Assembly: GCA_029204225.1 (NCBI GenBank)
Contig: CM055103.1
Span: forward strand, 56,005,078-56,069,077
Source of the DNA: Diphasiastrum complanatum
Taxonomy: Eukaryota > Streptophyta > Lycopodiopsida > Lycopodiales > Lycopodiaceae
Length of the DNA stretch: 64,000 bases
Reading direction: 5' to 3'
The notes beneath the pieces were generated by a model. It did no database searches, was not told the origin of the DNA, and was given only the letters and a program-made list of their open reading frames with translations. Of the stretch, positions 1 to 64,000 are shown piece by piece (the stretch's first letter is position 1; every line of letters begins with the position of its first letter). Position numbers and translations under genes: made by a program.

Positions 1-189
1 TTGTACAAACTGATATCTGTATTCAATTGTACAAACTGATATTTGTATTCAATAAAATATCGCCAGAATTTGGAGATTTAGTACAACTGTGCAAATAATT
101 CTTTTTCTGTATTCTCTGTATGTCTGTATTTCACTGTATGTCTATGTTTGTATATCTGTATGAAACTATGTATATCTATCATAAAGGAA

Positions 190-1192
190 CTGTCTATTCA
201 GCTTGGGTATTTACAAATTCCCCAGCCTCATTTTGAATATGTACATCATCTAGCTTAGATGGCCTTGGAGGGGGCACAATAAATGGTATCGACCTCGCCA
301 AGATGCTGAAAATAATCTCTTGCCAAAATATGTCACCTCAGAGCTGGTGTAGTCACCAGGTGAAAACTGTCAGACAATCAATCATCAATGATCAGTATTC
401 ATAACAAAATAATAGAACTTGAAATAATATTTACAACTTGAAATAATAGAATCAAAGGAGAATCAAGTTGAAATTACCTTTGCAAGATCACCATCCACTT
501 GATGATTGTACCAGTCAAAAAATCGTTTGGCATTGAGAAGCGCAAACCAACCACAGCTGAACGAGTCATTCTGTTTCGGGCTCTGAAACATTGCAAAACT
601 CATTCAATTAGAGTAAGAACGTGGTAACATATTATGAACAATATGGACAATGACTGAAATTCTAAACACCGACCTCAACACTAACAATATTCATTTTTCC
701 AGGAGTGACATTTTCTCCAAGGAAATGTCTCATTATCTCCGGCAACAGGCCATCAACCTTCTAGTGGGTGTTGATGGCAGAATTCATCTTTATACAGAAC
801 ATGTTTAAAACACTATATGCAGTCTTCTTTACTGAGATGATGTTTAAACTCCAGTGCTCACTGCAATAATGAAAGAGAGACTGATCAGAAGTGCACAAAG
901 AATTGAAATTATAAAGTAAAAAAGTAAAAGTACGAATACTTACTTTTCATGGTAAGGAACCACTATAAATTTTGCCACTGGCGAGCAATTCCAAAAGAGA
1001 GTGCCGCATAGCTCTTCATCCTTGCATAGAAGAGAAACACAATAAAAAGTGCTAAGAACAAAAACCTCTTTCATAGAGTCCGTTGCTATAGAGTATTGCC
1101 ATAATTGGAAGGAAGATTCTACAACATCATCATTGATACAGGCCCTACGATTCCTTAGCTCCTCAAAGAATCTTGATATTTGAGGCCGTAAT
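190..1192 (-). pseudogene. Ulp1/SENP-type cysteine protease exons, locus A
   Basis: Spliced C-terminal part of a Ulp1-like (C48) protease, a family that cleaves SUMO or similar modifiers and is also common in plant transposons. Exons read on the minus strand: about 1192-944, 860-674, 582-478 and a last one within about 340-190 whose acceptor I could not fix. Introns begin GTAAGT, GTCGGT and GTAATT and end in AG, and all join in frame. Exon 1 ends in FIVVPYHE and exon 2 opens with EHWSLNII, the catalytic-His block. Exon 3 contains PKQNDSFSCGWF, the oxyanion Gln and catalytic Cys block. The usual Asp after the His appears as Asn (VLNMF), and an in-frame TAG follows INTH near 765, so the copy is probably inactive. 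It lies downstream of the histone-like segment on the same strand, with a frameshift near 1190. Confidence 0.72.
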
Positions 1193-1463
1193 TTAATTCA
1201 TTGATGCGAAACTCAAAAGGCATGCCAACTTTGTCAATGACATCTGATATATCAGTCTCAAATTTGAGATATTGCTCAAAATCCAAAAACGGTGTAATAA
1301 CTACCGTGCTAATTGGTAATTTAAAACATGTATTTACATTATCATCTAAAAATTTTGTAGCTAAATTGACAGTGTTATCTATGGTAGTTGTATCTACACT
1401 AGCATTATTGAAAATATCTACAATTGTAGGGAAATCACGAGGGGAATCAGGAGGGAGGTCCAA
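1155..1463 (-). pseudogene. Linker between histone-like and Ulp1 parts, locus A
   Basis: Open stretch of about 100 codons between the histone-like segment and the protease exons. It carries VDTTTIDNTVN followed by TKFLDDNVNT, which resembles the tail of locus B (VDTAALDLVVN, then a VNHVDTFLP segment), so it is treated as the linker of the same gene. No catalytic motif is visible. The reading frame is offset from the upstream histone-like segment and from the downstream exon beginning near LRPQISRFFEEL, so at least two frameshifts or unrecognised splice junctions separate the parts. The first codon in the stretch is TTG, so no true start is implied. The function is unknown. Confidence 0.45.
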
Positions 1464-1483
1464 ACTCCTCCTGATTTTTTTGG

Positions 1484-1729
1484 TGCACTCCCCTGCGTCG
1501 TGGTTGCAATTGAGAGTTCGAGGTTCTCTTTAGTGATATGGCAGATGACACGAATAAACGCCGCCTTAGGAATAAGAAGTTCAGTGGATCTCTGATACTT
1601 CTTGATCTCAGACATCCAATGGCTCCTCATGACCCTCCTCTCTCTATTTGGAGGTCTCAGGGAAGGCGGGGTTCTTGGTCTGGATGGTCGCGGGAAGAAA
1701 TCTATACGTATCTGTTTGACATGGTCCAT
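1484..1729 (-). pseudogene. CENH3/H3-like histone-fold segment, locus A
   Basis: Begins at an ATG (1729, reading left) with MDHVKQIRIDFF, followed by a proline/arginine-rich tail. Residues 41-60 read EIKKYQRSTELLIPKAAFIR. Against plant H3 ([20 protein letters not shown]) 14 of 20 positions match by hand count. LLIP followed by AAF is closer to CENH3 (TNLLIPAASF in Arabidopsis HTR12), as is the following ICHIT. This covers helix alphaN and the start of alpha1. The sequence then diverges, and helices alpha2 and alpha3 are missing here, probably deleted. In the histone family this region packs DNA in the nucleosome. Here it is fused upstream of a protease, which no ordinary histone gene is. The start is supported by a similar MDRVKQ start at locus C. 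Confidence 0.68.
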
Positions 1730-1779
1730 ATCGGACTTGTGCGTATAGTAGGGAAGGACCGGAATGCATAGCTCTAGGC

Positions 1780-2775
1780 GCGCACAAAATCGATATGTAC
1801 AAACAAATATCGGTTTTGTGCACATGGCTATCAGGAGGGTAGAGTCGGGGAATGAAGATGGCGAACAGAACTGATATGTACGGACATATATCGCTTTTGT
1901 GCACGGCGCTATGAGGAGGGTAGTGTCGGGGACTGAAGATGGCACACAGAACCGATATCGGAGCAAACAATGAAAAGAAAGTTGTCGAAATGGCCTCGAA
2001 ATTCGATCTTTATGTTTTTTGCTCGCACGTACGAACAAGCAAGGCCTCACACGAGCGAAAAATCGGCCAACCAATCGCATAGTGCCATGTGTCGATCATT
2101 GACTCACACGTGCGAATCAATCCAACGAATGATTTCTTGCCACGTGGCATCTGCATCACACATGTGGGTGAAGCCAATGAATAGGACATTGCCACATGTC
2201 TATGGCCGTTTGACTCACACGTGCGGTTAGTACGGACGAATAGTAATTTGCCAAGTGTCTTGCAGCGTCACACGTGCGAACCAAAAAGTATAAAAGTGAC
2301 TTATTTTCTCGCTTTTTCCAATTTTTTTCTCGATTTTTGTAATATCGATTCTGTGCGCGGCCTGTTCAGTCCATTCTGGCTTGCATACACTGTCTCGCAC
2401 AATAGCAATATTTGCTCCCAACTTCCGATATCGGTTTTGTGCGCGACTTTCGTTTTTGATTTTCTCCCTCTCTGTCTATTGTCGCACAAAACTGATATCG
2501 GAGAAAACAGTGAAAAAAAAGTTGCCTCAGAATCCGATTTTTATGTTTTTCGCTCGCACGTGCGAACAAGCGCGGACTCGCACGTGCGAAAAACCGGCCA
2601 ACCAATCGCATAGTGCCACATGGCATTGACCATTGAATCACACGTGCGAATCAATCCAACGAATGATATCTTGTCTGCCTCGCACGTGTGGACGAAGCCA
2701 ACAAATAGGACTTTGCCACGTGCCTATGGCCGTTTGACTCACATCTGCGGTTAGTACGGACAAGACTTCTAACTT
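1780..2775. promoter_or_regulatory. Palindrome- and CACGTG-rich upstream region, locus A
   Basis: Non-coding block upstream of the locus A histone-like start. It repeats two motifs in both orientations. One is GATATCGGTTTTGTGCGC (2431-2448) and variants at about 1789, 1809, 1868, 1945 and 2484; two facing copies would make a perfect palindrome. The other is CACGTGCGAA-type, with CACGTG cores around 2143, 2218, 2272, 2556, 2580 and 2640. CACGTG is the plant G-box, bound by bZIP and bHLH factors. The same motif pair recurs at three other loci in the window. Short open frames inside it are repeat-driven and not counted as genes. Confidence 0.5.
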
Positions 2776-2789
2776 GAATTTCGTTAAAG

Positions 2790-4060
2790 ATCACAACACA
2801 TTTTAACTCTTCTTATAACAATATTCAAAATGAATTTAAATATTTGTTTTTTTTAATTTTCTTTGGATTTTAGATTTTTCGATCTAATTATAGATTTTAA
2901 ATTCATAAATTTTGGATTTCTAAAGTTAAATTTGTTAAATTTAGAATTTAAAATTTTTAAATTTGGTTAATTAAGTTCTTAGGATCTTAAATATATATAT
3001 TTTTAGCCTTAACTTTTGTTAAAATTTAATTATTTTTTTTAATTTTAAAAAAAATATTTTTGATTTTTGTATTTTAAATTTTAAACTTTCAATAATTAAT
3101 TTTTACAAGTTTTTAATACTCAATATTAGGATTTTGTTTTTATTTTTAGGTTTTTTTTGTTTTTTTGTTTTTTTTATTTTTTAAATGTTTAATATTTAAA
3201 ATTTTTTATCTCAAATTGTTTTACTTTTAATTGTTGTGGGTAGATCCAAAGAGCAAAAAAAAAATGTCTTATTCTCATAGTACTGATCTTGGGTTTTGCT
3301 TTTAGCTTATATTTCATATAGAGACTACCATTCATATCGACAATTAAATACATCAATCCTACTATAACGACTTTAAAAAAATCAGCATAATTTCTAGCAT
3401 TTCTCAAATAATTTTTTTTATTTTATCTTGTGTGCATTTTTCACACGATTAATTTGACGCACTAATATTCTAGTCATTATTATTATGCTCAACTGAGTCA
3501 AATATCTTTATTTTCATTTTGTTTTAAATATAAGACAATCTTAGAATTCTGAAATTGTTCAAATCACTTAAAATCATAATTATCTCTCGAAATTTAATGT
3601 TTGAAAGTTTGAAAACTTGAAATAATTTAGAAAATTTTCAAATCAATAATTTGTTCACATTTGAATTTGGTTAATAGAAACAAATTTGGAATCGACATAT
3701 TTTTTTATAGCTTGTCTAGTATATTTGTGATTTTTAAAGTAGGTAAAGAAAGGCCCCTTGTCATGGGCCCTCAATGTGCTTGAGTTGGGCTTGCTCACCA
3801 CGTTCGAATCTCTATGATTCCAAAGGTTGATAAGACCAAAAAGCATTTATTTTCAATCTTGTTCTTGTTCTTGTTCTCTTGTTCTTGTTCTTGTTCTTGT
3901 GTTTTCATCTTCTTCTACGTAATTGATTCACTGATCAACCATGACTACAGGGCTGTTCGCTTGGGAATGATTCACGTGCAAATATTTTTCTTATCCACAG
4001 GCAGAGGAGGACAAGCTTTTATGCATGTCCAATCTATTATTTGGATTAGTGATTTTCCCC
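2790..4060. other. AT-rich gene-free stretch
   Basis: About 1.3 kb, very AT-rich from 2800 to 3700 with many A and T runs. A CTTGTT simple repeat lies at about 3860-3900. No coding region or mobile-element motif is recognised. Confidence 0.6.
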
Positions 4061-4151
4061 TTTGATTGGTGGAAAAATTTCCATTCCACCTAAACCCTTA
4101 CATAGGTATGTGCATGCTTGTAAGCACAAGAGCACCCAAGTGATTGAGAGC

Positions 4152-4165
4152 TTGTGTGTGTGTGC

Positions 4166-4218
<53 letters not shown>
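4152..4218 (+). repeat. (GT)n-(GA)n microsatellite in the PPR gene leader
   Basis: A short GT tract (4152-4171) runs directly into a GA tract (4172-4218) that ends two bases before the ATG at 4221. CT/GA tracts are frequent in plant 5' leaders and may influence initiation or promoter activity. Confidence 0.85.
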
Positions 4219-4220
<2 letters not shown>

Positions 4221-4221
<1 letters not shown>

Positions 4222-7200
4222 TGGCAGCAGCAACAACAGCAGGAGGAGGAGGGGGCCTTTGTTGGAGCCCAAGTCGGAATCATGATCAATCTGCCCATTT
4301 CGTATTTTTCTATTCTCATCTCTCTGCTACTGCTCCTCCTCCTCCTCCTATTGTTCGTCCTCGTGCTCCCATGGTGGCAGACAATTCGATGGCAAGCACC
4401 TCGAAGGAAGATCCCAAGAGTTCAGCTCCGTTCTCTCACCTCTGGTTTCGATTTCTGTTGCCGCCCACCAGTCAGTCACATCCTGTCTCATCTTCTTCTT
4501 CATTTTCTTCTTACTCTTTTCTCTCTCTGTTTGTGTGTCGTGCAGGAGGGCAAGCATCGAGGACACAACAGCTCTGGGAGGAGTTCTTCTCAGATCCTTC
4601 GCAGTGGTGGGACAATAGGAGTAACAAGGTGAAATTGCCTGTACCGTATCTGTCTATGGCATTCACTCACTTGGGGTATGACGGAGGGTTTGTTTCTCTC
4701 GAGCTCGCACTGCAAGTTCCTAATTTTTCAGGGGACTAGTACTTTCCTTGCTTAGAATTCAGAATTAGAACAGCAGCTTATTCTATGGGCAGTGGTGGAA
4801 TTGATCAGCACTCAGGTTTTATATGCTTAGCTCAGGAGCTTGTTCTGAAAGCATTGTTGGAATTGAGCACTCACTCCAGTTTTGATATAATTAGCTAATT
4901 AGTCAGTCTATAATTAGCTGAGCAGCTTGTTCTATAAGTATTGTTGGAATTGAGCAGCCACTCAAGTTTTCATACAGGAGCTCGTTCTGTAAGCATTGTT
5001 GGACTTGAGCAGTCACTCCAGTTTTCCTATAATTATCCCAGAAGCTTGTTTTATCGGCAGTGGTGGAATTGAGTAGTCAGTCAAGTTTTCAAATAATTAG
5101 CTAAGCAGCTTGTTCTATAAGTATTGTTGGAATTGAGCAGTCACTCCTGTTTTCATATAATTAGCTCAGCAGCTTGTTCTATCGTCAGTGGTGGAATTGA
5201 GCAGTCACTCCAGTTTTGATATGATTAGCTCAGGAGCTTGTTTTATTGGCAGTTGTGGAATTGAGTAGTGAGTCCAGTTTTCATATAATTAGCTAAGCAG
5301 CTTGTTCTATAAGTATTGTTGGAATTGAGCTCAGCAGCTTGTGTTATGGGCAGTGGTGGAATTGAGTAGTCAATCCAGTTCTCAAATAATTAGCTAAGCA
5401 GCTTGTTCTATAAGTATTGTTGGAATTGAGCAGTCACTCCAGTTTTCATATAATTAGCTCAGCAGCTTGTTCTATCGTCAGTGGTGGAATTGAGCAGTCC
5501 CTCCAGTTTTGATGTAATTAGCTCAGCAGCTTGTTTGATACGCAGTGGTGGAATTGAGTAGTCAGTCCAGTTTTTATATAATTAGCTAAGCAGCTTGTTC
5601 TATATAAGTATTGCTGGATTTAATCAGTCACTCCGGTTTAATATAATTAGCTCAGCAGCTTGCAAGCATTGTTGAGCAGTCATATAATTAGCTCAGCAGC
5701 TTGTTCTGTCAGCATTGCTGGCTCAAGGCCCAGCTTGCTTATTTCTATGATTGCAATAGACTCACTCCAGACCATGTCAGTAGATTCGCTTGGAGCTAGC
5801 TAGCTATGGCTGATGCTGGTAATTTTTTACAGAAAAATTCAAGATTTCCGGACTTCAAACATAGGAGTACCGCAGAGAAGGCTCTGTGGATTGATAACAG
5901 GTTCAATCCTCCATGGGTACATGCCCGGCTATCTGTCATGGTACAAGGTCAAGAACAGGAGCATTCCGGTTATTCCATACCTGAAGCATCTGGTATGCTT
6001 ATTTTTGTCTCATTGCATGGCATTTCTCTTTCTTCATGAGCATTGCCTGACTAAGGAGAGAGGTGAATTTGCAGAGATGTTTAGACTGGCCACATCAACA
6101 TTCCTCAATCATATCTCGCCAATGTCATGATGCTTCCAGGCAAAGTAGCTAGAGCAGAACAGCTTTGGCAGGAGTTTTTCTCAGATCCATCTCAGTGGTG
6201 GGACAACCGATATATCAAGGTGTGACTACCCATCTATCTAGACAACTTCCTTTGAAGATGATTTGTAAAATGGCTTTGGCTAATGACTTTTGACTGGTGC
6301 CTAGTGAAAAGACTTTCACTGTTATTTACCTATGGTGTATGTGGTTGATTGATTGGCTGTTGTAGTATTTTCCGTAAATCGATGTTATTATGTCTGCTGA
6401 TCTTTTTCTGTATTGTTGTGTAGAAAAGTCCTAGGTACCCGGACTTCAAACATAAGAGTACACATGAAGCTCTATGGATTGAAGATTGGCTGGACCTTCC
6501 TTGGGTTAAAGAGAAGGTGGCCACCATGGCATGGGGTCAAATACAATCTTTTAGTGGATTGAGATCACGGTATGGTTTTGATCCTGGTGTTGATTGTGGA
6601 GCTCTAGGCTTCCTTATTGTTCCATCAAAATTCCAGTGCAAGAAACTTTTTCATATTTTTGTCTTCTGAATCCTTATGTGAATCATGATTCAGGATGCCT
6701 GATTCCTTGGGCAATGTGAGCAAACTCTGTCAGAAAGGACGACTAAAAGAGGCCCTGCATATGGTGGAGCTTATGGTTCGGCAAAATATTCAAGCTCCAA
6801 TTAACACCTATGTTTGCCTTTTGAAGGGGTGCACCAGAAGGAAAGACCTGGCGGAGGGCAAGCGAGTGCATGCCCTCATAGTCCGAACGGGTCTTGATTC
6901 AAACAGTTTCCTAGGAAACGCCCTTATAAACATGTATGCCAAGTGCGGTAGTGTGTTGGATGCACGCCAAGTATTTGACTCAATGCCTGAACACAACGTA
7001 TTTTTGTGGACTACTATCATATCAGCATATGCTAATCACGGACAAGGTGAGGAAGCCATCAACCTTTTTCAGCAAATGCAAAAGAAAGGCATACTACCAA
7101 ACAAGGTTGCATTTGTTGTTGTCCTGAAAGCATGTGCCAGGATCCCATCTCTGGAACAGGGCAAACAGGTCCATGAGGACATCATCAAAAGTGGATTTGA

Positions 7201-8530
7201 ATCCGATGTGATTGTAGGGAACACCCTTATTGACATGTATGCAAAATGTGGATGCATAGAGGAAGCATGTCAGGTGTTCAATAACATGCATAAACGAGAT
7301 GTGGTGTCATTGAATGCAATGATTGCAGGATATGCACAGCAAGGGCTTGGCAATGAGGCTCTTGCTCTGTATGAACAAATGAAACAGGAAGGTGTGCAGC
7401 CTGACAATATCACATATGTTATTCTCCTAAAAGCACGTGCCAGCATTGCAGCCCTGGAACAGGGCAAGCAGCTCCATTTGGACATCATCAAAAGTGGCTT
7501 TGAGTCGGATGTGATTTTAGGGAGCCTCCTTGTCGACATGTATGCAAAATGTGGGTGCATAGAGGATGCACGTCACGTGTTCAACAGCATGCCAGAACGT
7601 GATGTGGTGTCATGGACAGCAATGGTTGTAGCATATGCACAGCAAGGGCTTGTCAAGGAGGCTCTTGCTTTGTATGAGCAAATGAAACAGGAAGGTGTGC
7701 AGCCTGACATTGTCACATATGCCGTTTTCTTAAAGGCATGTGCCAGCACTGCAGCCCTGGAACAGGGCAATCAGATTTATTTGGATATGATTCAAAGTGG
7801 CTTGGAGCCAGATGTGATTGTAGGGAACACCCTTGTTGACATGTATGCAAAATGTGGCCGCATAGACGATGCACGTCAGGTGTTCAACACCATGCATGAA
7901 AGAGATGTGGTGACATGGAATACGATGATTGCAGGATATGCACAGCAAGGGCTTGGCAAGGAGGCCATCATACTTTTGGAGCAAATGCAGAGGGAAGGTA
8001 TAAAGCCTAATCAGGTAACCTTTGTTAGTGTTTTATCTTCATGCAGCCATTCTGGCCTAGTAGATAAAGGTCGTCACCTCTTCGATTCCATGTGTAAAGA
8101 TCATGGTGTCATACCAACTATGGATCACTATGCCTGCATGGTTGATCTTCTGGGCAGAGCAGGGTGCCTGGCTGATGCTGAGGACTTTATTAACAAAATG
8201 CCAATCCAGCCCAATGCTTTGATTTGGATGACTTTGCTTGGTTCTGCCAAAAACCATGGCCATCTGGAAATTGGAAGACGTGCCTTTGACAGTGTTGTGA
8301 AGATGGAACCAGAAAATGCTGCACCCTATGTGCTTCTGTCAAACATCTATGCAGCAGCCAGCAGGAGAGATGAGGTAGCAAACATAAGAAAAGGAATGAG
8401 TGATGTAGGTGTGAAAAAAGTGCCTGGGTGCACCTGGAATGAAGTTGGAAACCAGCTGCATGCCTCCTTTGTTGTAGGTGATGCATCTGATGGGCTACAA
8501 CTAGATCCATGTCGAATAGATTCAAATTGA
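4221..8530 (+). CDS. PDF-motif/PLS-E PPR fusion protein, spliced
   Basis: Predicted organellar RNA-binding protein. Exons: 4221-4628 (perhaps with a 75-nt intron at 4471-4545), 5833-5992, 6140-6219, 6424-6569 and 6694-8530. All junctions are GT-AG and the frame is kept throughout, giving 876 residues (851 if the 75-nt intron is removed). The N-terminus is Ala/Ser-rich and could be a transit peptide. Two PDF motifs follow (QLWEEFFSDPSQWWDNR then FPDFKH; QLWQEFFSDPSQWWDNR then YPDFKH), the signature of OSB organellar ssDNA-binding proteins. About four P-L-S triplets (MYAKCG, GYAQQG) then lead into E-type motifs (HYACMVDLLGRAG, VLLSNIYAAA). It stops soon after LHASFVVGD, without a DYW deaminase domain. 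PLS-E proteins usually specify C-to-U editing sites in plastids or mitochondria. Splice sites are read by eye; an alternative is a PPR gene starting at 6695 with the PDF exons as a separate gene. Confidence 0.82.
4766..5730. repeat. Intron minisatellite of the PPR gene
   Basis: Around a dozen or more diverged copies of a roughly 65-80 bp unit lie in the first large intron (4629-5832). Units share CAGCTTGTTCTAT, GGTGGAATTGAG or GTTGGAATTGAGCAG, and ATAATTAGCTCAGCAG. Two flavours (CAGTGGTGG and AAGTATTGTTGG) tend to alternate, suggesting a higher-order dimer. Confidence 0.88.
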
Positions 8531-8534
8531 GATT

Positions 8535-9600
8535 TGAAGAATCAGTTTTTTTTCAGAGATTAGAATTGATTCAAGTTTCAACAAATCAAATCTATATAAA
8601 ACACAGCAAGGATCATGTGCTTTTATTATGGATTTGCCAAAATTTGGCTATGAATTTGCATAGAATCAAAAAAATCTAATAAGGTATCAAACCCTTAGAA
8701 TTGAATTTCATTGTAACTGTTACTGAGTTGCAGCAGATCGCGATCCGCTGCAAAAACGTTTTGGATCGTGAGATCCGGAACGTCAGCGATCCGCGACCCG
8801 GATCGCAATTTTTTATTTTTATTTTTTTTTGTGGAAAAATGAGTAATGGCCAATTTTTTTTTTTTTTTTTGAAGTTTATACTAACTAAACCGTAATTGAA
8901 TGGTGGACATGCTTTTCCAATAGATATCAGAAATCAGTTTTAAAATGGTGTTCTGATGCCAATGGTTTTCAGATCTACTGATTCCGTTTTCTGCTAAAAA
9001 ACAATAGAAAGAGTTAGAAGGAGCCTTCCTCAGACTGGCGAGAATTGTATACTTCTTGTGGAATAGCTAAAACCATCTACTGATGTCCAAATTTTTGAAA
9101 CCATATGAAAATGCAGCCAGTTTTTTTTTTAAACCATCTACTGATGTCCAGATTTCTAATCAATGTAGCGTGCAGCCATCTGAAACCAAGCAACAGATCT
9201 GCATAACAATTGCTTTTTTGATATCCTTTCACATGATACCCATATTGGCAACTATACAAACAAAAAAAAAATCGTTTCGGGAAACCCTAATGGGAAATCC
9301 CGGATCGCGTTCCGGAACGCGGACGACAACTTTGAACTGTTACTCATCCACTAGTAGATTTGAGCCGAATTAGATAGATGGGTGGGGTTGATGGAGGTAG
9401 GGTATATGCCTGATTTGAGCTTTTTGGTACATGATGTGGAAGATGAAGAGGAAGGACTTTGGGTGAACACATGAGAGTTAGTAGAAAACGTTTTTCAATC
9501 TCGGTGCTTCTCAACCCATGCTAGTTACACGTTCATGTCATGCTCAAGCAATAAGTAAAATAGCGCTTTGCTTTTTTCATTTAAACCAATCGAATAAATA
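8535..9600. other. Gene-free stretch with small duplication
   Basis: No gene is recognised. AAACCATCTACTGATGTCC occurs twice, near 9070 and 9131, each followed by related sequence including TGCAGCCA, a diverged tandem duplication of about 62 bp. GATCGC-rich patches at 8740-8800 and 9295-9330 and several T runs may mark an old short element, but no terminal repeats could be paired. Confidence 0.45.
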
Positions 9601-9609
9601 TTACAAAAA

Positions 9610-10560
9610 AGATGGAGGAAAAGACTCGGCAAATATCTTAAAAGCCAAATTCATAAAGTTAGCTTCATCTTGTAGGTTCACATCGACGTCCACATCTTCA
9701 AAGTCTCCTTCACTTTCATTCACATCCTCCTCGGGATTTTCAGGTACATTTTCTTCCACATCCTGAACTCTTGTGGATGTAGAGCCTCTCTACAAAATAC
9801 AGAAATACATTTCATTAGAATTGAGATTAAACTAATTTACATCACAAAAGTAAAAACTTACAAAAATTAAAGTTTAAGATTTCACAATTGGATGCATCCC
9901 ACGAGATGCCATATAAGTTTTAAGACCGACATATCCAGATTCGTAGCCTTGCTTGTACTCTTCACCAGTCATGTCCCTTCCAAAATCACCAAGCTACATA
10001 AAACAAAAAATATAGTTAGTAATAAAATATGTTAGCAATAAATTGTTATACATGTACTTCTTGTAACATCTTTCGCTAGTTTCATGCAATATACATGGAT
10101 GCTTAGATGTGGCTCCATGAGAAAAATTATACATGCATTTCAGAGTTTTCAAATCACCTGCCAAATGCCATTCCACATTGAAATCCCCTTTCCCAGGTAC
10201 ATTGAGTTGTACCCCATCCATATGCTCTTTAATAATCCGAGGATAAGATGTTCTGCAGAATATCCATGATAAAATATCATGACCCTCTTTCAAAACCTAT
10301 CAACAGAAATGTACCATTAGATTTAGAAATAAACATAGCTAGTTCGTTTGAGTTAAAACTTCAATCATATTTCATTATTAAATAAGAAAATATACCTGGA
10401 AAGTTGCCAACCACCAGATATCGTTTTCTGACTGGACACTGAAGTTAAAATCTCCATGATCGATTGATTGTCCAAGTGCCCTGTTCATGAGAGCTATACT
10501 AACCCTCTCCATCTTTTGACCTTTAACTATTTCCGACTCACCTAAATCTAATGGTGTATC
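9610..10560 (-). CDS. Unrecognised multi-exon gene or domesticated fragment
   Basis: At least four coding blocks are readable on the minus strand. The first runs from about 10560 to 10396, ends in WWLATFQ and has a GTATAT donor. The second runs from 10296 to about 10048 and includes GDFNVEWHLAGDLKTLKCMY followed by SHGATSKHPC. The third starts at 9993 (LGDFGRDMTGEEYKQGYESG) and ends at a TAA near 9877, or is spliced before it. The fourth, about 9790-9610, is acidic (ENVPENPEEDVNESEGDF). The first two join in phase 0 at good GT-AG sites, which argues for a real or recently real gene. I do not recognise the family. Similar WHLAGDLKTLK wording may occur in uncharacterised, possibly transposon-derived plant proteins, but this is from memory. 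No start codon could be fixed upstream of 10560. Confidence 0.5.
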
Positions 10561-10599
10561 ACCATCCGACGATCAGGACTGCTCCCTGAGCTATCTATC

Positions 10600-11200
10600 T
10601 CGACCGTCCATTGACCTCCTTCATAATCCAATGGTGATCCATGCTTTTGCGCACTGAAGCTTCTTCATGTGGCCGCTACGCACCTCAAAATGCTATTGCC
10701 TTCCTCTCGTTGGACGCGCGCAAGGCCTGCGCCTCCTCCTCTCTTCTCCTTCCAAAGACGAGCTATGGTTTTTTTTTTTCTTTGCTATGGCTGCATCTGA
10801 TTAGAGCATCCAAGCTCCACATCTAGACCACGACTTGTCACGGCCTCTTGGAGGCTGCTGCGCCCTGCCAAAACGCCCACCTATAGATTGTTACAGCATA
10901 AAAAATGGTTGTCTGTGGATAAAGATCCACCACTTACCATTCCCAAATCCTATCTTTCATAAACCATCCATGGCTTCAAAGCAAACTGCTCCTTCTGTAG
11001 ATTATGGCTGACTGTGGCCTCCTAGCCACACCTTGGCAGCACCAGGGCGCCCTACTGAATGATTTTACAGCATCAGAAAAGGCTTCCTATAGAGAAAGAT
11101 CTATTCTTTTCACTCTGTAAACCCCGGTTTCCGAACCACAACTCTAAGAGATAATTTCTTGGGCATTTCTCAGTCTTTTACTGAGATTTCACTTGCAGCT
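10600..11200. other. Unassigned stretch with diverged repeat
   Basis: No gene is recognised. Two diverged copies of a segment containing TTACAGCAT, AAAGATC and CTGTGG occur around 10880-10990 and 11050-11110, suggesting an old tandem duplication of about 170 bp. Confidence 0.35.
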
Positions 11201-11209
11201 CCTACATCA

Positions 11210-11356
11210 CTAAGGTTGCCCTTCAACATGTGTCTTCAAGGGAATGTGTAGCTGATATCTTCACCAAAGCATTGGGAAAGGACTTGTTCATGAAGCATAG
11301 GACTTCACTTGGAGTGCTATCAAAGTCTATGCTAAAACTAGTTGAAGAGGGAGTGT
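11210..11356 (+). pseudogene. Copia RNase H tail fragment
   Basis: Encodes the last ~45 residues of a Copia polyprotein (LQHVSSREC, ADIFTKALGKDLF, GVLSKSMLKLVEEGV). It is nearly identical to the end of the element at 39.0-41.2 kb, so both belong to one family. Everything upstream of this tail is missing, so the element is 5'-truncated. A purine-rich tract (GTTGAAGAGGGAG) overlaps the end of the coding sequence and serves as the polypurine primer next to the LTR. Confidence 0.85.
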
Positions 11357-11987
11357 GAAAGATTCAACTAGTTTAATCATATCTGCTATATTTTCATATT
11401 TGGCATATTGAGGCCAAAACTTGTTTTAGACTTAGAGATTGACTTTTCAAAGTTCATTAGTCTAAATGTCATTTGAATAAACACTCTTTGAAAGTGTGGG
11501 AAAGTTAGAATGTGAGTCTGAGTAGATTCAAATTTGAATAGTTGGGTACATTGAATCTAGACCCAACCATAGTAGGGTTTGCATTTTGGAGGGAAAGCCA
11601 AGTGGCCAAATAGGGTTTGGACCTGCTATAAAAGGATATAACTCGTGGAGAGAGCTATCTTCTCTCTTCTCTATCTCATTTCATGCTTATACATGGTTCT
11701 CTTGGGTTCAACTATCCATTGGTGCACTATCTTGGTGATTGCTTGCAATTCTATGTGTAGAATGGTCATTTATCACAAGTGTGAACTACAGTAGCTTGCT
11801 GGTTTTCTACGGAAAGCAACAATACTTTATCATTTCATTCAAGTTTGATCAAGTTCTATTAGTGTTTGTATCTCATTTTGTGTGTAGATGCTGATTTTTT
11901 TACATTGGTGAGATTGGTAGTGTATTTCTCTTTCTAACCAAAGATCATTTAAGTGGATTGGATCATAATGATCTTAAATCCTTCACA
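11354..11987 (+). mobile_element. Copia 3' LTR (TGTGAA...TTCACA)
   Basis: Starts directly after the polypurine tract with TGTGAA and ends with the inverted TTCACA, giving 634 bp. A TATAAAAGG promoter box lies at about 11630. The first ~290 bp match the LTR at 40942 well. No 5' LTR for this copy is present. Confidence 0.75.
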
Positions 11988-11989
11988 AC

Positions 11990-13440
11990 CCACAAGGAAA
12001 TACTAATAATGGGAGCAATTCTCAATGAATTGAGAAACTGTTTGGTGCCGGGAAGAGTTGACAAAGGTCGTTGGACAGTTGAGGCACCTACATCAATTTG
12101 GTTCTTAGTAGAAACAACTCCAAAAGTATGAAGGATTGGTTGAAAACTGTCAACCAAGGTTTCGGGAGAGAAAAGATGGATCTTGCACTGTAGAAGGAGA
12201 TTTTTGGATTTGTAAGAAGCTACAGTAGGGCGTTGGGCTAGCCAGATGGATTCTGCAAAAGGCCATGGAAAACCATGAGGGAACAGAAGAGTAGTTCATC
12301 TCTTAGCTATGGAGGTTTTGTTTGAGCTGGGGTTTTTCAGAAAACCACTGTTATCTTTCAATAGAGAACGTAATCTGTAGAAGGTTACAGAGGGGTGCCC
12401 TGGTGTGATAGAAAAGGCGCCAGAGGGACGTGGACAACAATTGACAGATTGTTGCATTGGATCAAGCTTTCTCAGATAGCCAAAATGGTGGCTAGCATTT
12501 CTAAGAAGAAGAAGGTAGACCTTTCTCCACATAACTTTTTTCAAAACTGTAAATTCATACAGAGTGACGTCCTACCAGTGAGAAGCAATTTCCAGAGGGC
12601 TGTGGGCGGCCGCAGAATGGTTTAGAAGTAGGGTGCAATCTTGCTTGGCAACAACCATAGTTCATAAGCATGAGAAGAGAAGAAGAAAGGAGAGTGGAGG
12701 AGGATGAGGCATCGCGACAGCCCATGCGCACTCAGTCACGCTGGTGTGCTAGCAGCTGGAAGTGATCTATGGACAGAGGAGCACAGTTCAGTGGATCTTA
12801 ACCATAGAATAGGGTTCAATGGCCAAGATGTTGGGATCTGGGATCAACGTGGACCGTGGGATAAGAACCCATCGTTGGATGGAGAGAGAAAGGGCCTTGA
12901 AGGGGCTGAAGGCCAAGTTTGAAAGAACTTCTTTAAAAAGCTTGCTTCAATGAGAAATGCATGAAAGGACCTGATTGGTGAATTTGGGATTGAAGGGCGG
13001 AGCTCTTTGAGATGAAAAAATAGTTCATTTTTTGAACTCATTCTTTAAGGCCACTTTGGAAGTGGATAACTTTGGCTAGAGGAGGGCTTTGGGATCAAAT
13101 AAGGGCCATTTTGGAGCCTGTGAAAGCCTAAACAGAGCTGACAGACAAAGCGACGACATCATCAAGGGAGAAACACATTTTGATGTATTCTTGACACCAT
13201 TCTATGGAGTGGGAGATGAGTGACCCAATGAGGTACGGTCTTCGCTATTTGGTGACCTGTGTGCCAAATTAAGCCCAATTTTGTGCTGTAAATCTGCGGA
13301 GCAAGTTAGAAAAAAGGTGTGTGCCTACAACTAAGAAGCTCTAAAGCGATTCTCAAGCAGTTTTGAGGAGCCTAAACACAGTGCATTGTGAGGGAGAGCG
13401 AAAAGGGCATAATTGCATTGGAGAAAGCTAGTAGATGCGA
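11990..13440. other. Unassigned stretch between Copia fragments
   Basis: Only short frames; no recognisable domain. The purine-rich, retroelement-leader-like sequence may be the internal leader of another LTR element, but no PBS or LTR could be found. Confidence 0.35.
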
Positions 13441-15150
13441 TCAAATTGCAATGAGGCATCTTTGGCCTTTCAAACATGCATCATAGGTGGTCGAATTGGT
13501 TGCATTCGAGATGCTGACCCCTGTTATCACTCCATGATGGCTTGCCTGGTAAAGTGCCATTGAGTTCATGTGGCAGAGTCTTTTGTGCCACAGAGTGTCT
13601 GGCGAGTCGTCATGAGTTTGATGCACCTGATCTGCAGGTAGGCGTACCTTCAGATGATATAGGTTCCCTTTCCTTCTGCCTTGAGCGATGAGATTACTGG
13701 TACTGGCATCAATCACGTTGCATGCTTCGTCAGAAAACATCACACGCATCCCTGCATCTGCTATTCTTGCTACAAAGAGCAAGTCTTGTTGCAGAGTAGG
13801 CACGAACAGAATGTCTTCGAGTCGTCTGTCTCTGCCATTGGTGTTGAGCCATAGTGAACCAATATCGTTCACTTGATGTCTAGATCCAGCTCCAAGAACT
13901 ATGAATCTTGAAAGATCTGCACTTGTGAAATCAGACAATATTCGTCTTGATGTCATGAAGTGTGAGGTGGCTCCTGAATCTAGGATCACCTCATGTGTGT
14001 CAGATGTTGACGCTGCACACACATCTTCACAAATGTAGGCGGTCAAACAATTTTTGTTCGTTCTTTCTTTGCCCATCTTCGAGCTCTCAGGCTCCTCGAC
14101 ATAGGATGAACTGTTGCTGTTCTCCTGTCTGTTCTGTGCTGACTTGCTTCTCGGGTTCTGGCGGCAATCCGCGGCTGCGCGACCCTTCTTGTGGCAAAGG
14201 ATACACTCAATCTTGGGATTGAGCCAACAGGTATCTATTGTATGCCCATCTCTTCTACATCTCACACAAGTCTTCTTGTCTGCACCTTGTTGTTTCGACC
14301 TCCCTTTGCTCTTCCAGTTGCTCTTGCTGGTACTCTCTGCTTGTTGGTCACAATCTTGCCTCTGATTGGACTCCCTCTTAGGCTTGAATTGCTTCTTGGA
14401 TTTTTCTCTGTTGCCGTAGAGGGCCTGGTCAGAACCATCTTTGTGATCAAGATGTTATCTGGCATCGACTTCCTCTCGAATCTTGACAATCGCCTTTTCG
14501 AGGTTCATGGCGAGATCTTTCGCGAGCAGGGTTCTTGTCGTCTAGAATGATTTGGGTAAGGCTCTCAACAGGTACGTGAGCTGCTTCTCAGCTGACACAA
14601 CGTTCTCTGTTCCAGAGTTATGTAGTGACAGAAATAGATCCTTCATCTTTCTTACGAAAGAAGTGAGGTCTTTTCCATCCCACTGCAAATTTGTCAGCTG
14701 ATCTTCCAGCATCATGATTTGACTTCTTGATTTTGTCTGAAATATGGTGAATAATGCATCCCACAACTCCTTACTTTGGAGAGTGTAGCCAAGTCAAGTG
14801 TGAGACTATCTTCGATGGCAGATGATAGCAAGGCTACTGCCTTGTTGTTTTTCTCCCTCCATTCACGTAGCTCCTTGCCTGTTGTCGTAGGCATTTCTTC
14901 TGTGACATCCACCCAAGGGAATAGTCCTTCGCCCTTGAGTATCAAAGATGTCTTAACTTTCCAGACTAGAAAGTTAGATCCTGAAGAATCACGTATTGTG
15001 CAGATCTTGCTCTGCATGCTGCTGATTGAAACCATTGCTTCTTGGAGTTTTTTCTCTTGTTGATGGTTGTTAGTTTGAATGCTGGGCCTCCTAGATCTGC
15101 TAGCTTCTTGGCTATATCAGAATATGATAGGATGACCCGCTCTGATACCA
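13441..15150 (-). pseudogene. Copia gag-protease-preintegrase fragment
   Basis: Minus-strand start of a Copia polyprotein, broken into several frames. Reading leftwards from about 15150: Gag with SGSNFLVWKVKTSLIL and the later TNLQWDGKDLTSFVRKMKDL, a CCHC knuckle region (CRRDGHTIDTC and CILCHKKG), the aspartic protease motif VILDSGATSHFMT, then the GAG-pre-integrase motif LWHKRLCHMNSMAL. It stops near 13441 before the integrase core, so integrase, RT and RNase H are absent. The primer-binding site and LTR lie just to the right. Its family differs from the Copia tail at 11.2 kb. Frameshifts near 14265-14550 and 14750 show it is inactive. Confidence 0.88.
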
Positions 15151-15154
15151 CTGA
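15139..15154 (-). other. Copia primer-binding site (initiator tRNA-Met)
   Basis: On the minus strand the sequence AGTGGTATCAGAGC matches the usual plant Copia PBS complementary to the 3' end of initiator tRNA-Met. It fixes the element's orientation and the inner edge of the 5' LTR. Confidence 0.85.
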
Positions 15155-15157
15155 TGA

Positions 15158-15833
15158 GAATCAGAATCGCGATTTGGATTTCATAGTCGCAAAGCTTTTG
15201 CGAAGGAACCACGATCCTCTTGCGACTCGGATGGAGTTCAGATGCGATCGTTGGACACTGCCAGCTGAATCACTCCTACAATCCTCCAGAATGTAGTCAG
15301 GCGCTGTTTATCTACATTTATAAAATTAATGCATCATTCAATATAGTTTCAACCAAGGTGTGGAATTAAAATGAACAAGAAAACTCAGACATACGAGTAA
15401 CAACAGACGCATTTGCATTCGAGATCAGACACAACAAGAGAAGTTATCTATATTGAACTTCCTTTGTTTTCTTCAAGCACTGCATGCAAATCCATGCAGT
15501 GCGTTGGCGTGGGAGAAACACGGTTCTCTCACGAGTAATCGTCTCGCTTTACTAGCGAACAGTTGGATCTCTATGGATCCTGATCACAGAGCTCGTCTCG
15601 CACGCAGGCGGACTTGTTGTCTGTATTTCGTCTTGATTGCTTACTAGAATCAAACTACTACGTTACATTGTATGTGTATTCTGTTGATCTATATGTCAAG
15701 TATCATCCAGTAAGTATGGTCGCTCTATGTAAATCTGAGATTAGAGTGATTAAGCATCTACAACTAATCAGGAAATTACAAGAGTGGCATATTAGCCACG
15801 ACCTAAAATGTATCTACTAACGTCATACCATCA
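15158..15833 (-). mobile_element. Copia 5' LTR (approximate outer edge)
   Basis: Begins next to the PBS with TGAGAATC on the plus strand (so ends ...CA on the minus strand). The outer edge is placed at ACCATCA near 15833, giving TG...CA termini of about 676 bp. The outer edge is a guess because no partner LTR is present. It abuts the truncated ORF2 copy, which suggests insertion into that gene. Confidence 0.5.
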
Positions 15834-16335
15834 GATCAGATATCTGTACTTCTGGGTACTTGCATGATCTCGCTGGTACTCTTTAAAGCGTGGAGGACAG
15901 GAGAAGGTTTTGTTTTCGTCGTTGGTTTCATTTTGGTCATTTGCCTTCTCTCGTACTGGATCGCAAAAGATTTTCATTTGTGAATCTTTCGTGTTCGCGA
16001 ACCGTTCGTCTTCGTCTGCTTTGACTTTCGTGTTCGCGAACCGTTCATCTTCGTTTCCTTTGACTTTCGTATTCGCGAAACTTTTCGTGCTTCGTGTCTC
16101 CTGACTTTCGTGTTCGCGAACATCTTCGTCAAGCTGAGGGTTGAAAGCTAGCAAGGCTTTGTAGTTAGAAACATTTCGTTTCTTCAAATACTTTAGCATT
16201 GGGTTGCACAGTCTTAAAAACATGTAGAAAAGGGTGAAATAGGGAATGAAAGTAGTCTAAGTTCTCAGAAATTCCAAACTCAGTCAGAAATGCACTAAGG
16301 GTGCTCTCACGGCTAGATCCGGAAGACGATGCCAT
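15831..16335 (-). pseudogene. ORF2 family (MAS.S...FLT.FGI), locus B
   Basis: Starts at an ATG (16335, reading left) with MASSSGSSREST, then LSAFLTEFGISENLDYFHSL. By hand count 26 of the first 50 residues match locus C (24439), so this is a conserved protein, not a chance frame. Near 16170-16220 the frame shifts. The second frame continues with NYKALLAFNPQLDEDVREHE, three copies of a 13-residue unit (ERFANTKVKADED) and an acidic, charged C-terminal part, and is then cut off by the Copia LTR. No known domain is recognised and no signal peptide or membrane segment is seen. It is transcribed away from the histone-like gene of locus B across a shared 640-bp region. Confidence 0.6.
15985..16125 (-). 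repeat. 39-bp tandem repeat inside ORF2
   Basis: About three and a half copies of a 39-bp unit containing TTCGCGAACACGAAAGTCAA on the minus strand. In frame it encodes a 13-residue repeat with FANTKVK, so expansion keeps the reading frame. Confidence 0.85.
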
Positions 16336-16982
16336 TGGTCTCAGACAAATATCGCTTCTATGCGCGAGGTAAGCAAACAGGAAAAAAGTGGTTGTTAAGA
16401 ACGTGCACATGAACAATATGTATGGAAAATGAACATGGAATATTGCACTTGTACAGCTACAGGAGAACATACAAGTAGTGCGCACAAGAGCAATATATAT
16501 ATGAAAATTGAGAAAAAAAAGCAAAAAAATAATCGGGTTGAGTGCCTTTCATAGGTAATTTTCCACACATGCGAGTCAACGGTCAATGGAACACATGTCA
16601 CCTCCCAATTCATCTATACTATAACACAAGTGTGAACTAACAGCTTGACACATGTCACAAGATCATTGCATGATAAATAGACACGCGACACAATTTGATT
16701 CGTTGCCACTTCGCATGTGCGACAAGACATCCATTCGCACGTGTGAGCCGTGGGATAAAAGACTTCATCCCTGAGGCATTTTTTTTCACTTTTTTTTTGC
16801 ATAGCCTTTTCGCATATCGCTCTTGTGTGACGCTTTTGTATCTCCTTTGCTACCTATTACACTCCCTGCGCACAGAAGCGATATATCGTATGTACATATC
16901 GCTTCTCTGTGACCCCCGTTACACCAATTTCAAACAACTCTCTCATATTGTGCACAAGTCCGATATCCCATAATCTAGCTAT
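16336..16982. promoter_or_regulatory. Shared bidirectional region, locus B
   Basis: Lies between divergent starts: ORF2 (16335, minus) and the histone-like frame (16983, plus). It contains GCGATAT/ATATCGCTT palindromes at about 16347, 16868-16912 (two facing copies) and 16950, and CACGTG or CACATG cores at about 16585 and 16738. The architecture matches locus C, which supports a bidirectional promoter shared by the two genes. Confidence 0.5.
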
Positions 16983-17678
16983 ATAGATAGGAGAAAGCAG
17001 ACAAAGAGAGATTTTTTCTGGGCTGTTCCTTAGGGCCTCCTGTTGACTTGAATCCTCGAAGGTAAACGAGAAGGCATAATCACAGCAGGTGGTTATTAGA
17101 GGTCAACCAACCTTCTTATTCCCAAAGCTCCATTTTACAGTAGTGTTCAGCAGATCACTAGGGACATTCTTGGCAGGTTTGTGAGATTCACACCCGCGGC
17201 ACTTCAGTGCCTTCAAGAGGTTGCTAAGGACTATCAGAGTCTTTTTTTTTAAGATTCCTTTTTGCTAGCTATACATGCCAAGCGAGTTACAATTATGACA
17301 AAAGATTTTCACCTACTGTACATGATGCAGGATAGATACTCCAGATTAAATAAGGGTGAGCCATCTGCACCCAGACCCAATCCCATTGATAGGATAGATC
17401 TCCCTACCAAGAGGCCTAGGAAGCAGCCAGCCCCCAAGAGGGCCTCGAAGAAAACCAGGAGGATGGATATCCAAGTATCCCCTTCTAGTAAAAATGTAGA
17501 TACTGCGGCACTGGATTTGGTTGTAAATACAGATACAACCATTTTGAAAAATCTAGTCAATCATGTAGATACTTTTCTTCCACCTCCTCCTCCTTTTACC
17601 TCAATTGATTTTATTTTTATTTTGCCAACAAATGTGGCTATTGTCGATATATGGCTGATAGCTATAGGAAGCAAATAA
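16983..17678 (+). pseudogene. CENH3/H3-like histone-fold protein, locus B
   Basis: The most complete histone fold of the four. The start codon is ATA where locus C has ATG (ATAGATAGG versus ATGGATAGG). After a frameshifted N-tail the frame at 17094 reads Y, stop, RSTNLLIPKAPF. It continues with VQQITRDILGRFVRFTPAAL and QCLQEVAKDYQ (alpha2), then a TAA at 17250, then [19 protein letters not shown] (loop 2 and alpha3). [10 protein letters not shown] is identical to canonical H3. TNLLIP, DS and KDF are the CENH3 variants of those positions. The TAG replaces the Q of YQ, and the TAA falls where H3 has E of FED, so both are single-base decay events. A basic tail (KRPRKQPAPKRASKKTRR) and a VDT-rich segment follow. 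No Ulp1 exons are visible downstream. Confidence 0.75.
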
Positions 17679-17699
17679 TCAAATTTTCTGTGTGTTTGG

Positions 17700-18370
17700 T
17701 CAGCTGAATTTATTTTAACATATAGAAAATTTGGTACTCCTTTATTTACTTTGACTGAAAGAATGTTCAAGCTCCAATGACGACTGCAATATTAGAAATA
17801 AGATTGAAATCACTACATAAGGAAACATAAACAAACGTTGCTCAATTAACAAGAAACACATTGCATGTGTCAACATTAATCAACTAACAAGACTTAATTA
17901 TTTTCATATGGAATCAAATAAATTTTGCCCACTACACACGATAAAGTATACATTTTTCTCAAAATTGGCCTTTTTTGCTTTTACTACACTTATAAAAAAT
18001 GGACTCACGAGAAAAATGTTTCGAAGGGAATCAAGAGCTATGCTATGTTGCAAATTTTTTTTGACCAGGATGTTTGAGCAAATTTATTTTTAAGCTCTTT
18101 GCAAAAATTTGGACCCAATCAAAAGCTTTTCTGGCTATCTAAAAGAAAAAAGTCAAAATAATTGTTGAGCATATCTATTTTATTGGCTAAATAAGAATCA
18201 TATTCATTATAATGATTAGAATAAATTTTTTTTGACTAGGATCGTATGGAATTCTAACAAAAAGATTATGTATAGGGGCTACAAGGGATTTAGAAACAAT
18301 ATATACAGATTTACTTGTGATGCTATCTAGCCCTTCTTGGGTTATCTCATGTCTAGGAGAAGAAACCTTC
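17700..18370. other. Gene-free stretch
   Basis: AT-rich, no recognisable coding motif; separates loci B and D, which point toward each other. Confidence 0.5.
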
Positions 18371-18378
18371 TGAGGAGG

Positions 18379-18905
18379 CTACTGGGCAACAGTAGGAGGA
18401 GAAGGTGATTGGGAATTTGTTTCAGAATCAGAAGACTTCGAAGCAGTGGTCAGAATGAGGTGGGGACGCTCAGTAGGAATAACTCTAGGAGGAGTAGAAG
18501 CAGATAGCCTACGAGATCCTTATTCAATAGGATGGTGCTGCTTTCTTTTCCCCCTAGAGGTGGTGGGGAGATTGGTTCTCTCCAGAGGCAGATCCTTGGA
18601 GGTACTAACATTATCAACATGAAGATTTGAATAACTCTCCCTAAGTTGTTTGAGAATTACAAAATCTTTGGGCCTGATGGTAACACACTTAGCATGCATA
18701 GTCTTGATAAATATATCCTCAAAAAATTAGGCAAAGTAATCCTCTAGCACCTTGCAAGCCTTGCATGGCAGTGGAGGTGAATCTCACCTGATGGCCGAGG
18801 GAGAAGGTGACATTCCTCATAGATCGGTTGAATGGAGATATAAGAATCAACAATTAAGTTAATGTTTGTAATTTTTTTTATCTTCCTCAACCAGACTTGC
18901 TTTCG
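18379..18905 (-). pseudogene. CENH3/H3-like histone-fold protein, locus D
   Basis: Diverged minus-strand copy in several frames. Reading left from about 18905: WLRKIKK, T-stop-LLI, then SPFNRSMRNVTFSLGHQVRF and TSTAMQGLQ (alpha1, loop 1, alpha2). After a frameshift it continues EDIFIKTMHAKCVTIRPKDF and VILKQLRESYSNL (loop 2, alpha3). The order and spacing match H3 ([20 protein letters not shown]). A basic segment (TTSRGKRKQHHPIE), an in-frame stop and a Ser/Pro-rich tail ending at TAG (about 18379) follow. The SYSNL and LP.T.RGKRK tail resembles the RYSRL and LPTKRPRK tail of locus B, so the homology extends beyond the histone fold. Several stops and frameshifts show it is not functional. Confidence 0.65.
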
Positions 18906-19059
18906 GCCAGGTCATCGGCCAATACCAAGGGGCGCTTGGGCAATAGAGGGCTGAACTTCAATGCAAACTTCAATGTGACAATGGGCCGTAGACTTCACAT
19001 GGGCCATCATTCTTCATAAGGCAACCGGATCAAATGACCAAAAAAGAGGAAAAAAAGAA

Positions 19060-19560
19060 GTAGAGTATTGCTTTCAAGCACAAACAATGGGCCTCACAAA
19101 AAGAAGAGTGATGTTTGTGCTTGAAACCGATATCGGGTAACTGATATCGCTTTTGAGCACATAAGGTAACGTCAAAACAAGTACGGATATGGAATTGACT
19201 GGTATTGGTTTCAAGCGCAGGAGCTTAAGGTAGGACGTAAGCATACAAATAGTGCACTTGAAAGTGATATCGCAGATTCAATTTTTTTTTTTGTGAGAAA
19301 AAATAAGCTTTCCGTGCGTGGTAGATATATGAAACTTTTTGCACGTATGAGAAGTTGGCATGTGGACACATGGCTTGATCCTATTCATCCATGAGTCAGG
19401 CTGTACAAACAATCAATAGGACCTGACACCTTGCATGTGTGTAATGCCATGTTGCCCCCTCAAGTGGGACACATGTCTCTAAAGATTTCCTTTCGACACG
19501 TGCACAAATAGCAAATTGACACGTGTCATTCTACAACACCATTGCGAGTTGAATGAGAAA
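19060..19560. promoter_or_regulatory. Palindrome-rich upstream region, locus D
   Basis: Carries the same motif set as loci A-C: ACCGATATCGGGTAACTGATATCGCTTTTGAGCAC-type palindromes around 19119-19160 and 19250, TGGTATTGGTTTCAAGCGC at about 19202, and ACACGTG cores near 19497 and 19518. No ORF2 start was found to its right. Confidence 0.45.
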
Positions 19561-19599
19561 TATTGCGGGGTTCTCCTTAACGAATCTTTCAAAATTGAC

Positions 19600-20385
19600 A
19601 GAAAAGAGGTCATTTTACAAAAACCATAGTTTTTGTGCATACAAATATGAAAAATGACGTGTTTTTCTTATATTTTTTAAATACAAACATGTGAAAAATT
19701 ATAAACCTACAAAAATTTGTTTTTTTTGTATATCAAGAAGGTCAACAAAAAAAGTATGTTCAAAATCTCTCAAAAACCTACATGATTTTCCACTTTGTAC
19801 TAGTTTTTTAGTTTGCTAATTACAGAATATTGTCTATTTTTTAATTATATTCACATTTACAAAAACGACAAAATAAATTTTAATAGCATAATTATATATT
19901 GTATTTTTTTAATATCAAGCAAACATACTTTTTATATCAAACTACCTTATTGATATAATTCAAATTTAGTTATATTTGTAACTTGGTCAACAAATAGATA
20001 CAAAATATATTCAAATTTAATGAACATAATGAGCTACGTGAGCTTCATGCAATTTATAAAAACATTTTTCATTTAATATCACATAACTTAAAAAAGTCAC
20101 ATGGAATATATATTTTTAAAAGACATTGAAAATCTTTAATATCCAAATTTTTTTTTCAACAAATTGAAAGATAACTGAAACTATACCAAAAAATATAAAT
20201 ATTGTCGAGTTCTATCTAGGAAAATAACTTTGAAAACTGAAGCACACTTTCAAAGATTTCTTTAACCCAATACAAGCTTTCTAACAAATTCAGGTGACAC
20301 AAGATTTACAAAACTTAAGTATACTACGAATCAATGTTTCTGCACAGAACTTTAACTGCATAGTGTAATTATCTCTTTAACTTCA
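19600..20385. other. AT-rich gene-free stretch
   Basis: Strongly AT-rich with scattered AAAAATT words; nothing recognised. Confidence 0.55.
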
Positions 20386-20389
20386 ATAT

Positions 20390-21288
20390 TTATACGTCTA
20401 ATAGCTGATTTATATGGGGGCTAACCAATTTTTCTTTTGAGATTAACTCCCTGATCTGCTTTTGCTCACTGGAAAATACACTAGAACTTAACGGAAAGCC
20501 CGACAAAGTTGTTTCTTCTTCCTCAGATGATGGCTCTTCTTCAATCTCAATGGGCTTTTTATTTTTTGGGGGAAAAACTTTTCTTCTTGGTCGTATTGTT
20601 TTTGAAGTTTTTGCATTTTCAGTTGCCACGACAACTTTCAGCTTGCTAGAATCAAACTCCTTTTCCTCCTCATGCAACCTTCTCTTTGTGGGTATGACTT
20701 GCAATTTTTTGGTCAGCTCAACCTCTGGTGCCTTCGACGTTTGACAAGTATTATCCTTTTCAAGGACAATCTCATTGCGTATAAAAGAAAATAAACATGT
20801 ATTTATATTTGTTGATTGTTCCAACTTTTTTCATAATAATAGCTGGTAGCAAAGATCGCTTCGACAAAGCTTTTGTTGATGACCATAAGCCTCTTTGGAG
20901 ACTTCTCATTGTTCACATCCTCAACGATTATGATGACTTCTCATGTTGCAATTCTGCAGCATTTGACATCTTTTATGACAAGCTCAGTATCTAGTTTCGT
21001 GCAAATGAATAATTTAAGGCCACTCCCTTGGGAATATCTAAGTGCCCATTGGTAAGAAACACACTTGGATTTAGACAGCCTGTTTATGTTGAGAGGAGCA
21101 TCTGTAGTTTTCACGGCTGGTACACTAGGATGAGTAATTTCATCCTTTCGCGACATTTCAGAGTATTTAAGAATCAACTTAGGCTTTGGCTTTGTCGGTT
21201 GCATCATGTTGGCTTCTATATTTTGAAAACCTAAAAAAGATGAAAAAATCATCCCAGAATAACCACAAAAATATGACAACTTTATCAA
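20390..21288 (-). pseudogene. Unrecognised charged protein, broken frames
   Basis: Two open stretches on the minus strand with a bridging segment. The first (21288-20941) contains QPTKPKPKLILKYSEMSRKD and KCVSYQWALRYSQGSGLKLF, then a stop. A middle frame reads VEDVNNEKSPKRLMVINKSF and ends near 20815. A second frame (to 20390) is lysine/glutamate-rich with KTIRPRRKVFPPKNKKPIEI, an acidic patch (EEEPSSEEEE) and a C-terminus SPHINQLLDV. The pieces could be exons or frameshifted parts of one gene. No known domain is recognised. It is about 0.8 kb upstream of the locus D repeat region, on the same strand as that histone-like copy, so a link to the family is possible but unproven. Confidence 0.35.
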
Positions 21289-21299
21289 AAAAAGAGCTA

Positions 21300-22590
21300 C
21301 ATAGCATTTCCAAATTCAGCAAAAAAATATGAAAAAATCCGAATAAATCAAGCCATTTGGTGTATTGTTGGACTTAACATGGTTGTTTACTTTTTTGAGG
21401 TACTTTTGATTTGCTTCCGCTCTAGATGATTTTTAGCTATTGTTTGTCTCTTTGGCCCTTTCTTAAATGGTCATTGCTGTCCTATTCTTATTTGGCTCTT
21501 TCTTGTTTTCTCAGTTTAGTAGCCCTTCATCTAGGTTTTACTAATTTTTGGCTCTTGACTTGTGTTGTTTAAGTGATATAATGTCAGTTGAATATGAACT
21601 TAGGAATAAGGCTAAAAAAATGCCATATTCTTGCATTTTTGAATTGGCTATTAAATATCATTTTATTTTAATTTAGAGATTACTTATATAAGTTATGGGT
21701 CTTACCTTGATAATAATGATAATTATTAGAATAAAGAAAATGGTTCCCCTTGTATAGTATAGCCCACATGACTATATATGCCTTCTCTTGAGTTTCTGAA
21801 TAGTACGTCTTCTCTTAAATCACGATTCAATGTGAAGATATATGGTTAGTGATCAATTTTGAAGTACTTCGTATATCTTGATTGATAGACTTGAGGTGTG
21901 TGTAGGTGTGTATGATATGACTGATTTAATGTGTATGATATGACTGGTTTATTTTTTGCTTGAAAAAGTGCAAACAATATAAATATATAAGTAATTGTCT
22001 ACAATATATAACTAGCAAATTTAATAGATAACTCACTTATGTGGTATAATACTACACATCTTTATAGTTAATGAACAGTGCCATAACTTCATGACATAAT
22101 CAATTCTTGTACTATAAAGCCTAACTCTCACTAATACATATTGTAGAAGAGATATGCCATTAATATGATCAAACCTCTTAGCACTTTACTGCTACCTAAA
22201 CTAGAAGACAATTTGATACTTTGTGTGCTTCAAAGTAGGCATACCCTAGAGTCAATGACAAAGTTTTGTAAAACTAATGTTACGTCCACGTCCGATATAG
22301 AAAAATTGGAATAATCCTTGACATGGATATTCAATACTCCAATGCATAAGTTTATTAGTTACACCTGGTTACTCCGAACTAGTCCAAAAATGTAATTAAT
22401 AACCTTGTGAGGATGCAGTCACACATCTAATGACATGTGGAGCTATTGCATGCATTAGAAATATTACTGGCATGATGTAGAGTATCAACAGTAATGACGT
22501 GCATGTATAGAAATGCAGTAGGCTTTGCATGGGCACATGCACACACAATGCAGGGGTTATACTCTCTTGTAGAAACAAACCCTACTACCA
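21300..22590. other. Gene-free stretch
   Basis: AT-rich, no coding motif, LTR or tandem repeat recognised. Confidence 0.5.
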
Positions 22591-22594
22591 TTCT

Positions 22595-22595
<1 letters not shown>

Positions 22596-22674
<79 letters not shown>
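22596..22674. repeat. (CT)n microsatellite
   Basis: About 39 CT units without visible interruption. Confidence 0.95.
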
Positions 22675-22676
<2 letters not shown>

Positions 22677-22771
22677 ATCAGTATCCTATCTTGTGGCTTG
22701 GGGGTGATGCTATTGGAGATTGATTGATAGCTTTTCATTGGTTTGGTGGTTTGAATCCACTGTTATTCCTT

Positions 22772-22798
22772 TGTGTGTGTGTGTGTGTGTGTGTGTGT
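22772..22798. repeat. (GT)n microsatellite
   Basis: About 13 GT units, 100 bp from the CT tract. Confidence 0.93.
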
Positions 22799-22799
22799 T

Positions 22800-23550
22800 G
22801 TAAGCAGGATCTTAAGGTGCTTTTCCTTACAATTAACATCTTAATTAAAAGTTCTCTTACCTCCATGTTAGGTAACACTAATTAATAATGGACCATATTA
22901 GTCCTTGGATCATTTCTTAAGCTGATCATCCTTTTCTCCACTAAACAATCAATGAGTGATTCAAGATCATCCATAACTCACATGCTAAGAGTAAAACTTG
23001 GCTTTAGTTATTACTCTTTTTTAGTCATCAAATGTAACCTAGTCATATGTTTTTTACTTATTTCATGAGTATGTTGTTATAAATCATAGTGAGACATACC
23101 TTGTCAATGTTTTGTTACAAGAACTATATCCTCCAAACTTCCAAGAACAACCTACTAGCTATGTTTATTTATTAGTTATGCTTTAGCCAATTGGAAATAG
23201 TCCTTGGAAGAATGTACATAGTAGCTATGTTATTATGTCATGGTCAGTGGACGCTTTCTTATCACCCCTGAGTAACATATTACATATTAGAAAGAATACA
23301 AAACTATGATAAGTAACACAATGGTATACAATATAACATGCTAGAACTACCTTTGCAGTGTAGAGATACTTGTCTTGGTAGTTGACCAATTGAATTAGCA
23401 AATTCTTTGATCTAAAAGCTGACTAGCATAGATAGCAATTCTTGCCATAACATAATGGTTATCATTAGCAAAGACCTAGACCAAAAAAATCATCAAACTT
23501 CTATATTCTTTATTTAATATTAAATATGTTTTGATGCCAAGAATGCTTCA
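22800..23550. other. Gene-free stretch
   Basis: No coding motif or repeat recognised. Confidence 0.5.
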
Positions 23551-23552
23551 AC

Positions 23553-23702
23553 TTACAGGCTCTTTTTCCATAAAGATTCTTCAATCCTAACATAAACAAC
23601 AAGACTGGTATAAAAAATGTACTTAGCTTTTATCACATGAGAGTTAGTTGTCAATATTGGGAGAGAGAAAAAATCCCTCATGTTCTGTTTGACCCTATCC
23701 AT
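23553..23702 (-). pseudogene. Histone-like gene N-terminus, locus C (truncated)
   Basis: Starts at an ATG (23702, reading left) with MDRVKQNMRDFFSLP, parallel to MDHVKQIRIDFFPRP at locus A and to the ATA-started DRRKQTKRDFF at locus B. After about 20 residues the similarity ends and no histone-fold helices follow, so the copy is truncated or was joined to unrelated sequence near 23640. Its value is positional: it shows that the divergent arrangement with ORF2 is shared by two loci. Confidence 0.5.
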
Positions 23703-24438
23703 CTTTGGGAGGGGGCTGATATTAGTTCTATGCGCAGAACTACTGGTTGTTAGAAAAGAAGGTACTCTATGCGTGCAAAGAAGTGGACATGATATCAGTT
23801 CCATGCACGAGTAGAAGGACGAGGCGGTAAGGGAGCTAAACAGAGCGCACAAAAGTGATATATATGGATGTCATATCGGTTCTATGGGCGCATAGAAGGA
23901 CGTGGAGGTGAGGGAGCTAAAGGGCATCGCACAGAACCGATATCGCACGAAAATCCAACAAAAAAAAGTGAAAATGGCCTTGTGATTGAGCACATCATAC
24001 CCCAGGACCTCACATGTGTGGTCCGTACCATCATGTGTGAAATTGAGTACGAACGTATCATTGATTAACATGTGTCATCATTGCAATCTCACACATGTGA
24101 GATTCCTCTAGCCAGTGGAGTATGGACATGTGTCATGTGTGCAGGTTCACACGTGTGTTTTTCCTTTAGCCAATGGAGTATTGACATGTGGCAGGTTGAC
24201 TATTGACTTGCACATTTGAAAAAAATAATAAAAGATGCGAACCCCAACAGTTTTTTTCAATTTTTTTTTTTCGATTTCTGCTAAATAGTGCTTCAACATT
24301 CTCGGTCTGAGACCCAAAACATTGCACGCGCACAAAAGCGATATCAGCCTCCTTGGAGTCTGTACATATTGGTTATGTGCGTTGATAGAATGGCTCCTTT
24401 TCCAAGGAAACTCACTCACACAGAACCAATATCAGCTG
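23703..24438. promoter_or_regulatory. Shared bidirectional region, locus C
   Basis: 736 bp between the divergent starts of the histone-like fragment (minus) and ORF2 (plus). GATATC-type palindromes with GCGCACA/TTTTGTGCGC flanks occur at about 23713, 23788, 23846-23890, 23930 and 24331-24380. ACACATGTG and ACACGTGTG cores occur near 24008, 24092 and 24147. The motif content and arrangement match locus B. Confidence 0.5.
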
Positions 24439-24593
24439 ATGGCCTCCACGTCTAATACTGGTTGTGAAACCTCCTTGTCCGTATTTCTCACAAAGTTTGG
24501 AATAACGGAGGATACTGAGTACTTTAAGTCCCTCTTTCGCTCTTTTTTGCATATGTATAATATAGTACAACAAAGTGTAGATGTTTTTTTATG
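24439..24593 (+). pseudogene. ORF2 family (MAS.S...FLT.FGI), locus C
   Basis: Begins MASTSNTGCETS, then LSVFLTKFGITEDTEYFKSL and FRSFLHMYNIVQQ, and stops at TGA after VDVFL. It aligns without gaps to the first 50 residues of locus B ORF2. The stop falls where an LTR-like sequence begins (about 24600), so the rest of the gene was probably displaced or lost. No domain is recognised. It reads away from the histone-like fragment of the same locus. Confidence 0.6.
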
Positions 24594-24599
24594 ACTATT

Positions 24600-24790
24600 A
24601 TGTTAGATTTAGGGATATAATCAGTATCCCTATAATTTCTATAGGTAATCTATCCTTCATGTATTTTAGTAATCTTGTGCATTACTTCCCATAGTATAAA
24701 TAGAGATAGAATAGGATGTACACCAGGCTCTTTGAGCAATTTAGGAATTCCACTCAATGTAATATGTGTAAAAAGATGTCATTTATGTCA
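24600..24790 (+). mobile_element. LTR-like fragment
   Basis: Starts TGTTAGATT and contains the perfect inverted repeat TAGGGATA (7-nt gap) TATCCCTA at about 24611-24633 and a TATAAATAGAG promoter-like box near 24695. These look like LTR promoter features, but neither a partner LTR nor a PBS was found. Confidence 0.35.
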
Positions 24791-24904
24791 AGTACCAAAC
24801 CGGATTTTGTTTTTTTTGTTTTTTGTTCAAATCCTAGAAGAGTAAGACACATCGATACCGGATTCTCAAATTCCTTCATCATCCACTTCTAAATAATATT
24901 CTGT

Positions 24905-25235
24905 AAAGGATGTCAGTAACTTTCTAGTTGATACCCCTGATAGAGATAGTGATTATCTAAATGTTGATACGAACAAGCTGAGGGATGCCTTCATTGGCTT
25001 GAGCGCCACTATTGAGAAAAAAAGTGATGATGTACAATCCAACTGCTTTTTTAATTTTCCTAAATATTATATAAATGACGATGTATATATTAGTATAGAA
25101 GATCAATGTAATTTCTTTGATTATCAGGAGGATGAGGTTCTTTGTTTATTGTCCAATGCCATTTCTAAGTTCTCTAACATTATCGATTTTGAAACCGAAG
25201 ACTTAGTGCCAGGCATTGACTATGATGATGAATAA
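24905..25235 (+). CDS. Unrecognised acidic protein fragment
   Basis: Open frame of about 110 codons reading VSNFLVDTPDRDSDYLNVDT, then KLRDAFIGLSATIEKKSDD, ending in VPGIDYDDE and TAA. It is acidic, with aromatic-rich segments (NCFFNFPKYYINDD). No ATG lies at its upstream edge except an internal one at 24999, and no known domain is visible. It may be the leader-encoded part of the Copia element that follows, a further piece of ORF2, or unrelated. A following frame (25259-25504) reads SSIGGHNVDYPDLVAVDDEE and is also unassigned. Confidence 0.3.
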
Positions 25236-25530
25236 GCCTTCTTACTGGTCAAGAATGTTTGTCGATGGCATTGACAAATGTTCAAGGTCATTGGACGAAG
25301 TTTGCCATCCGAAGAAGAATCTATGGCCTTTCAGGCGCAGCTGGGTTTTCCTCTCCATCCGCTATGCAATTTTTAGATGACTCTTCTTCAATAGGGGGTC
25401 ACAATGTAGATTATCCCGATCTGGTTGCAGTAGATGATGAAGAATGCGTAAGTATCGCTACGTATGTAATGACATTAATGTTTGAATGTGTTCTTGTAAA
25501 TTGATAATCTATTAACTCCAATTTTCTTAA

Positions 25531-26635
25531 GTAGAATGCACTTGTTATTGACAACTTTGCTACATGTCGTGGGGGCTTTAGACAATATGCTTCATCATTC
25601 CACACGGATAGTGGACTTGGCCGCTCCCTTAGGCATTTTCAGAAGAATGAAATTTGTGTTTCTCATTCAAAATTCAGTCCAGTTGGGGAGACTATCATAA
25701 TGGCTATGAAAGCCTTATCTTATTATCTAGGTGGACATAAATTTGAAAGAGCAAATAAAATCATTTTTGTATTAGATCTTGTACATAGTGATCTCTGTGG
25801 TCCAATGCCAACTTCGTCACTAGGAGATGCAATCTATTTTATCACTTTCATAGATGATTATTCTAGATGGTCTACAGTCATGTTGATTAAGCACAAATAT
25901 GAAGCCTTTGAATGCTTCAAGAGATTCAAGGCCATGGCTGAGAAACAAACGTCTACAGAAGTGAAGGCACTCCGAACTGATGGTGGCGGCGAATACATCT
26001 CTAATGAGATGTTTGACTACATGGCTGAACATGGTATTAGAAAATAGTTCACCACTTCCTATTCACCTCAACATAACGGGATTACAGAAAGGAAGAATCA
26101 AACTCTTCTCAACTCAGCCAGATCCATGCTACATCAAGCACACCTATCTATGAAGTTCTGGGCAGAAGCTACTGCCACAGCCTGTTACGTACAAAACAGA
26201 TCTAGCACCAAAGCCGTCAACAACAAAACTCCTCATGAAGTTTGGCATGGACACAAGCCTAGTGTCAGCCATTTAAAAATCTTTGGTTGTATATGTTTTG
26301 TTCACATTCCTAAACAGCTTAGGAAGAAGTTGGATCATAGAACAAATAAATGTATTTTCATTGGCTACCCTGATGAGCATAAAGCTTACAAAGTTTATGA
26401 TCCATCCACCAATGTAGTATTTGTTTCTAGGGATGTAATATTTCAAGAACATACATACTATGCTTTCAAACAACCACCGATAAACGATGCTATGTCATTT
26501 CATCCTATTTTACGTAGCATGGATTCTTCCAACGTTGATGTTCCTTCTACAGAACCTGCAACCACAGCTACAGAAGCCGAGCAGCCGACATTACCTGTCA
26601 TCAGAGCAGACCAAGCCAGCTCAAACAGATCCTGA
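25531..26635 (+). pseudogene. Copia integrase (element at 25.5-29.5 kb)
   Basis: Integrase core of a Copia polyprotein. The catalytic Asp-Asp-Glu context is visible as VHSDLCGPM, LRTDGGGEY and GITERKN. After the core come WAEATATACYVQNR, KIFGCICFVHIPKQ and IFIGYPDEHKAYKVYDP, the typical Copia integrase C-terminal part. An in-frame TAG after EHGIRK (about 26045) breaks the core. The fragment starts at integrase, so Gag and protease are missing and the element is non-autonomous. The reading frame shifts after 26635. Confidence 0.92.
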
Positions 26636-26759
26636 GAAATTCAAGAAAAAGTATCATCGCGTCCTGGTCAATCGAAAGTCCGCAAATCCTCACGGACTCA
26701 GACAGTTTCTGAGAGGTATGCACCTCAATCATTCTGGACTTCACCAAAAGAACCGGAGA

Positions 26760-27533
26760 GCCTAGCCGAATCAATAAACTCCAAGGATGCTGCGAAGTGG
26801 CAAGAAGCTATGAAAAGCGAGTACAACTCACTTTTGACGAATCAGACCTGGACACTGGTCGACTTCCTCACTCATAAGAGAGTTATTGAAAACAAGTGGA
26901 TCTTCAAGAAGAAAATCAGCTCTGATGGTTCCATTGCAAAATGGAAAGCACGTTGGTGGCTAAAGGATTCATTCAAGTCCAAGGAGTGGATTATCAAAAA
27001 ATCTTCACTCCTGTCGTCAAGATGCAGTCAATCAGGACTCTGATGCATTAGCAGCTGCGGAAGACCTTGAAATGCACCAAATGGATGTCAAGACAACGTT
27101 TCTCAATGGCAACGTCGAAGAGGAGTTGTATACCTTCCAACCGGAAGGATTCGAAGCCAAAGACCAAGAGCACAAAGTGTGCATGCTTCACAAAGCAATC
27201 TACGGTCTGAAACAGGCCGCAAGAGCATGGTTCGATAGAATTAACTCTTATCTCATTCAATTGGGATTTGCAAATAACTCAGCTGACTGTAATATTTATT
27301 CAAAGCATATGGGCACCAATTCAGTTCACATAGCTCTTTACATAGATGATGCATTTATTTTGTCCAACAATACTTTTCTTCTGCACACTACTAAGAGTGA
27401 TCTATCAAAGGAATTTGACATGACTAATTTAGGAGTTGTCCATTCTTTGCTAGGAATTCAAATTACTAGAGATAGACTTCAGAAGAAGATCTATCTTAGC
27501 CAACAAGCATATCTAAAAGCCATTTTAGAATGA
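26760..27533 (+). pseudogene. Copia reverse transcriptase
   Basis: Starts with WQEAMKSEYNSLLTNQTWTL and NKWIFKKKISSDGSIAKWKA, shifts frame around 27000-27072, then continues MDVKTTFLNGNVEEELY, QPEGFEAKDQEHKVCMLHKA, YGLKQAARAWFDRINSYL and the catalytic ALYIDDAFI (YIDD for the usual YVDD). A stop follows YLKAILE. It copies the element RNA into DNA when intact. Two frame interruptions make this copy defective. Confidence 0.92.
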
Positions 27534-27555
27534 TTGCAAACCGATTGATACTCCA

Positions 27556-28310
27556 ATGGATCCAAGTATTGTATTGACTAAACCTTCTTGTGCTGAGACC
27601 GATAGTGAAGTACTCACCTTAGCAAAGTACCCTTATCATTCACGAATCGGATCTCTAATGTATGCAATGCTGTGTACTAGACCAAATTTAGCATACACTG
27701 TTAGCACGTTAAGTCAATTCATGTCTAATCCTAGGATCTCTCATTGGAAAGCGTTAAAGAGAGTCATGAGATATATTCAGGAAGTTTAGATCACATCTTA
27801 TGTTACGATGGAAATGCTATCGACCCACTCGTCCTGCGAGGCTACTCCGACTCAGATTGGAGAGGAACAGTCTCTACCATAAAATCTACCTCCGGGTTCT
27901 GTTTCTATCTGGCAGGGGAACCGATTTCGTGGAACTCAAGGAAGCAGAAATCAGTTGCACTTTCTTCTACAGAGGAAGAGTACATCACAGCATACCAAGC
28001 TTCAAAAGAAACTGTATGGATCAGGTTATTACTTCACGACTTACATCACACCCAGTTTAATGCTACCACCATTCTGTGTGACAACATGAGTTGTATTTCA
28101 CTGTCACTGAATCCCAGATTTCATGGCAAATCCAAGCACATAGAAATCCAATATCATTTATTGGGAGAAGGTTTTCTTAAAGCAAGTAATCCTTCAATAC
28201 TATTCCACAACAGAAATGGTCACAGACATCTTCACCAAAGCGCTTTCCAAGATCAAGCATAAGAAGTTTTTCAACATGCTAAATCTGAAGAAGATACTAA
28301 GGCACCAACC
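27556..28310 (+). pseudogene. Copia RNase H and polyprotein end
   Basis: Contains IDTPMDPS, YPYHSRIGSLMYAMLCTRPN, then after a frameshift SDSDWRGTVSTIKSTSGFCF and ISWNSRKQKSVALSSTEEEY, the catalytic core of Copia RNase H, followed by LCDNMSCISLSLNPRFHGKS and KHIEIQYH. A further shift gives TDIFTKALSKIKHKKF. The polypurine tract CTTAAGGGGGAC follows at 28316. Confidence 0.92.
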
Positions 28311-28315
28311 GTGAC

Positions 28316-29505
28316 CTTAAGGGGGACTATTGGAAATTAAGCCCATAGTTGTTTCCTTGGTGAACGACTAATTTCTATTTCATGATTCTTCCTACATATT
28401 TTGATCATTGATCTAGGGTCAGATGAAACCAACTTTGGTTCTACGTCTGCTCATTTGATACCAGCAGGAATTACAAACTCAGATAGCCAGTTTATTTGAA
28501 GAACGTCTACAGCGGGCTTCCGGCTGATCTCCAGCAAAGGGTAACCAATCCTGTCATAATTTCAAAGTTCAAATGTCAAGTTTAATAACTTGAAGTCATT
28601 GAAGACTTGGCCATCTTCAAGGACTTCCACAAAACTTGACATCTGGAACAATACTGCATAAGTACATTACTTTTCCGACAGTCTACAGAAATATACTATG
28701 TTTTTCAATAGCTTCGGCTTTTTCGCATTTCTCCGAAATGCGACTCTTACATAGTTCAGAAGTTTAACTTGTGCAAATCAAAAGTCTAACTGTTTTTCAA
28801 CACCTTGGCCTTTTCGCATTTTTACGAAAATGCGAAGAGAGAAAAAATTCCCGAAGGTTATCTACTTTCATGAGAAACTGTTCTCAAGACATCTTCACCT
28901 TACTAAGGGCACCTTTGGCTTCTTGCGAAAAATGCGAAGAGAGAGAAAAATCTCGAAGGTCATCTAAAATGAATGAGGAACGTTCTGGCGACATCCTCGT
29001 CCACATCAGATTTATTGACCGTATATACAATGTACAACTGTCACAAAAGCCATATACTTCCAAGTACAATGGCTTTGCTAATTAGGTGACAAGCATTCGA
29101 TGTAATTAATACACGGATGGAATCTACAAATAGATCATCCAAGCACAGATTGTTGCTCGCTCCGTCCATGAGACACATTATTTGAGCCTCCCAATTACGT
29201 CGTCAATCTGGTTGTAATTGCTATTTGTATTGTGCTTCAATGTAATAGAGCAATAGCACATTTTTATCTGTGTACAACGTAGATGAATGCTTGTTGTGAT
29301 TGAATGCACTTTCATCATTGTTTGATCGCGCTTGTTTACTCACTCTGATCAGAACACGGATGTCTACGACTCCTCAGTTTTTGATCAGACAATGGCTGTC
29401 TTTGACGTCTGAGAAACTCGCGATATCATACTGCTCTTCCATTATTTCACAACTATACTTCAAATTGAATCTGATTTCAGTAGTATCACACACAAACCAT
29501 CTCTA
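28316..29505 (+). mobile_element. Copia polypurine tract and 3' LTR (end uncertain)
   Basis: The polypurine tract at 28316-28327 is followed by TATTGGAAATTAAGCCC, a likely LTR start with TG decayed to TA. AATGCGAAGAGAGAAAAA is repeated near 28830 and 28935. The outer edge could not be fixed; about 29505 is an estimate. Confidence 0.45.
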
Positions 29506-29954
29506 ATATCTTTGGTGGACTGCACTCTTGTTTTGAGAGTATGAATTAATTTCTAGATCCTGTTGGGCAATTAGAACACTTAAAGCTGTGATTACATTTA
29601 GCATAAGCAGTCTATCAGATTGTTTTGCATTTAGCAACTGACTAGAATGGGAGAGCTGTTCCACAACATTTCTGCTCTCTTCTTTGTTCACGTTCTTCCT
29701 ATCCCTTGGCCCATCACAAGTAATCAATATTCCATGCATGTTCGACATTGCGCAAGTGTATCCATGGTTTTAAAGCCTCGTACAAATTGTTTACTCCCTG
29801 CCAAGTTGGTCCATGGTCATTTGGCGCAGTACCGGTACTAACATCTATTCTGCTGTCAGAGATCCCCCAACTTGCTGGGTGTGTTGCAGAGTGGTGTCAG
29901 TTTGCGTTGTACCCCTCGGTCTTTCGCTTGCTCCCTTATTCATTTAGTCTCGAT

Positions 29955-30325
29955 TCCCATGTGGAGCCTAAGTGGTAATTCCACTAATTTAGAAATTACA
30001 AGTGGAAATAGCCCTTCCACTAGAGGTCACCATCAAAAGGTGGCCCACTCTAAATTATTTAAGGGGGTCTACACTTATTTACATTGCCTAGGAACATTAC
30101 TAGCTCCTACATGGTCATTCCTTCTCTGGGATACACCATGTAGGCTCACATAGAAAATAACTGTAATCCTATCTAGTAATCCTCGGCTCTCATGCTCGGC
30201 TCTTAGCTTCTTCTGCTCACCTCCTTTTTCTCACCTCCTTCTAAGACCTCCTCGGTCATGGGTGAGAGATACTCTGTGTCTTCAGCTTGGCTCGACATCT
30301 GGGGATTCTCTGGAATCCACTAACA
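29955..30325 (-). mobile_element. Relict LTR related to the 44-50 kb element
   Basis: Diverged match to the end of the 44.2-kb LTR. Shared words include AGAGGTCACCATCAAAAGGTGG, CTCCTACATGGTC, TCGGCTCTCATGCTCGGCTCT and the end GGGGATTC...TAACA. It ends in AACA next to internal sequence, so the element reads to the left like its relative. Confidence 0.6.
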
Positions 30326-31660
30326 ACTGTTCTATTGTTGGCAATATGCCCTGCTTTTCTACAAGCTCTCTTTCCAACTGTATATTTTATTTTCTTAGGA
30401 AGCATTGTTCTTCCATGAGCCGCTCCAGCTTATCAGCTACCCTTGTGCATAATATTGTTTTTGCCCATTCCTTGAGTTCTGCATTATCAATGCGCACTGC
30501 TCCTCTTCGAGTAATGTTTGTAATCTGGGCATGCAACAGATCCCTTTCATGTTCAGCCATATCTTTAGAAGTTCACACCGTATACAGCTCCTTTTGTAGT
30601 TGAGTGATTCGATCAAAGTACTGTGCATTCTGCTCACGAAGCAAGTTGTTGTCTTCGTTCTTCTATCGTAGATGTTCCCGTATGCCATGTAACTACATGG
30701 TCAGCTCATGCACCTGCATTTGAAATTGGCATATCTTTGGCGCCTCTTCCTTTGTAATCTTTAATCGCTTTGTTTGCTTCACATACAATGTGTGCCAATA
30801 TGCTGCTTGGTCCTACAGGTACTGATATTGCCGAATAAAATCCATTTCAGGTTGTAAGCCTGGTGAAAAAGTTCTTGCCATATGTAAAAACATTTTGATA
30901 TGACCATCATCTGCATAATCCAAGTTTTGTTCCAACGTCCCTGTATCCCAAGTTGGATTCATGGTGTCCTGCAGCGGAATAGCTGCTGTTGTGGAATCCC
31001 ATGCATACATATCATTGTTTCGCTGATGCATCTATGTTGAATCCCCTGTTAATTCCTCGGCTGGTATCATTCCTTGTTGCATTTGAGGACTAAATGAATC
31101 CAATTGAACCTCAGCCTCATCCGCAACAAAATAATACTGCTCAAGGCTTCTGCTTGGACTGGATTGTGCTACAACAACCCCACTTCATGATCCGTCAAGA
31201 CTCCAAAAGCTTCGCATATCTGTACCAGATGCTATTCTATGGCAGCAAGGGCGGCCTCAGCTCCCTGAAAAGTAATGTAAAATTTGGATTTCTCCTCCTT
31301 CCAAGTACTGAAGGCAAGAGTGATAAAATCCATGTTGATTCTCCCTGAGAAGGCTCTCTCATGAATACCCATTGCAGTAAGCCGAGGCTCCGCAAGGGTC
31401 ATCCACTGAGTGACCATGCTTGTGCTAGGAAGGATCATGATATCCATTGCAAATGGGACATCACGATGGATAGTGTAACGAGATGACTGAGACATATTTG
31501 TCGAAGACATGATGGAAAAGAACAGAAACTGAAAGTAATAGGCATGAGTGTATATCAAAAAATAATACAGAAAGTTTTGAAGGCTTTGGTTGCTGGAAAA
31601 TTTGGCAAGAGCTTCGCTAGCACAAGTGAGGAATGAATCGAAATTAGCCAACTTCTAGGT
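30326..31660 (-). pseudogene. Gag-like internal region of relict element
   Basis: Broken minus-strand coding, best preserved at 31651-31232: MSQSSRYTIHRDVPFAMDIM, WMTLAEPRLTAMGIHERAFS and FSTWKEEKSKFYITFQGAEA. Later frames carry DSTTAAIPLQDTMNPTWDTG (about 31000) and FIRQYQYL. No protease, RT or integrase motif is visible. Position and orientation make it the internal part of the element whose left LTR is at 29.96-30.33 kb, probably a Gag-only relic. An alternative is the 5' part of an unrelated retroelement. Confidence 0.4.
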
Positions 31661-31664
31661 GAAT

Positions 31665-32500
31665 TTGGAGGGTCCATTACACAAAAAACTAGTTTGGCTT
31701 ATCAGTTCTAAACAAAAATTTGCAGGCTTGCTCAATGTTATGAAAATAGGTTATAAAAATCTCGGCGAAGGTTTTTGAGGTTTTGAACCCATCCGATGAA
31801 CGTTTTCCAGGTCTGACGAAGGATGAATCTTCGCCCAAGAGAATCCTTCGCCCAACTACTGTCATAAATGCAACTTTTAGGATATGAACCTATAGCCAGT
31901 CTAATTTTGACATTTAAAGTCCATCTAGCATGTCGGCGAAGGTTTCCGAGGAGAGTAAGGTGCTCGGCGAAGGTTCCCAAAATGGCATATTGCTGATCAT
32001 TCGCCTAACACAAAAATAGGTAGTAACTAATGAAAAGAACGTTCGCCCAACTCAGTATGGATACATATGAGGTGGATCTTGCTTCTGAAAACTCGACGAA
32101 CAATTCTAAAACAGTTCGTAGAAAAAATGATCAAAAAATTAATTTTCAAAGTCATTTTTCCATAAAGATCTGACTATTTTCTGATCTAATGACATGTTTG
32201 ACTTTTGCTCATCAGTCTTTCCTCATTTTTCTTCAATTTTTTTTTCTGTCTTTTTCCAAAAAGAAGTTAACAATTAAGTAGTGAAAACAAAAAATTGAAA
32301 AACAAATAAAAATAAAAATCATTTGGATCATGCTTGCTGAATTGGCAGAGCAGGCTGTCAAAACTTGCATAATCGGTTGTCATTCACAAAAGTATCAAAA
32401 CGTTTTCCGTGCAAGTGTTCAAGAATCACTGCTCCATAGTCCAAGATTTCTTTCACTTTATATGGGCCTTCACCGGTAAACTTCAATTTCGCCTTCATCA
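31665..32500 (-). mobile_element. Gypsy element 3' untranslated/LTR zone
   Basis: Follows the integrase on the minus strand. Repeated GGCGAAGGTT and TTCGCCCAA words (31760-31980) recur in 38330-38700 on the other side of the element (AACGAAGGTTC, GGCAAAGGTT), consistent with LTR or sub-terminal repeats. Exact LTR edges were not found. Confidence 0.4.
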
Positions 32501-32509
32501 GCTTGGTTT

Positions 32510-33400
32510 TGTACATCAGTGCTAGATCTTCTTCTTTCAGACCCTATTTGTGTAATCAATGATCGTGCCATGCCTTGCGGTGGGCTTTCTCTACTGCTAA
32601 CGCATGAATTGCCATCAATCTTGTTTCACACAATTTGTGCAATGCTTCATGACGTAGTTGTAAAGACTTATCATCATTTAACCGCTCTGTTGTTGCTATG
32701 CGTAAAGATGGTATTAAAAATTCAATCGGCATGACATCATCTTGACCATAAACTAGTTGAAAGGGTGTTTGATTTGTACTGCTTTTGTAAGCGGTTTTAA
32801 ATGGCCATAATACTGCATGCAGTTTATGTTCCCAATTAGACTGATTCTCTTCAACTGTTTTTGTCATAATAGTGCAGAGAATCTTATTGGAAGTTTCAAC
32901 TTGGCCATTCTCTCTGGGATAATAAGGAGTACTAAATCTATGCATAACAAATTTTTTTTTCAGTAAACACTTTATCAACAAAGTGTGTACCCCGGCCACT
33001 GACAATCTCGATCGAACATCCAAATCTGATAATAATATTTTCATAGAGAAACTTGGTCGTAGATTTCGCATCAGCAACTTTGACAACTTTGGCTTCAATC
33101 CACTTGGTCATATAATCAGTTGCTACGATAATGTATCGGGCCTGAGATCCTCGCGCGACATGACATATAGGACCAACATAATCTAGTCCCCATTTTTTGA
33201 AGGGTGCTTGTGATAAAACTGGATGTAAGGGTCATAGTTCTGTCTAGTAGGCCGTCGTGCTTGTTGACAAATAAACATCACATGTTTGAATATAATTTTC
33301 TGTGTCCTTATGAAGCGTAGGCCACCAACAACCTGATTGCAAAAGTTTGCGAACAATAATATCTGTAGAGAAGTGTCCTCCACCCATGCCATCATGTGAA
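32510..33400 (-). pseudogene. Gypsy integrase
   Basis: Integrase of the 31.7-38.1 kb element, minus strand, in overlapping frames. Upstream part: IIFKHVMFICQQARRPTRQN. Core and C-terminal part: FVMHRFSTPYYPRENGQVET (the E of the DDE triad), NWEHKLHAVLWPFKTAYKSS and PFQLVYGQDDVMPIEFLIPS. This enzyme inserts the element DNA. The catalytic Asp region around 33100 lies across frame breaks, so the copy is defective. Confidence 0.9.
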
Positions 33401-34000
33401 AACGTGATTAATTCAAGTATTTCATGCGGTAAAACACATCTACGTAGAATATTGTCTGATCCACGACAATACAATTGTCCTGCAATCAATTGATAAGGTT
33501 GAGACTTATGAATCAATTGCCTCTTCTGTACTTTTCTCAAAGAGTCATTCGGTTGTCCTAGCATCAGATACTTAACAATATCCGTTGTCCAATCAGGTAC
33601 TGCCTCTACATAGAATAATACAACATCTGGTAATTCATCATCCACTTCAGTATTAACTGGTGCGAATTCAATTCGCGAAACGTGGTCGACTAGATAATGT
33701 TGCTTCCTCTTACGAACCACAATTCGAAAGTCAAATTCAGTCAATAACAATAACCATCTTGCAATACGCCCAGTATTGCACATCTTGTTTACCAAGTAAA
33801 GTAATGGCTGGTGATCTGTATAAAATGCAAAGTGCGTTTCCATGAGGTAAATTTTTGGACCGAAAAAATCATGGCTAACGCTTCACGTTCTGTTGTTGAA
33901 TAGTTCTTCTCTAGATCTGTAAGCTGTCTGCTTGCAAATCGTATTGGATAGTCCTTCTTATAGTCAAGTGGCTGCGTCAAAAACTGATCCAATTGCATAT
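33244..34000 (-). pseudogene. Gypsy RNase H and spacer
   Basis: Reads DYKKDYPIRFASRQLTDLEK, NYSTTEREALAMIFSVQKF, then FYTDHQPLLYLVNKMCNTGR and IARWLLLLTEFDF, the standard Ty3/Gypsy RNase H order, followed by an H2C2 integrase N-terminus near YCRGSDNILRRCVLPHE and FSHDGMGGGHFSTD. One frameshift near 33845 separates the two halves. Confidence 0.92.
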
Positions 34001-34800
34001 TTCAAGGCATCAGTGTGAACATGAAACTCAATCGTCCAATCTGGAGAACGCAGTATCGGTTCTGAAGTTAATGTTTTTTTTAATTTTTCAAAGGCTTCTA
34101 ATGCCTCTACTATCCAAATAGGAACAATAGTAAGTTTGTATATAGGTCTTGCTGAATCCGCAAAGAAGATAATAAAAATTCGATAATAATTCGCATGACC
34201 CATAAACACATCAACTCCACGAATTGTTGTTGGCGGTGGCAATTCCACAATAACCTTGATTTTGGAATAATCTGTGGCAATGCCATGTCTCGATATCACA
34301 TGCCCAAGCACAACTTTGTGAGAAACCCATATCTGGCATTTTTTCTGGATTTAGGAAAATTTGGGTTTGTATATGTGCTATGGACTCCAAGGTCATCCAA
34401 GTAAATTTCAAGAAATTTCTGTAGATAATCTTTAAAAGCAAATTGCATTACTCTTTGGAACGAACTTGGTGTATTACATAGTCCAAACGACATTACTTTG
34501 TAAGCATAGGTGCCCCATTCTGTTGCAAAAGCTATTTTGTGACGATCTACAGGTGCAATCTTGACCTGGTTGTAACCACTAAATTCATCCAGAAAACTAT
34601 AAGCTTCCGCTCTAGCAAGGCGATCCAAAATGCTTTCAGTAAAAGGTAATGGAAAGTGATCCTTCCGTGTCAATTTGTTCAAGGCCTTGATATTTACACA
34701 AATTCTCAATTTTCCATTCTTCTTAGGAACAATGACAATCGGTGAAACCCATTTTGTATGCTTGATCTCATAAATGAAATCGACGTCAAGCAGTCTCTGA
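33964..34800 (-). pseudogene. Gypsy reverse transcriptase
   Basis: Contains the Gypsy RT blocks INIKALNKLTRKDHFPLP-like, ILDRLARAEAYSFLDEFSGY, IAFATEWGTYAYKVMSFGLC, NTPSSFQRVMQFAF and the catalytic EIYLDDLGVHS (YLDD). It then continues in another frame with LGHVISRHGIATDYSKIKVI. It copies element RNA to DNA. The YLDD Asp pair is intact, but the frame breaks near 34300. Confidence 0.93.
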
Positions 34801-34810
34801 AGCTCTTTCT

Positions 34811-35510
34811 TTATCCAATCTGCAACATTAGAATTACAGCGATAGAACCTTGTAACCTTTCGAACTGCATCAGGTAAGGTATGGTGTGTTCAATAATTGA
34901 CGTCGAAATATCCTTGAGATCTTGATAAGTCCATGCAAAGCAATCTTGATACTTAATAGATATCGTTTGGAACGCTTCAAACTGTTCAGGATTAAGTTGT
35001 GATCCAGCTTGTACAATCTTTTCTGATTCTCCTGGTTCAGCAAGATTCATAGGCTGTGTCCTAGCTGGGCCATCATAAACATCTTTCGATTCTGGCACCT
35101 GTTCTTTGGGTTCATGATGTGCTTTGGGTAACATGATAACCACATCATCCAGTGTATAGCATTTAAAATGTTTGGGCATATCATGCTAGACTACATCTGC
35201 TTGTTCTTTGTCAAAAGGACATGTCTTGGATCTTTGCTTAGCCTTTTTAGCAGGCATTGATCGTGGAGGTGATGACTTCCGAGAAGATAAACTCTTCTTC
35301 GAAGGTGAAGACTTCCTAGACGATGATGTCTTCCTAGAACTCTGACTTGTAGAATCATCCTTGACTTTTCCTTTGTCTTTATCCAATAAGGGTGGCACAT
35401 TCTTTGAATCAATCCTTTGAGGAGGGTTTTTCCATTTCAGGACCGTATTATAATGTTGCTTGGCTTGTTTCTTCATCATTGAACCTGTGATCTTGTCTTC
35501 CTTCAATATA
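34811..35510 (-). pseudogene. Gypsy pol spacer upstream of RT
   Basis: Two frames: a Ser/Lys-rich low-complexity stretch (SRKTSSSRKSSPSKKSLSSR, 35506-35186) and a segment with NPEQFEAFQTISIKYQDCFA and WTYQDLKDIS, which is the usual lead-in to Gypsy RT (DVFAWTYDDLKGI type). It belongs to the same polyprotein as the RT. Confidence 0.75.
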
Positions 35511-35846
35511 ACTGCTTTTGGTCATTTTATTGTTGGCTCATCAGGAGTATTATGCACTCCAAATCTGGTTAGATCCATATGATCTAGACTCTGCTCAGTA
35601 AGTTTTGCATTGTCATCATAAGTCAAGGCATGACTCACATGAATGAGTTCATCTTCGATCGAAAATATGGTATAGGCTCCATTGATATCCAAGCTACACT
35701 CCCAAATTTTTTACTGGTTGGTCACAAGTATGATCCGTTGTTGATGAATTATCATCCTCTTTTTGAACAACTGGTCTGATAGTCCAAGTTATAGGATCAA
35801 CCTTGATTGGACGTTCACGATTTTCAAAAGTGATTTTTTTGATACC

Positions 35847-36548
35847 CTAGTTATGAATTACTTGCGCAACTTGTAACCATGGGCGTCCCAATAGGACTCG
35901 ATAGACATTTGGTGCTTCTGGTAAGTCCATTACTACAAAAGTAATGATGAACTGTACTCTGGCAATTCTGACAGGTATATCTTCAACCATTCCTCGCGGA
36001 CAAACTGTCGTTTGATCAGCTAGCTTAATGGAAAAAGTCGCAGGCTTTATCTTTGTAAGGCCCCATTTTGCACATAGCTTTGTAGAAATCAGGCTAACTC
36101 CCGAATCGCCATCTATCACGGCTCCTTCATTAGGAAATTGTCTATGTTGTATCGGCAGGGTGATATTTTTTTGTTCACTTTTCCAAGCTGCTTCGACATG
36201 GAGTACTTCATTAGATTCTTCAAATCCAACACAAAAAAGTGGCTCCTGATGGAGTTCTGGTTTAGCTTGAGTTAACTTTTGCACTAATACTTCTTTTGCT
36301 TTTGGCACCAACTTCAGGAACTCTCCTAACGAAATATTTATCTTACTAGACAAAATATTCATGAGAAGTTCTGTTTGCGGTGCTTCCGGTTCAGTCATCC
36401 TGAAGGGTTTTTCATGATGATGCAACTGAGCATTCATATCTATACGTGAATTATTCGGTGGCTGCAATGGTGAAAAACAAACTTTAGCTATTGCTCTAGC
36501 AGCTTCAAGCTCCTCTTCTTCTTGCAGATGTTTAATCCACTGCCTCAT
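35847..36548 (-). pseudogene. Gypsy aspartic protease region
   Basis: Retropepsin-like part of the polyprotein. GAVIDGDSGVSLISTKLCAK carries the protease active-site motif as DSG, followed by KLADQTTVCPRGMVEDIPVR and the late MDLPEAPNVYRVLLGRPWL (ILLGRPWL is typical of plant Gypsy proteases). Preceded by a spacer with GEFLKLVPKAKEVLVQKLTQ. The stretch is open for 233 codons, so it is one of the better-kept parts of the element. The protease would process the polyprotein. Confidence 0.88.
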
Positions 36549-38090
36549 ATCCTGATATTTTTTTTTTTTTCTGTATGAAGATTTGGATAGACTCTAGATG
36601 CTGATGGTATAGAATTAACATGTACTGGATTTGTTACCGGTTCTTTCTGCTTTTGTGCTCTGGTGACCACCATCAAGGGTACATTTGGTTTATTCTGAGC
36701 TACCAATCTTTGCTTGATTGTTATCAAATTTACAGGAGCTATAGCCGGTGGTGGCTTCAGTCTTGCTGGACAGTCCTTATAACAATGCCCATAACACAGT
36801 CACAACAGAATGGTACAAATTTACCTTTATTTGGACATTCTACAACTCTGTGATTTTCTCCACATGCAAAGCATCCAAGTGGTCCTCTGGTCCAGTCTCT
36901 AGATGCTTGCTGTTGCGCGGTAGAGTAAATAGCATACTACCTTCTTGATCATTACCATAGTTCCATTGCTTGACACTTCTGTAAGGTTCTGGTTCCATCA
37001 AATTGGCAGGAGGAGCGAGGTGCTTTGGTGGGGTAGATAAGGCTAATCGTTTCGGGTATCCAAGAGCAGATTGTCGAGGTCTAGCTGCTGGATTTCCTCC
37101 ATAATGTGGTTCTCGATATCCCATCTGGCATAACGTTGCTGAATTATCCGAGGATTGAAGTTGCAAAAAGCAGTCTCATGATCAGGCGAATTACACAAAT
37201 GGCATATACTCATTTCCATTGATTTTTTCAATTGGAAACACTCATTCACTGTGTGATTTTCTGTACAAATAGAACAACAGACATTTTTTCTGGTAGGAAA
37301 AGTCTTTACAAACTTCTGAGGTTCTTGTTTGCTTGTCCATGGAAATCTTCCAATGCTTTGATCTTCTCATCAAATTGCTACTACATCTTTTCCATCTATT
37401 TCTGCTGGTTCTTCCCGAGTTTCTTGAGCTCATTGAGCATCATTTCAGTAGTAGCATTGACATTCGTTGATGCAATAGTGGTGGATGTCGTAGTGGTCCG
37501 CCCTGCTGTATAAGACAACATACTGATATTTGGCTCATCCTCTGAATCTTCATCCGCCTCCCGAATTGCATCATCCATAGCATATTGCAATATTGCGTAC
37601 TCATTATGGCATTTCAGCTCACGTTTGATCCTTTTAGGTAAACCTGACAAAAACCACATAATCATGGCATTTTCGTTAATCAACTCAGGTTCGCACTCAG
37701 ATCTGAGGCGTTTTACCCATTTAATGTAATCTTGAACCATTTCTCGCTTTCTCATTTTAATTTTACTTAAAAGTAGGAAAGGATCTTCCATAAACTTCCG
37801 AGGTCTGAACCGTGTGCTCGTTTAACAGTCTCCCAATCTGTACGTTCAGTTTCATCTTGATTATAGTACCAATCTTGTGCTGCACCTATTAAGGCCATAG
37901 GAAAAAGCTTAAGTTTATCTTGGGGAAAAACTTCGCCATAGACTTCACAAGATTCAAAATAGATCTGAAGAAATCTAACTGGATCTATTAATCCATTGTA
38001 TTTGTGTAGATCCAAACGGCGTGCTCTTCTAATAGTGATTGGATTGACTTCTTGAGGAGCACCTCCAGGAGCACCTTCAGGGGCAACCAT
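36545..38090 (-). pseudogene. Gypsy Gag
   Basis: Starts at an ATG at 38090 (MVAPEGAPGGAPQEVNPITI), then RRLDLHKYNGLIDPVRFLQI and ALIGAAQDWYYN, the retrotransposon Gag fold. A second frame continues KMRKREMVQDYIKWVKRLRS, and a third holds a knuckle-like CHLCNSPDHETAFCNF near 37200. The ATG is preceded by leader sequence and no upstream in-frame coding is seen. Frameshifts near 37790 and 37390 disrupt it. Gag would form the particle that packages element RNA. Confidence 0.88.
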
Positions 38091-38099
38091 CTTTACAGA

Positions 38100-39008
38100 T
38101 TAAATCAAGCAGACAATGAGATTGGATCTGGATTTTTAATCAAAACTATCTCAGATCAGATCTGCTAGATCTCTTCCACATGACAAGAATTAGATTCCTA
38201 TATCGTGAAAAAGATTCCTCAAATCAACCAATCGATACTTCTCAAAAAATGAACAAATTCTCAGAATCTAAATCAAACTGTATCAGATTTGATCCAAAAT
38301 TTGACAGGGACTTGATCTGGAAAATCAAAACCTAAAAATAGAACTAGGCGAAGATTGGCTCAACGAAGGTTCAGCAATGCTATTTTTGATAAAAACTCTC
38401 TAATCAGGCTTTTCTGACAAATTTTATGAAAATAACCTTTGCCAAACGTTCAGACTGAAAATTGGAAACAGATTAGGCTACGGTAGAATTGGCAAAGGTT
38501 TCTGGCACACAAAAGACGTAGTTTCTATAGTTTGGTGAGGGTAAAAATAGAAAATTTCTATGATCTGGATAGAATGAATCAGAAGCATAGTTGCCCTTTC
38601 CATATGGAATCGCTACCTGAGCTAGAATCGCTATGATTTAAGTACAGAATTAATTACTATCAATAGAATAGGCTGAAAACTCGACGAAGGTTCTGGCAAA
38701 GAAACAAGAGTAATATTGGAATTTTTGCAAAAAAGAGACGGTTTTGGGCAAAAATATGTCAATATGACAACTGATCCTCTAAGAAACCTTCTATTTCTGA
38801 TATTATTCTTTGTCGACCTGGTAGTAGATAGATCTGAATCACACCTATGCACAGTGAATCGAGCAAAGATTCTTTTTTTGTATTTTTAGGGTTTTGGTGA
38901 TTTTTTGTTGTTTTTTGATGGTTTTTCTGATGTTTCTAGAAATCTGCTCGGAAGGATTGTTCGCCCGTCAAACTGAAGGTTCTGTGATCAAAATCGATGG
39001 TGTTTGTA
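38100..39008 (-). mobile_element. Gypsy 5' leader/LTR zone
   Basis: Non-coding sequence to the right of Gag, with AACGAAGGTT/GGCAAAGGTT words also present left of the integrase. No convincing PBS or TG...CA edge was found. It ends abruptly at Copia coding sequence near 39010. Confidence 0.4.
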
Positions 39009-39009
39009 A

Positions 39010-39250
39010 CTCAACGAACGTTTCCTGCCGAGAGGAAGAATAGGACTTTACGTGAAAGTGCTAAAGCCATGAGGTTAAGTGCTAACCTTGATAAGCCATT
39101 TTGGGATCAAGCTTTGTTTTGTGCTAATTTCTTGTGCAATAAGTGGCCGAGTGCTATTTTGGATGGAAGGACACCTTTTGAGATGTTGTTCAAGAGAGGA
39201 GGCCGAGTGTCAACTTTTTTAGAACTTTTGGATGCACATGATATGTGAAC
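39010..39250 (+). pseudogene. Copia integrase C-terminal fragment
   Basis: Begins within the integrase Glu motif (AERKNRTLRESAKAMRLSAN) and continues FWDQALFCANFLCNK and PSAILDGRTPFEMLF, then shifts frame. The element is 5'-truncated at the junction with the Gypsy leader. It is the same family as the tail at 11.2 kb. Confidence 0.9.
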
Positions 39251-39484
39251 ATTAGTCTTGATGATAGAACCAAGGAGGATCCATCTTCAAAGTAATGTAT
39301 TTTTGTTGGATATAGTGAGGTGAGTAAAGCCTACAAGGTTTACATTCCTTCCATAACAAAGTGATTGTTGGTAGAGATGTCATTTTTTATGAGGAGAACA
39401 TTCCAAAAGTGTCTTCAAGCATTATTGATGGTGATGTGGATGGATCTAACATTCTTGATGTTGATGTAAAGGACCCTACTTTAG

Positions 39485-40162
39485 ATGAAGAATGGAACAT
39501 GGAGATTGGTGGAGTTACCTGAGGACAAGAAATCTATTGGATGCAAATGTATCTTCAAGGTGAAGACAAACCAAGATGGATCTATCAACAAGTACAAGGC
39601 AAGGTTAGTGGCGAAAGGATATGCTCAAGATCAAGGGATTGTCTATGATGAGACCTTTGCACCCGTGGCAAAGATGGTAAGCATTCGAGTCATCATCTCA
39701 CTTGCTACTCTTTATGGATGGGATCTATGGCAATTGGACATTACAAATGTTTTTTTGAATGTTGAACTTGAGGAGGAAGGGTACATGGATCAACTCGAGA
39801 GGTACATTTCTTCTACAAAGCCAAATCATGTGTGTCTACTACAAGAGGGTTTGTATAGCCTTAAGCAAGCACCAAGGAGTTGGTATGCTAAGCTTAACAC
39901 TTGTTTACTCTCTCAAGGATTTGTTATGAGTGAGTATGATCATTCACTTTATTATAGGTTTTCTGGAAATGATGTTACCATATTGCTAATCTATGTGGAT
40001 GATATCATCTTGAGTGGTAGAAACAATCAAGATGTGGAGGATATCAAGAGTGCTCTTAAGAAGGAATTTGAGATGCATGATCTTGGTAATTTGCATTACC
40101 TTCTAGGAATAGAAGTGATTGGATCTTCTCACTCTACTCATTTGTCAAGAGAAATATGCTAA
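39485..40162 (+). pseudogene. Copia reverse transcriptase
   Basis: Open for 225 codons and well preserved: NGTWRLVELPEDKKSIGCKC, KARLVAKGYAQDQGIVYDET, FAPVAKMVSIRVIISLATLY, WDLWQLDITNVFLN, QEGLYSLKQAPRSWYAKLN and the catalytic LLIYVDDIILSG (YVDD intact), then FEMHDLGNLHYLLGIEV. It shifts frame near 40140. It lacks a start of its own because it is part of a polyprotein. Confidence 0.95.
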
Positions 40163-40946
40163 TTCTATTCTAGAAAGACTTCATATGGTAGATGCAAAAG
40201 CTTGTGATACACCAATGGAATCTCATGTAAAGCTAACTATAAGAGATAATGAAATATCCTTCAAGAACATTACTCTCTATAGGAAGCTAGTTGGTTCACT
40301 CATCTATCTAACCATTACTAGACCAAATCTAAGATAATTGAATGAATTCATGCAAGATCCTAGTGAGGAGCATTGGAAGCTAGGAAAACGAGTTTTGAGG
40401 TACATCATTGGAACTCGAGATTTTGGCATATTGTATGAGGGATCATCATTTGGATTTTTAGATTCGGACTATGCTGGAGATATAATGGATAGGAAATCCA
40501 TTAGTGCTCATTGTATTTTCATAGGTGATGGAGCTATATCATGGATGTCGAAGAAACAAGCCACTATCTCATTGTCATCTAGTGAGGCCGAGTATAAAGC
40601 TCTTACACATTGCACAAAGGAGATGGTATGGATCAAGAGGATGATCAAGGATATTCACTTGCTGGATTTCCCAGAGAGCCCAATCATATTTTGTGACAAT
40701 CTATCAGCCCAAAGGTTGGCAACCAATCCTATCTTTCATGCTAGGAGCAAGCACATTGAAGTGGCATATCACTTTGTGAGGGAGCAAATCATAGCAAAGG
40801 AGATGGAGCTTCAACATGTGTCCTCAAGGGAATGTGTGGTTGATATCTTCACCAAAGCATTGGGAAAGGACTTGTTCATTAAGCATAGGACTTTACTTGG
40901 AGTGTTATCAAAGTCTATGCTAAAACTAGTTGAAGAGGGAGTGTGA
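40119..40946 (+). pseudogene. Copia RNase H and polyprotein end
   Basis: Reads ACDTPMESHVKLTI and YRKLVGSLIYLTITRPNLR, then a stop at 40335, then FLDSDYAGDIMDRKSISAHC, ISWMSKKQATISLSSSEAEY, FCDNLSAQRLATNPIFHARS, KHIEVAYHFV and VDIFTKALGKDLF. It ends GVLSKSMLKLVEEGV, as in the 11.2-kb copy. One stop between the RT link and RNase H inactivates it. Confidence 0.95.
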
Positions 40947-41240
40947 GAAATTCAACTAGTTTAGCCTATTTTGGTTATATTTGTATATTTGACAATTGAG
41001 ACCAATTTTCATATTAGACTTAGAGGTTGACTTCTCAAAGTTATATTAGTCTAAAAGTATTTGAATAAATACTTTTTGAAAGTGTGTAAAATGTAGAAGT
41101 CGAGTTTTAGTAGATCAAATTTGAATGTTGGGTACATTGAATCTAGTCAAATAGTAGGGTTTTCATTATGGAGGAAAACCAAGTGGCAATTTAGGTTTTG
41201 GACCTGTTATAAAAGGATGTAACTCTCTCTCTCTCTCATT
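40942..41240 (+). mobile_element. Copia 3' LTR, interrupted by CT expansion
   Basis: Starts TGTGAGAAATTCAACTAG after the polypurine tract. Collinear with the LTR at 11354 up to the TATAAAAGGATGTAACTC promoter region, where it runs into a rearranged hairpin and CT tract. The rest of the LTR is not recognisable. Confidence 0.8.
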
Positions 41241-41305
41241 CATCCTTTTATAACAAGTCCAAAACCAAGTGGCAATTTAGGTTTTGGACCTGTTATAAAA
41301 GGATG
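41241..41305. repeat. Inverted duplication of LTR promoter
   Basis: Arms 41241-41266 and 41280-41305 are 26 bp each with one mismatch and a 13-nt loop. Each arm carries the TATAAAAGG/CCTTTTATA box, so two promoter boxes face outward. This came from an inverted duplication of the adjacent LTR segment. Confidence 0.9.
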
Positions 41306-41306
41306 T

Positions 41307-41408
<102 letters not shown>

Positions 41409-41409
41409 C

Positions 41410-44207
41410 GTGCTTTGTCGCAGTTCAAGCACTCACACATGAATGACAACAAAACGACTCGATGTTTGCAAAGGATGGATGGCTAGCCTATTACTTGGGA
41501 TAGTTTCATTTGCGACAACGCCCACCAGATGCAAGCAAGATGTCAAAAGTTGAAAAGAACAATTTCATGGGAGATCTTCTATGGAGCAATTGGTCTTCAT
41601 TTGGGTACCTTCAAAACTGAAACTCACTAAGCATGGGTGATATCCAGTGTCAGTTGGGTTTTCCCTCAAAGAAGAAAGACTCGGATCCTCTTTAGAGATT
41701 GGCAACAAGTTAGACCAAGCCATAATCCTAGCAGATGGAAAGCAAAGTGTTGAAAAGGCTCTTGTTTGAGAACCCTACTCTAAGTCCGATCAGCTCATTT
41801 TATAAGTGAAGGGAAACTATCACACACACCTATCTCTTGGTGCAAATTTTGAATGAAAATTGATCAAAATGGGGAAAAATTTAAGGTGACCTAGCCATAC
41901 TCACATGAGGAGGTCTCTGTTCTGCACCACGGACCGAACTGGGGCAACTCGGAGAGGTCGTGGCTGTCGCCCCTGGGCAGCTGGTGAGTTCTGAGTAATC
42001 AGGCTCGTTGGGGGAACTACCTTCCCCATAGCATGCCAATGCACCGTGAGTGTCGGGCTCGCCTTGCCGCACTAAGTCCATTTTTACAACACTAGTGCGG
42101 CAGCCAAGCCTCCAGCTAGGGTTTAGTGGGTGTGACCCCCACACGGCCTGCACCTACATGGTGTTGGTGCCTACTACTTCGTCTGTTGGGGGCGGCCGCG
42201 GTCAAACGCGGGAGGAAAAGCTGAAGGGAAGCATTTGTGGCCCGACGGTAATAACTCTGGTACATGGGTTTCCCCTGCTACGTTTATGGAAGCTAGCAAA
42301 AAAAAAAAATGGTGAACTTTGGACCTAATAAGTTGACAAGTTTTTGTTGTGGAAAGGAAAGCTTGCCATAGGCTTTCTCTGGACAACAATGATGAGGAGA
42401 CATAATGAGTATGCTGAATGGTGTTACATGTAAATCAGCCATCAACAAATGAACTGTGAAAATTGAGTCTTGCACGAGAGACTTGGTACTTCGAACGCTA
42501 AGGGACAGTTCGTATTGAAATCGGACTAGTGCAAACTCTGGGTGCATGTGTCTGATTCAAAGAGAGCTAGTTGAAGCCCAACTAGGTGTACACTTCTTGT
42601 TTTGACTGTGACGCAACTGACCAATGATGGAATTGTGAAAGTCAAGTTTTGTGCGACGGACATGGTGCTTCAAACAAACGCGAAGAGATAGTTTGTATGC
42701 GGATCAAACTGGTGCAACCCCTTGGCTCTCCACGAGGTCGATAGTTACATTTGGACTGATTCAAAGACAGATACTTCAAGGAGTTTCAAAGTCAAAAAGA
42801 CAAAAGTGACATGGGCAAACATTTCACAAGAAAAGCCTCTGTCACCAGTTAATAAGGTTCTTGGGTTTTACGTAAGCGATCTTTTCCCAGACAAAGTAAT
42901 ATTTTCAAGTTATGTAATTTTTCAAAGAAAGAGCTAAGCCTCCGACTTGTCGTGTACCAGCTACCATGTTAATAAAAAGTGGCCATTAAATTGAGTACTA
43001 TGTCAAGTAGCTTAAATGTATAGTTATTTTTAATTGGGAGACACTTTACTTTAATCTGACATCTGATGAGGACATCAGATTTTTAAAAGGTGGGGTAGAC
43101 GTTGTAGTGCTACCTTTACAAGCTTTATTTCCGGCGCCACTGGTGCCAACAGAACATTACGGAAATTTTTTGAATTTTAGTTCAAAAATTGCCAAACTTT
43201 TGATAGCCATAACTTTCTCTACAAGACACCAAATTGGTCATTGTAAAGCATAGTACGAAGGGAGAGTAGGTCTACAAGACACTTGCCACATCACCCTGCC
43301 ACCTAGGCTTCACACGTGTGAGCTGTAACTGAGGTAGGAGGGTGCACTTCTACAAGGTGACATCTTCAAAAACCCATCTCCATCTTAATAAGCACCCAAT
43401 CGGAGGTTACAAGCACTCTTCTAAGGTCCATTAGAGAGGCATAGAGGCTTCTATCAGGTCCAACAAGCAATCATAGGCTTTGATCATGCAAAAAAAGCAA
43501 TTTTGGACTCCTTCAACAAGCAAAACTTCAATATAATGGTGCCTAAGTCTCACACAACCAAATTGGAGACATGATGGCTCAAAACAGATTTAAGCTTGTA
43601 ACAAGATCCAATAGGTTCAGACCACCATTTGATAGGTGTTCATGCTCAAAAGGCCCCAAAAATACACTATTTTTTGACTTTTTGAGACTTTTAATGGTGT
43701 CCAATCCTAACCAAACTTCATGAAAGCCTTAGAACAGCTCCATTACACCTCTAAAAACGTGCATGCAAAGTATTGGTCATGAATTTAATAAAGAACCCCA
43801 AGATTAGTCCAAAAACCATAAAAAAACCATGTTTTTTTTTTACCAATTTTGACCAAAATTTGTGGATCAAATCTACAATTAAGTGCAATCAGACCCAAAT
43901 CCCTGTATCAATTACATGCAAGCACTACAAGTTTTGATTTCAGTCAATTATGGATTCTATAGCCCATTTCTAGTCCAAAAACCCCAATTTTTGGCTAAAT
44001 ATCACTATCTAAGCACCCTTTTTGACTTTTCAACCGACATGCAATCATTAGATCCAATCAATATTATTGTTTTTCCTGATATCTCAGATCCAAATGGATA
44101 TTAAAATAGGTGATCCAAGTAGCTTTCCCTGTTCCACAATTAGATTAGATTTCAACCAAGCAAATCCACTCAAATCAAGCAAAATTATCCCAACCTAACT
44201 CTAAATG
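41410..44207. other. Unassigned stretch
   Basis: No gene recognised. 41890-42250 is clearly more GC-rich than its surroundings, with paired words such as TTGCCGCACTAAGTCC and ACTAGTGCGGCAGCC, possibly an old short element. Related words (TGTGAAA.TCAAGTTTTG..CGA.GGACATGGTGCTTC-type) recur around 42455-42500 and 42640-42690, a diverged duplication. The right part (43100-44207) is likely leader sequence of the outer retroelement whose PBS is at 50.49 kb. Confidence 0.35.
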
Positions 44208-44212
44208 CAGAT
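44208..44212. repeat. Target-site duplication CAGAT (left)
   Basis: Identical to 50401-50405 immediately outside the right LTR; the 5-bp size fits LTR retrotransposon integration. Confidence 0.9.
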
Positions 44213-45368
44213 TGCTGACATCTTCAGAGCCTATAGAATATGTTAACTAGTCTTCCTTGTTTCTTGTTTACAAGAACTATTTTCTACCTGTTTAGAGGCT
44301 TGTTGGCATTTGTTGAATGTTAGCTTCTTAGTTCAATGCCGAAACCAGGCAGAAGGGACTGATATCGATGTAGTAAATATCCTGCATGTCAGAGGACAAT
44401 CCAGGGAAGTCACTCTGGAACTAATGCACATGCATAAACAACCACTCATACATGCCAAAACGTTCAACCATAAAATCAGTGTGCAAATCCGTTGAACAAA
44501 CAATGAAATTCTACTTCTACTTTGCTGCAAAATGAACTAAAATCAGATCCTACACTACTTTACTTGCATAAATTGACAAAACAAGAAACAAGAACTAATC
44601 TACAACATGTTAGAAGTCCAAGAATCAAGAAACTAACCAGTCTTTTGATTCTTGGACATTCCAAGAACATCAAGAACTAGAATGTTAGAGAATATGCAAG
44701 ATTTATGCCACATTTCTAGCCTATTTAGTTTACTTGAATGCTGGCTCCTACATTAATTCACAAGAAAACATGAAATCTAATCCACAACTAGGAAAGCAAG
44801 AAAACTAATCCACTCTAAATCCACAACCACACACAATATGAATGGAAGGGCATGATCATAGGGGCATCACTCAAGAAAACCATCATGATCAAGGAGCTCA
44901 ATGGATGCATCTAACTCATGGAGGCTCTTCTCATTTCAGCATGGAGTTGATACAATACACAAAAATCTCCTCTTCACAAAGAGGGAGTCTCTTAAATAAG
45001 CAAGAGAGCTCCTTAGGTGGCATCCTAGTGGAATTTTCACATTTCACAAATTACAAGTGGAATATTGCTCTCCACTAGAGGTCACCATCAAAAGGTGGCT
45101 CACTCTACTTTCTTTAAGAGGGGTCTACTTGCATTTATTACATTTGCCTAGAAATACTAGTTCCTACATGGTCCTTCCATCTTCCGGGATTCACATGAGG
45201 CTTACACAGTTCTTACTTGTCATTACTAACTAGTATTCCTCAGCTCTCATACTCGGCTCTCAGTCTTCATTAGTCTTGTCTTCTCAGAGACCTCCTCAGT
45301 CTATGGTGAGAGGTGCTCTTGAGTTGCTCTATCCGAGTACCTTGGGGATTCGTCAGAATCAGCCAACA
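44213..45368 (-). repeat. 3' LTR of the 44-50 kb element
   Basis: Plus-strand ends TGCTGACA and CCAACA. Matches the right LTR almost base for base, for example GGAAGGGCATGATCATAGGGG in both. Confidence 0.93.
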
Positions 45369-45659
45369 TCATCCCACTCCTAATGTGTTGCAGGACCCAC
45401 TGCAACTCATATTGGACGATGTTGCTCTGCTTTGCATTGGCATCTTTGATCGTCACTTGGAAAAGCATAGATCCTCGTTTGCTTACATAAAACCAAGTGT
45501 TTATTGTCGCCGATCTTTATCACAAAAACTATTTTTCACAAATTGCTGCAATTGGATTAGAATGTCTTATTGCTATAGGTGGTTGACATTCTCAAAGTGG
45601 AGAGCTCTCAGCAACTTCAAAACTTGCATGCTCGAGTGCTTTCCATTTGTCTCTTTGTT

Positions 45660-46290
45660 TAGTCACTTGTATCTGCCATTGACGGTTTCATCTTTGGTTT
45701 CTTGGCAGATTCTATCTTTTGGGAGGTCTGTATCCTCCATTTGCCTCTGGGTGTTTCCATGGTTCTTCTCTCAGTTGAAGTTCCAATCTCAAGGAAAACC
45801 TTTGATCTGCAGGTTGCACAAAGTTTGATTATCAGTCTCAAGGGGATGGATTCATCAAAATTTGGTGGTAGGAACAGTTTTGGTTGGACGGTTTGGTAAC
45901 GGTAAGGAAACATGATGAAGGCTTGGTGGTAGGGTGAAGGAACTGATAGTTCTACAGTTGCAGCCTTGGACCCTTGCAATGTTGAGCTTTGACCACCACT
46001 TGTTGGGTGAGGAGCTTGCTTTATTTGCAGGTTCACGGTTGTCTTCATCTTTCTTTTTCTGCAACTCTTTCTTTTGATCCATTACTTTTGGATCTCTTTG
46101 GGCTTCATAGGAGGAGATCCAACTATCATTGCTCTAGAGAGTCTCTTTTGATCAAGATTGATCTGGCTCATCTATTGCTTAAGTTTTGTCCTTTCCTCCT
46201 CAGCTTCTTGGATCTTCCTCTTTAGTTCTTCTAGCTGCTTCGTCTGTTTTTGTAGGTCTTCTTTTGGCTGATCAACCATTGTAGGTGGTA
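45660..46290 (-). pseudogene. Coiled-coil/charged internal frames
   Basis: On the minus strand QKQTKQLEELKRKIQEAEEE looks like a coiled coil, followed by SRAMIVGSPPMKPKEIQK and, in another frame, KKELQKKKDEDNREPANKAS. A separate frame at 46292-46582 reads YPSHDENLSERETQALENQS. No known domain. It could be the second part of the Gag of this element or a remnant of pol replaced by other sequence. Confidence 0.35.
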
Positions 46291-47714
46291 GTTAGTCTCC
46301 GCAAGACACTTGCAATGATCTTTCAACTGCTTCGGTAGGACTATAAAAAACTAGAGATTTCTCAGAAGAACAATAAACTGATGATAAACAAACAGATGGA
46401 AGGAAGGGTGGTAGTGACAACGGTAGATGGTGAGGGCGATAGGCATGAGAATGGATGCAGATGTATGACAAGAGGTTGGTTGAAGAAGGAGACTGATTTT
46501 CCAATGCTTGTGTTTCCCTTTCTGAAAGATTCTCATCATGACTAGGGTATTTCTTCTGATTGAGTCTCTTTGGATTACCCATCTGCCTTCTTTAGCCTTG
46601 TCTTTTTCATATTAGACTTGTGATCTTGGCTATCGATCTTGCTGATGTTGTTGCTGGCAGCGCAACTACTCTAGTGGATCCAAGCAAATCCACTCTCTCT
46701 CCCCCCCAAAGAAATATGTTGGTGGGGATGTTGTTCATGTTCAGGGTTGGATCGGTGTGTGGAACACGTAGTTGAAACTCGTTGAACATGTGACGAGACT
46801 AAAGATTGAACAAATTTTAACTGAATTTGTTTCGATCTTGCTGTAGTTGACTCGAAGAAGAATATGGCAATGAGATACATGAAGCAACTCTGATGTGATC
46901 TATAATTTGCAGATTTGGTGGATGCGCAAAAATCCGAAACTCTGTATAAGGTGACTGGAAAATTGATAGATGAATGACAAGTTATTCTTGAGATATGCTA
47001 CATGATGTCTCCTGTGCAATGGCTATCTTTGATGAACTAGAAACAAATCTAAAAAAATATGCATTTAGAAGAAATTACCAAAATTAAACAATGACAAAAA
47101 AATAAACAAGGGAGATTCTAATGTTACAGAGAGTGAAGGCCATAGAGCACTTGTCAAACAAAAAGTCATTCATCAACATGCATAATTCACCTGGACAATT
47201 TCATGTTGCATTGATCTTGTAGAGTAATGAAAATCTCTCAGAAGCCCTTGTCCAAAAACAAGGCAGGTAGCGACACTTGAATCTATCATCGTTGATAGTA
47301 GATGTTGTAAGATATAATTTGAGATGTAGGTATTATTGAGGTACTATGTCCTGAAGTCCTCTATGAATAAGAGATTCATAACCGAATCTCTATCTGGATT
47401 TCCGAATCCGAGAAATATTGTGTATTGGCACATTGAAAATCTTATCAGCATGTGGAAAGACAAATAGATTTGAGGTTGTAGAAGGGGAGAAAAACTATCA
47501 ATTCCCTGTGGAGGTTGCTCTTGGTTGACAATTGTAGCAGTAAACAAAATATCGGTTTCACTTTCTTTCGACAAAGACTCATTTCATATTGTCTTTTTTG
47601 CATTATGGAGCTGGTGTATTGGATGGTGTTGTAGGAGTTTGCTAGAAACTTCTCGAGTGAGCATGAGGTTGAGCGGGAGGGTGCTATAGTGTTCGTGTTG
47701 TTGTTGTGAAGATC

Positions 47715-48329
47715 CTATTGTGATTCATAACTGATGTGATGGGCAGGTAGGATCTTAGTTGGTTGTTTTGGACAGTCTTTGAAACTGTGTTTTCTGATAC
47801 AGTCTGGGCACTCAACATGGTACTGGGTCTTAACTGGACAATCAACCATGAAGTGGCCGGTTTCACCACAGATGAAACATCTGGTGTGCAGTGGCCCTTG
47901 TATAACGGCGTAGCCATTTTGTATGGCTAGTGGGTCTGGACTTTCTGGTGGATATTCATGATAAGACAAGGTATTTCCAGATTGTGATGGGTGTTCTTCA
48001 TATTGTTGCACTGTATGTGCTTGGATAGGTTGATATGAAGGACAAGCATCAACATGATGCGTAGCTCGACAATGTGGGCACCATATTGTTTTTTGTCTAT
48101 AAGGTACCTGTGCAGGGTTTGACTGACCAGACATACTACTTTGGATAGACTTCAGGGTAGTTTGAAACTCATTGGCGAGTTTCTCCATTTGAAGTTGGTG
48201 TTGCTTATTAAGCAACTCCAACTGTGATTTCCAAAGCTGATCTCGGGTGTCCTCGATCAACTTTGACTCACTTTTTTTTTTTTTAGCCTCTAAGGCTTTG
48301 GGGAGATGATGGTTCAGTCGAAATGCCAA
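47715..48329 (-). CDS. Gag-like zinc-knuckle protein
   Basis: Open for 204 codons from an ATG at 48329. The N-terminal half is helical and charged (RDQLWKSQLELLNKQHQLQM, EKLANEFQTTLKSIQSSMSG). The C-terminal half carries three Cys-rich units: CPHCRATHHVDACP, CFICGETGHFMVDCP (a proper CCHC knuckle) and CPDCIRKHSFKDCP. CCHC knuckles bind RNA in retroelement Gags. It ends at a TGA after ILPAHHISYESQ with no pol following in any frame. Located between the minisatellite leader and the coiled-coil frames of the complete element. Being unbroken in an otherwise pol-less element suggests it is under selection or the insertion is young. Confidence 0.75.
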   Translation of the reverse strand: MAFRLNHHLPKALEAKKKKSESKLIEDTRDQLWKSQLELLNKQHQLQMEKLANEFQTTLKSIQSSMSGQSNPAQVPYRQKTIWCPHCRATHHVDACPSYQPIQAHTVQQYEEHPSQSGNTLSYHEYPPESPDPLAIQNGYAVIQGPLHTRCFICGETGHFMVDCPVKTQYHVECPDCIRKHSFKDCPKQPTKILPAHHISYESQ

Positions 48330-48369
48330 TCAGAGGTGTCGTTTGAAAGTTTTGTGTTCTGGCATGGAG

Positions 48370-48910
48370 CTGGTCGGTTGAGATGGTGAGGAATCTCGTC
48401 GGTCGAGATTGGACCCATAATCGTCGTTCAGATTTGACGCGAACCTGTCGGTCGAGATCTGATAAAAAATCCGTCTATAACGCGAACTCGTCGGTCGAGA
48501 TCTGATCGAAAACCGGTCTGTCGAGATCTGACGCAAAAATCCGTCGGTCGAGATCTGATTGAAAACCCGTCGGTTGAGATCTGATCGAAAACCCATCGGT
48601 CGAGATTTGATGCGAACCCGTTGGTTGAAATCTGATCGAACATCCGTCGGTCAAGATCTGATGCGAACCCGTCGGTGAGATCTGATGCAAACCCGTCGGT
48701 CGAGATCTGAAAAAAACGTCAGTTGAGATTTCAGAAAAAAGCATCGGTTGAGACTACAAAAAATAGAGTCGGTTGAAATTTGAAAAAAAATCGTTGGTTG
48801 ATATTTGAAAAAAATCGTCGGTTGAGATTTAAAGGGAAGCGTCGACTGAAATATGAGCGGAGGGCGTCGGTTGAGATGTGAGCGGAGGGCGTCGGCTGAG
48901 ATGTGAAAGA
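48370..48910. repeat. GGTCGAGATCTGAT minisatellite
   Basis: Around 18 diverged units of 26-31 bp based on CGTCGGTCGAGATCTGATCG. Open in several frames on the minus strand, coding SDLDRRVF- or IRSRPTG-like repeats. Most regular in 48430-48720 and decaying toward 48910. Lies between the 5' LTR/PBS and Gag. Confidence 0.9.
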
Positions 48911-49231
48911 AATGGAGGGTGATGGGGCGGCTGAAGGAGTGTAGTTGATGGGTGTGGGCTCTGGTTTTGCAGTTTGATACTAAAGCAAGTCTGATCGCTT
49001 GTGTTTGCAGTTCTTGTGGCTTGCTGGTTGGTTTGCAGGTTCAGGTGCAAGCAAGTTGGTTTTCAGACGGATTTGCAAGCAAGTCTATTTCCTGCGATTG
49101 TTGTTTCTTGCAGGTCATTTTACAGGTAGGGTAGTTCGTTTGCAAGGTAGACTGCAGATCAGAACTGTTATGGATCTGTTCAAGAACACTGTTGCAGCAG
49201 GTGTGGGTTTATGAGGTGTGGAGTTCAAGTA

Positions 49232-49245
49232 GCAACGGTGCCAAA
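49232..49245 (-). other. Primer-binding site of the 44-50 kb element
   Basis: Minus strand TTTGGCACCGTTGC, directly inside the right LTR. It has the same core as the outer element's PBS at 50489. Confidence 0.75.
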
Positions 49246-50400
49246 TGTTGACATCTCAGAGCCTATAGAATCTGTTAACTAGTCTTCCTTGTTTCTTGTT
49301 TACAAGAACTATTTTCTACCTGTTTAGAGGCTTGTTGGCATTTCTTGAATGTTAGCTTCTTAGTTCAATGCCGAAACCAGACAGAAGGGACTGATATCGA
49401 TGTAGTAAATATCCTGCCTGTCAGAGGACAATCCAGGGAAGTCACTCTGGAACTAATGCACATGCATAAACAACCACTCATACATGCCAAAACGTTCAAC
49501 CATAAAGTCAGTGTGCAAATCCGTTGAACAAACAATGAAATTCTACTTCTACTTTGCTGCAAAATGAACTAAAATCAGATCTTACACTACTTTACTTGCA
49601 TAAATTGACAAAACAAGAAACAAGAACTAATCTATAGCATGTTAGAAGTCCAAGAATCAAGAAACTAACCAGTCTTTTGATTCTTGGACATCCCAAGAAC
49701 ATCAAGAACTAGAATGTTAGAGAATATGCAAGATTTATGCCATATTTCTAGCCTATTTAGTTTACTTGAATGCTGGCTCCTACATTAATCCACAAGGAAA
49801 CATGAAATCTAATCCACAACTAGGAAAACTTGAAAACTAATCCACTCTAGATCCACAAACACACACAATATGAATGGAAGGGCATGATCATAGGGGCATC
49901 ACTCAAGAAAACCATCATGATCAAGGAGCTCAATGGATGTATCTAACTCATGGAGGCTCTTCTCATTTCAACATGGAGTTGATACAATACACAAAAATCT
50001 CCTCTTCACAAAGAGGGAGTCTCTTAAATAAGCAAGAGAGCTCCTTAGGTGGCATCCTAGTGGAATTTTCACATTTCACAAATTACAAGTGGAATATTGC
50101 TCTCCACTAGAGGTCACCATCAAAAGGTGGCTCACTCTACTTTCTTTAAGAGGGGTCTACTTGCATTTATTACATTTGCCTAGAAATACTAGTTCCTACA
50201 TGGTCCTTCCATCTTCCGGGATTCACATGAGGCTTACACAGTTCTTACTTGTCATTACTAACTAGTATTCCTTGGCTCTCATACTCGGCTCTCAGTCTTC
50301 ATCAGTCTCATCTTCTCAGAGACCTCCTTGGTCTAAGGTGAGAGGTGCTCTTGAGTTGCTCTGTCCGAGTATCTTGGGGATTCGTCAGAATCAGCCAACA
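49246..50400 (-). repeat. 5' LTR of the 44-50 kb element
   Basis: Plus-strand ends TGTTGACA and CCAACA; next to CAGAT at 50401. Because of the minus orientation this is the promoter LTR. Confidence 0.93.
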
Positions 50401-50405
50401 CAGAT
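50401..50405. repeat. Target-site duplication CAGAT (right)
   Basis: Pairs with 44208-44212. Confidence 0.9.
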
Positions 50406-50488
50406 TTAACACTATTCATGCCACAACAAGATGCCTAATGCAATCTAACTATCCAAGAAACATGCTGCAAACCAAAAAATTGGCGTAG

Positions 50489-51370
50489 CTCCCCGACAAC
50501 GGTGCCAAAATTGTAGTGGGTTTCTTTCCTTGCCTTTTGTCAACCCAAGATCTAATCAATCTAGCATCGAGGAGATGAAGTTAGTTGTCACGCATAGATT
50601 CGTTCCCATGAGAGCGATAGCATAGTTCAGATTTCAGCATGAATGGAAGATTCACATCAAACTCTACCATCCACTAACCCTAAGCATTAACACTATATCC
50701 ATTAACACTAAGATCCACAATGAAGATAGCTTACTCTTTCTCTCAATGAAGTATAAAAAACATGCAATCCCAATAACAATCAGATCTAACAATTAGCAAA
50801 ACGCAATAAAATCATGAGAGATGGAAAAAAAGTGATAGAGAGCAAGGACATTCATAAATCCATTTCACAAGATAATTAATCTGCTTTATTGAAATGAAGA
50901 TATGTACATGTGTAGGAACTCGAGTTGGTTCTTTTTTATAGTAGAGAGGAGGACCTTGCCCTCTAAATCCTATTGGTCCATTTATGCCTCCCTAATTATT
51001 CAAATTTAAAAAAGAGTGGGAACCATCCAAATTGGAGGGAAACCCAACTTTATTCACTATCTTGACATTTAGGCCTGCGACATTAAAAGTCCCGCAAAAA
51101 GGCCTAAAGTCCTTTTATTGACTTTCTAATTAATCAAATCTCTATGTGATCATCGGGTTGGACTTACACACGCAGGGTGCCAAATCCCTCTCACTTATTA
51201 ACTAAGTTTAGGGTTACCTCGGGATCCGCAAACCCCCCAATAGTCAATTACCGCTTCCAACCCTGGGGGTCGTCCTAGCCACCCCGTACTCCCCAATTCA
51301 TGAGAGTTTCCAGGCTCTCAGAAGTATGATTGCAGGGAGAGGTTGCTATCTTTGCTTGGGTTCTAAGTAC
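50489..51370 (-). mobile_element. PBS and LTR of an outer, older retroelement
   Basis: Minus strand TTGGCACCGTTGTCGGGGAGC (50489-50510) is a Gypsy-type primer-binding site. The adjacent TGTAGTGGG (about 50513) starts the LTR, with a TATAAAA box on the minus strand near 50940. The outer edge is not resolved. The complete element at 44.2-50.4 kb sits about 85 bp inside this element's leader. Confidence 0.55.
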
Positions 51371-51382
51371 AGACTTTGGTTC

Positions 51383-51874
51383 CTAGATCGTCCTTACTTG
51401 CATATGAGGGCTAGTAATAGAATCATTAGCAAGATTTTTATTGGGAGTCCCTAGAACCAATCCAGGGTGTTGGAACCATGCTCTTCTAGGATCATTTACT
51501 AGATTTTCGCTATCACTGTTAGATACTACAGATGAGTGTACTGGTGGTTCAAAGATTGGGGTTTGTGTAAGAGATTGTGTTATTTCTGCGTATCGAGTGG
51601 AGGTGGCGTCTGTCAGATGCCAATATCCGTCAATCACAAGCTCGTATACCTCTAGATAGCTATGTTCTCCATAGTGCTGAACCCTAATCAAACTATCACC
51701 AAGAAGTAGATTATGATGGAATTCTGGGGTGTAGAAGTGGTATCGTAATATCCCTCTTCTATATATTTGGCAAACATCGACGAGTGACGGTAGGAGTTGA
51801 TACTCAACTCTACTCATATGTAACTGTCCATTTGTGTTTTTTGTGGCGTCATGCTCTATAGGGTGGTTTTGCAC
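51383..51874 (-). CDS. Unrecognised 163-codon frame
   Basis: Open from an ATG at 51874: MQNHPIEHDATKNTNGQLHM, then PSLVDVCQIYRRGILRYHFY, HHNLLLGDSLIRVQHYGEHS, YLEVYELVIDGYWHLTDATS, ending MQVRTI. The composition looks like a real protein (balanced, aromatic-rich) rather than a repeat artefact. No known family, signal peptide or membrane segment is recognised. It lies just outside the outer LTR (50.5-51.37 kb), on the same strand, so it may be a host gene remnant or the end of another element. Confidence 0.35.
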   Translation of the reverse strand: MQNHPIEHDATKNTNGQLHMSRVEYQLLPSLVDVCQIYRRGILRYHFYTPEFHHNLLLGDSLIRVQHYGEHSYLEVYELVIDGYWHLTDATSTRYAEITQSLTQTPIFEPPVHSSVVSNSDSENLVNDPRRAWFQHPGLVLGTPNKNLANDSITSPHMQVRTI

Positions 51875-51899
51875 TTATAGGTCCTTATTTGACGAATAT

Positions 51900-54740
51900 A
51901 CTTTTTTAGGACCTATGTAAGATTCACTCGTTGATTCTATGCTCTGTGTTTGTGGGGTGCAAGTTATACGTACCGCTCTGTTTGATGAGCGGCACTATTT
52001 CGCCATCTGTCAGGTCTGGGTGTTTCTCTAGACATTCCCAACAGTGGGTGTGACTAGTGAGACTTAACCAGAGTGGTGTATTTCGACCACATTTGGTGGA
52101 CTGCCCGCTCTTGTATTATTCATCTTCCGTTCAACTTATAAACAGTCTCTTGAAATTATGTCACGTTCAATGATATCAGTGATATAGCTAACATGCTAAT
52201 AATGATACGATTCAAACTTCCAACATGCATATCATCACGTTCTACATACTTCGACAAAGCTACACGCTTGTTAACTCAAGTGAATATGAAATAACAAGTA
52301 CGTGTTTCTAAACATCAAATACCCATACAAGTGATAGTAGAACAATCAAACGGTAGTTACTACATTACTTGTAGTTAGCAAATTCTCATGCATTCAAAAC
52401 TCGTTAAAGTACCCTTCACCATACTTAGCAAGATTTAAGAGCTCCTATGCATGTAGTTTGTTATGTCACTCACGAGTAATAAAGATCATCACCATAACAT
52501 GTAGTGATATTGAAATGAGTTTGAAAAGCACCTTAGTGATGAGCGAGGTAACCGGGGCTTGTCGTCAGAGTTGTCTAGTCATGAACATCAGTTTGCAAGA
52601 GCTATGACTTCAAAAGTTGGGTAGAAACATAGGTGTCAAGAACACATATAGCAAATATCCACGCACAATACAAAGGAGGACGCAAAAAAAAATTCGCGTG
52701 GATATAGGCATGGATTGGCGTGGATATACACGTGGATATTGATTCCCTGATTTTGAGTGCCTCCAGCATGGATCAGTAGCAGAAGAACAGTTGTCAACTC
52801 TCTTAATAGCAGCGATGGACAGCAAGTAACTCTACATGCAACGATGGAGGTCAGACATAGATGCATGAAAAATGTCAATTAGAGCCCATTGATTAGTGTT
52901 GCAGAGGTGCGAATTTTTGCTAACTGGAAGTGCGATTTAGTACCAGAGGAAACAACACTTGAGAGCTACAGAATTGCGAGTGAAGGCTCCTCAAAAACGA
53001 TGATTCCTTTCCCACAGAGATCAGCGATTGAATGCTACAAAACCAGTGCTTGAATTCTACCACAAGGAGTGCGCTTGATTGGCTCTGGGAGGGCACTCAA
53101 TTCAGGTAGAGACAACAGATGTGTTTTGCCTCTAAAAATGCGACTGGCAGCGAAGATCTACTGTCAAAAACGTATTCATAGATAAAGTACTATCAGAGGT
53201 GCGACTGTCAATCACTCCCTACTGCCTCGGAAGGTGCAATGGAGGTATAAACACATGTTTCTTTCAATGTGAACAATCGATAGCTGTTTGCAATACTTCC
53301 ATATTTCTCTGGACAGAACAACAATGGACCAATAGCTCAGTAGATATGGTGAATTGAGAACTGACAACTAATGGTACAATCAGAAGAGTCTTGAGCTGTA
53401 ATATCTTGTAAAAATCAATCCATATTGAAAACATCTATCACCCCACTCTCTCTCACACAAGCAAACTCTCAAGGACTAGCTTGATTGATCCCCCTTTGAA
53501 AGAATTGGATGAAGCTATCAACATGGCATAGCAAGAGGGATACACATATCCCCATAATCAAAGAAAGATTCCTAATACTAGTAGACTTCTTCATTATGAA
53601 CTCGACAAGAATTCAAAAATCCACCCATAACAAATACTTCAACTATATCTCAAAAACTATATCTTTAACACGCGGAGTGGACTCTTTTTTATAGCCAAAC
53701 TCCACGGGTTGCCCTTTGATATGACATTTTGTTAATTGTCATGCATTTCGTACCTTCTTTGCCACATGTCTCTCCCCTATTAGGGTTCACCTATTTTAGT
53801 AGATTCTCCAACTTGCTCCCCTCCTCCAAATAGGGTGTTCTTTGGGGTTTGGAACCCAACAACCTTGAAGTTTATCTTCTCACGCTTCTCCAAGTTAGGC
53901 TTTTTGTTGCTTTTCCCAAGTTAGCTCATAGATTGCCTTTTGCCAAAATAGTATGTGCTTAGGGCAAGGAACCTTTTTGCCTTATCCTTGTTAACCAACC
54001 TAGTAGCTACTAGTCAACCCTATGGGTGTAGCTGGCCCATCATTTTCTTTGCGTCGGTTTTTTAGATTGTCGATTTTCTATGTTGTCGGCTTTTCCATGT
54101 GTTCCCTCTGCTTGGCCCGTTGGTCTGTCTAGTGCTTGAAATTACCTTGACATTGCCATTAGGATTTCCACTGTATTTTGTCCTTGGTATAATATTTTTC
54201 GGTGGTGAAATTTTCAAGGTATTTTTCCTTTGCCGATTGTTTTTCTGAAATTGGCTGCTGCAACATTCATGACTAGAGCTCTTCTGACAAACCGGTTTCT
54301 CTACAAATACAATAGGTAAACATATATTAGTAAAACAACTCTGTACATGGCAAAATTTCAGCACGGCTATGCCGACTATTTTTACAACTGGCTAACAAGC
54401 CGCAAAACATTTTTATAGGCCATTTCTAACATTGCAAACTTTTTCTCTAGCCTGATTAAGGGCGGGCTGGGACCCACTTCTAAGTGGATCGTCACTTTTT
54501 GCTCGACTTTACATATATCAAATATTTTTTTCGGTTCTTGAGACCATCACAAAACTACTATAACTTGTCTAGCCACTTTAGGGGTAGGCTGGGACCCTTT
54601 TACAGAGGCAACTATATGCCGATTTTTTTTTCTAGTAACCGGGGTTTACATGCCAGTTTTTTACAGTTTTGCAAAAAGAAAGCCCCATATTAGTTCGATT
54701 TTCCGTGTAGAAATATTGGCTAGCACAAGGCTATTGATTC
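51900..54740. other. Unassigned stretch with LTR-like signals
   Basis: No gene recognised. A minus-strand TATAAAAAAGAG box near 53685 resembles the LTR promoter at 50.94 kb, so part of 53.4-54.05 kb may be an LTR. GGCTGGGACCC occurs twice (about 54466 and 54587) in related context, a diverged 120-bp duplication. Confidence 0.35.
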
Positions 54741-54778
54741 TATCTCTAGCCTAGTCTGGAATAATGAGGCATAACCCA

Positions 54779-54858
54779 TAATCTCGAATACTAGAGTACT
54801 AGGTATCCATTTCTAGGATTAAGCTGAATCCTATATTCAAGATGTGGACATAACATTC
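54779..54858 (-). repeat. Flanking repeat, left (Gypsy relic)
   Basis: About 80 bp matching 59338-59416 at most positions (TACTAGAGTA, TCTAGGATT, TGAATCCTAT.TTCAAGA). Probably LTR remnants flanking the eroded Gypsy element. Confidence 0.6.
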
Positions 54859-55186
54859 TTTCCCGTTGAATTGCTTCTATCCTCAGAGGCAAAACTTAAG
54901 AAAATTATTCTTTGTGCTTTGAACTCTCTCCCATGAATCATCGGCCTCAGTCCGCAACCTTTCCATTAAATTAAGCACTCAGAGATGGAACGATTTCTCA
55001 AATGCTTATCTTTGGTTATGAGTAGTCTCTTAGGTTCCAAAGGTACACTAAGCGATAGTCTTGTGTTCGATGAGATAAATCCTCATTAGATCCAACTGTA
55101 TCACCTTAATGTTAATTTAGTTTTAATCAACTCACATGAAGTAATAGGTGTGTAGTAGAGTTGCCTTGAAAATTCTAGTTTGTAAG

Positions 55187-55770
55187 CTAAAAGACCAATT
55201 TTTTGTATAACCAGAATGGTCCACAATATTTGGTAGATAGTTTATAATGCTTGTCTATACGTAATGTCCTATAATCTTTTGAAATCTTATGATATATCCA
55301 GTTATTAACTTTAAAATCTTTGGGAGATATTTTAAGATTGGCGTAGTGCTCAGCTCTATCTTGAGCACTATGGATACTATCATGTGTTACTTGCAACATT
55401 TCTTGCATATCATGCAAACAATCAACAACCCACTAGATCTTAACAGATTTAACCTCCCATTCACTGGAGATCTCGACTGAAAACCACACATAATCATAAA
55501 TGGACTGTAACCTATAGTAGAATGCTTTCTATTATTATATGCTCAATCAGATGAATGTAATCTTCCCAATAAGATTGCCTGTGAGAAACATATGTCCCAA
55601 TCAGAAACATATGTCCTCACATATCTTCCATAGTTTGATTAGTTTTTTTCATTTGGCTATCTAATTCAGGATAATTTGAACTAAAACTAAGAAAAATTTT
55701 CAGTTCAAGGCATATTGCTGACCAGAAATGATATGTGAACTTAAGATCTCTATCACTAACCCCTTGTTGT
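55187..55770 (-). pseudogene. Gypsy post-integrase fragment
   Basis: HDSIHSAQDRAEHYANLKIS, then FKVNNWIYHKISKDYRTLRI and KHYKLSTKYCGPFWLYKKL match the end of a Gypsy polyprotein after integrase (RMKFYADKHR...F.VGD.V-like, then LS.KY.GPF). Sequence to 55770 has degraded integrase wording. The insertion at 55.78 kb separates it from the rest of integrase. Confidence 0.7.
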
Positions 55771-55774
55771 TGTA

Positions 55775-56830
55775 CCCTTTTCGTGCCTCACTATGGATGT
55801 GGATTTAGAGGCCTAAGAAGGGGGGTTTTGGATCTACAATCGAGTGAGTACTCGCGTGTAGTATTAGGTATCGATCCAATGGGGAGGGGATAAACCATGC
55901 GATGGGAGGGAGAACCTAGGCTAGCTAAGGTTGTCAAGCTTAGCATGAGATCTAAACGTGGAATGAGTCTAAATTTTGGGTGTTATTTATCTCCTTGCTT
56001 CTTTCTTTGTGTTTATTCCTTTTCTTGTTTTGGTTCTTCTTGATTATCTAGGCATCCATGGCTCTAGATATTCTCCTCAAGAGGTTGACCTTCTCAAGAG
56101 GTTGACCTCCTCAAGAGGTTGACCTTCTCAAGGGACAATGTATTAAAATACCTACCTACCAATCTTATTGATCTCTTCTTGGGTTGTGTGGATCTAATAC
56201 CTATTTTGGTTATATGTGGACCTTGTGGATTGGTTTCTAGAACTAGATGAAATGAGTGCTTGTGCTAATGATGGAGCTTGAATGTGATGGCATCATTGAA
56301 CAATAACAAGTGCAAGCATTCATCATTCACAATGGATCATATACACACAAAATGGAGGCCCTTTGACAATGAAAGTTGGAAGGGAGGAGATATACTCTCT
56401 CTCACTCTCAATCTCTATTCTTGAATGGTGTCACATGCCATTTCATAGACAATGCTAGGGTTAGGGTTTCTGGTGGATCCAAAACCATGTGCCATAAAGA
56501 TTTGACTTTTATAAAAAAAGTTTATCTCAAATTCATATTTAACTACTTGGGTCCCTTTTCATTTTGGGCCCATTTGAGAGCTAGGCTACCATTAATTCTA
56601 GCGCCTTTGGCTTCCGAGTTCATTGTGCCTTTTTACAAGTATTTGACATTACATTTCTAGTAGCTCTAATTACTTTTTGTGAGGTGCCAGGATATGTTTT
56701 TGCACGTTGGTCGACTTTTATCCAGGTGGCAATGCTCCCGGTAGATGTGGGTTCTTGAGCTTCCTTGCTCGTCTTCTTGTCGACGCTCTCTATACTCTTG
56801 GAGTTGGAATTCTGCTTTTGAATATCCTTC
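55775..56830. mobile_element. Insertion within the Gypsy relic
   Basis: About 1.05 kb of unrelated sequence interrupts the minus-strand Gypsy pol order (post-integrase on its left, integrase/RNase H on its right). It starts near TTGTACCCTTTTCGTGCC. It may be a solo LTR, but edges and a target duplication were not found. A short tandem repeat lies inside. Confidence 0.4.
56073..56132. repeat. 18-bp tandem repeat
   Basis: Three copies of CTCAAGAGGTTGACCTYC. Confidence 0.88.
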
Positions 56831-56907
56831 GTACGATTATGACAGCTGAAATCTGTTAGAAGATTCTTGTAGGAATCTTATAACACTCGACAGTCCATAC
56901 AATCAAA

Positions 56908-57045
56908 ATAATCTTTCAACAAAGATCTGGGTAAATACAGAAGCCTTAGTAGTGGACTTAACTAATATGAATGTAAAATAATCTTTCAACAAAGATCTGG
57001 GTAAATTTAGAAGCCTTAGCAGTGGACTTAATTGATATGAATGTA
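56908..57045. repeat. 67-bp tandem duplication
   Basis: Two copies of a unit with AATCTTTCAACAAAGATCTG and GAAGCCTTAG.AGTGGACTTAA, differing at a few positions; a local duplication in Gypsy integrase sequence. Confidence 0.88.
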
Positions 57046-57599
57046 GCTAAATTAGTTAACTTATCTACTACAACCAAATTGAATCATTTTGTCATTGGGT
57101 CTTACTACAAAGTCCATCGATATACTCTTTCATCTCTTTTTAGGGATATCGAATGGATGCAACAAACTACCAGCTTTGAGGTGTTCAGGCTCAGTTAGTT
57201 GGGTTGAATGTAATCACTTATAAATCACCATATGGCTTAAGGTTTGGCCAATAAAACTCTCTTATGACCAATTCTAGGGGATGTCCTAGGTATGTCATGA
57301 CATTCGAACACAATTTTACATGCGAGCTCATCGTCCTCTAGTACATAAACTTTTCCATTACAAATAAGCAATCCATTTCAAATGGTAGACTGTTCCACAA
57401 ATTTTTTTTATCTTTCTTAGTTAGATGAGACCCCTCTAAACTTATCCCAACATTGTTCTCATTTCTTCTGGTTTGAATAATGTTCCAAATATGACCAAAA
57501 TCAGAATCACTTTCATACCGTCCTCTGAACGAAAGATATAGATCTGTAGAAATCTGGGTGAAAGATATTTCATGTAGTTCATCGATCCGACTAAGGGCA

Positions 57600-57963
57600 T
57601 TTACAACTTGATTATTGCTGTCTATGATACAACGGATTTCATAATCAAATTATTGCATCATTTGGCCTATCTGGCTTTTTTATCTTGAAGATCATGCTAA
57701 TTACAAAAGTACTTTAGAGCTTGGTGATCCATATACACCATAAACTTCCTACCATACAAGTCGTGTCTCCAAGTTTTAAGTGCCTGAATAACTGCAAATA
57801 ATTTCTTATCCTGCATCGTATAACGCAACTGAGAATCAATGAATTTTTTGAAATGATAGTGGCGTATCATTTTATAACAAGCTACTAAAATTACAGTATC
57901 ACTTGCATTGGTTCTAACGATGTAAGATTGATTTGGATCTACATTTTGTAATACGAGAGCCAA
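57600..57963 (-). pseudogene. Gypsy RNase H fragment
   Basis: YTMQDKKLFAVIQALKTWRH, DLYGRKFMVYMDHQALKYF (Gypsy RNase H, normally TDH.SL.Y), preceded by SYIVRTNASDTVILVACY. Cut by a frameshift into the following spacer. Belongs to the 54.8-59.4 kb relic. Confidence 0.9.
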
Positions 57964-58263
57964 AATAACCAGGGCTTTCAGTTTTTCAAAATTCTAATTC
58001 AATTCTTTATTCCATACAACAGGCGAACTAGATTGATTCTTCTGTTTTTTTTTTTTTTTGGCATAATCCTCAACAAATCTTCAAAAAAAAATCGTAAAAA
58101 ACAATTTAACTTTCTTAACAGTTTGCGAGATCTGCCAATCAACAACTATCTTGATTTTATCCTTGTCAATATTGATCTCATAAGCAATGATCTTATGACC
58201 TAGGTAAACCAGCTCATGCCTAAGAAATTCACATTTGAATTCCTTACTGTGGAGTAATGCCTG

Positions 58264-58880
58264 CTAGAGTCTCATTAATACAATTTTGATATGCTCTATG
58301 TGTTCCTCGAATGTCTTACTATAGATGAGAATATCATCTAGAAACGCTACCACAAAGTTTCCCAAATATGGATGAAATAAATCGTTCATTATTTGTTGGA
58401 ACGTTGTTGGAGCATTCATTAACCCAAAAGGAAATAGTAAGAACTCGTAATGACCGAATTTGGTATGAAATCTAGTTCTCTGCATATCTTCCGACTTAAT
58501 TCTTGTTTGATGGTACCATGTTTTAAGATCGATCTTGGTGAAGTATTTAGCCCCATGTAAGTGATCTACCAAGTTGTCCATCCTAGGTTACGTAATGGAT
58601 ATTTATTTCTTATAGTCACCTCATTTAATCTCTTGTAGTCCACACACAACTGAAAACCTCCATCCTTCTTTGCTTTCAAAAGGACAGGAGCGCCTCATGG
58701 CGATTTAGTGGTTTGGATATTTTTCACCCTAAGATAGTTTTCTATCTGATTTATAATTTGTATCTTGTCTTTTTGAGAAAATCCATAAGGTTGCCTAGAG
58801 AAAGGTTGACTACTTGAAATTAACTCAATTCTCTGGTCTAGTGTGTCCAAAATGGCCTATCTGCTATGCATGCACAAGAG
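58264..58880 (-). pseudogene. Gypsy reverse transcriptase fragment
   Basis: An upstream frame carries [19 protein letters not shown] (58600-58700). The next frame carries [40 protein letters not shown] and the catalytic NFVVAFLDDILIYSKTFEEH (FLDD). A stop separates the two. Gag and protease are absent to the right, so the element lost its 5' half or was never complete. Confidence 0.92.
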
Positions 58881-58899
58881 CTTTTTTTATTAATCTTAA

Positions 58900-59337
58900 A
58901 CAACATATTCGAGTTTCTTGAAGCCTTCACTTAGGTCCAGAGGTTCGGTATAAGCCAAGAACAAAAAAAAAAAACCACTTTTAGGAGGGCGCACTAGCTA
59001 TGAACTTCGGAAAGATAGAGAATAAGCCACCAATGACCAAATTATAGGTCCTATAGCTTGTTTGGAAGGCCAAGAAATTTGAAAAATGGATTGGATAAGT
59101 CTTTTTCAGTGATCCCTATGTTGATTTGTCAAAACAATTTCTCCATGAGTATATCGGCTCTGCTTTTCCGGTGCATGTCCCATACAAGCCTATAATATGT
59201 CCATACATGTAGTTCACTACTAATGATACTCTACACCATACCAGAAGTTGTTCTCTACCATGCAAAAGCTCCACTTGTCATTAGATGTGTGATTGGGTCC
59301 TCACAAAGTTATTAATTACATTTCTGAAGATGTAACC
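58900..59337. other. Non-coding stretch right of Gypsy RT
   Basis: No coding motif. Occupies the place where Gag and protease would be; likely degraded internal or LTR sequence. Confidence 0.4.
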
Positions 59338-59416
59338 AGTAATCTTGAGTACTAGAGTATCAGATATCCAAGTCTAGGATTCAGTTGAATCCTATGTTCA
59401 AGACATGGATGTAACA
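59338..59416 (-). repeat. Flanking repeat, right (Gypsy relic)
   Basis: Partner of 54779-54858. Both end in ...TAACA on the plus strand, i.e. TGTTA on the minus strand, a plausible LTR start. Confidence 0.6.
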
Positions 59417-59899
59417 CTTACTATTTGTGAATCCGGTTGATTCACAATAAGATGAGAAACAATAAGATTAGAAACTCTATTACAATAAATAATTTGTTGG
59501 ATCTAGTCTTGTATTCCTTGTCAGTTGTGACAGTCAACTCGATGTTTGAAGTAGAATTTGTAAGAGATTGAGGCAAGGAAGAGAATTCACTAGAACTTAA
59601 TTTTTCAAGTAATCTCGAATAGACATGTTGATTTGGTATTTTGAGGAATAGTGCCCATTGAGAAACAATAGTATCTTAGAATTAAATGAGATATGAAATT
59701 ATTAGTTACGTATATTAGATGTACAAATTGTCTGAGATTTGTAGAGATATGCTATGTGTTGAATCATTGTCTTATCATTAATTTTTTTTGCACAAATTGC
59801 ATATTGACGGTAGTGCCACAAGATCATCCGTGCCAACCACCGAAAAACTCCACTAGGATTTTGCATAACATGACTAAGCTTATAAACACAAAGATTAGG

Positions 59900-61005
59900 C
59901 TTAGTAAAGATAAACCAAGTGAAGAACAATTTCTTTCAAGGATGATTCACTGTCTTCTCTAATAAGCTTACAAATAGCCTCCATAGATAGATAAAAGCAA
60001 CTATCCATGCTCAATCTTTTAAGGATAGATCTTACATACTTTTCTTTATCATCAAAAGCAAAAGTAGCATGTTGGTTTTTACAGATCTTTGTGATAGTCA
60101 TCCACGCTTCTTACAAGAACAAAATACAGAGCAACAAGTTCGACAACCAGTTCAAAGGTTATCATGAAAATGTAAGATAATGTGCTTCCTCTCAAGTCCA
60201 GAAATCAATGAAGAGATAGGATGATCACCAACATGCAAAAAACAAAGACAATGTTCCTTCCACATGAACATGAGAGTAGATGAGATCCAAAGAGTGATAG
60301 ATCACCAAAATGTCTTGCATACCACCTCTTGAATGCTAGCTTGAGCCCTTCCAAACCTTTTTTGATCAGGTCCTTGCATTCTTGGTCACCACCAAGATCC
60401 ATAATAAGGTCTTCCTCTTCTTGGTCAACACCAAGATCCATCAAACACCTACCTAGAGTTGAATACTCAAAAGTAGAAGCCACCACATCAAGGTTAGAAA
60501 ATAACATTTCTTTGCTCTCCCTATGTGCACTCCTTACATTAGGTGTTGTATATGTCAATGATTCAACCTCATTAACATTCACATGATCGACAACCTTAGG
60601 ACATGACTATGCAAAATCTTCTCCTTATTTTTCACTCTCTCCTCTCATTTTCTCTCCTCTTACGAATAAACCTCTCACCAAGGATGACATCTCTACAAAC
60701 AATAACACTCTTATTTTCACCTATAGCCCTTACTTTTTCCATCACAAACTATAAATTTAACAGCTTTTGTAGTTGTCACATTCTCACTAGATACATCCTA
60801 TACAAAAATTTTTACCTAACGAGTAGTAACAAAGTCAATCAAGAATTCTATACTCAATCTTTTTCCAAAACATGAAACATGCGATATCTTGCCAACTAAA
60901 CCCTCTCTTGGAAACCTATTCATGACATACGTAGCACATCTAATATCCTCACCAAAATAGTATAACTTGCACAATCTCACATAATGTCCTACATTTTCTC
61001 TCATC
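59900..61005 (-). pseudogene. Degenerate Copia element
   Basis: Reading left: GEDIRCATYVMNRFPREGL and LVGKISHVSCFGKRLS (integrase C-terminal part) at 61004-60816; a hypervariable inter-domain stretch with LEGLKLAFKRWYARHF and a small repeat (MDLGVDQEEEDLI then MDLGGDQECKDLI) at 60582-60205; then KYVRSILKRLSMDSCFYLSM and ICKLIREDSESSLKEIV (link to RNase H) at 60101-59901. The RT itself is not visible, so a large internal deletion is inferred. All pieces are in different frames. Confidence 0.6.
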
Positions 61006-61009
61006 TACC

Positions 61010-62740
61010 CCATTTAGAAGTATGTTTGAGCTTGAGAATTGGTTACCTCTAGTGCTGGAGTTTAGAAACATGTTTCAAAGATAATCACCATCATATAAAT
61101 TTTCTTCCTTTGTGTTTCTTTTCTTTCCATCCAACACATGCAATTTGCCTTTGGATTGCCATTCTAATATTGGACTTGTTATTTCCAGTGCAACAGTTCA
61201 TCCTCTCTTTTAGCTCTCGTTGTCACAGATACATGCTAAAGATTAATCCTCTTTAGTCTTTTCGACTTTTTGACAACTGAATACATCTTTTTTTACATCC
61301 TCTCTAGTATCATGCACAATGAAGAACCTAGCATAGATCCATCCTCTCTTCCCATGCAACCACATTAGAGATAATCTCTTTCTAACATTAGCTTCGCCGA
61401 CCATGCGCTCCTTGCCCTTTTTGAAAGAAGGGCCCGTAAAGGATTTGTCTTTGGCTTCGGGCTTTGTGCCACATGGTGAAGGTTATTGTTTTCCTTGTAA
61501 TAAATTTTTGTGCTTTGAAAAGAGTGAGTACATATGACCTCAAAGAGATTCTGAAATTTGTATGAAGAGAAGCCTTATCATAATGCACGTGTGAAGGATT
61601 TCATAGGGATATTAAGACACAATTGTATGGGAACGATAGTAGGTTAGGGCTTCATCAACACACATTCTCAAATGCAAAATTTCAACCAACAAGTGGCCCT
61701 ATTTCTTAGTGGCACAAAGATTAAAAAACTAAGAATAACCCCGACACACTTCAACATCTAGCACGTGTACAAGAATTGACCCAACAGATCAAAGACACAT
61801 GTCACATGTTAAACCACTCGCCCAACACTCTTAATCAACATCTCACATGTGTACTTATTTGTGTATAATAACCGGCCCAATTGGTCAAAAAGCTCAATGC
61901 TCATCATGTGCCACTTATTAAAACCATGTCTTTGGTTCCATTATTAATTATCAAATTACATAGTACAATATTTATATAGATGTAATCATAAAATTTGCTT
62001 AGCTGAGCATGACTCCCTTGGAAGTCGGAATCCTTGGTTGGTGGGCTCTGAAGTGGCTTAGACGTGTCGAATGTCAGACTCATGGTTCGTTTTCCCACGC
62101 GTTGTTTGGACACCGTGTAAACCCTAAATTTGTCCCCTCCCTGCCACACGGCAGATGTTCATTGGAGGGGGCCAAAACTTGCCTCCCTCTACAATCTATC
62201 CCATGCCAATAAGCCATTGAAAAATCATTAGGGTTTCAAAACATTTATTGAGTTGGGCCCAAAAACCTTTGAAAATTAATTGTTTCTTGAGCTCAGGCAA
62301 ACATGGCCCAGCCGTCGCTTCCTGCGTTCGTAATGCCTTGTGCTCAGGTGTCCTTTGTATTTTGGGACCACCTCCAGGAGCATAATGTCCATCCAATTTT
62401 CTCTCTCCTAGGAATTTGTCATTCTCTCTCCTCTCTTTGGTGGAATTCACTTTCTTTCTTCTCTCTCTGATGGAATGCACGTTCTCTCTCCTCTCTGCAT
62501 GTGCTATGTGGCAGCCCGTCATTGGCTATCCACATCCACATTCCACCACAAACGTAAAAAGAATTTGCGAACAAAAAACGGCAAAAAACCGAAAAAAAAA
62601 ACTGGTCCACTCGTACGGCCAGAAAACGAAAAAAAAAAAAAAAAACCTTTGCACAATGGCATTATGTAGGGGAAAGCCCGAAGCCCTCGGGCGTTCCTTG
62701 CTGGTCCGGGCCTGCCCTCCGGCAAGGGCCCTCCCAGCCT
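61010..62740. other. Unassigned stretch
   Basis: No gene recognised. ACACGTG/ACATGTG words near 61760-61850 and TATGTGGCA...CATTGGCTA near 62508-62530 resemble the upstream regions of the histone-like loci but lack the GATATC palindromes. Imperfect TTCTCTCTCCTCTCT.TGG repeats lie at 62420-62500. Confidence 0.35.
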
Positions 62741-62745
62741 GCCAA

Positions 62746-62764
62746 CCCCCCCCCCCCCCCCCCC
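62746..62764. repeat. Poly-C run of 19
   Basis: Nineteen consecutive C, followed by GCGGGCGCCGCCGCGC and a CA repeat (about 62777-62803). A strong candidate for unusual DNA structure or for assembly/sequencing error. Confidence 0.9.
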
Positions 62765-62860
62765 GCGGGCGCCGCCGCGCACACATACACACACACACAC
62801 AAAATGCATTATATTCTCATGATTTCGTCTATCGAGCCTCAAGGATCGATAATTTGCGAA

Positions 62861-63215
62861 GAAAAACTGGAAAGAAAGCACAAAGACATGCGCGATGGCG
62901 TTCCTTTTCCATTGTTATCGATCAAATCAAACAGACAATTTACATGCATATTGCATAGTGTTCTGTAATCTGTAGTAGATCCACCTTCTTTGACGACGAC
63001 ATGCCCGATTATTAGCGAAAAAATCTGGAAGAACGTACAAAGACATGCGCGTTTGCGTCAGTTAATTTTCGTTGCTATCGATCAAACAGGCAATCAACAG
63101 AAATCTGGAAAGAAAGTACAAAGACATGCGCGTTTGCCTCAGTTTTCCATTGTTATCAATCAAACAGGCAATCAACATGCATAGTGTTCTGTAGTAGATC
63201 ACCTTTTTTGAAGAT
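62861..63215. repeat. Three-copy tandem array
   Basis: Copies at about 62865-62985, 63025-63105 and 63106-63215 share CTGGAAAGAAAGYACAAAGACA, TGCGCG, TTGTTATCGATCAAA, and in two copies TGCATAGTGTTCTGTA. The last two are nearly adjacent and most alike. Confidence 0.85.
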
Positions 63216-63219
63216 AACG

Positions 63220-64000
63220 TGATGTAATTAAAGACTATATATTGTTGTTTGGCATTTTTCTGCAATATATTGTTTTGTAAGTACACAGATCCATACGTTA
63301 GTTGAGCTGTTTACCTCTCTTCTGAGTTTTTTCACCTTTTATATGATGTTGTTTCGTCAATATAGATCCTAGCTTAGGCTGAGCTCTTTACCTTTCTTCT
63401 GATTTTTTCACCTTTTCGATTGACTCAGAACTTAATGCAGCATTTATCAGCCTTTCAAGCGTATTTTAACGGTCTTCGGTGTTCACTCGGAAGTGGCTTG
63501 CGAGTTTTTGATCAGGAATTGTTTGTTTACCTTAAACTTTTGTTTATATTATCTGTTTTACAGTGATATTGCTTCACTGATGTTGAAGCTGTTTCACGCA
63601 ATGCACAACTGGATTAATTTGCATCATCCATGTGCTCTCATTGTTCGTGTTAAGACGTTATTTCAAGTCTTCATTTTTCGTGTTAAGACGTTATTTCTAG
63701 TCTTTCTTGTTAATGGGGATGTTTTGACTTTCATCTTCATTTTGACATATTGAATTGCTTGATATCGATGTTTTACCTTGCATCGTTTTTTTATTAGTAA
63801 CAATATTTGTGGTAGCTCAGCCTCATTATCAATGTCGGTAATTTCAAGTCGTGTCACGTGTGCATGGAAGTCGTAGTCTGCATCTTTTCAAACGATTCAT
63901 AATGTTCTTTGCGGATCGAATATTATGCATAGTTCTTTATTAAAACTTGAGCGGTAATACGCAGCGTTCTATTGCTGTTGTGGCATGTGCTGATGACGGA
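63220..64000. other. Unassigned right end with small duplications
   Basis: No gene recognised. GAGCTSTTTACCTYTCTTCTGA occurs at about 63305 and 63380, and CGTGTTAAGACGTTATTTC at about 63645 and 63679. Confidence 0.45.

Follow-up and report, generated by a model that had tools for sequence, protein, structure and literature searches.

A transposon-borne gene that very probably fuses histone H3 to an Ulp1-like protease in Diphasiastrum complanatum

The window, a 64,000-nucleotide stretch of the Diphasiastrum complanatum genome (contig CM055103.1), contains near its left edge the remains of a minus-strand gene in which, read from 1729 to 250, a histone H3-like stretch is followed by Ulp1-like exons. 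The three motifs that a first-pass annotation of this DNA had quoted all lie on the minus strand inside 190-1729: EIKKYQRSTELLIPKAAFIR falls within the frame 1729-1508, EHWSLNII in exon b (859-674), and QNDSFSCGWF in exon c (582-478) of the window copy. Its description of spliced, same-strand exons carrying the latter two motifs downstream of the H3-like stretch is borne out, with GT..AG ends on the introns that separate exons a, b, c, and d. The second donor reads GTCGGT in the window copy versus GTAAAC in a relative, L016. The window copy has the following parts:

1508..1729, minus strand: H3-like N-tail (MDHVKQIRIDFF..), alphaN, and alpha1, with alpha2 and alpha3 absent (Pfam Histone, E=1.8e-5)
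1173..1445, minus strand: linker and start of the Ulp1-like domain (..DFEQYLKFETDISDVIDKVG..), in a frame that differs from that of the H3 piece
943..1161, minus strand: Ulp1-like domain, end of exon a, with a GT donor directly after
674..859, minus strand: Ulp1 exon b, with HWSL (His), KMNS (Asn at the acid position), and a TAG inside
478..582, minus strand: Ulp1 exon c, with QNDSFSCGW (active-site Gln and Cys)
250..366, minus strand: final exon d, terminated by a stop

The H3-like stretch (1508..1729) shares 50% identity with the H3-Ulp1 frame of another copy, L015 (E=7e-16). Against Pfam Histone, its 103-aa frame scored 25.4 bits and just missed the curated cut-off of 26.4. The exon-c piece alone matched Peptidase_C48 (PF02902) at E=0.08; once the window exons were spliced, with the TAG and one frame change each represented by X, the match reached 2e-7 and 31.5 bits (cut-off 20.7). 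With alpha2 and alpha3 deleted, its frame altered, and exon b broken by the TAG, this copy is dead.

We retrieved 19 H3-bearing 10-kb loci, selected mostly by long frames, from the window's own genome (1.74 Gb). The H3 core is complete, ungapped, and stop-free over 90-91 aa in 15 of these, two of which (L009 and L023) are near-identical, and is broken in the other four (L014, L018, L021, L024). In the complete cores alphaN, alpha1, alpha2, and alpha3 follow one another in order, which the window copy fails to show. The histone assignment of the first-pass annotation is much firmer in these relatives than in the window piece, with Pfam Histone E-values of 3.9e-27 (L015), 3.1e-22 (L010), and 9e-20 (L011). 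A PDB search with the element H3 placed canonical H3 chains on top (best E=8e-22). A third H3-like frame lies at L009:842-1375 (Pfam Histone, 3.3e-11).

The element histones share with plant H3 and CENH3 the full fold and an N-tail that starts MARxKQT, or MAWTKQTAR in a second family described below. Most subfamily A tails start M[AT]RxKQTT; in subfamily B the start is MDRRKQTRRDFF or a close variant. Identity to a plant H3 sequence is ~45-58% at most, the second family included. The sequence had previously been described as centromeric-histone-like, and the evidence on this is mixed. In its favor, the H3 of subfamilies A, B, and C has a loop 1 that is one residue longer than in H3 and an LIP motif, which, as LLIP, also occurs in Arabidopsis CENH3. 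Against it, these copies keep F84, where CENH3 has W at position 84. In a tree with yeast H3, CENH3, and CENP-A as references, the Ulp1-fused A/B/C clade (100/97) stands apart from a long-tail clade (100/100), and neither joins the two CENH3/CENP-A references. An origin from CENH3 is not supported by this tree.

In L010, L011, L015, and L016, H3 and the N-terminal part of the Ulp1-like region share one open frame of 307-371 aa. From alpha3 to the end of the frame it is free of Met in L015 and L016 and contains some Met in L010 and L011. The earlier claim that one gene couples an H3-type histone to an Ulp1-type protease, rather than the two domains sitting in separate genes, is supported by L015 and L016, where the frame that encodes the H3 core continues into the Ulp1-like domain. 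Neither outcome that the first-pass annotation had named as refuting, a lack of significant histone matches or intact homologues with the two domains always in separate genes, was seen. Among 20 H3 loci, counting the window copy with the 19 retrieved, exon a occurs in 17 and exon b or c in 11; the three loci that lack exon a (L014, L018, L021) are all among the four with a broken H3.

For the protease part, five Ulp1 regions were taken as exact splices of the genomic DNA and aligned (alignment A4); X stands for stops, frame changes, and a single unclear junction. Left out were L017, for its mutated exon-b acceptor, and L012 and L025, for broken frames. Every member is interrupted by a stop or a frame change or contains an unclear junction, and no copy intact through all Ulp1 exons was found among those examined. 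Peptidase_C48 matched three of the five at E<=1 (best 2e-7; L016 3.5e-6 and 27.5 bits, cut-off 20.7) and missed two. In the PDB, the A4 profile matched the Ulp1-like SUMO protease 6dg4 (3.7e-4), SENP2 (0.0058), and yeast Ulp1 (0.074). The SENP2 alignment (profile positions 34-194) starts inside the exon that also encodes H3. Because of this modest alignment, and because the Pfam match begins where the N-terminal Ulp1-like region ends, we tentatively link that region to the C48 fold.

The likeness to SENP2 and Ulp1 extends over the catalytic part covered by the HMM match: the active-site His, Gln, and Cys (H119, Q183, C189) are invariant in all five A4 members, and the Gln precedes the Cys by six residues, as in Ulp1. 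In contrast to those enzymes, the element protein is strongly diverged and histone-fused, and the Asp of the catalytic triad is absent, with Asn (KMN) at the expected acid place in all five members. Since the acid position reads Asn throughout, protease activity of the Ulp1-like part is predicted only. Active-site residues are lost in single decayed copies outside the alignment (in L025, Y for C).

Searches of the genome gave 3,659 first-look candidates for the 39-aa H3 stretch of the window copy, 6,709 for a 91-aa H3-core query, 5,164 for exon c, and 9,826 for the transposase-like gene described below. For each query all 150 scored candidates matched (at E<1e-6 for the 39-aa stretch); those beyond the top 150 are unscored, possibly of mixed families, and likely to include duplicate contigs. 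We take the counts to mix families because all five sampled matches to a canonical H3 query proved to belong to the second family rather than to the Ulp1-fused one. The best 150 H3 matches are present on each large contig (C1-C23). That the gene is a high-copy repeat had gone unremarked in the first-pass annotation. When the best 150 H3 and best 150 exon-c matches, from separate searches, were compared by position, 20 same-strand pairs lay at +1171..+1378 bp, versus 0.004 by chance; two or more of these 20 are apparently the same locus on duplicate contigs. The same top-150 lists contained three more pairs within 5 kb in opposite orientation.

An all-against-all comparison of the loci revealed a common 3' border. 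A terminal inverted repeat of ~35 bp (CATTAGAGGAGTTC..) occurs at both ends of four units, with one mismatch at one L016 end. Unit sizes are 8,219 bp (L016 with L029) and 5,088 bp (L031), and the ends of two more units were found; in two units the ends are paired by nearness only. As queries, two 80-bp unit ends gave 1,289 and 965 first-look candidates, with 40 of each scored. A further 5' end (L039) is taken as a duplicate of L031 because the two have a common flank; a matching 3' end, sought in L040, was not found. No target-site duplication is visible at any of the four units with both ends, nor at the near end of a nested insertion (L026 versus L022). The window copy has the same terminus at its 3' end, just beyond the window edge; its 5' terminus, looked for across the window, was not found.

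In the 8.2-kb unit, a transposase-like gene on the plus strand, which includes a coiled-coil-like part, is followed by an antisense accessory gene and then by the H3-Ulp1 gene. The transposase-like gene lies upstream on the same strand in 20 of the 21 pairs within 8 kb (0.03 by chance); the distance is 3.1-4.3 kb in 19 of these 20 and 1.7 kb in the other. It has the conserved motifs LKLDESEIVKG, GDLKTLK, CxxC, and CTLH, and searches of Pfam and the PDB with it returned no convincing match. No MULE domain appeared among the Pfam matches of the scanned frames. A DUF7869 frame in L010 (8.7e-42) was considered as the element's transposase and set aside as a probable neighboring insertion, since it lies beyond +860, where L010 departs from its relatives, and since it has 2,953 first-look candidates of its own. 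AlphaFold models of the transposase-like protein and of H3-linker-half-Ulp1 had mean pLDDT values of 41 and 38, respectively, too low to be of use. In the latter model, helices fall at the expected places of alphaN, alpha1, alpha2, and alpha3, an observation to which we give no weight.

Further pieces of the element are scattered through the window:

10044..10551, minus strand: piece of a transposase-like gene of the same superfamily (E=4e-29)
16186..16368, minus strand: piece of the antisense accessory gene (MASSSGSSRES..), upstream of the second H3 copy (E=1.5e-12)
16983..17579, plus strand: second H3 copy and linker, alpha1-alpha3 traceable, four in-frame stops (51% identity over 206 aa, E=2e-53)
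17600..17782, minus strand: Ulp1 exon b (HWSLNILSVK..KINSADQTH), downstream of the third H3 copy on the same strand (E=6e-11)
18529..18838, minus strand: third H3 copy, remnants of alpha1-alpha3, with frame changes
24484..25232, plus strand: another piece of the accessory gene (E=6e-42)

The layout of the accessory piece at 16186..16368 relative to the second H3 copy matches that of the full unit. The mobile element that the first-pass annotation had entertained is probably what is present here, given the inverted-repeat units and thousands of candidate copies; for the same reasons, its alternative of a chromatin gene is unlikely. Judged from sequence, the window gene is very probably the decayed remnant of an accessory gene from a high-copy, terminal-inverted-repeat DNA transposon. 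We are similarly confident that the gene as carried by the element is predicted correctly as a transposon-encoded H3-Ulp1 fusion.

Selection was examined on the H3 core, with Nei-Gojobori distances, and on Ulp1 exon a. For the H3 core, mean dN was 0.067 and dS 0.483 within B (15 pairs), versus 0.262 and 2.0 between B and C (11 of 12 finite) and 0.061 and 0.103 within A (21 pairs); because the copies compared were selected by frame length and protein similarity, dN may be somewhat underestimated. The A distances are as expected for young, decaying copies. H3-core omega was 0.10-0.16 in all 16 pairs, out of 21, with finite dS>0.3; four of the remaining pairs had dS<0.2 and omega of 0.11-0.50, and one was not computable. 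The histone part therefore remained under purifying selection during the spread of the element. For Ulp1 exon a, omega was 0.08-0.13 between B and C (5 pairs, dS>2 and near saturation) and 0.30-1.49 within B (10 pairs, dS 0.04-0.43), so that the sequence-based case for selection on the protease part is weaker than that for the histone part.

The second histone-bearing family came to light with the canonical H3 query, to which all five sampled matches, picked for good frames, belong. At one locus read upstream, a single 440-aa frame begins with MAWTKQTARDPR and continues through ~300 Q/P-rich residues into the H3 core (Pfam Histone, 4.1e-26). In three of the five, the frame stops right after the H3 core, and searches of 13.3 and 7.2 kb of sequence with subfamily-B exons a, b, and c returned nothing. 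Homologues of the transposase-like gene lie nearby, with 31-37% identity over the aligned pieces. A protein with a REDE stretch, which by eye resembles the accessory protein of the first family, was also seen near the second-family H3. The H3 module seems to be valued by itself, since this family keeps H3 and no Ulp1 was found in it.

Parts of this arrangement have precedents. A conserved Ulp1 domain occurs in KIU/VANC, an accessory gene of the VANDAL transposons (angiosperm, non-TIR MULEs; PMC13317346), and VANC proteins counter silencing (PMC13317346, PMC5735166). The present gene resembles KIU/VANC in being an Ulp1-domain accessory gene inside a transposon; it differs in that its Ulp1 part is joined to a complete H3, whereas the main text of PMC13317346 never uses the word "histone". 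The units here also have clear terminal inverted repeats, unlike VANDAL. Single core histones encoded by parasites are described in PMC9145170, namely, a bracovirus H4 with an extended tail and H3-like proteins of large DNA viruses, which are thought to enter host nucleosomes. As in those viruses, a parasite here encodes one core histone, but it is a plant repeat family with a C-terminal protease cargo, and the review on the viral histones does not contain the word "protease" in its main text. Ulp1 in plant transposons (PMC13317346) and single histones in viruses (PMC9145170) are already known, and retrotransposon integration through CENH3 chromatin has reportedly been described. In open-access PMC full text, we found no report of a transposon-encoded core histone or of a histone-Ulp1 fusion, and within that scope the pairing of the two in a transposon appears to be new. 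From ordinary plant H3 and CENH3, the element genes are set apart by thousands of candidate copies and by being Ulp1-fused or carrying a tail of ~300 aa.

The single protein expected from an intact gene would begin with an H3-like N-tail and a full H3 fold, which a basic linker would connect to an Ulp1/SENP-type (C48) cysteine-protease domain. Its H3 part would pair with host H4 and be built into, or docked on, nucleosomes, thereby anchoring the protease to chromatin. H4 binding and entry into chromatin seem most plausible because the H3 fold is mostly kept and the N-terminus is of H3 type; in practice, H3 accepts C-terminal fusions. The anchored protease could then strip SUMO-type modifiers off silencing proteins near the element, and element copies would thus stay expressible, a purpose analogous to that of the Ulp1-bearing VANC (KIU) of VANDAL. 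The histone would be the anchor and the rest exchangeable, as the second family keeps H3 with other cargo. Taken jointly, the identity of the gene and this anti-silencing mechanism form a working account that we consider reasonably probable. Considered separately, the function as a chromatin-anchored protease for anti-silencing is a tentative proposal. Equally tentative is the broader picture of a superfamily of thousands of copies that carry their own H3 variants, Ulp1-fused or ~300-aa-tailed, for selfish anti-silencing or targeting at the level of the nucleosome.

The main rival to anti-silencing accepts the same fusion and assigns its H3 part to target choice or to the transposition complex, with the protease removing SUMO from the transposase or host factors. 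The histone might dock on centromeric, heterochromatic, or newly replicated nucleosomes, or shape the element DNA. Retention of the H3 module with different cargo in two families fits this reading, as do the CENH3-like LIP motif and longer loop 1 of A, B, and C; the spread of the best 150 H3 matches over every large contig may count against it, and we regard it, in either version, as rather unlikely. That host H3 and Ulp1 fragments were passively captured and are carried without function is very unlikely. Capture of gene pieces is frequent in transposable elements (PMC13317346), the window and A copies are decaying (A-A dN 0.061, dS 0.103), and within-B omega of the Ulp1 part rises to 1.49 at low dS, but the low H3 omega across diverged copies, the conserved order and spacing, and the common architecture of subfamilies A, B, and C speak for a maintained gene.

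Two adjacent element genes, one for H3 and one for Ulp1, could in principle give two proteins, and the full-length fusion is indeed visible only through joined exons. This arrangement is highly improbable in view of the single 307-371-aa frames that hold both H3 and the N-terminal Ulp1-like region in four loci, where L015 and L016, though not L010 and L011, lack any Met between alpha3 and the frame end. An integrated remnant of a large DNA virus that once had a histone and an Ulp1-like protease would accord with the single H3-like histones of viruses (PMC9145170) and is extremely improbable: the gene has introns, the units are 5.1-8.2 kb with inverted repeats, and there are thousands of candidate copies. 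Scans of IMG/VR with the H3-Ulp1 frame, the Ulp1 alignment (in an earlier, less exact version), and the transposase-like protein gave no relative, the single-protein scans reaching close relatives only.

Should the chromatin-anchored protease prove true, the element would offer a direct test of whether a selfish element can overwrite silencing at the nucleosome. As a histone-enzyme fusion of natural origin it could also serve as a tool, and hosts might gain new H3 variants from it. In the annotation of such genomes, H3 copies borne by transposable elements could pass as histone genes. The host's canonical H3 is represented by 13 full-length matches with 97-99% identity to the plant H3 query.

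A second family of H3-bearing transposons was recovered from the D. complanatum genome. In the one copy that was read upstream, a 440-aa frame starts with MAWTKQTAR and continues through a Q/P-rich tail of ~300 aa into the H3 core. This long-tailed H3 lies near a homologue of the transposase-like gene of the first, H3-Ulp1 family, and no Ulp1 exon was found with it in the 13.3 and 7.2 kb examined. A further H3-like frame, MAFMKQTTQ..PWLKDIRRLQKTNNLLILKAHI, is distinct from the other two. The H3-Ulp1 unit also carries an antisense accessory gene, for which Pfam gave no convincing match. Its protein contains MASSSxSSRxSGLSSFLxEFG and, further on, YREDEVLRLL; by eye, a similar REDE motif occurs in one second-family protein.

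Features at fetched loci (coordinates local to each)
L032-L037, L041, L042: long-tailed-H3 transposon family
L009:842-1375, +: third H3-like frame (Pfam Histone, 3.3e-11)
L016:6702-7604, +: accessory gene, antisense in H3-Ulp1 unit
L015:2920-3822, -: accessory gene, antisense in H3-Ulp1 unit
L010:6736-7326, -: DUF7869 (PF25273)

DUF7869 looks like another mobile family: it is high-copy in D. complanatum (2,953 first-look candidates, with all 150 of those scored above the cut-off) and was detected in none of 14 control genomes. Ten copies of exon c, the Ulp1 exon that reads QNDSFSCGW in the window copy, have equal scores and one internal TAG and share one stretch of the large contig C1 (65.1-66.7 Mb), a pattern that suggests amplification within a larger repeat block.

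Upstream of the H3 piece in the window lies a duplicated unit.

Window 1940-2765: ~530-bp unit, two copies

Blocks of the two copies are 84-93% identical, and CACGTG and CGATATCGGTTTTGTGCG-like motifs are abundant. The unit may be a control region of this H3-Ulp1 copy's subfamily. Elsewhere in the window, a long tandem array with a 24-26-bp period (48396-48906) consists of CGTCGGTYGAGATC units, and a 303-bp tandem repeat (7110-7965, 2.8 copies) looks, by eye, like putative PPR-type coding sequence.
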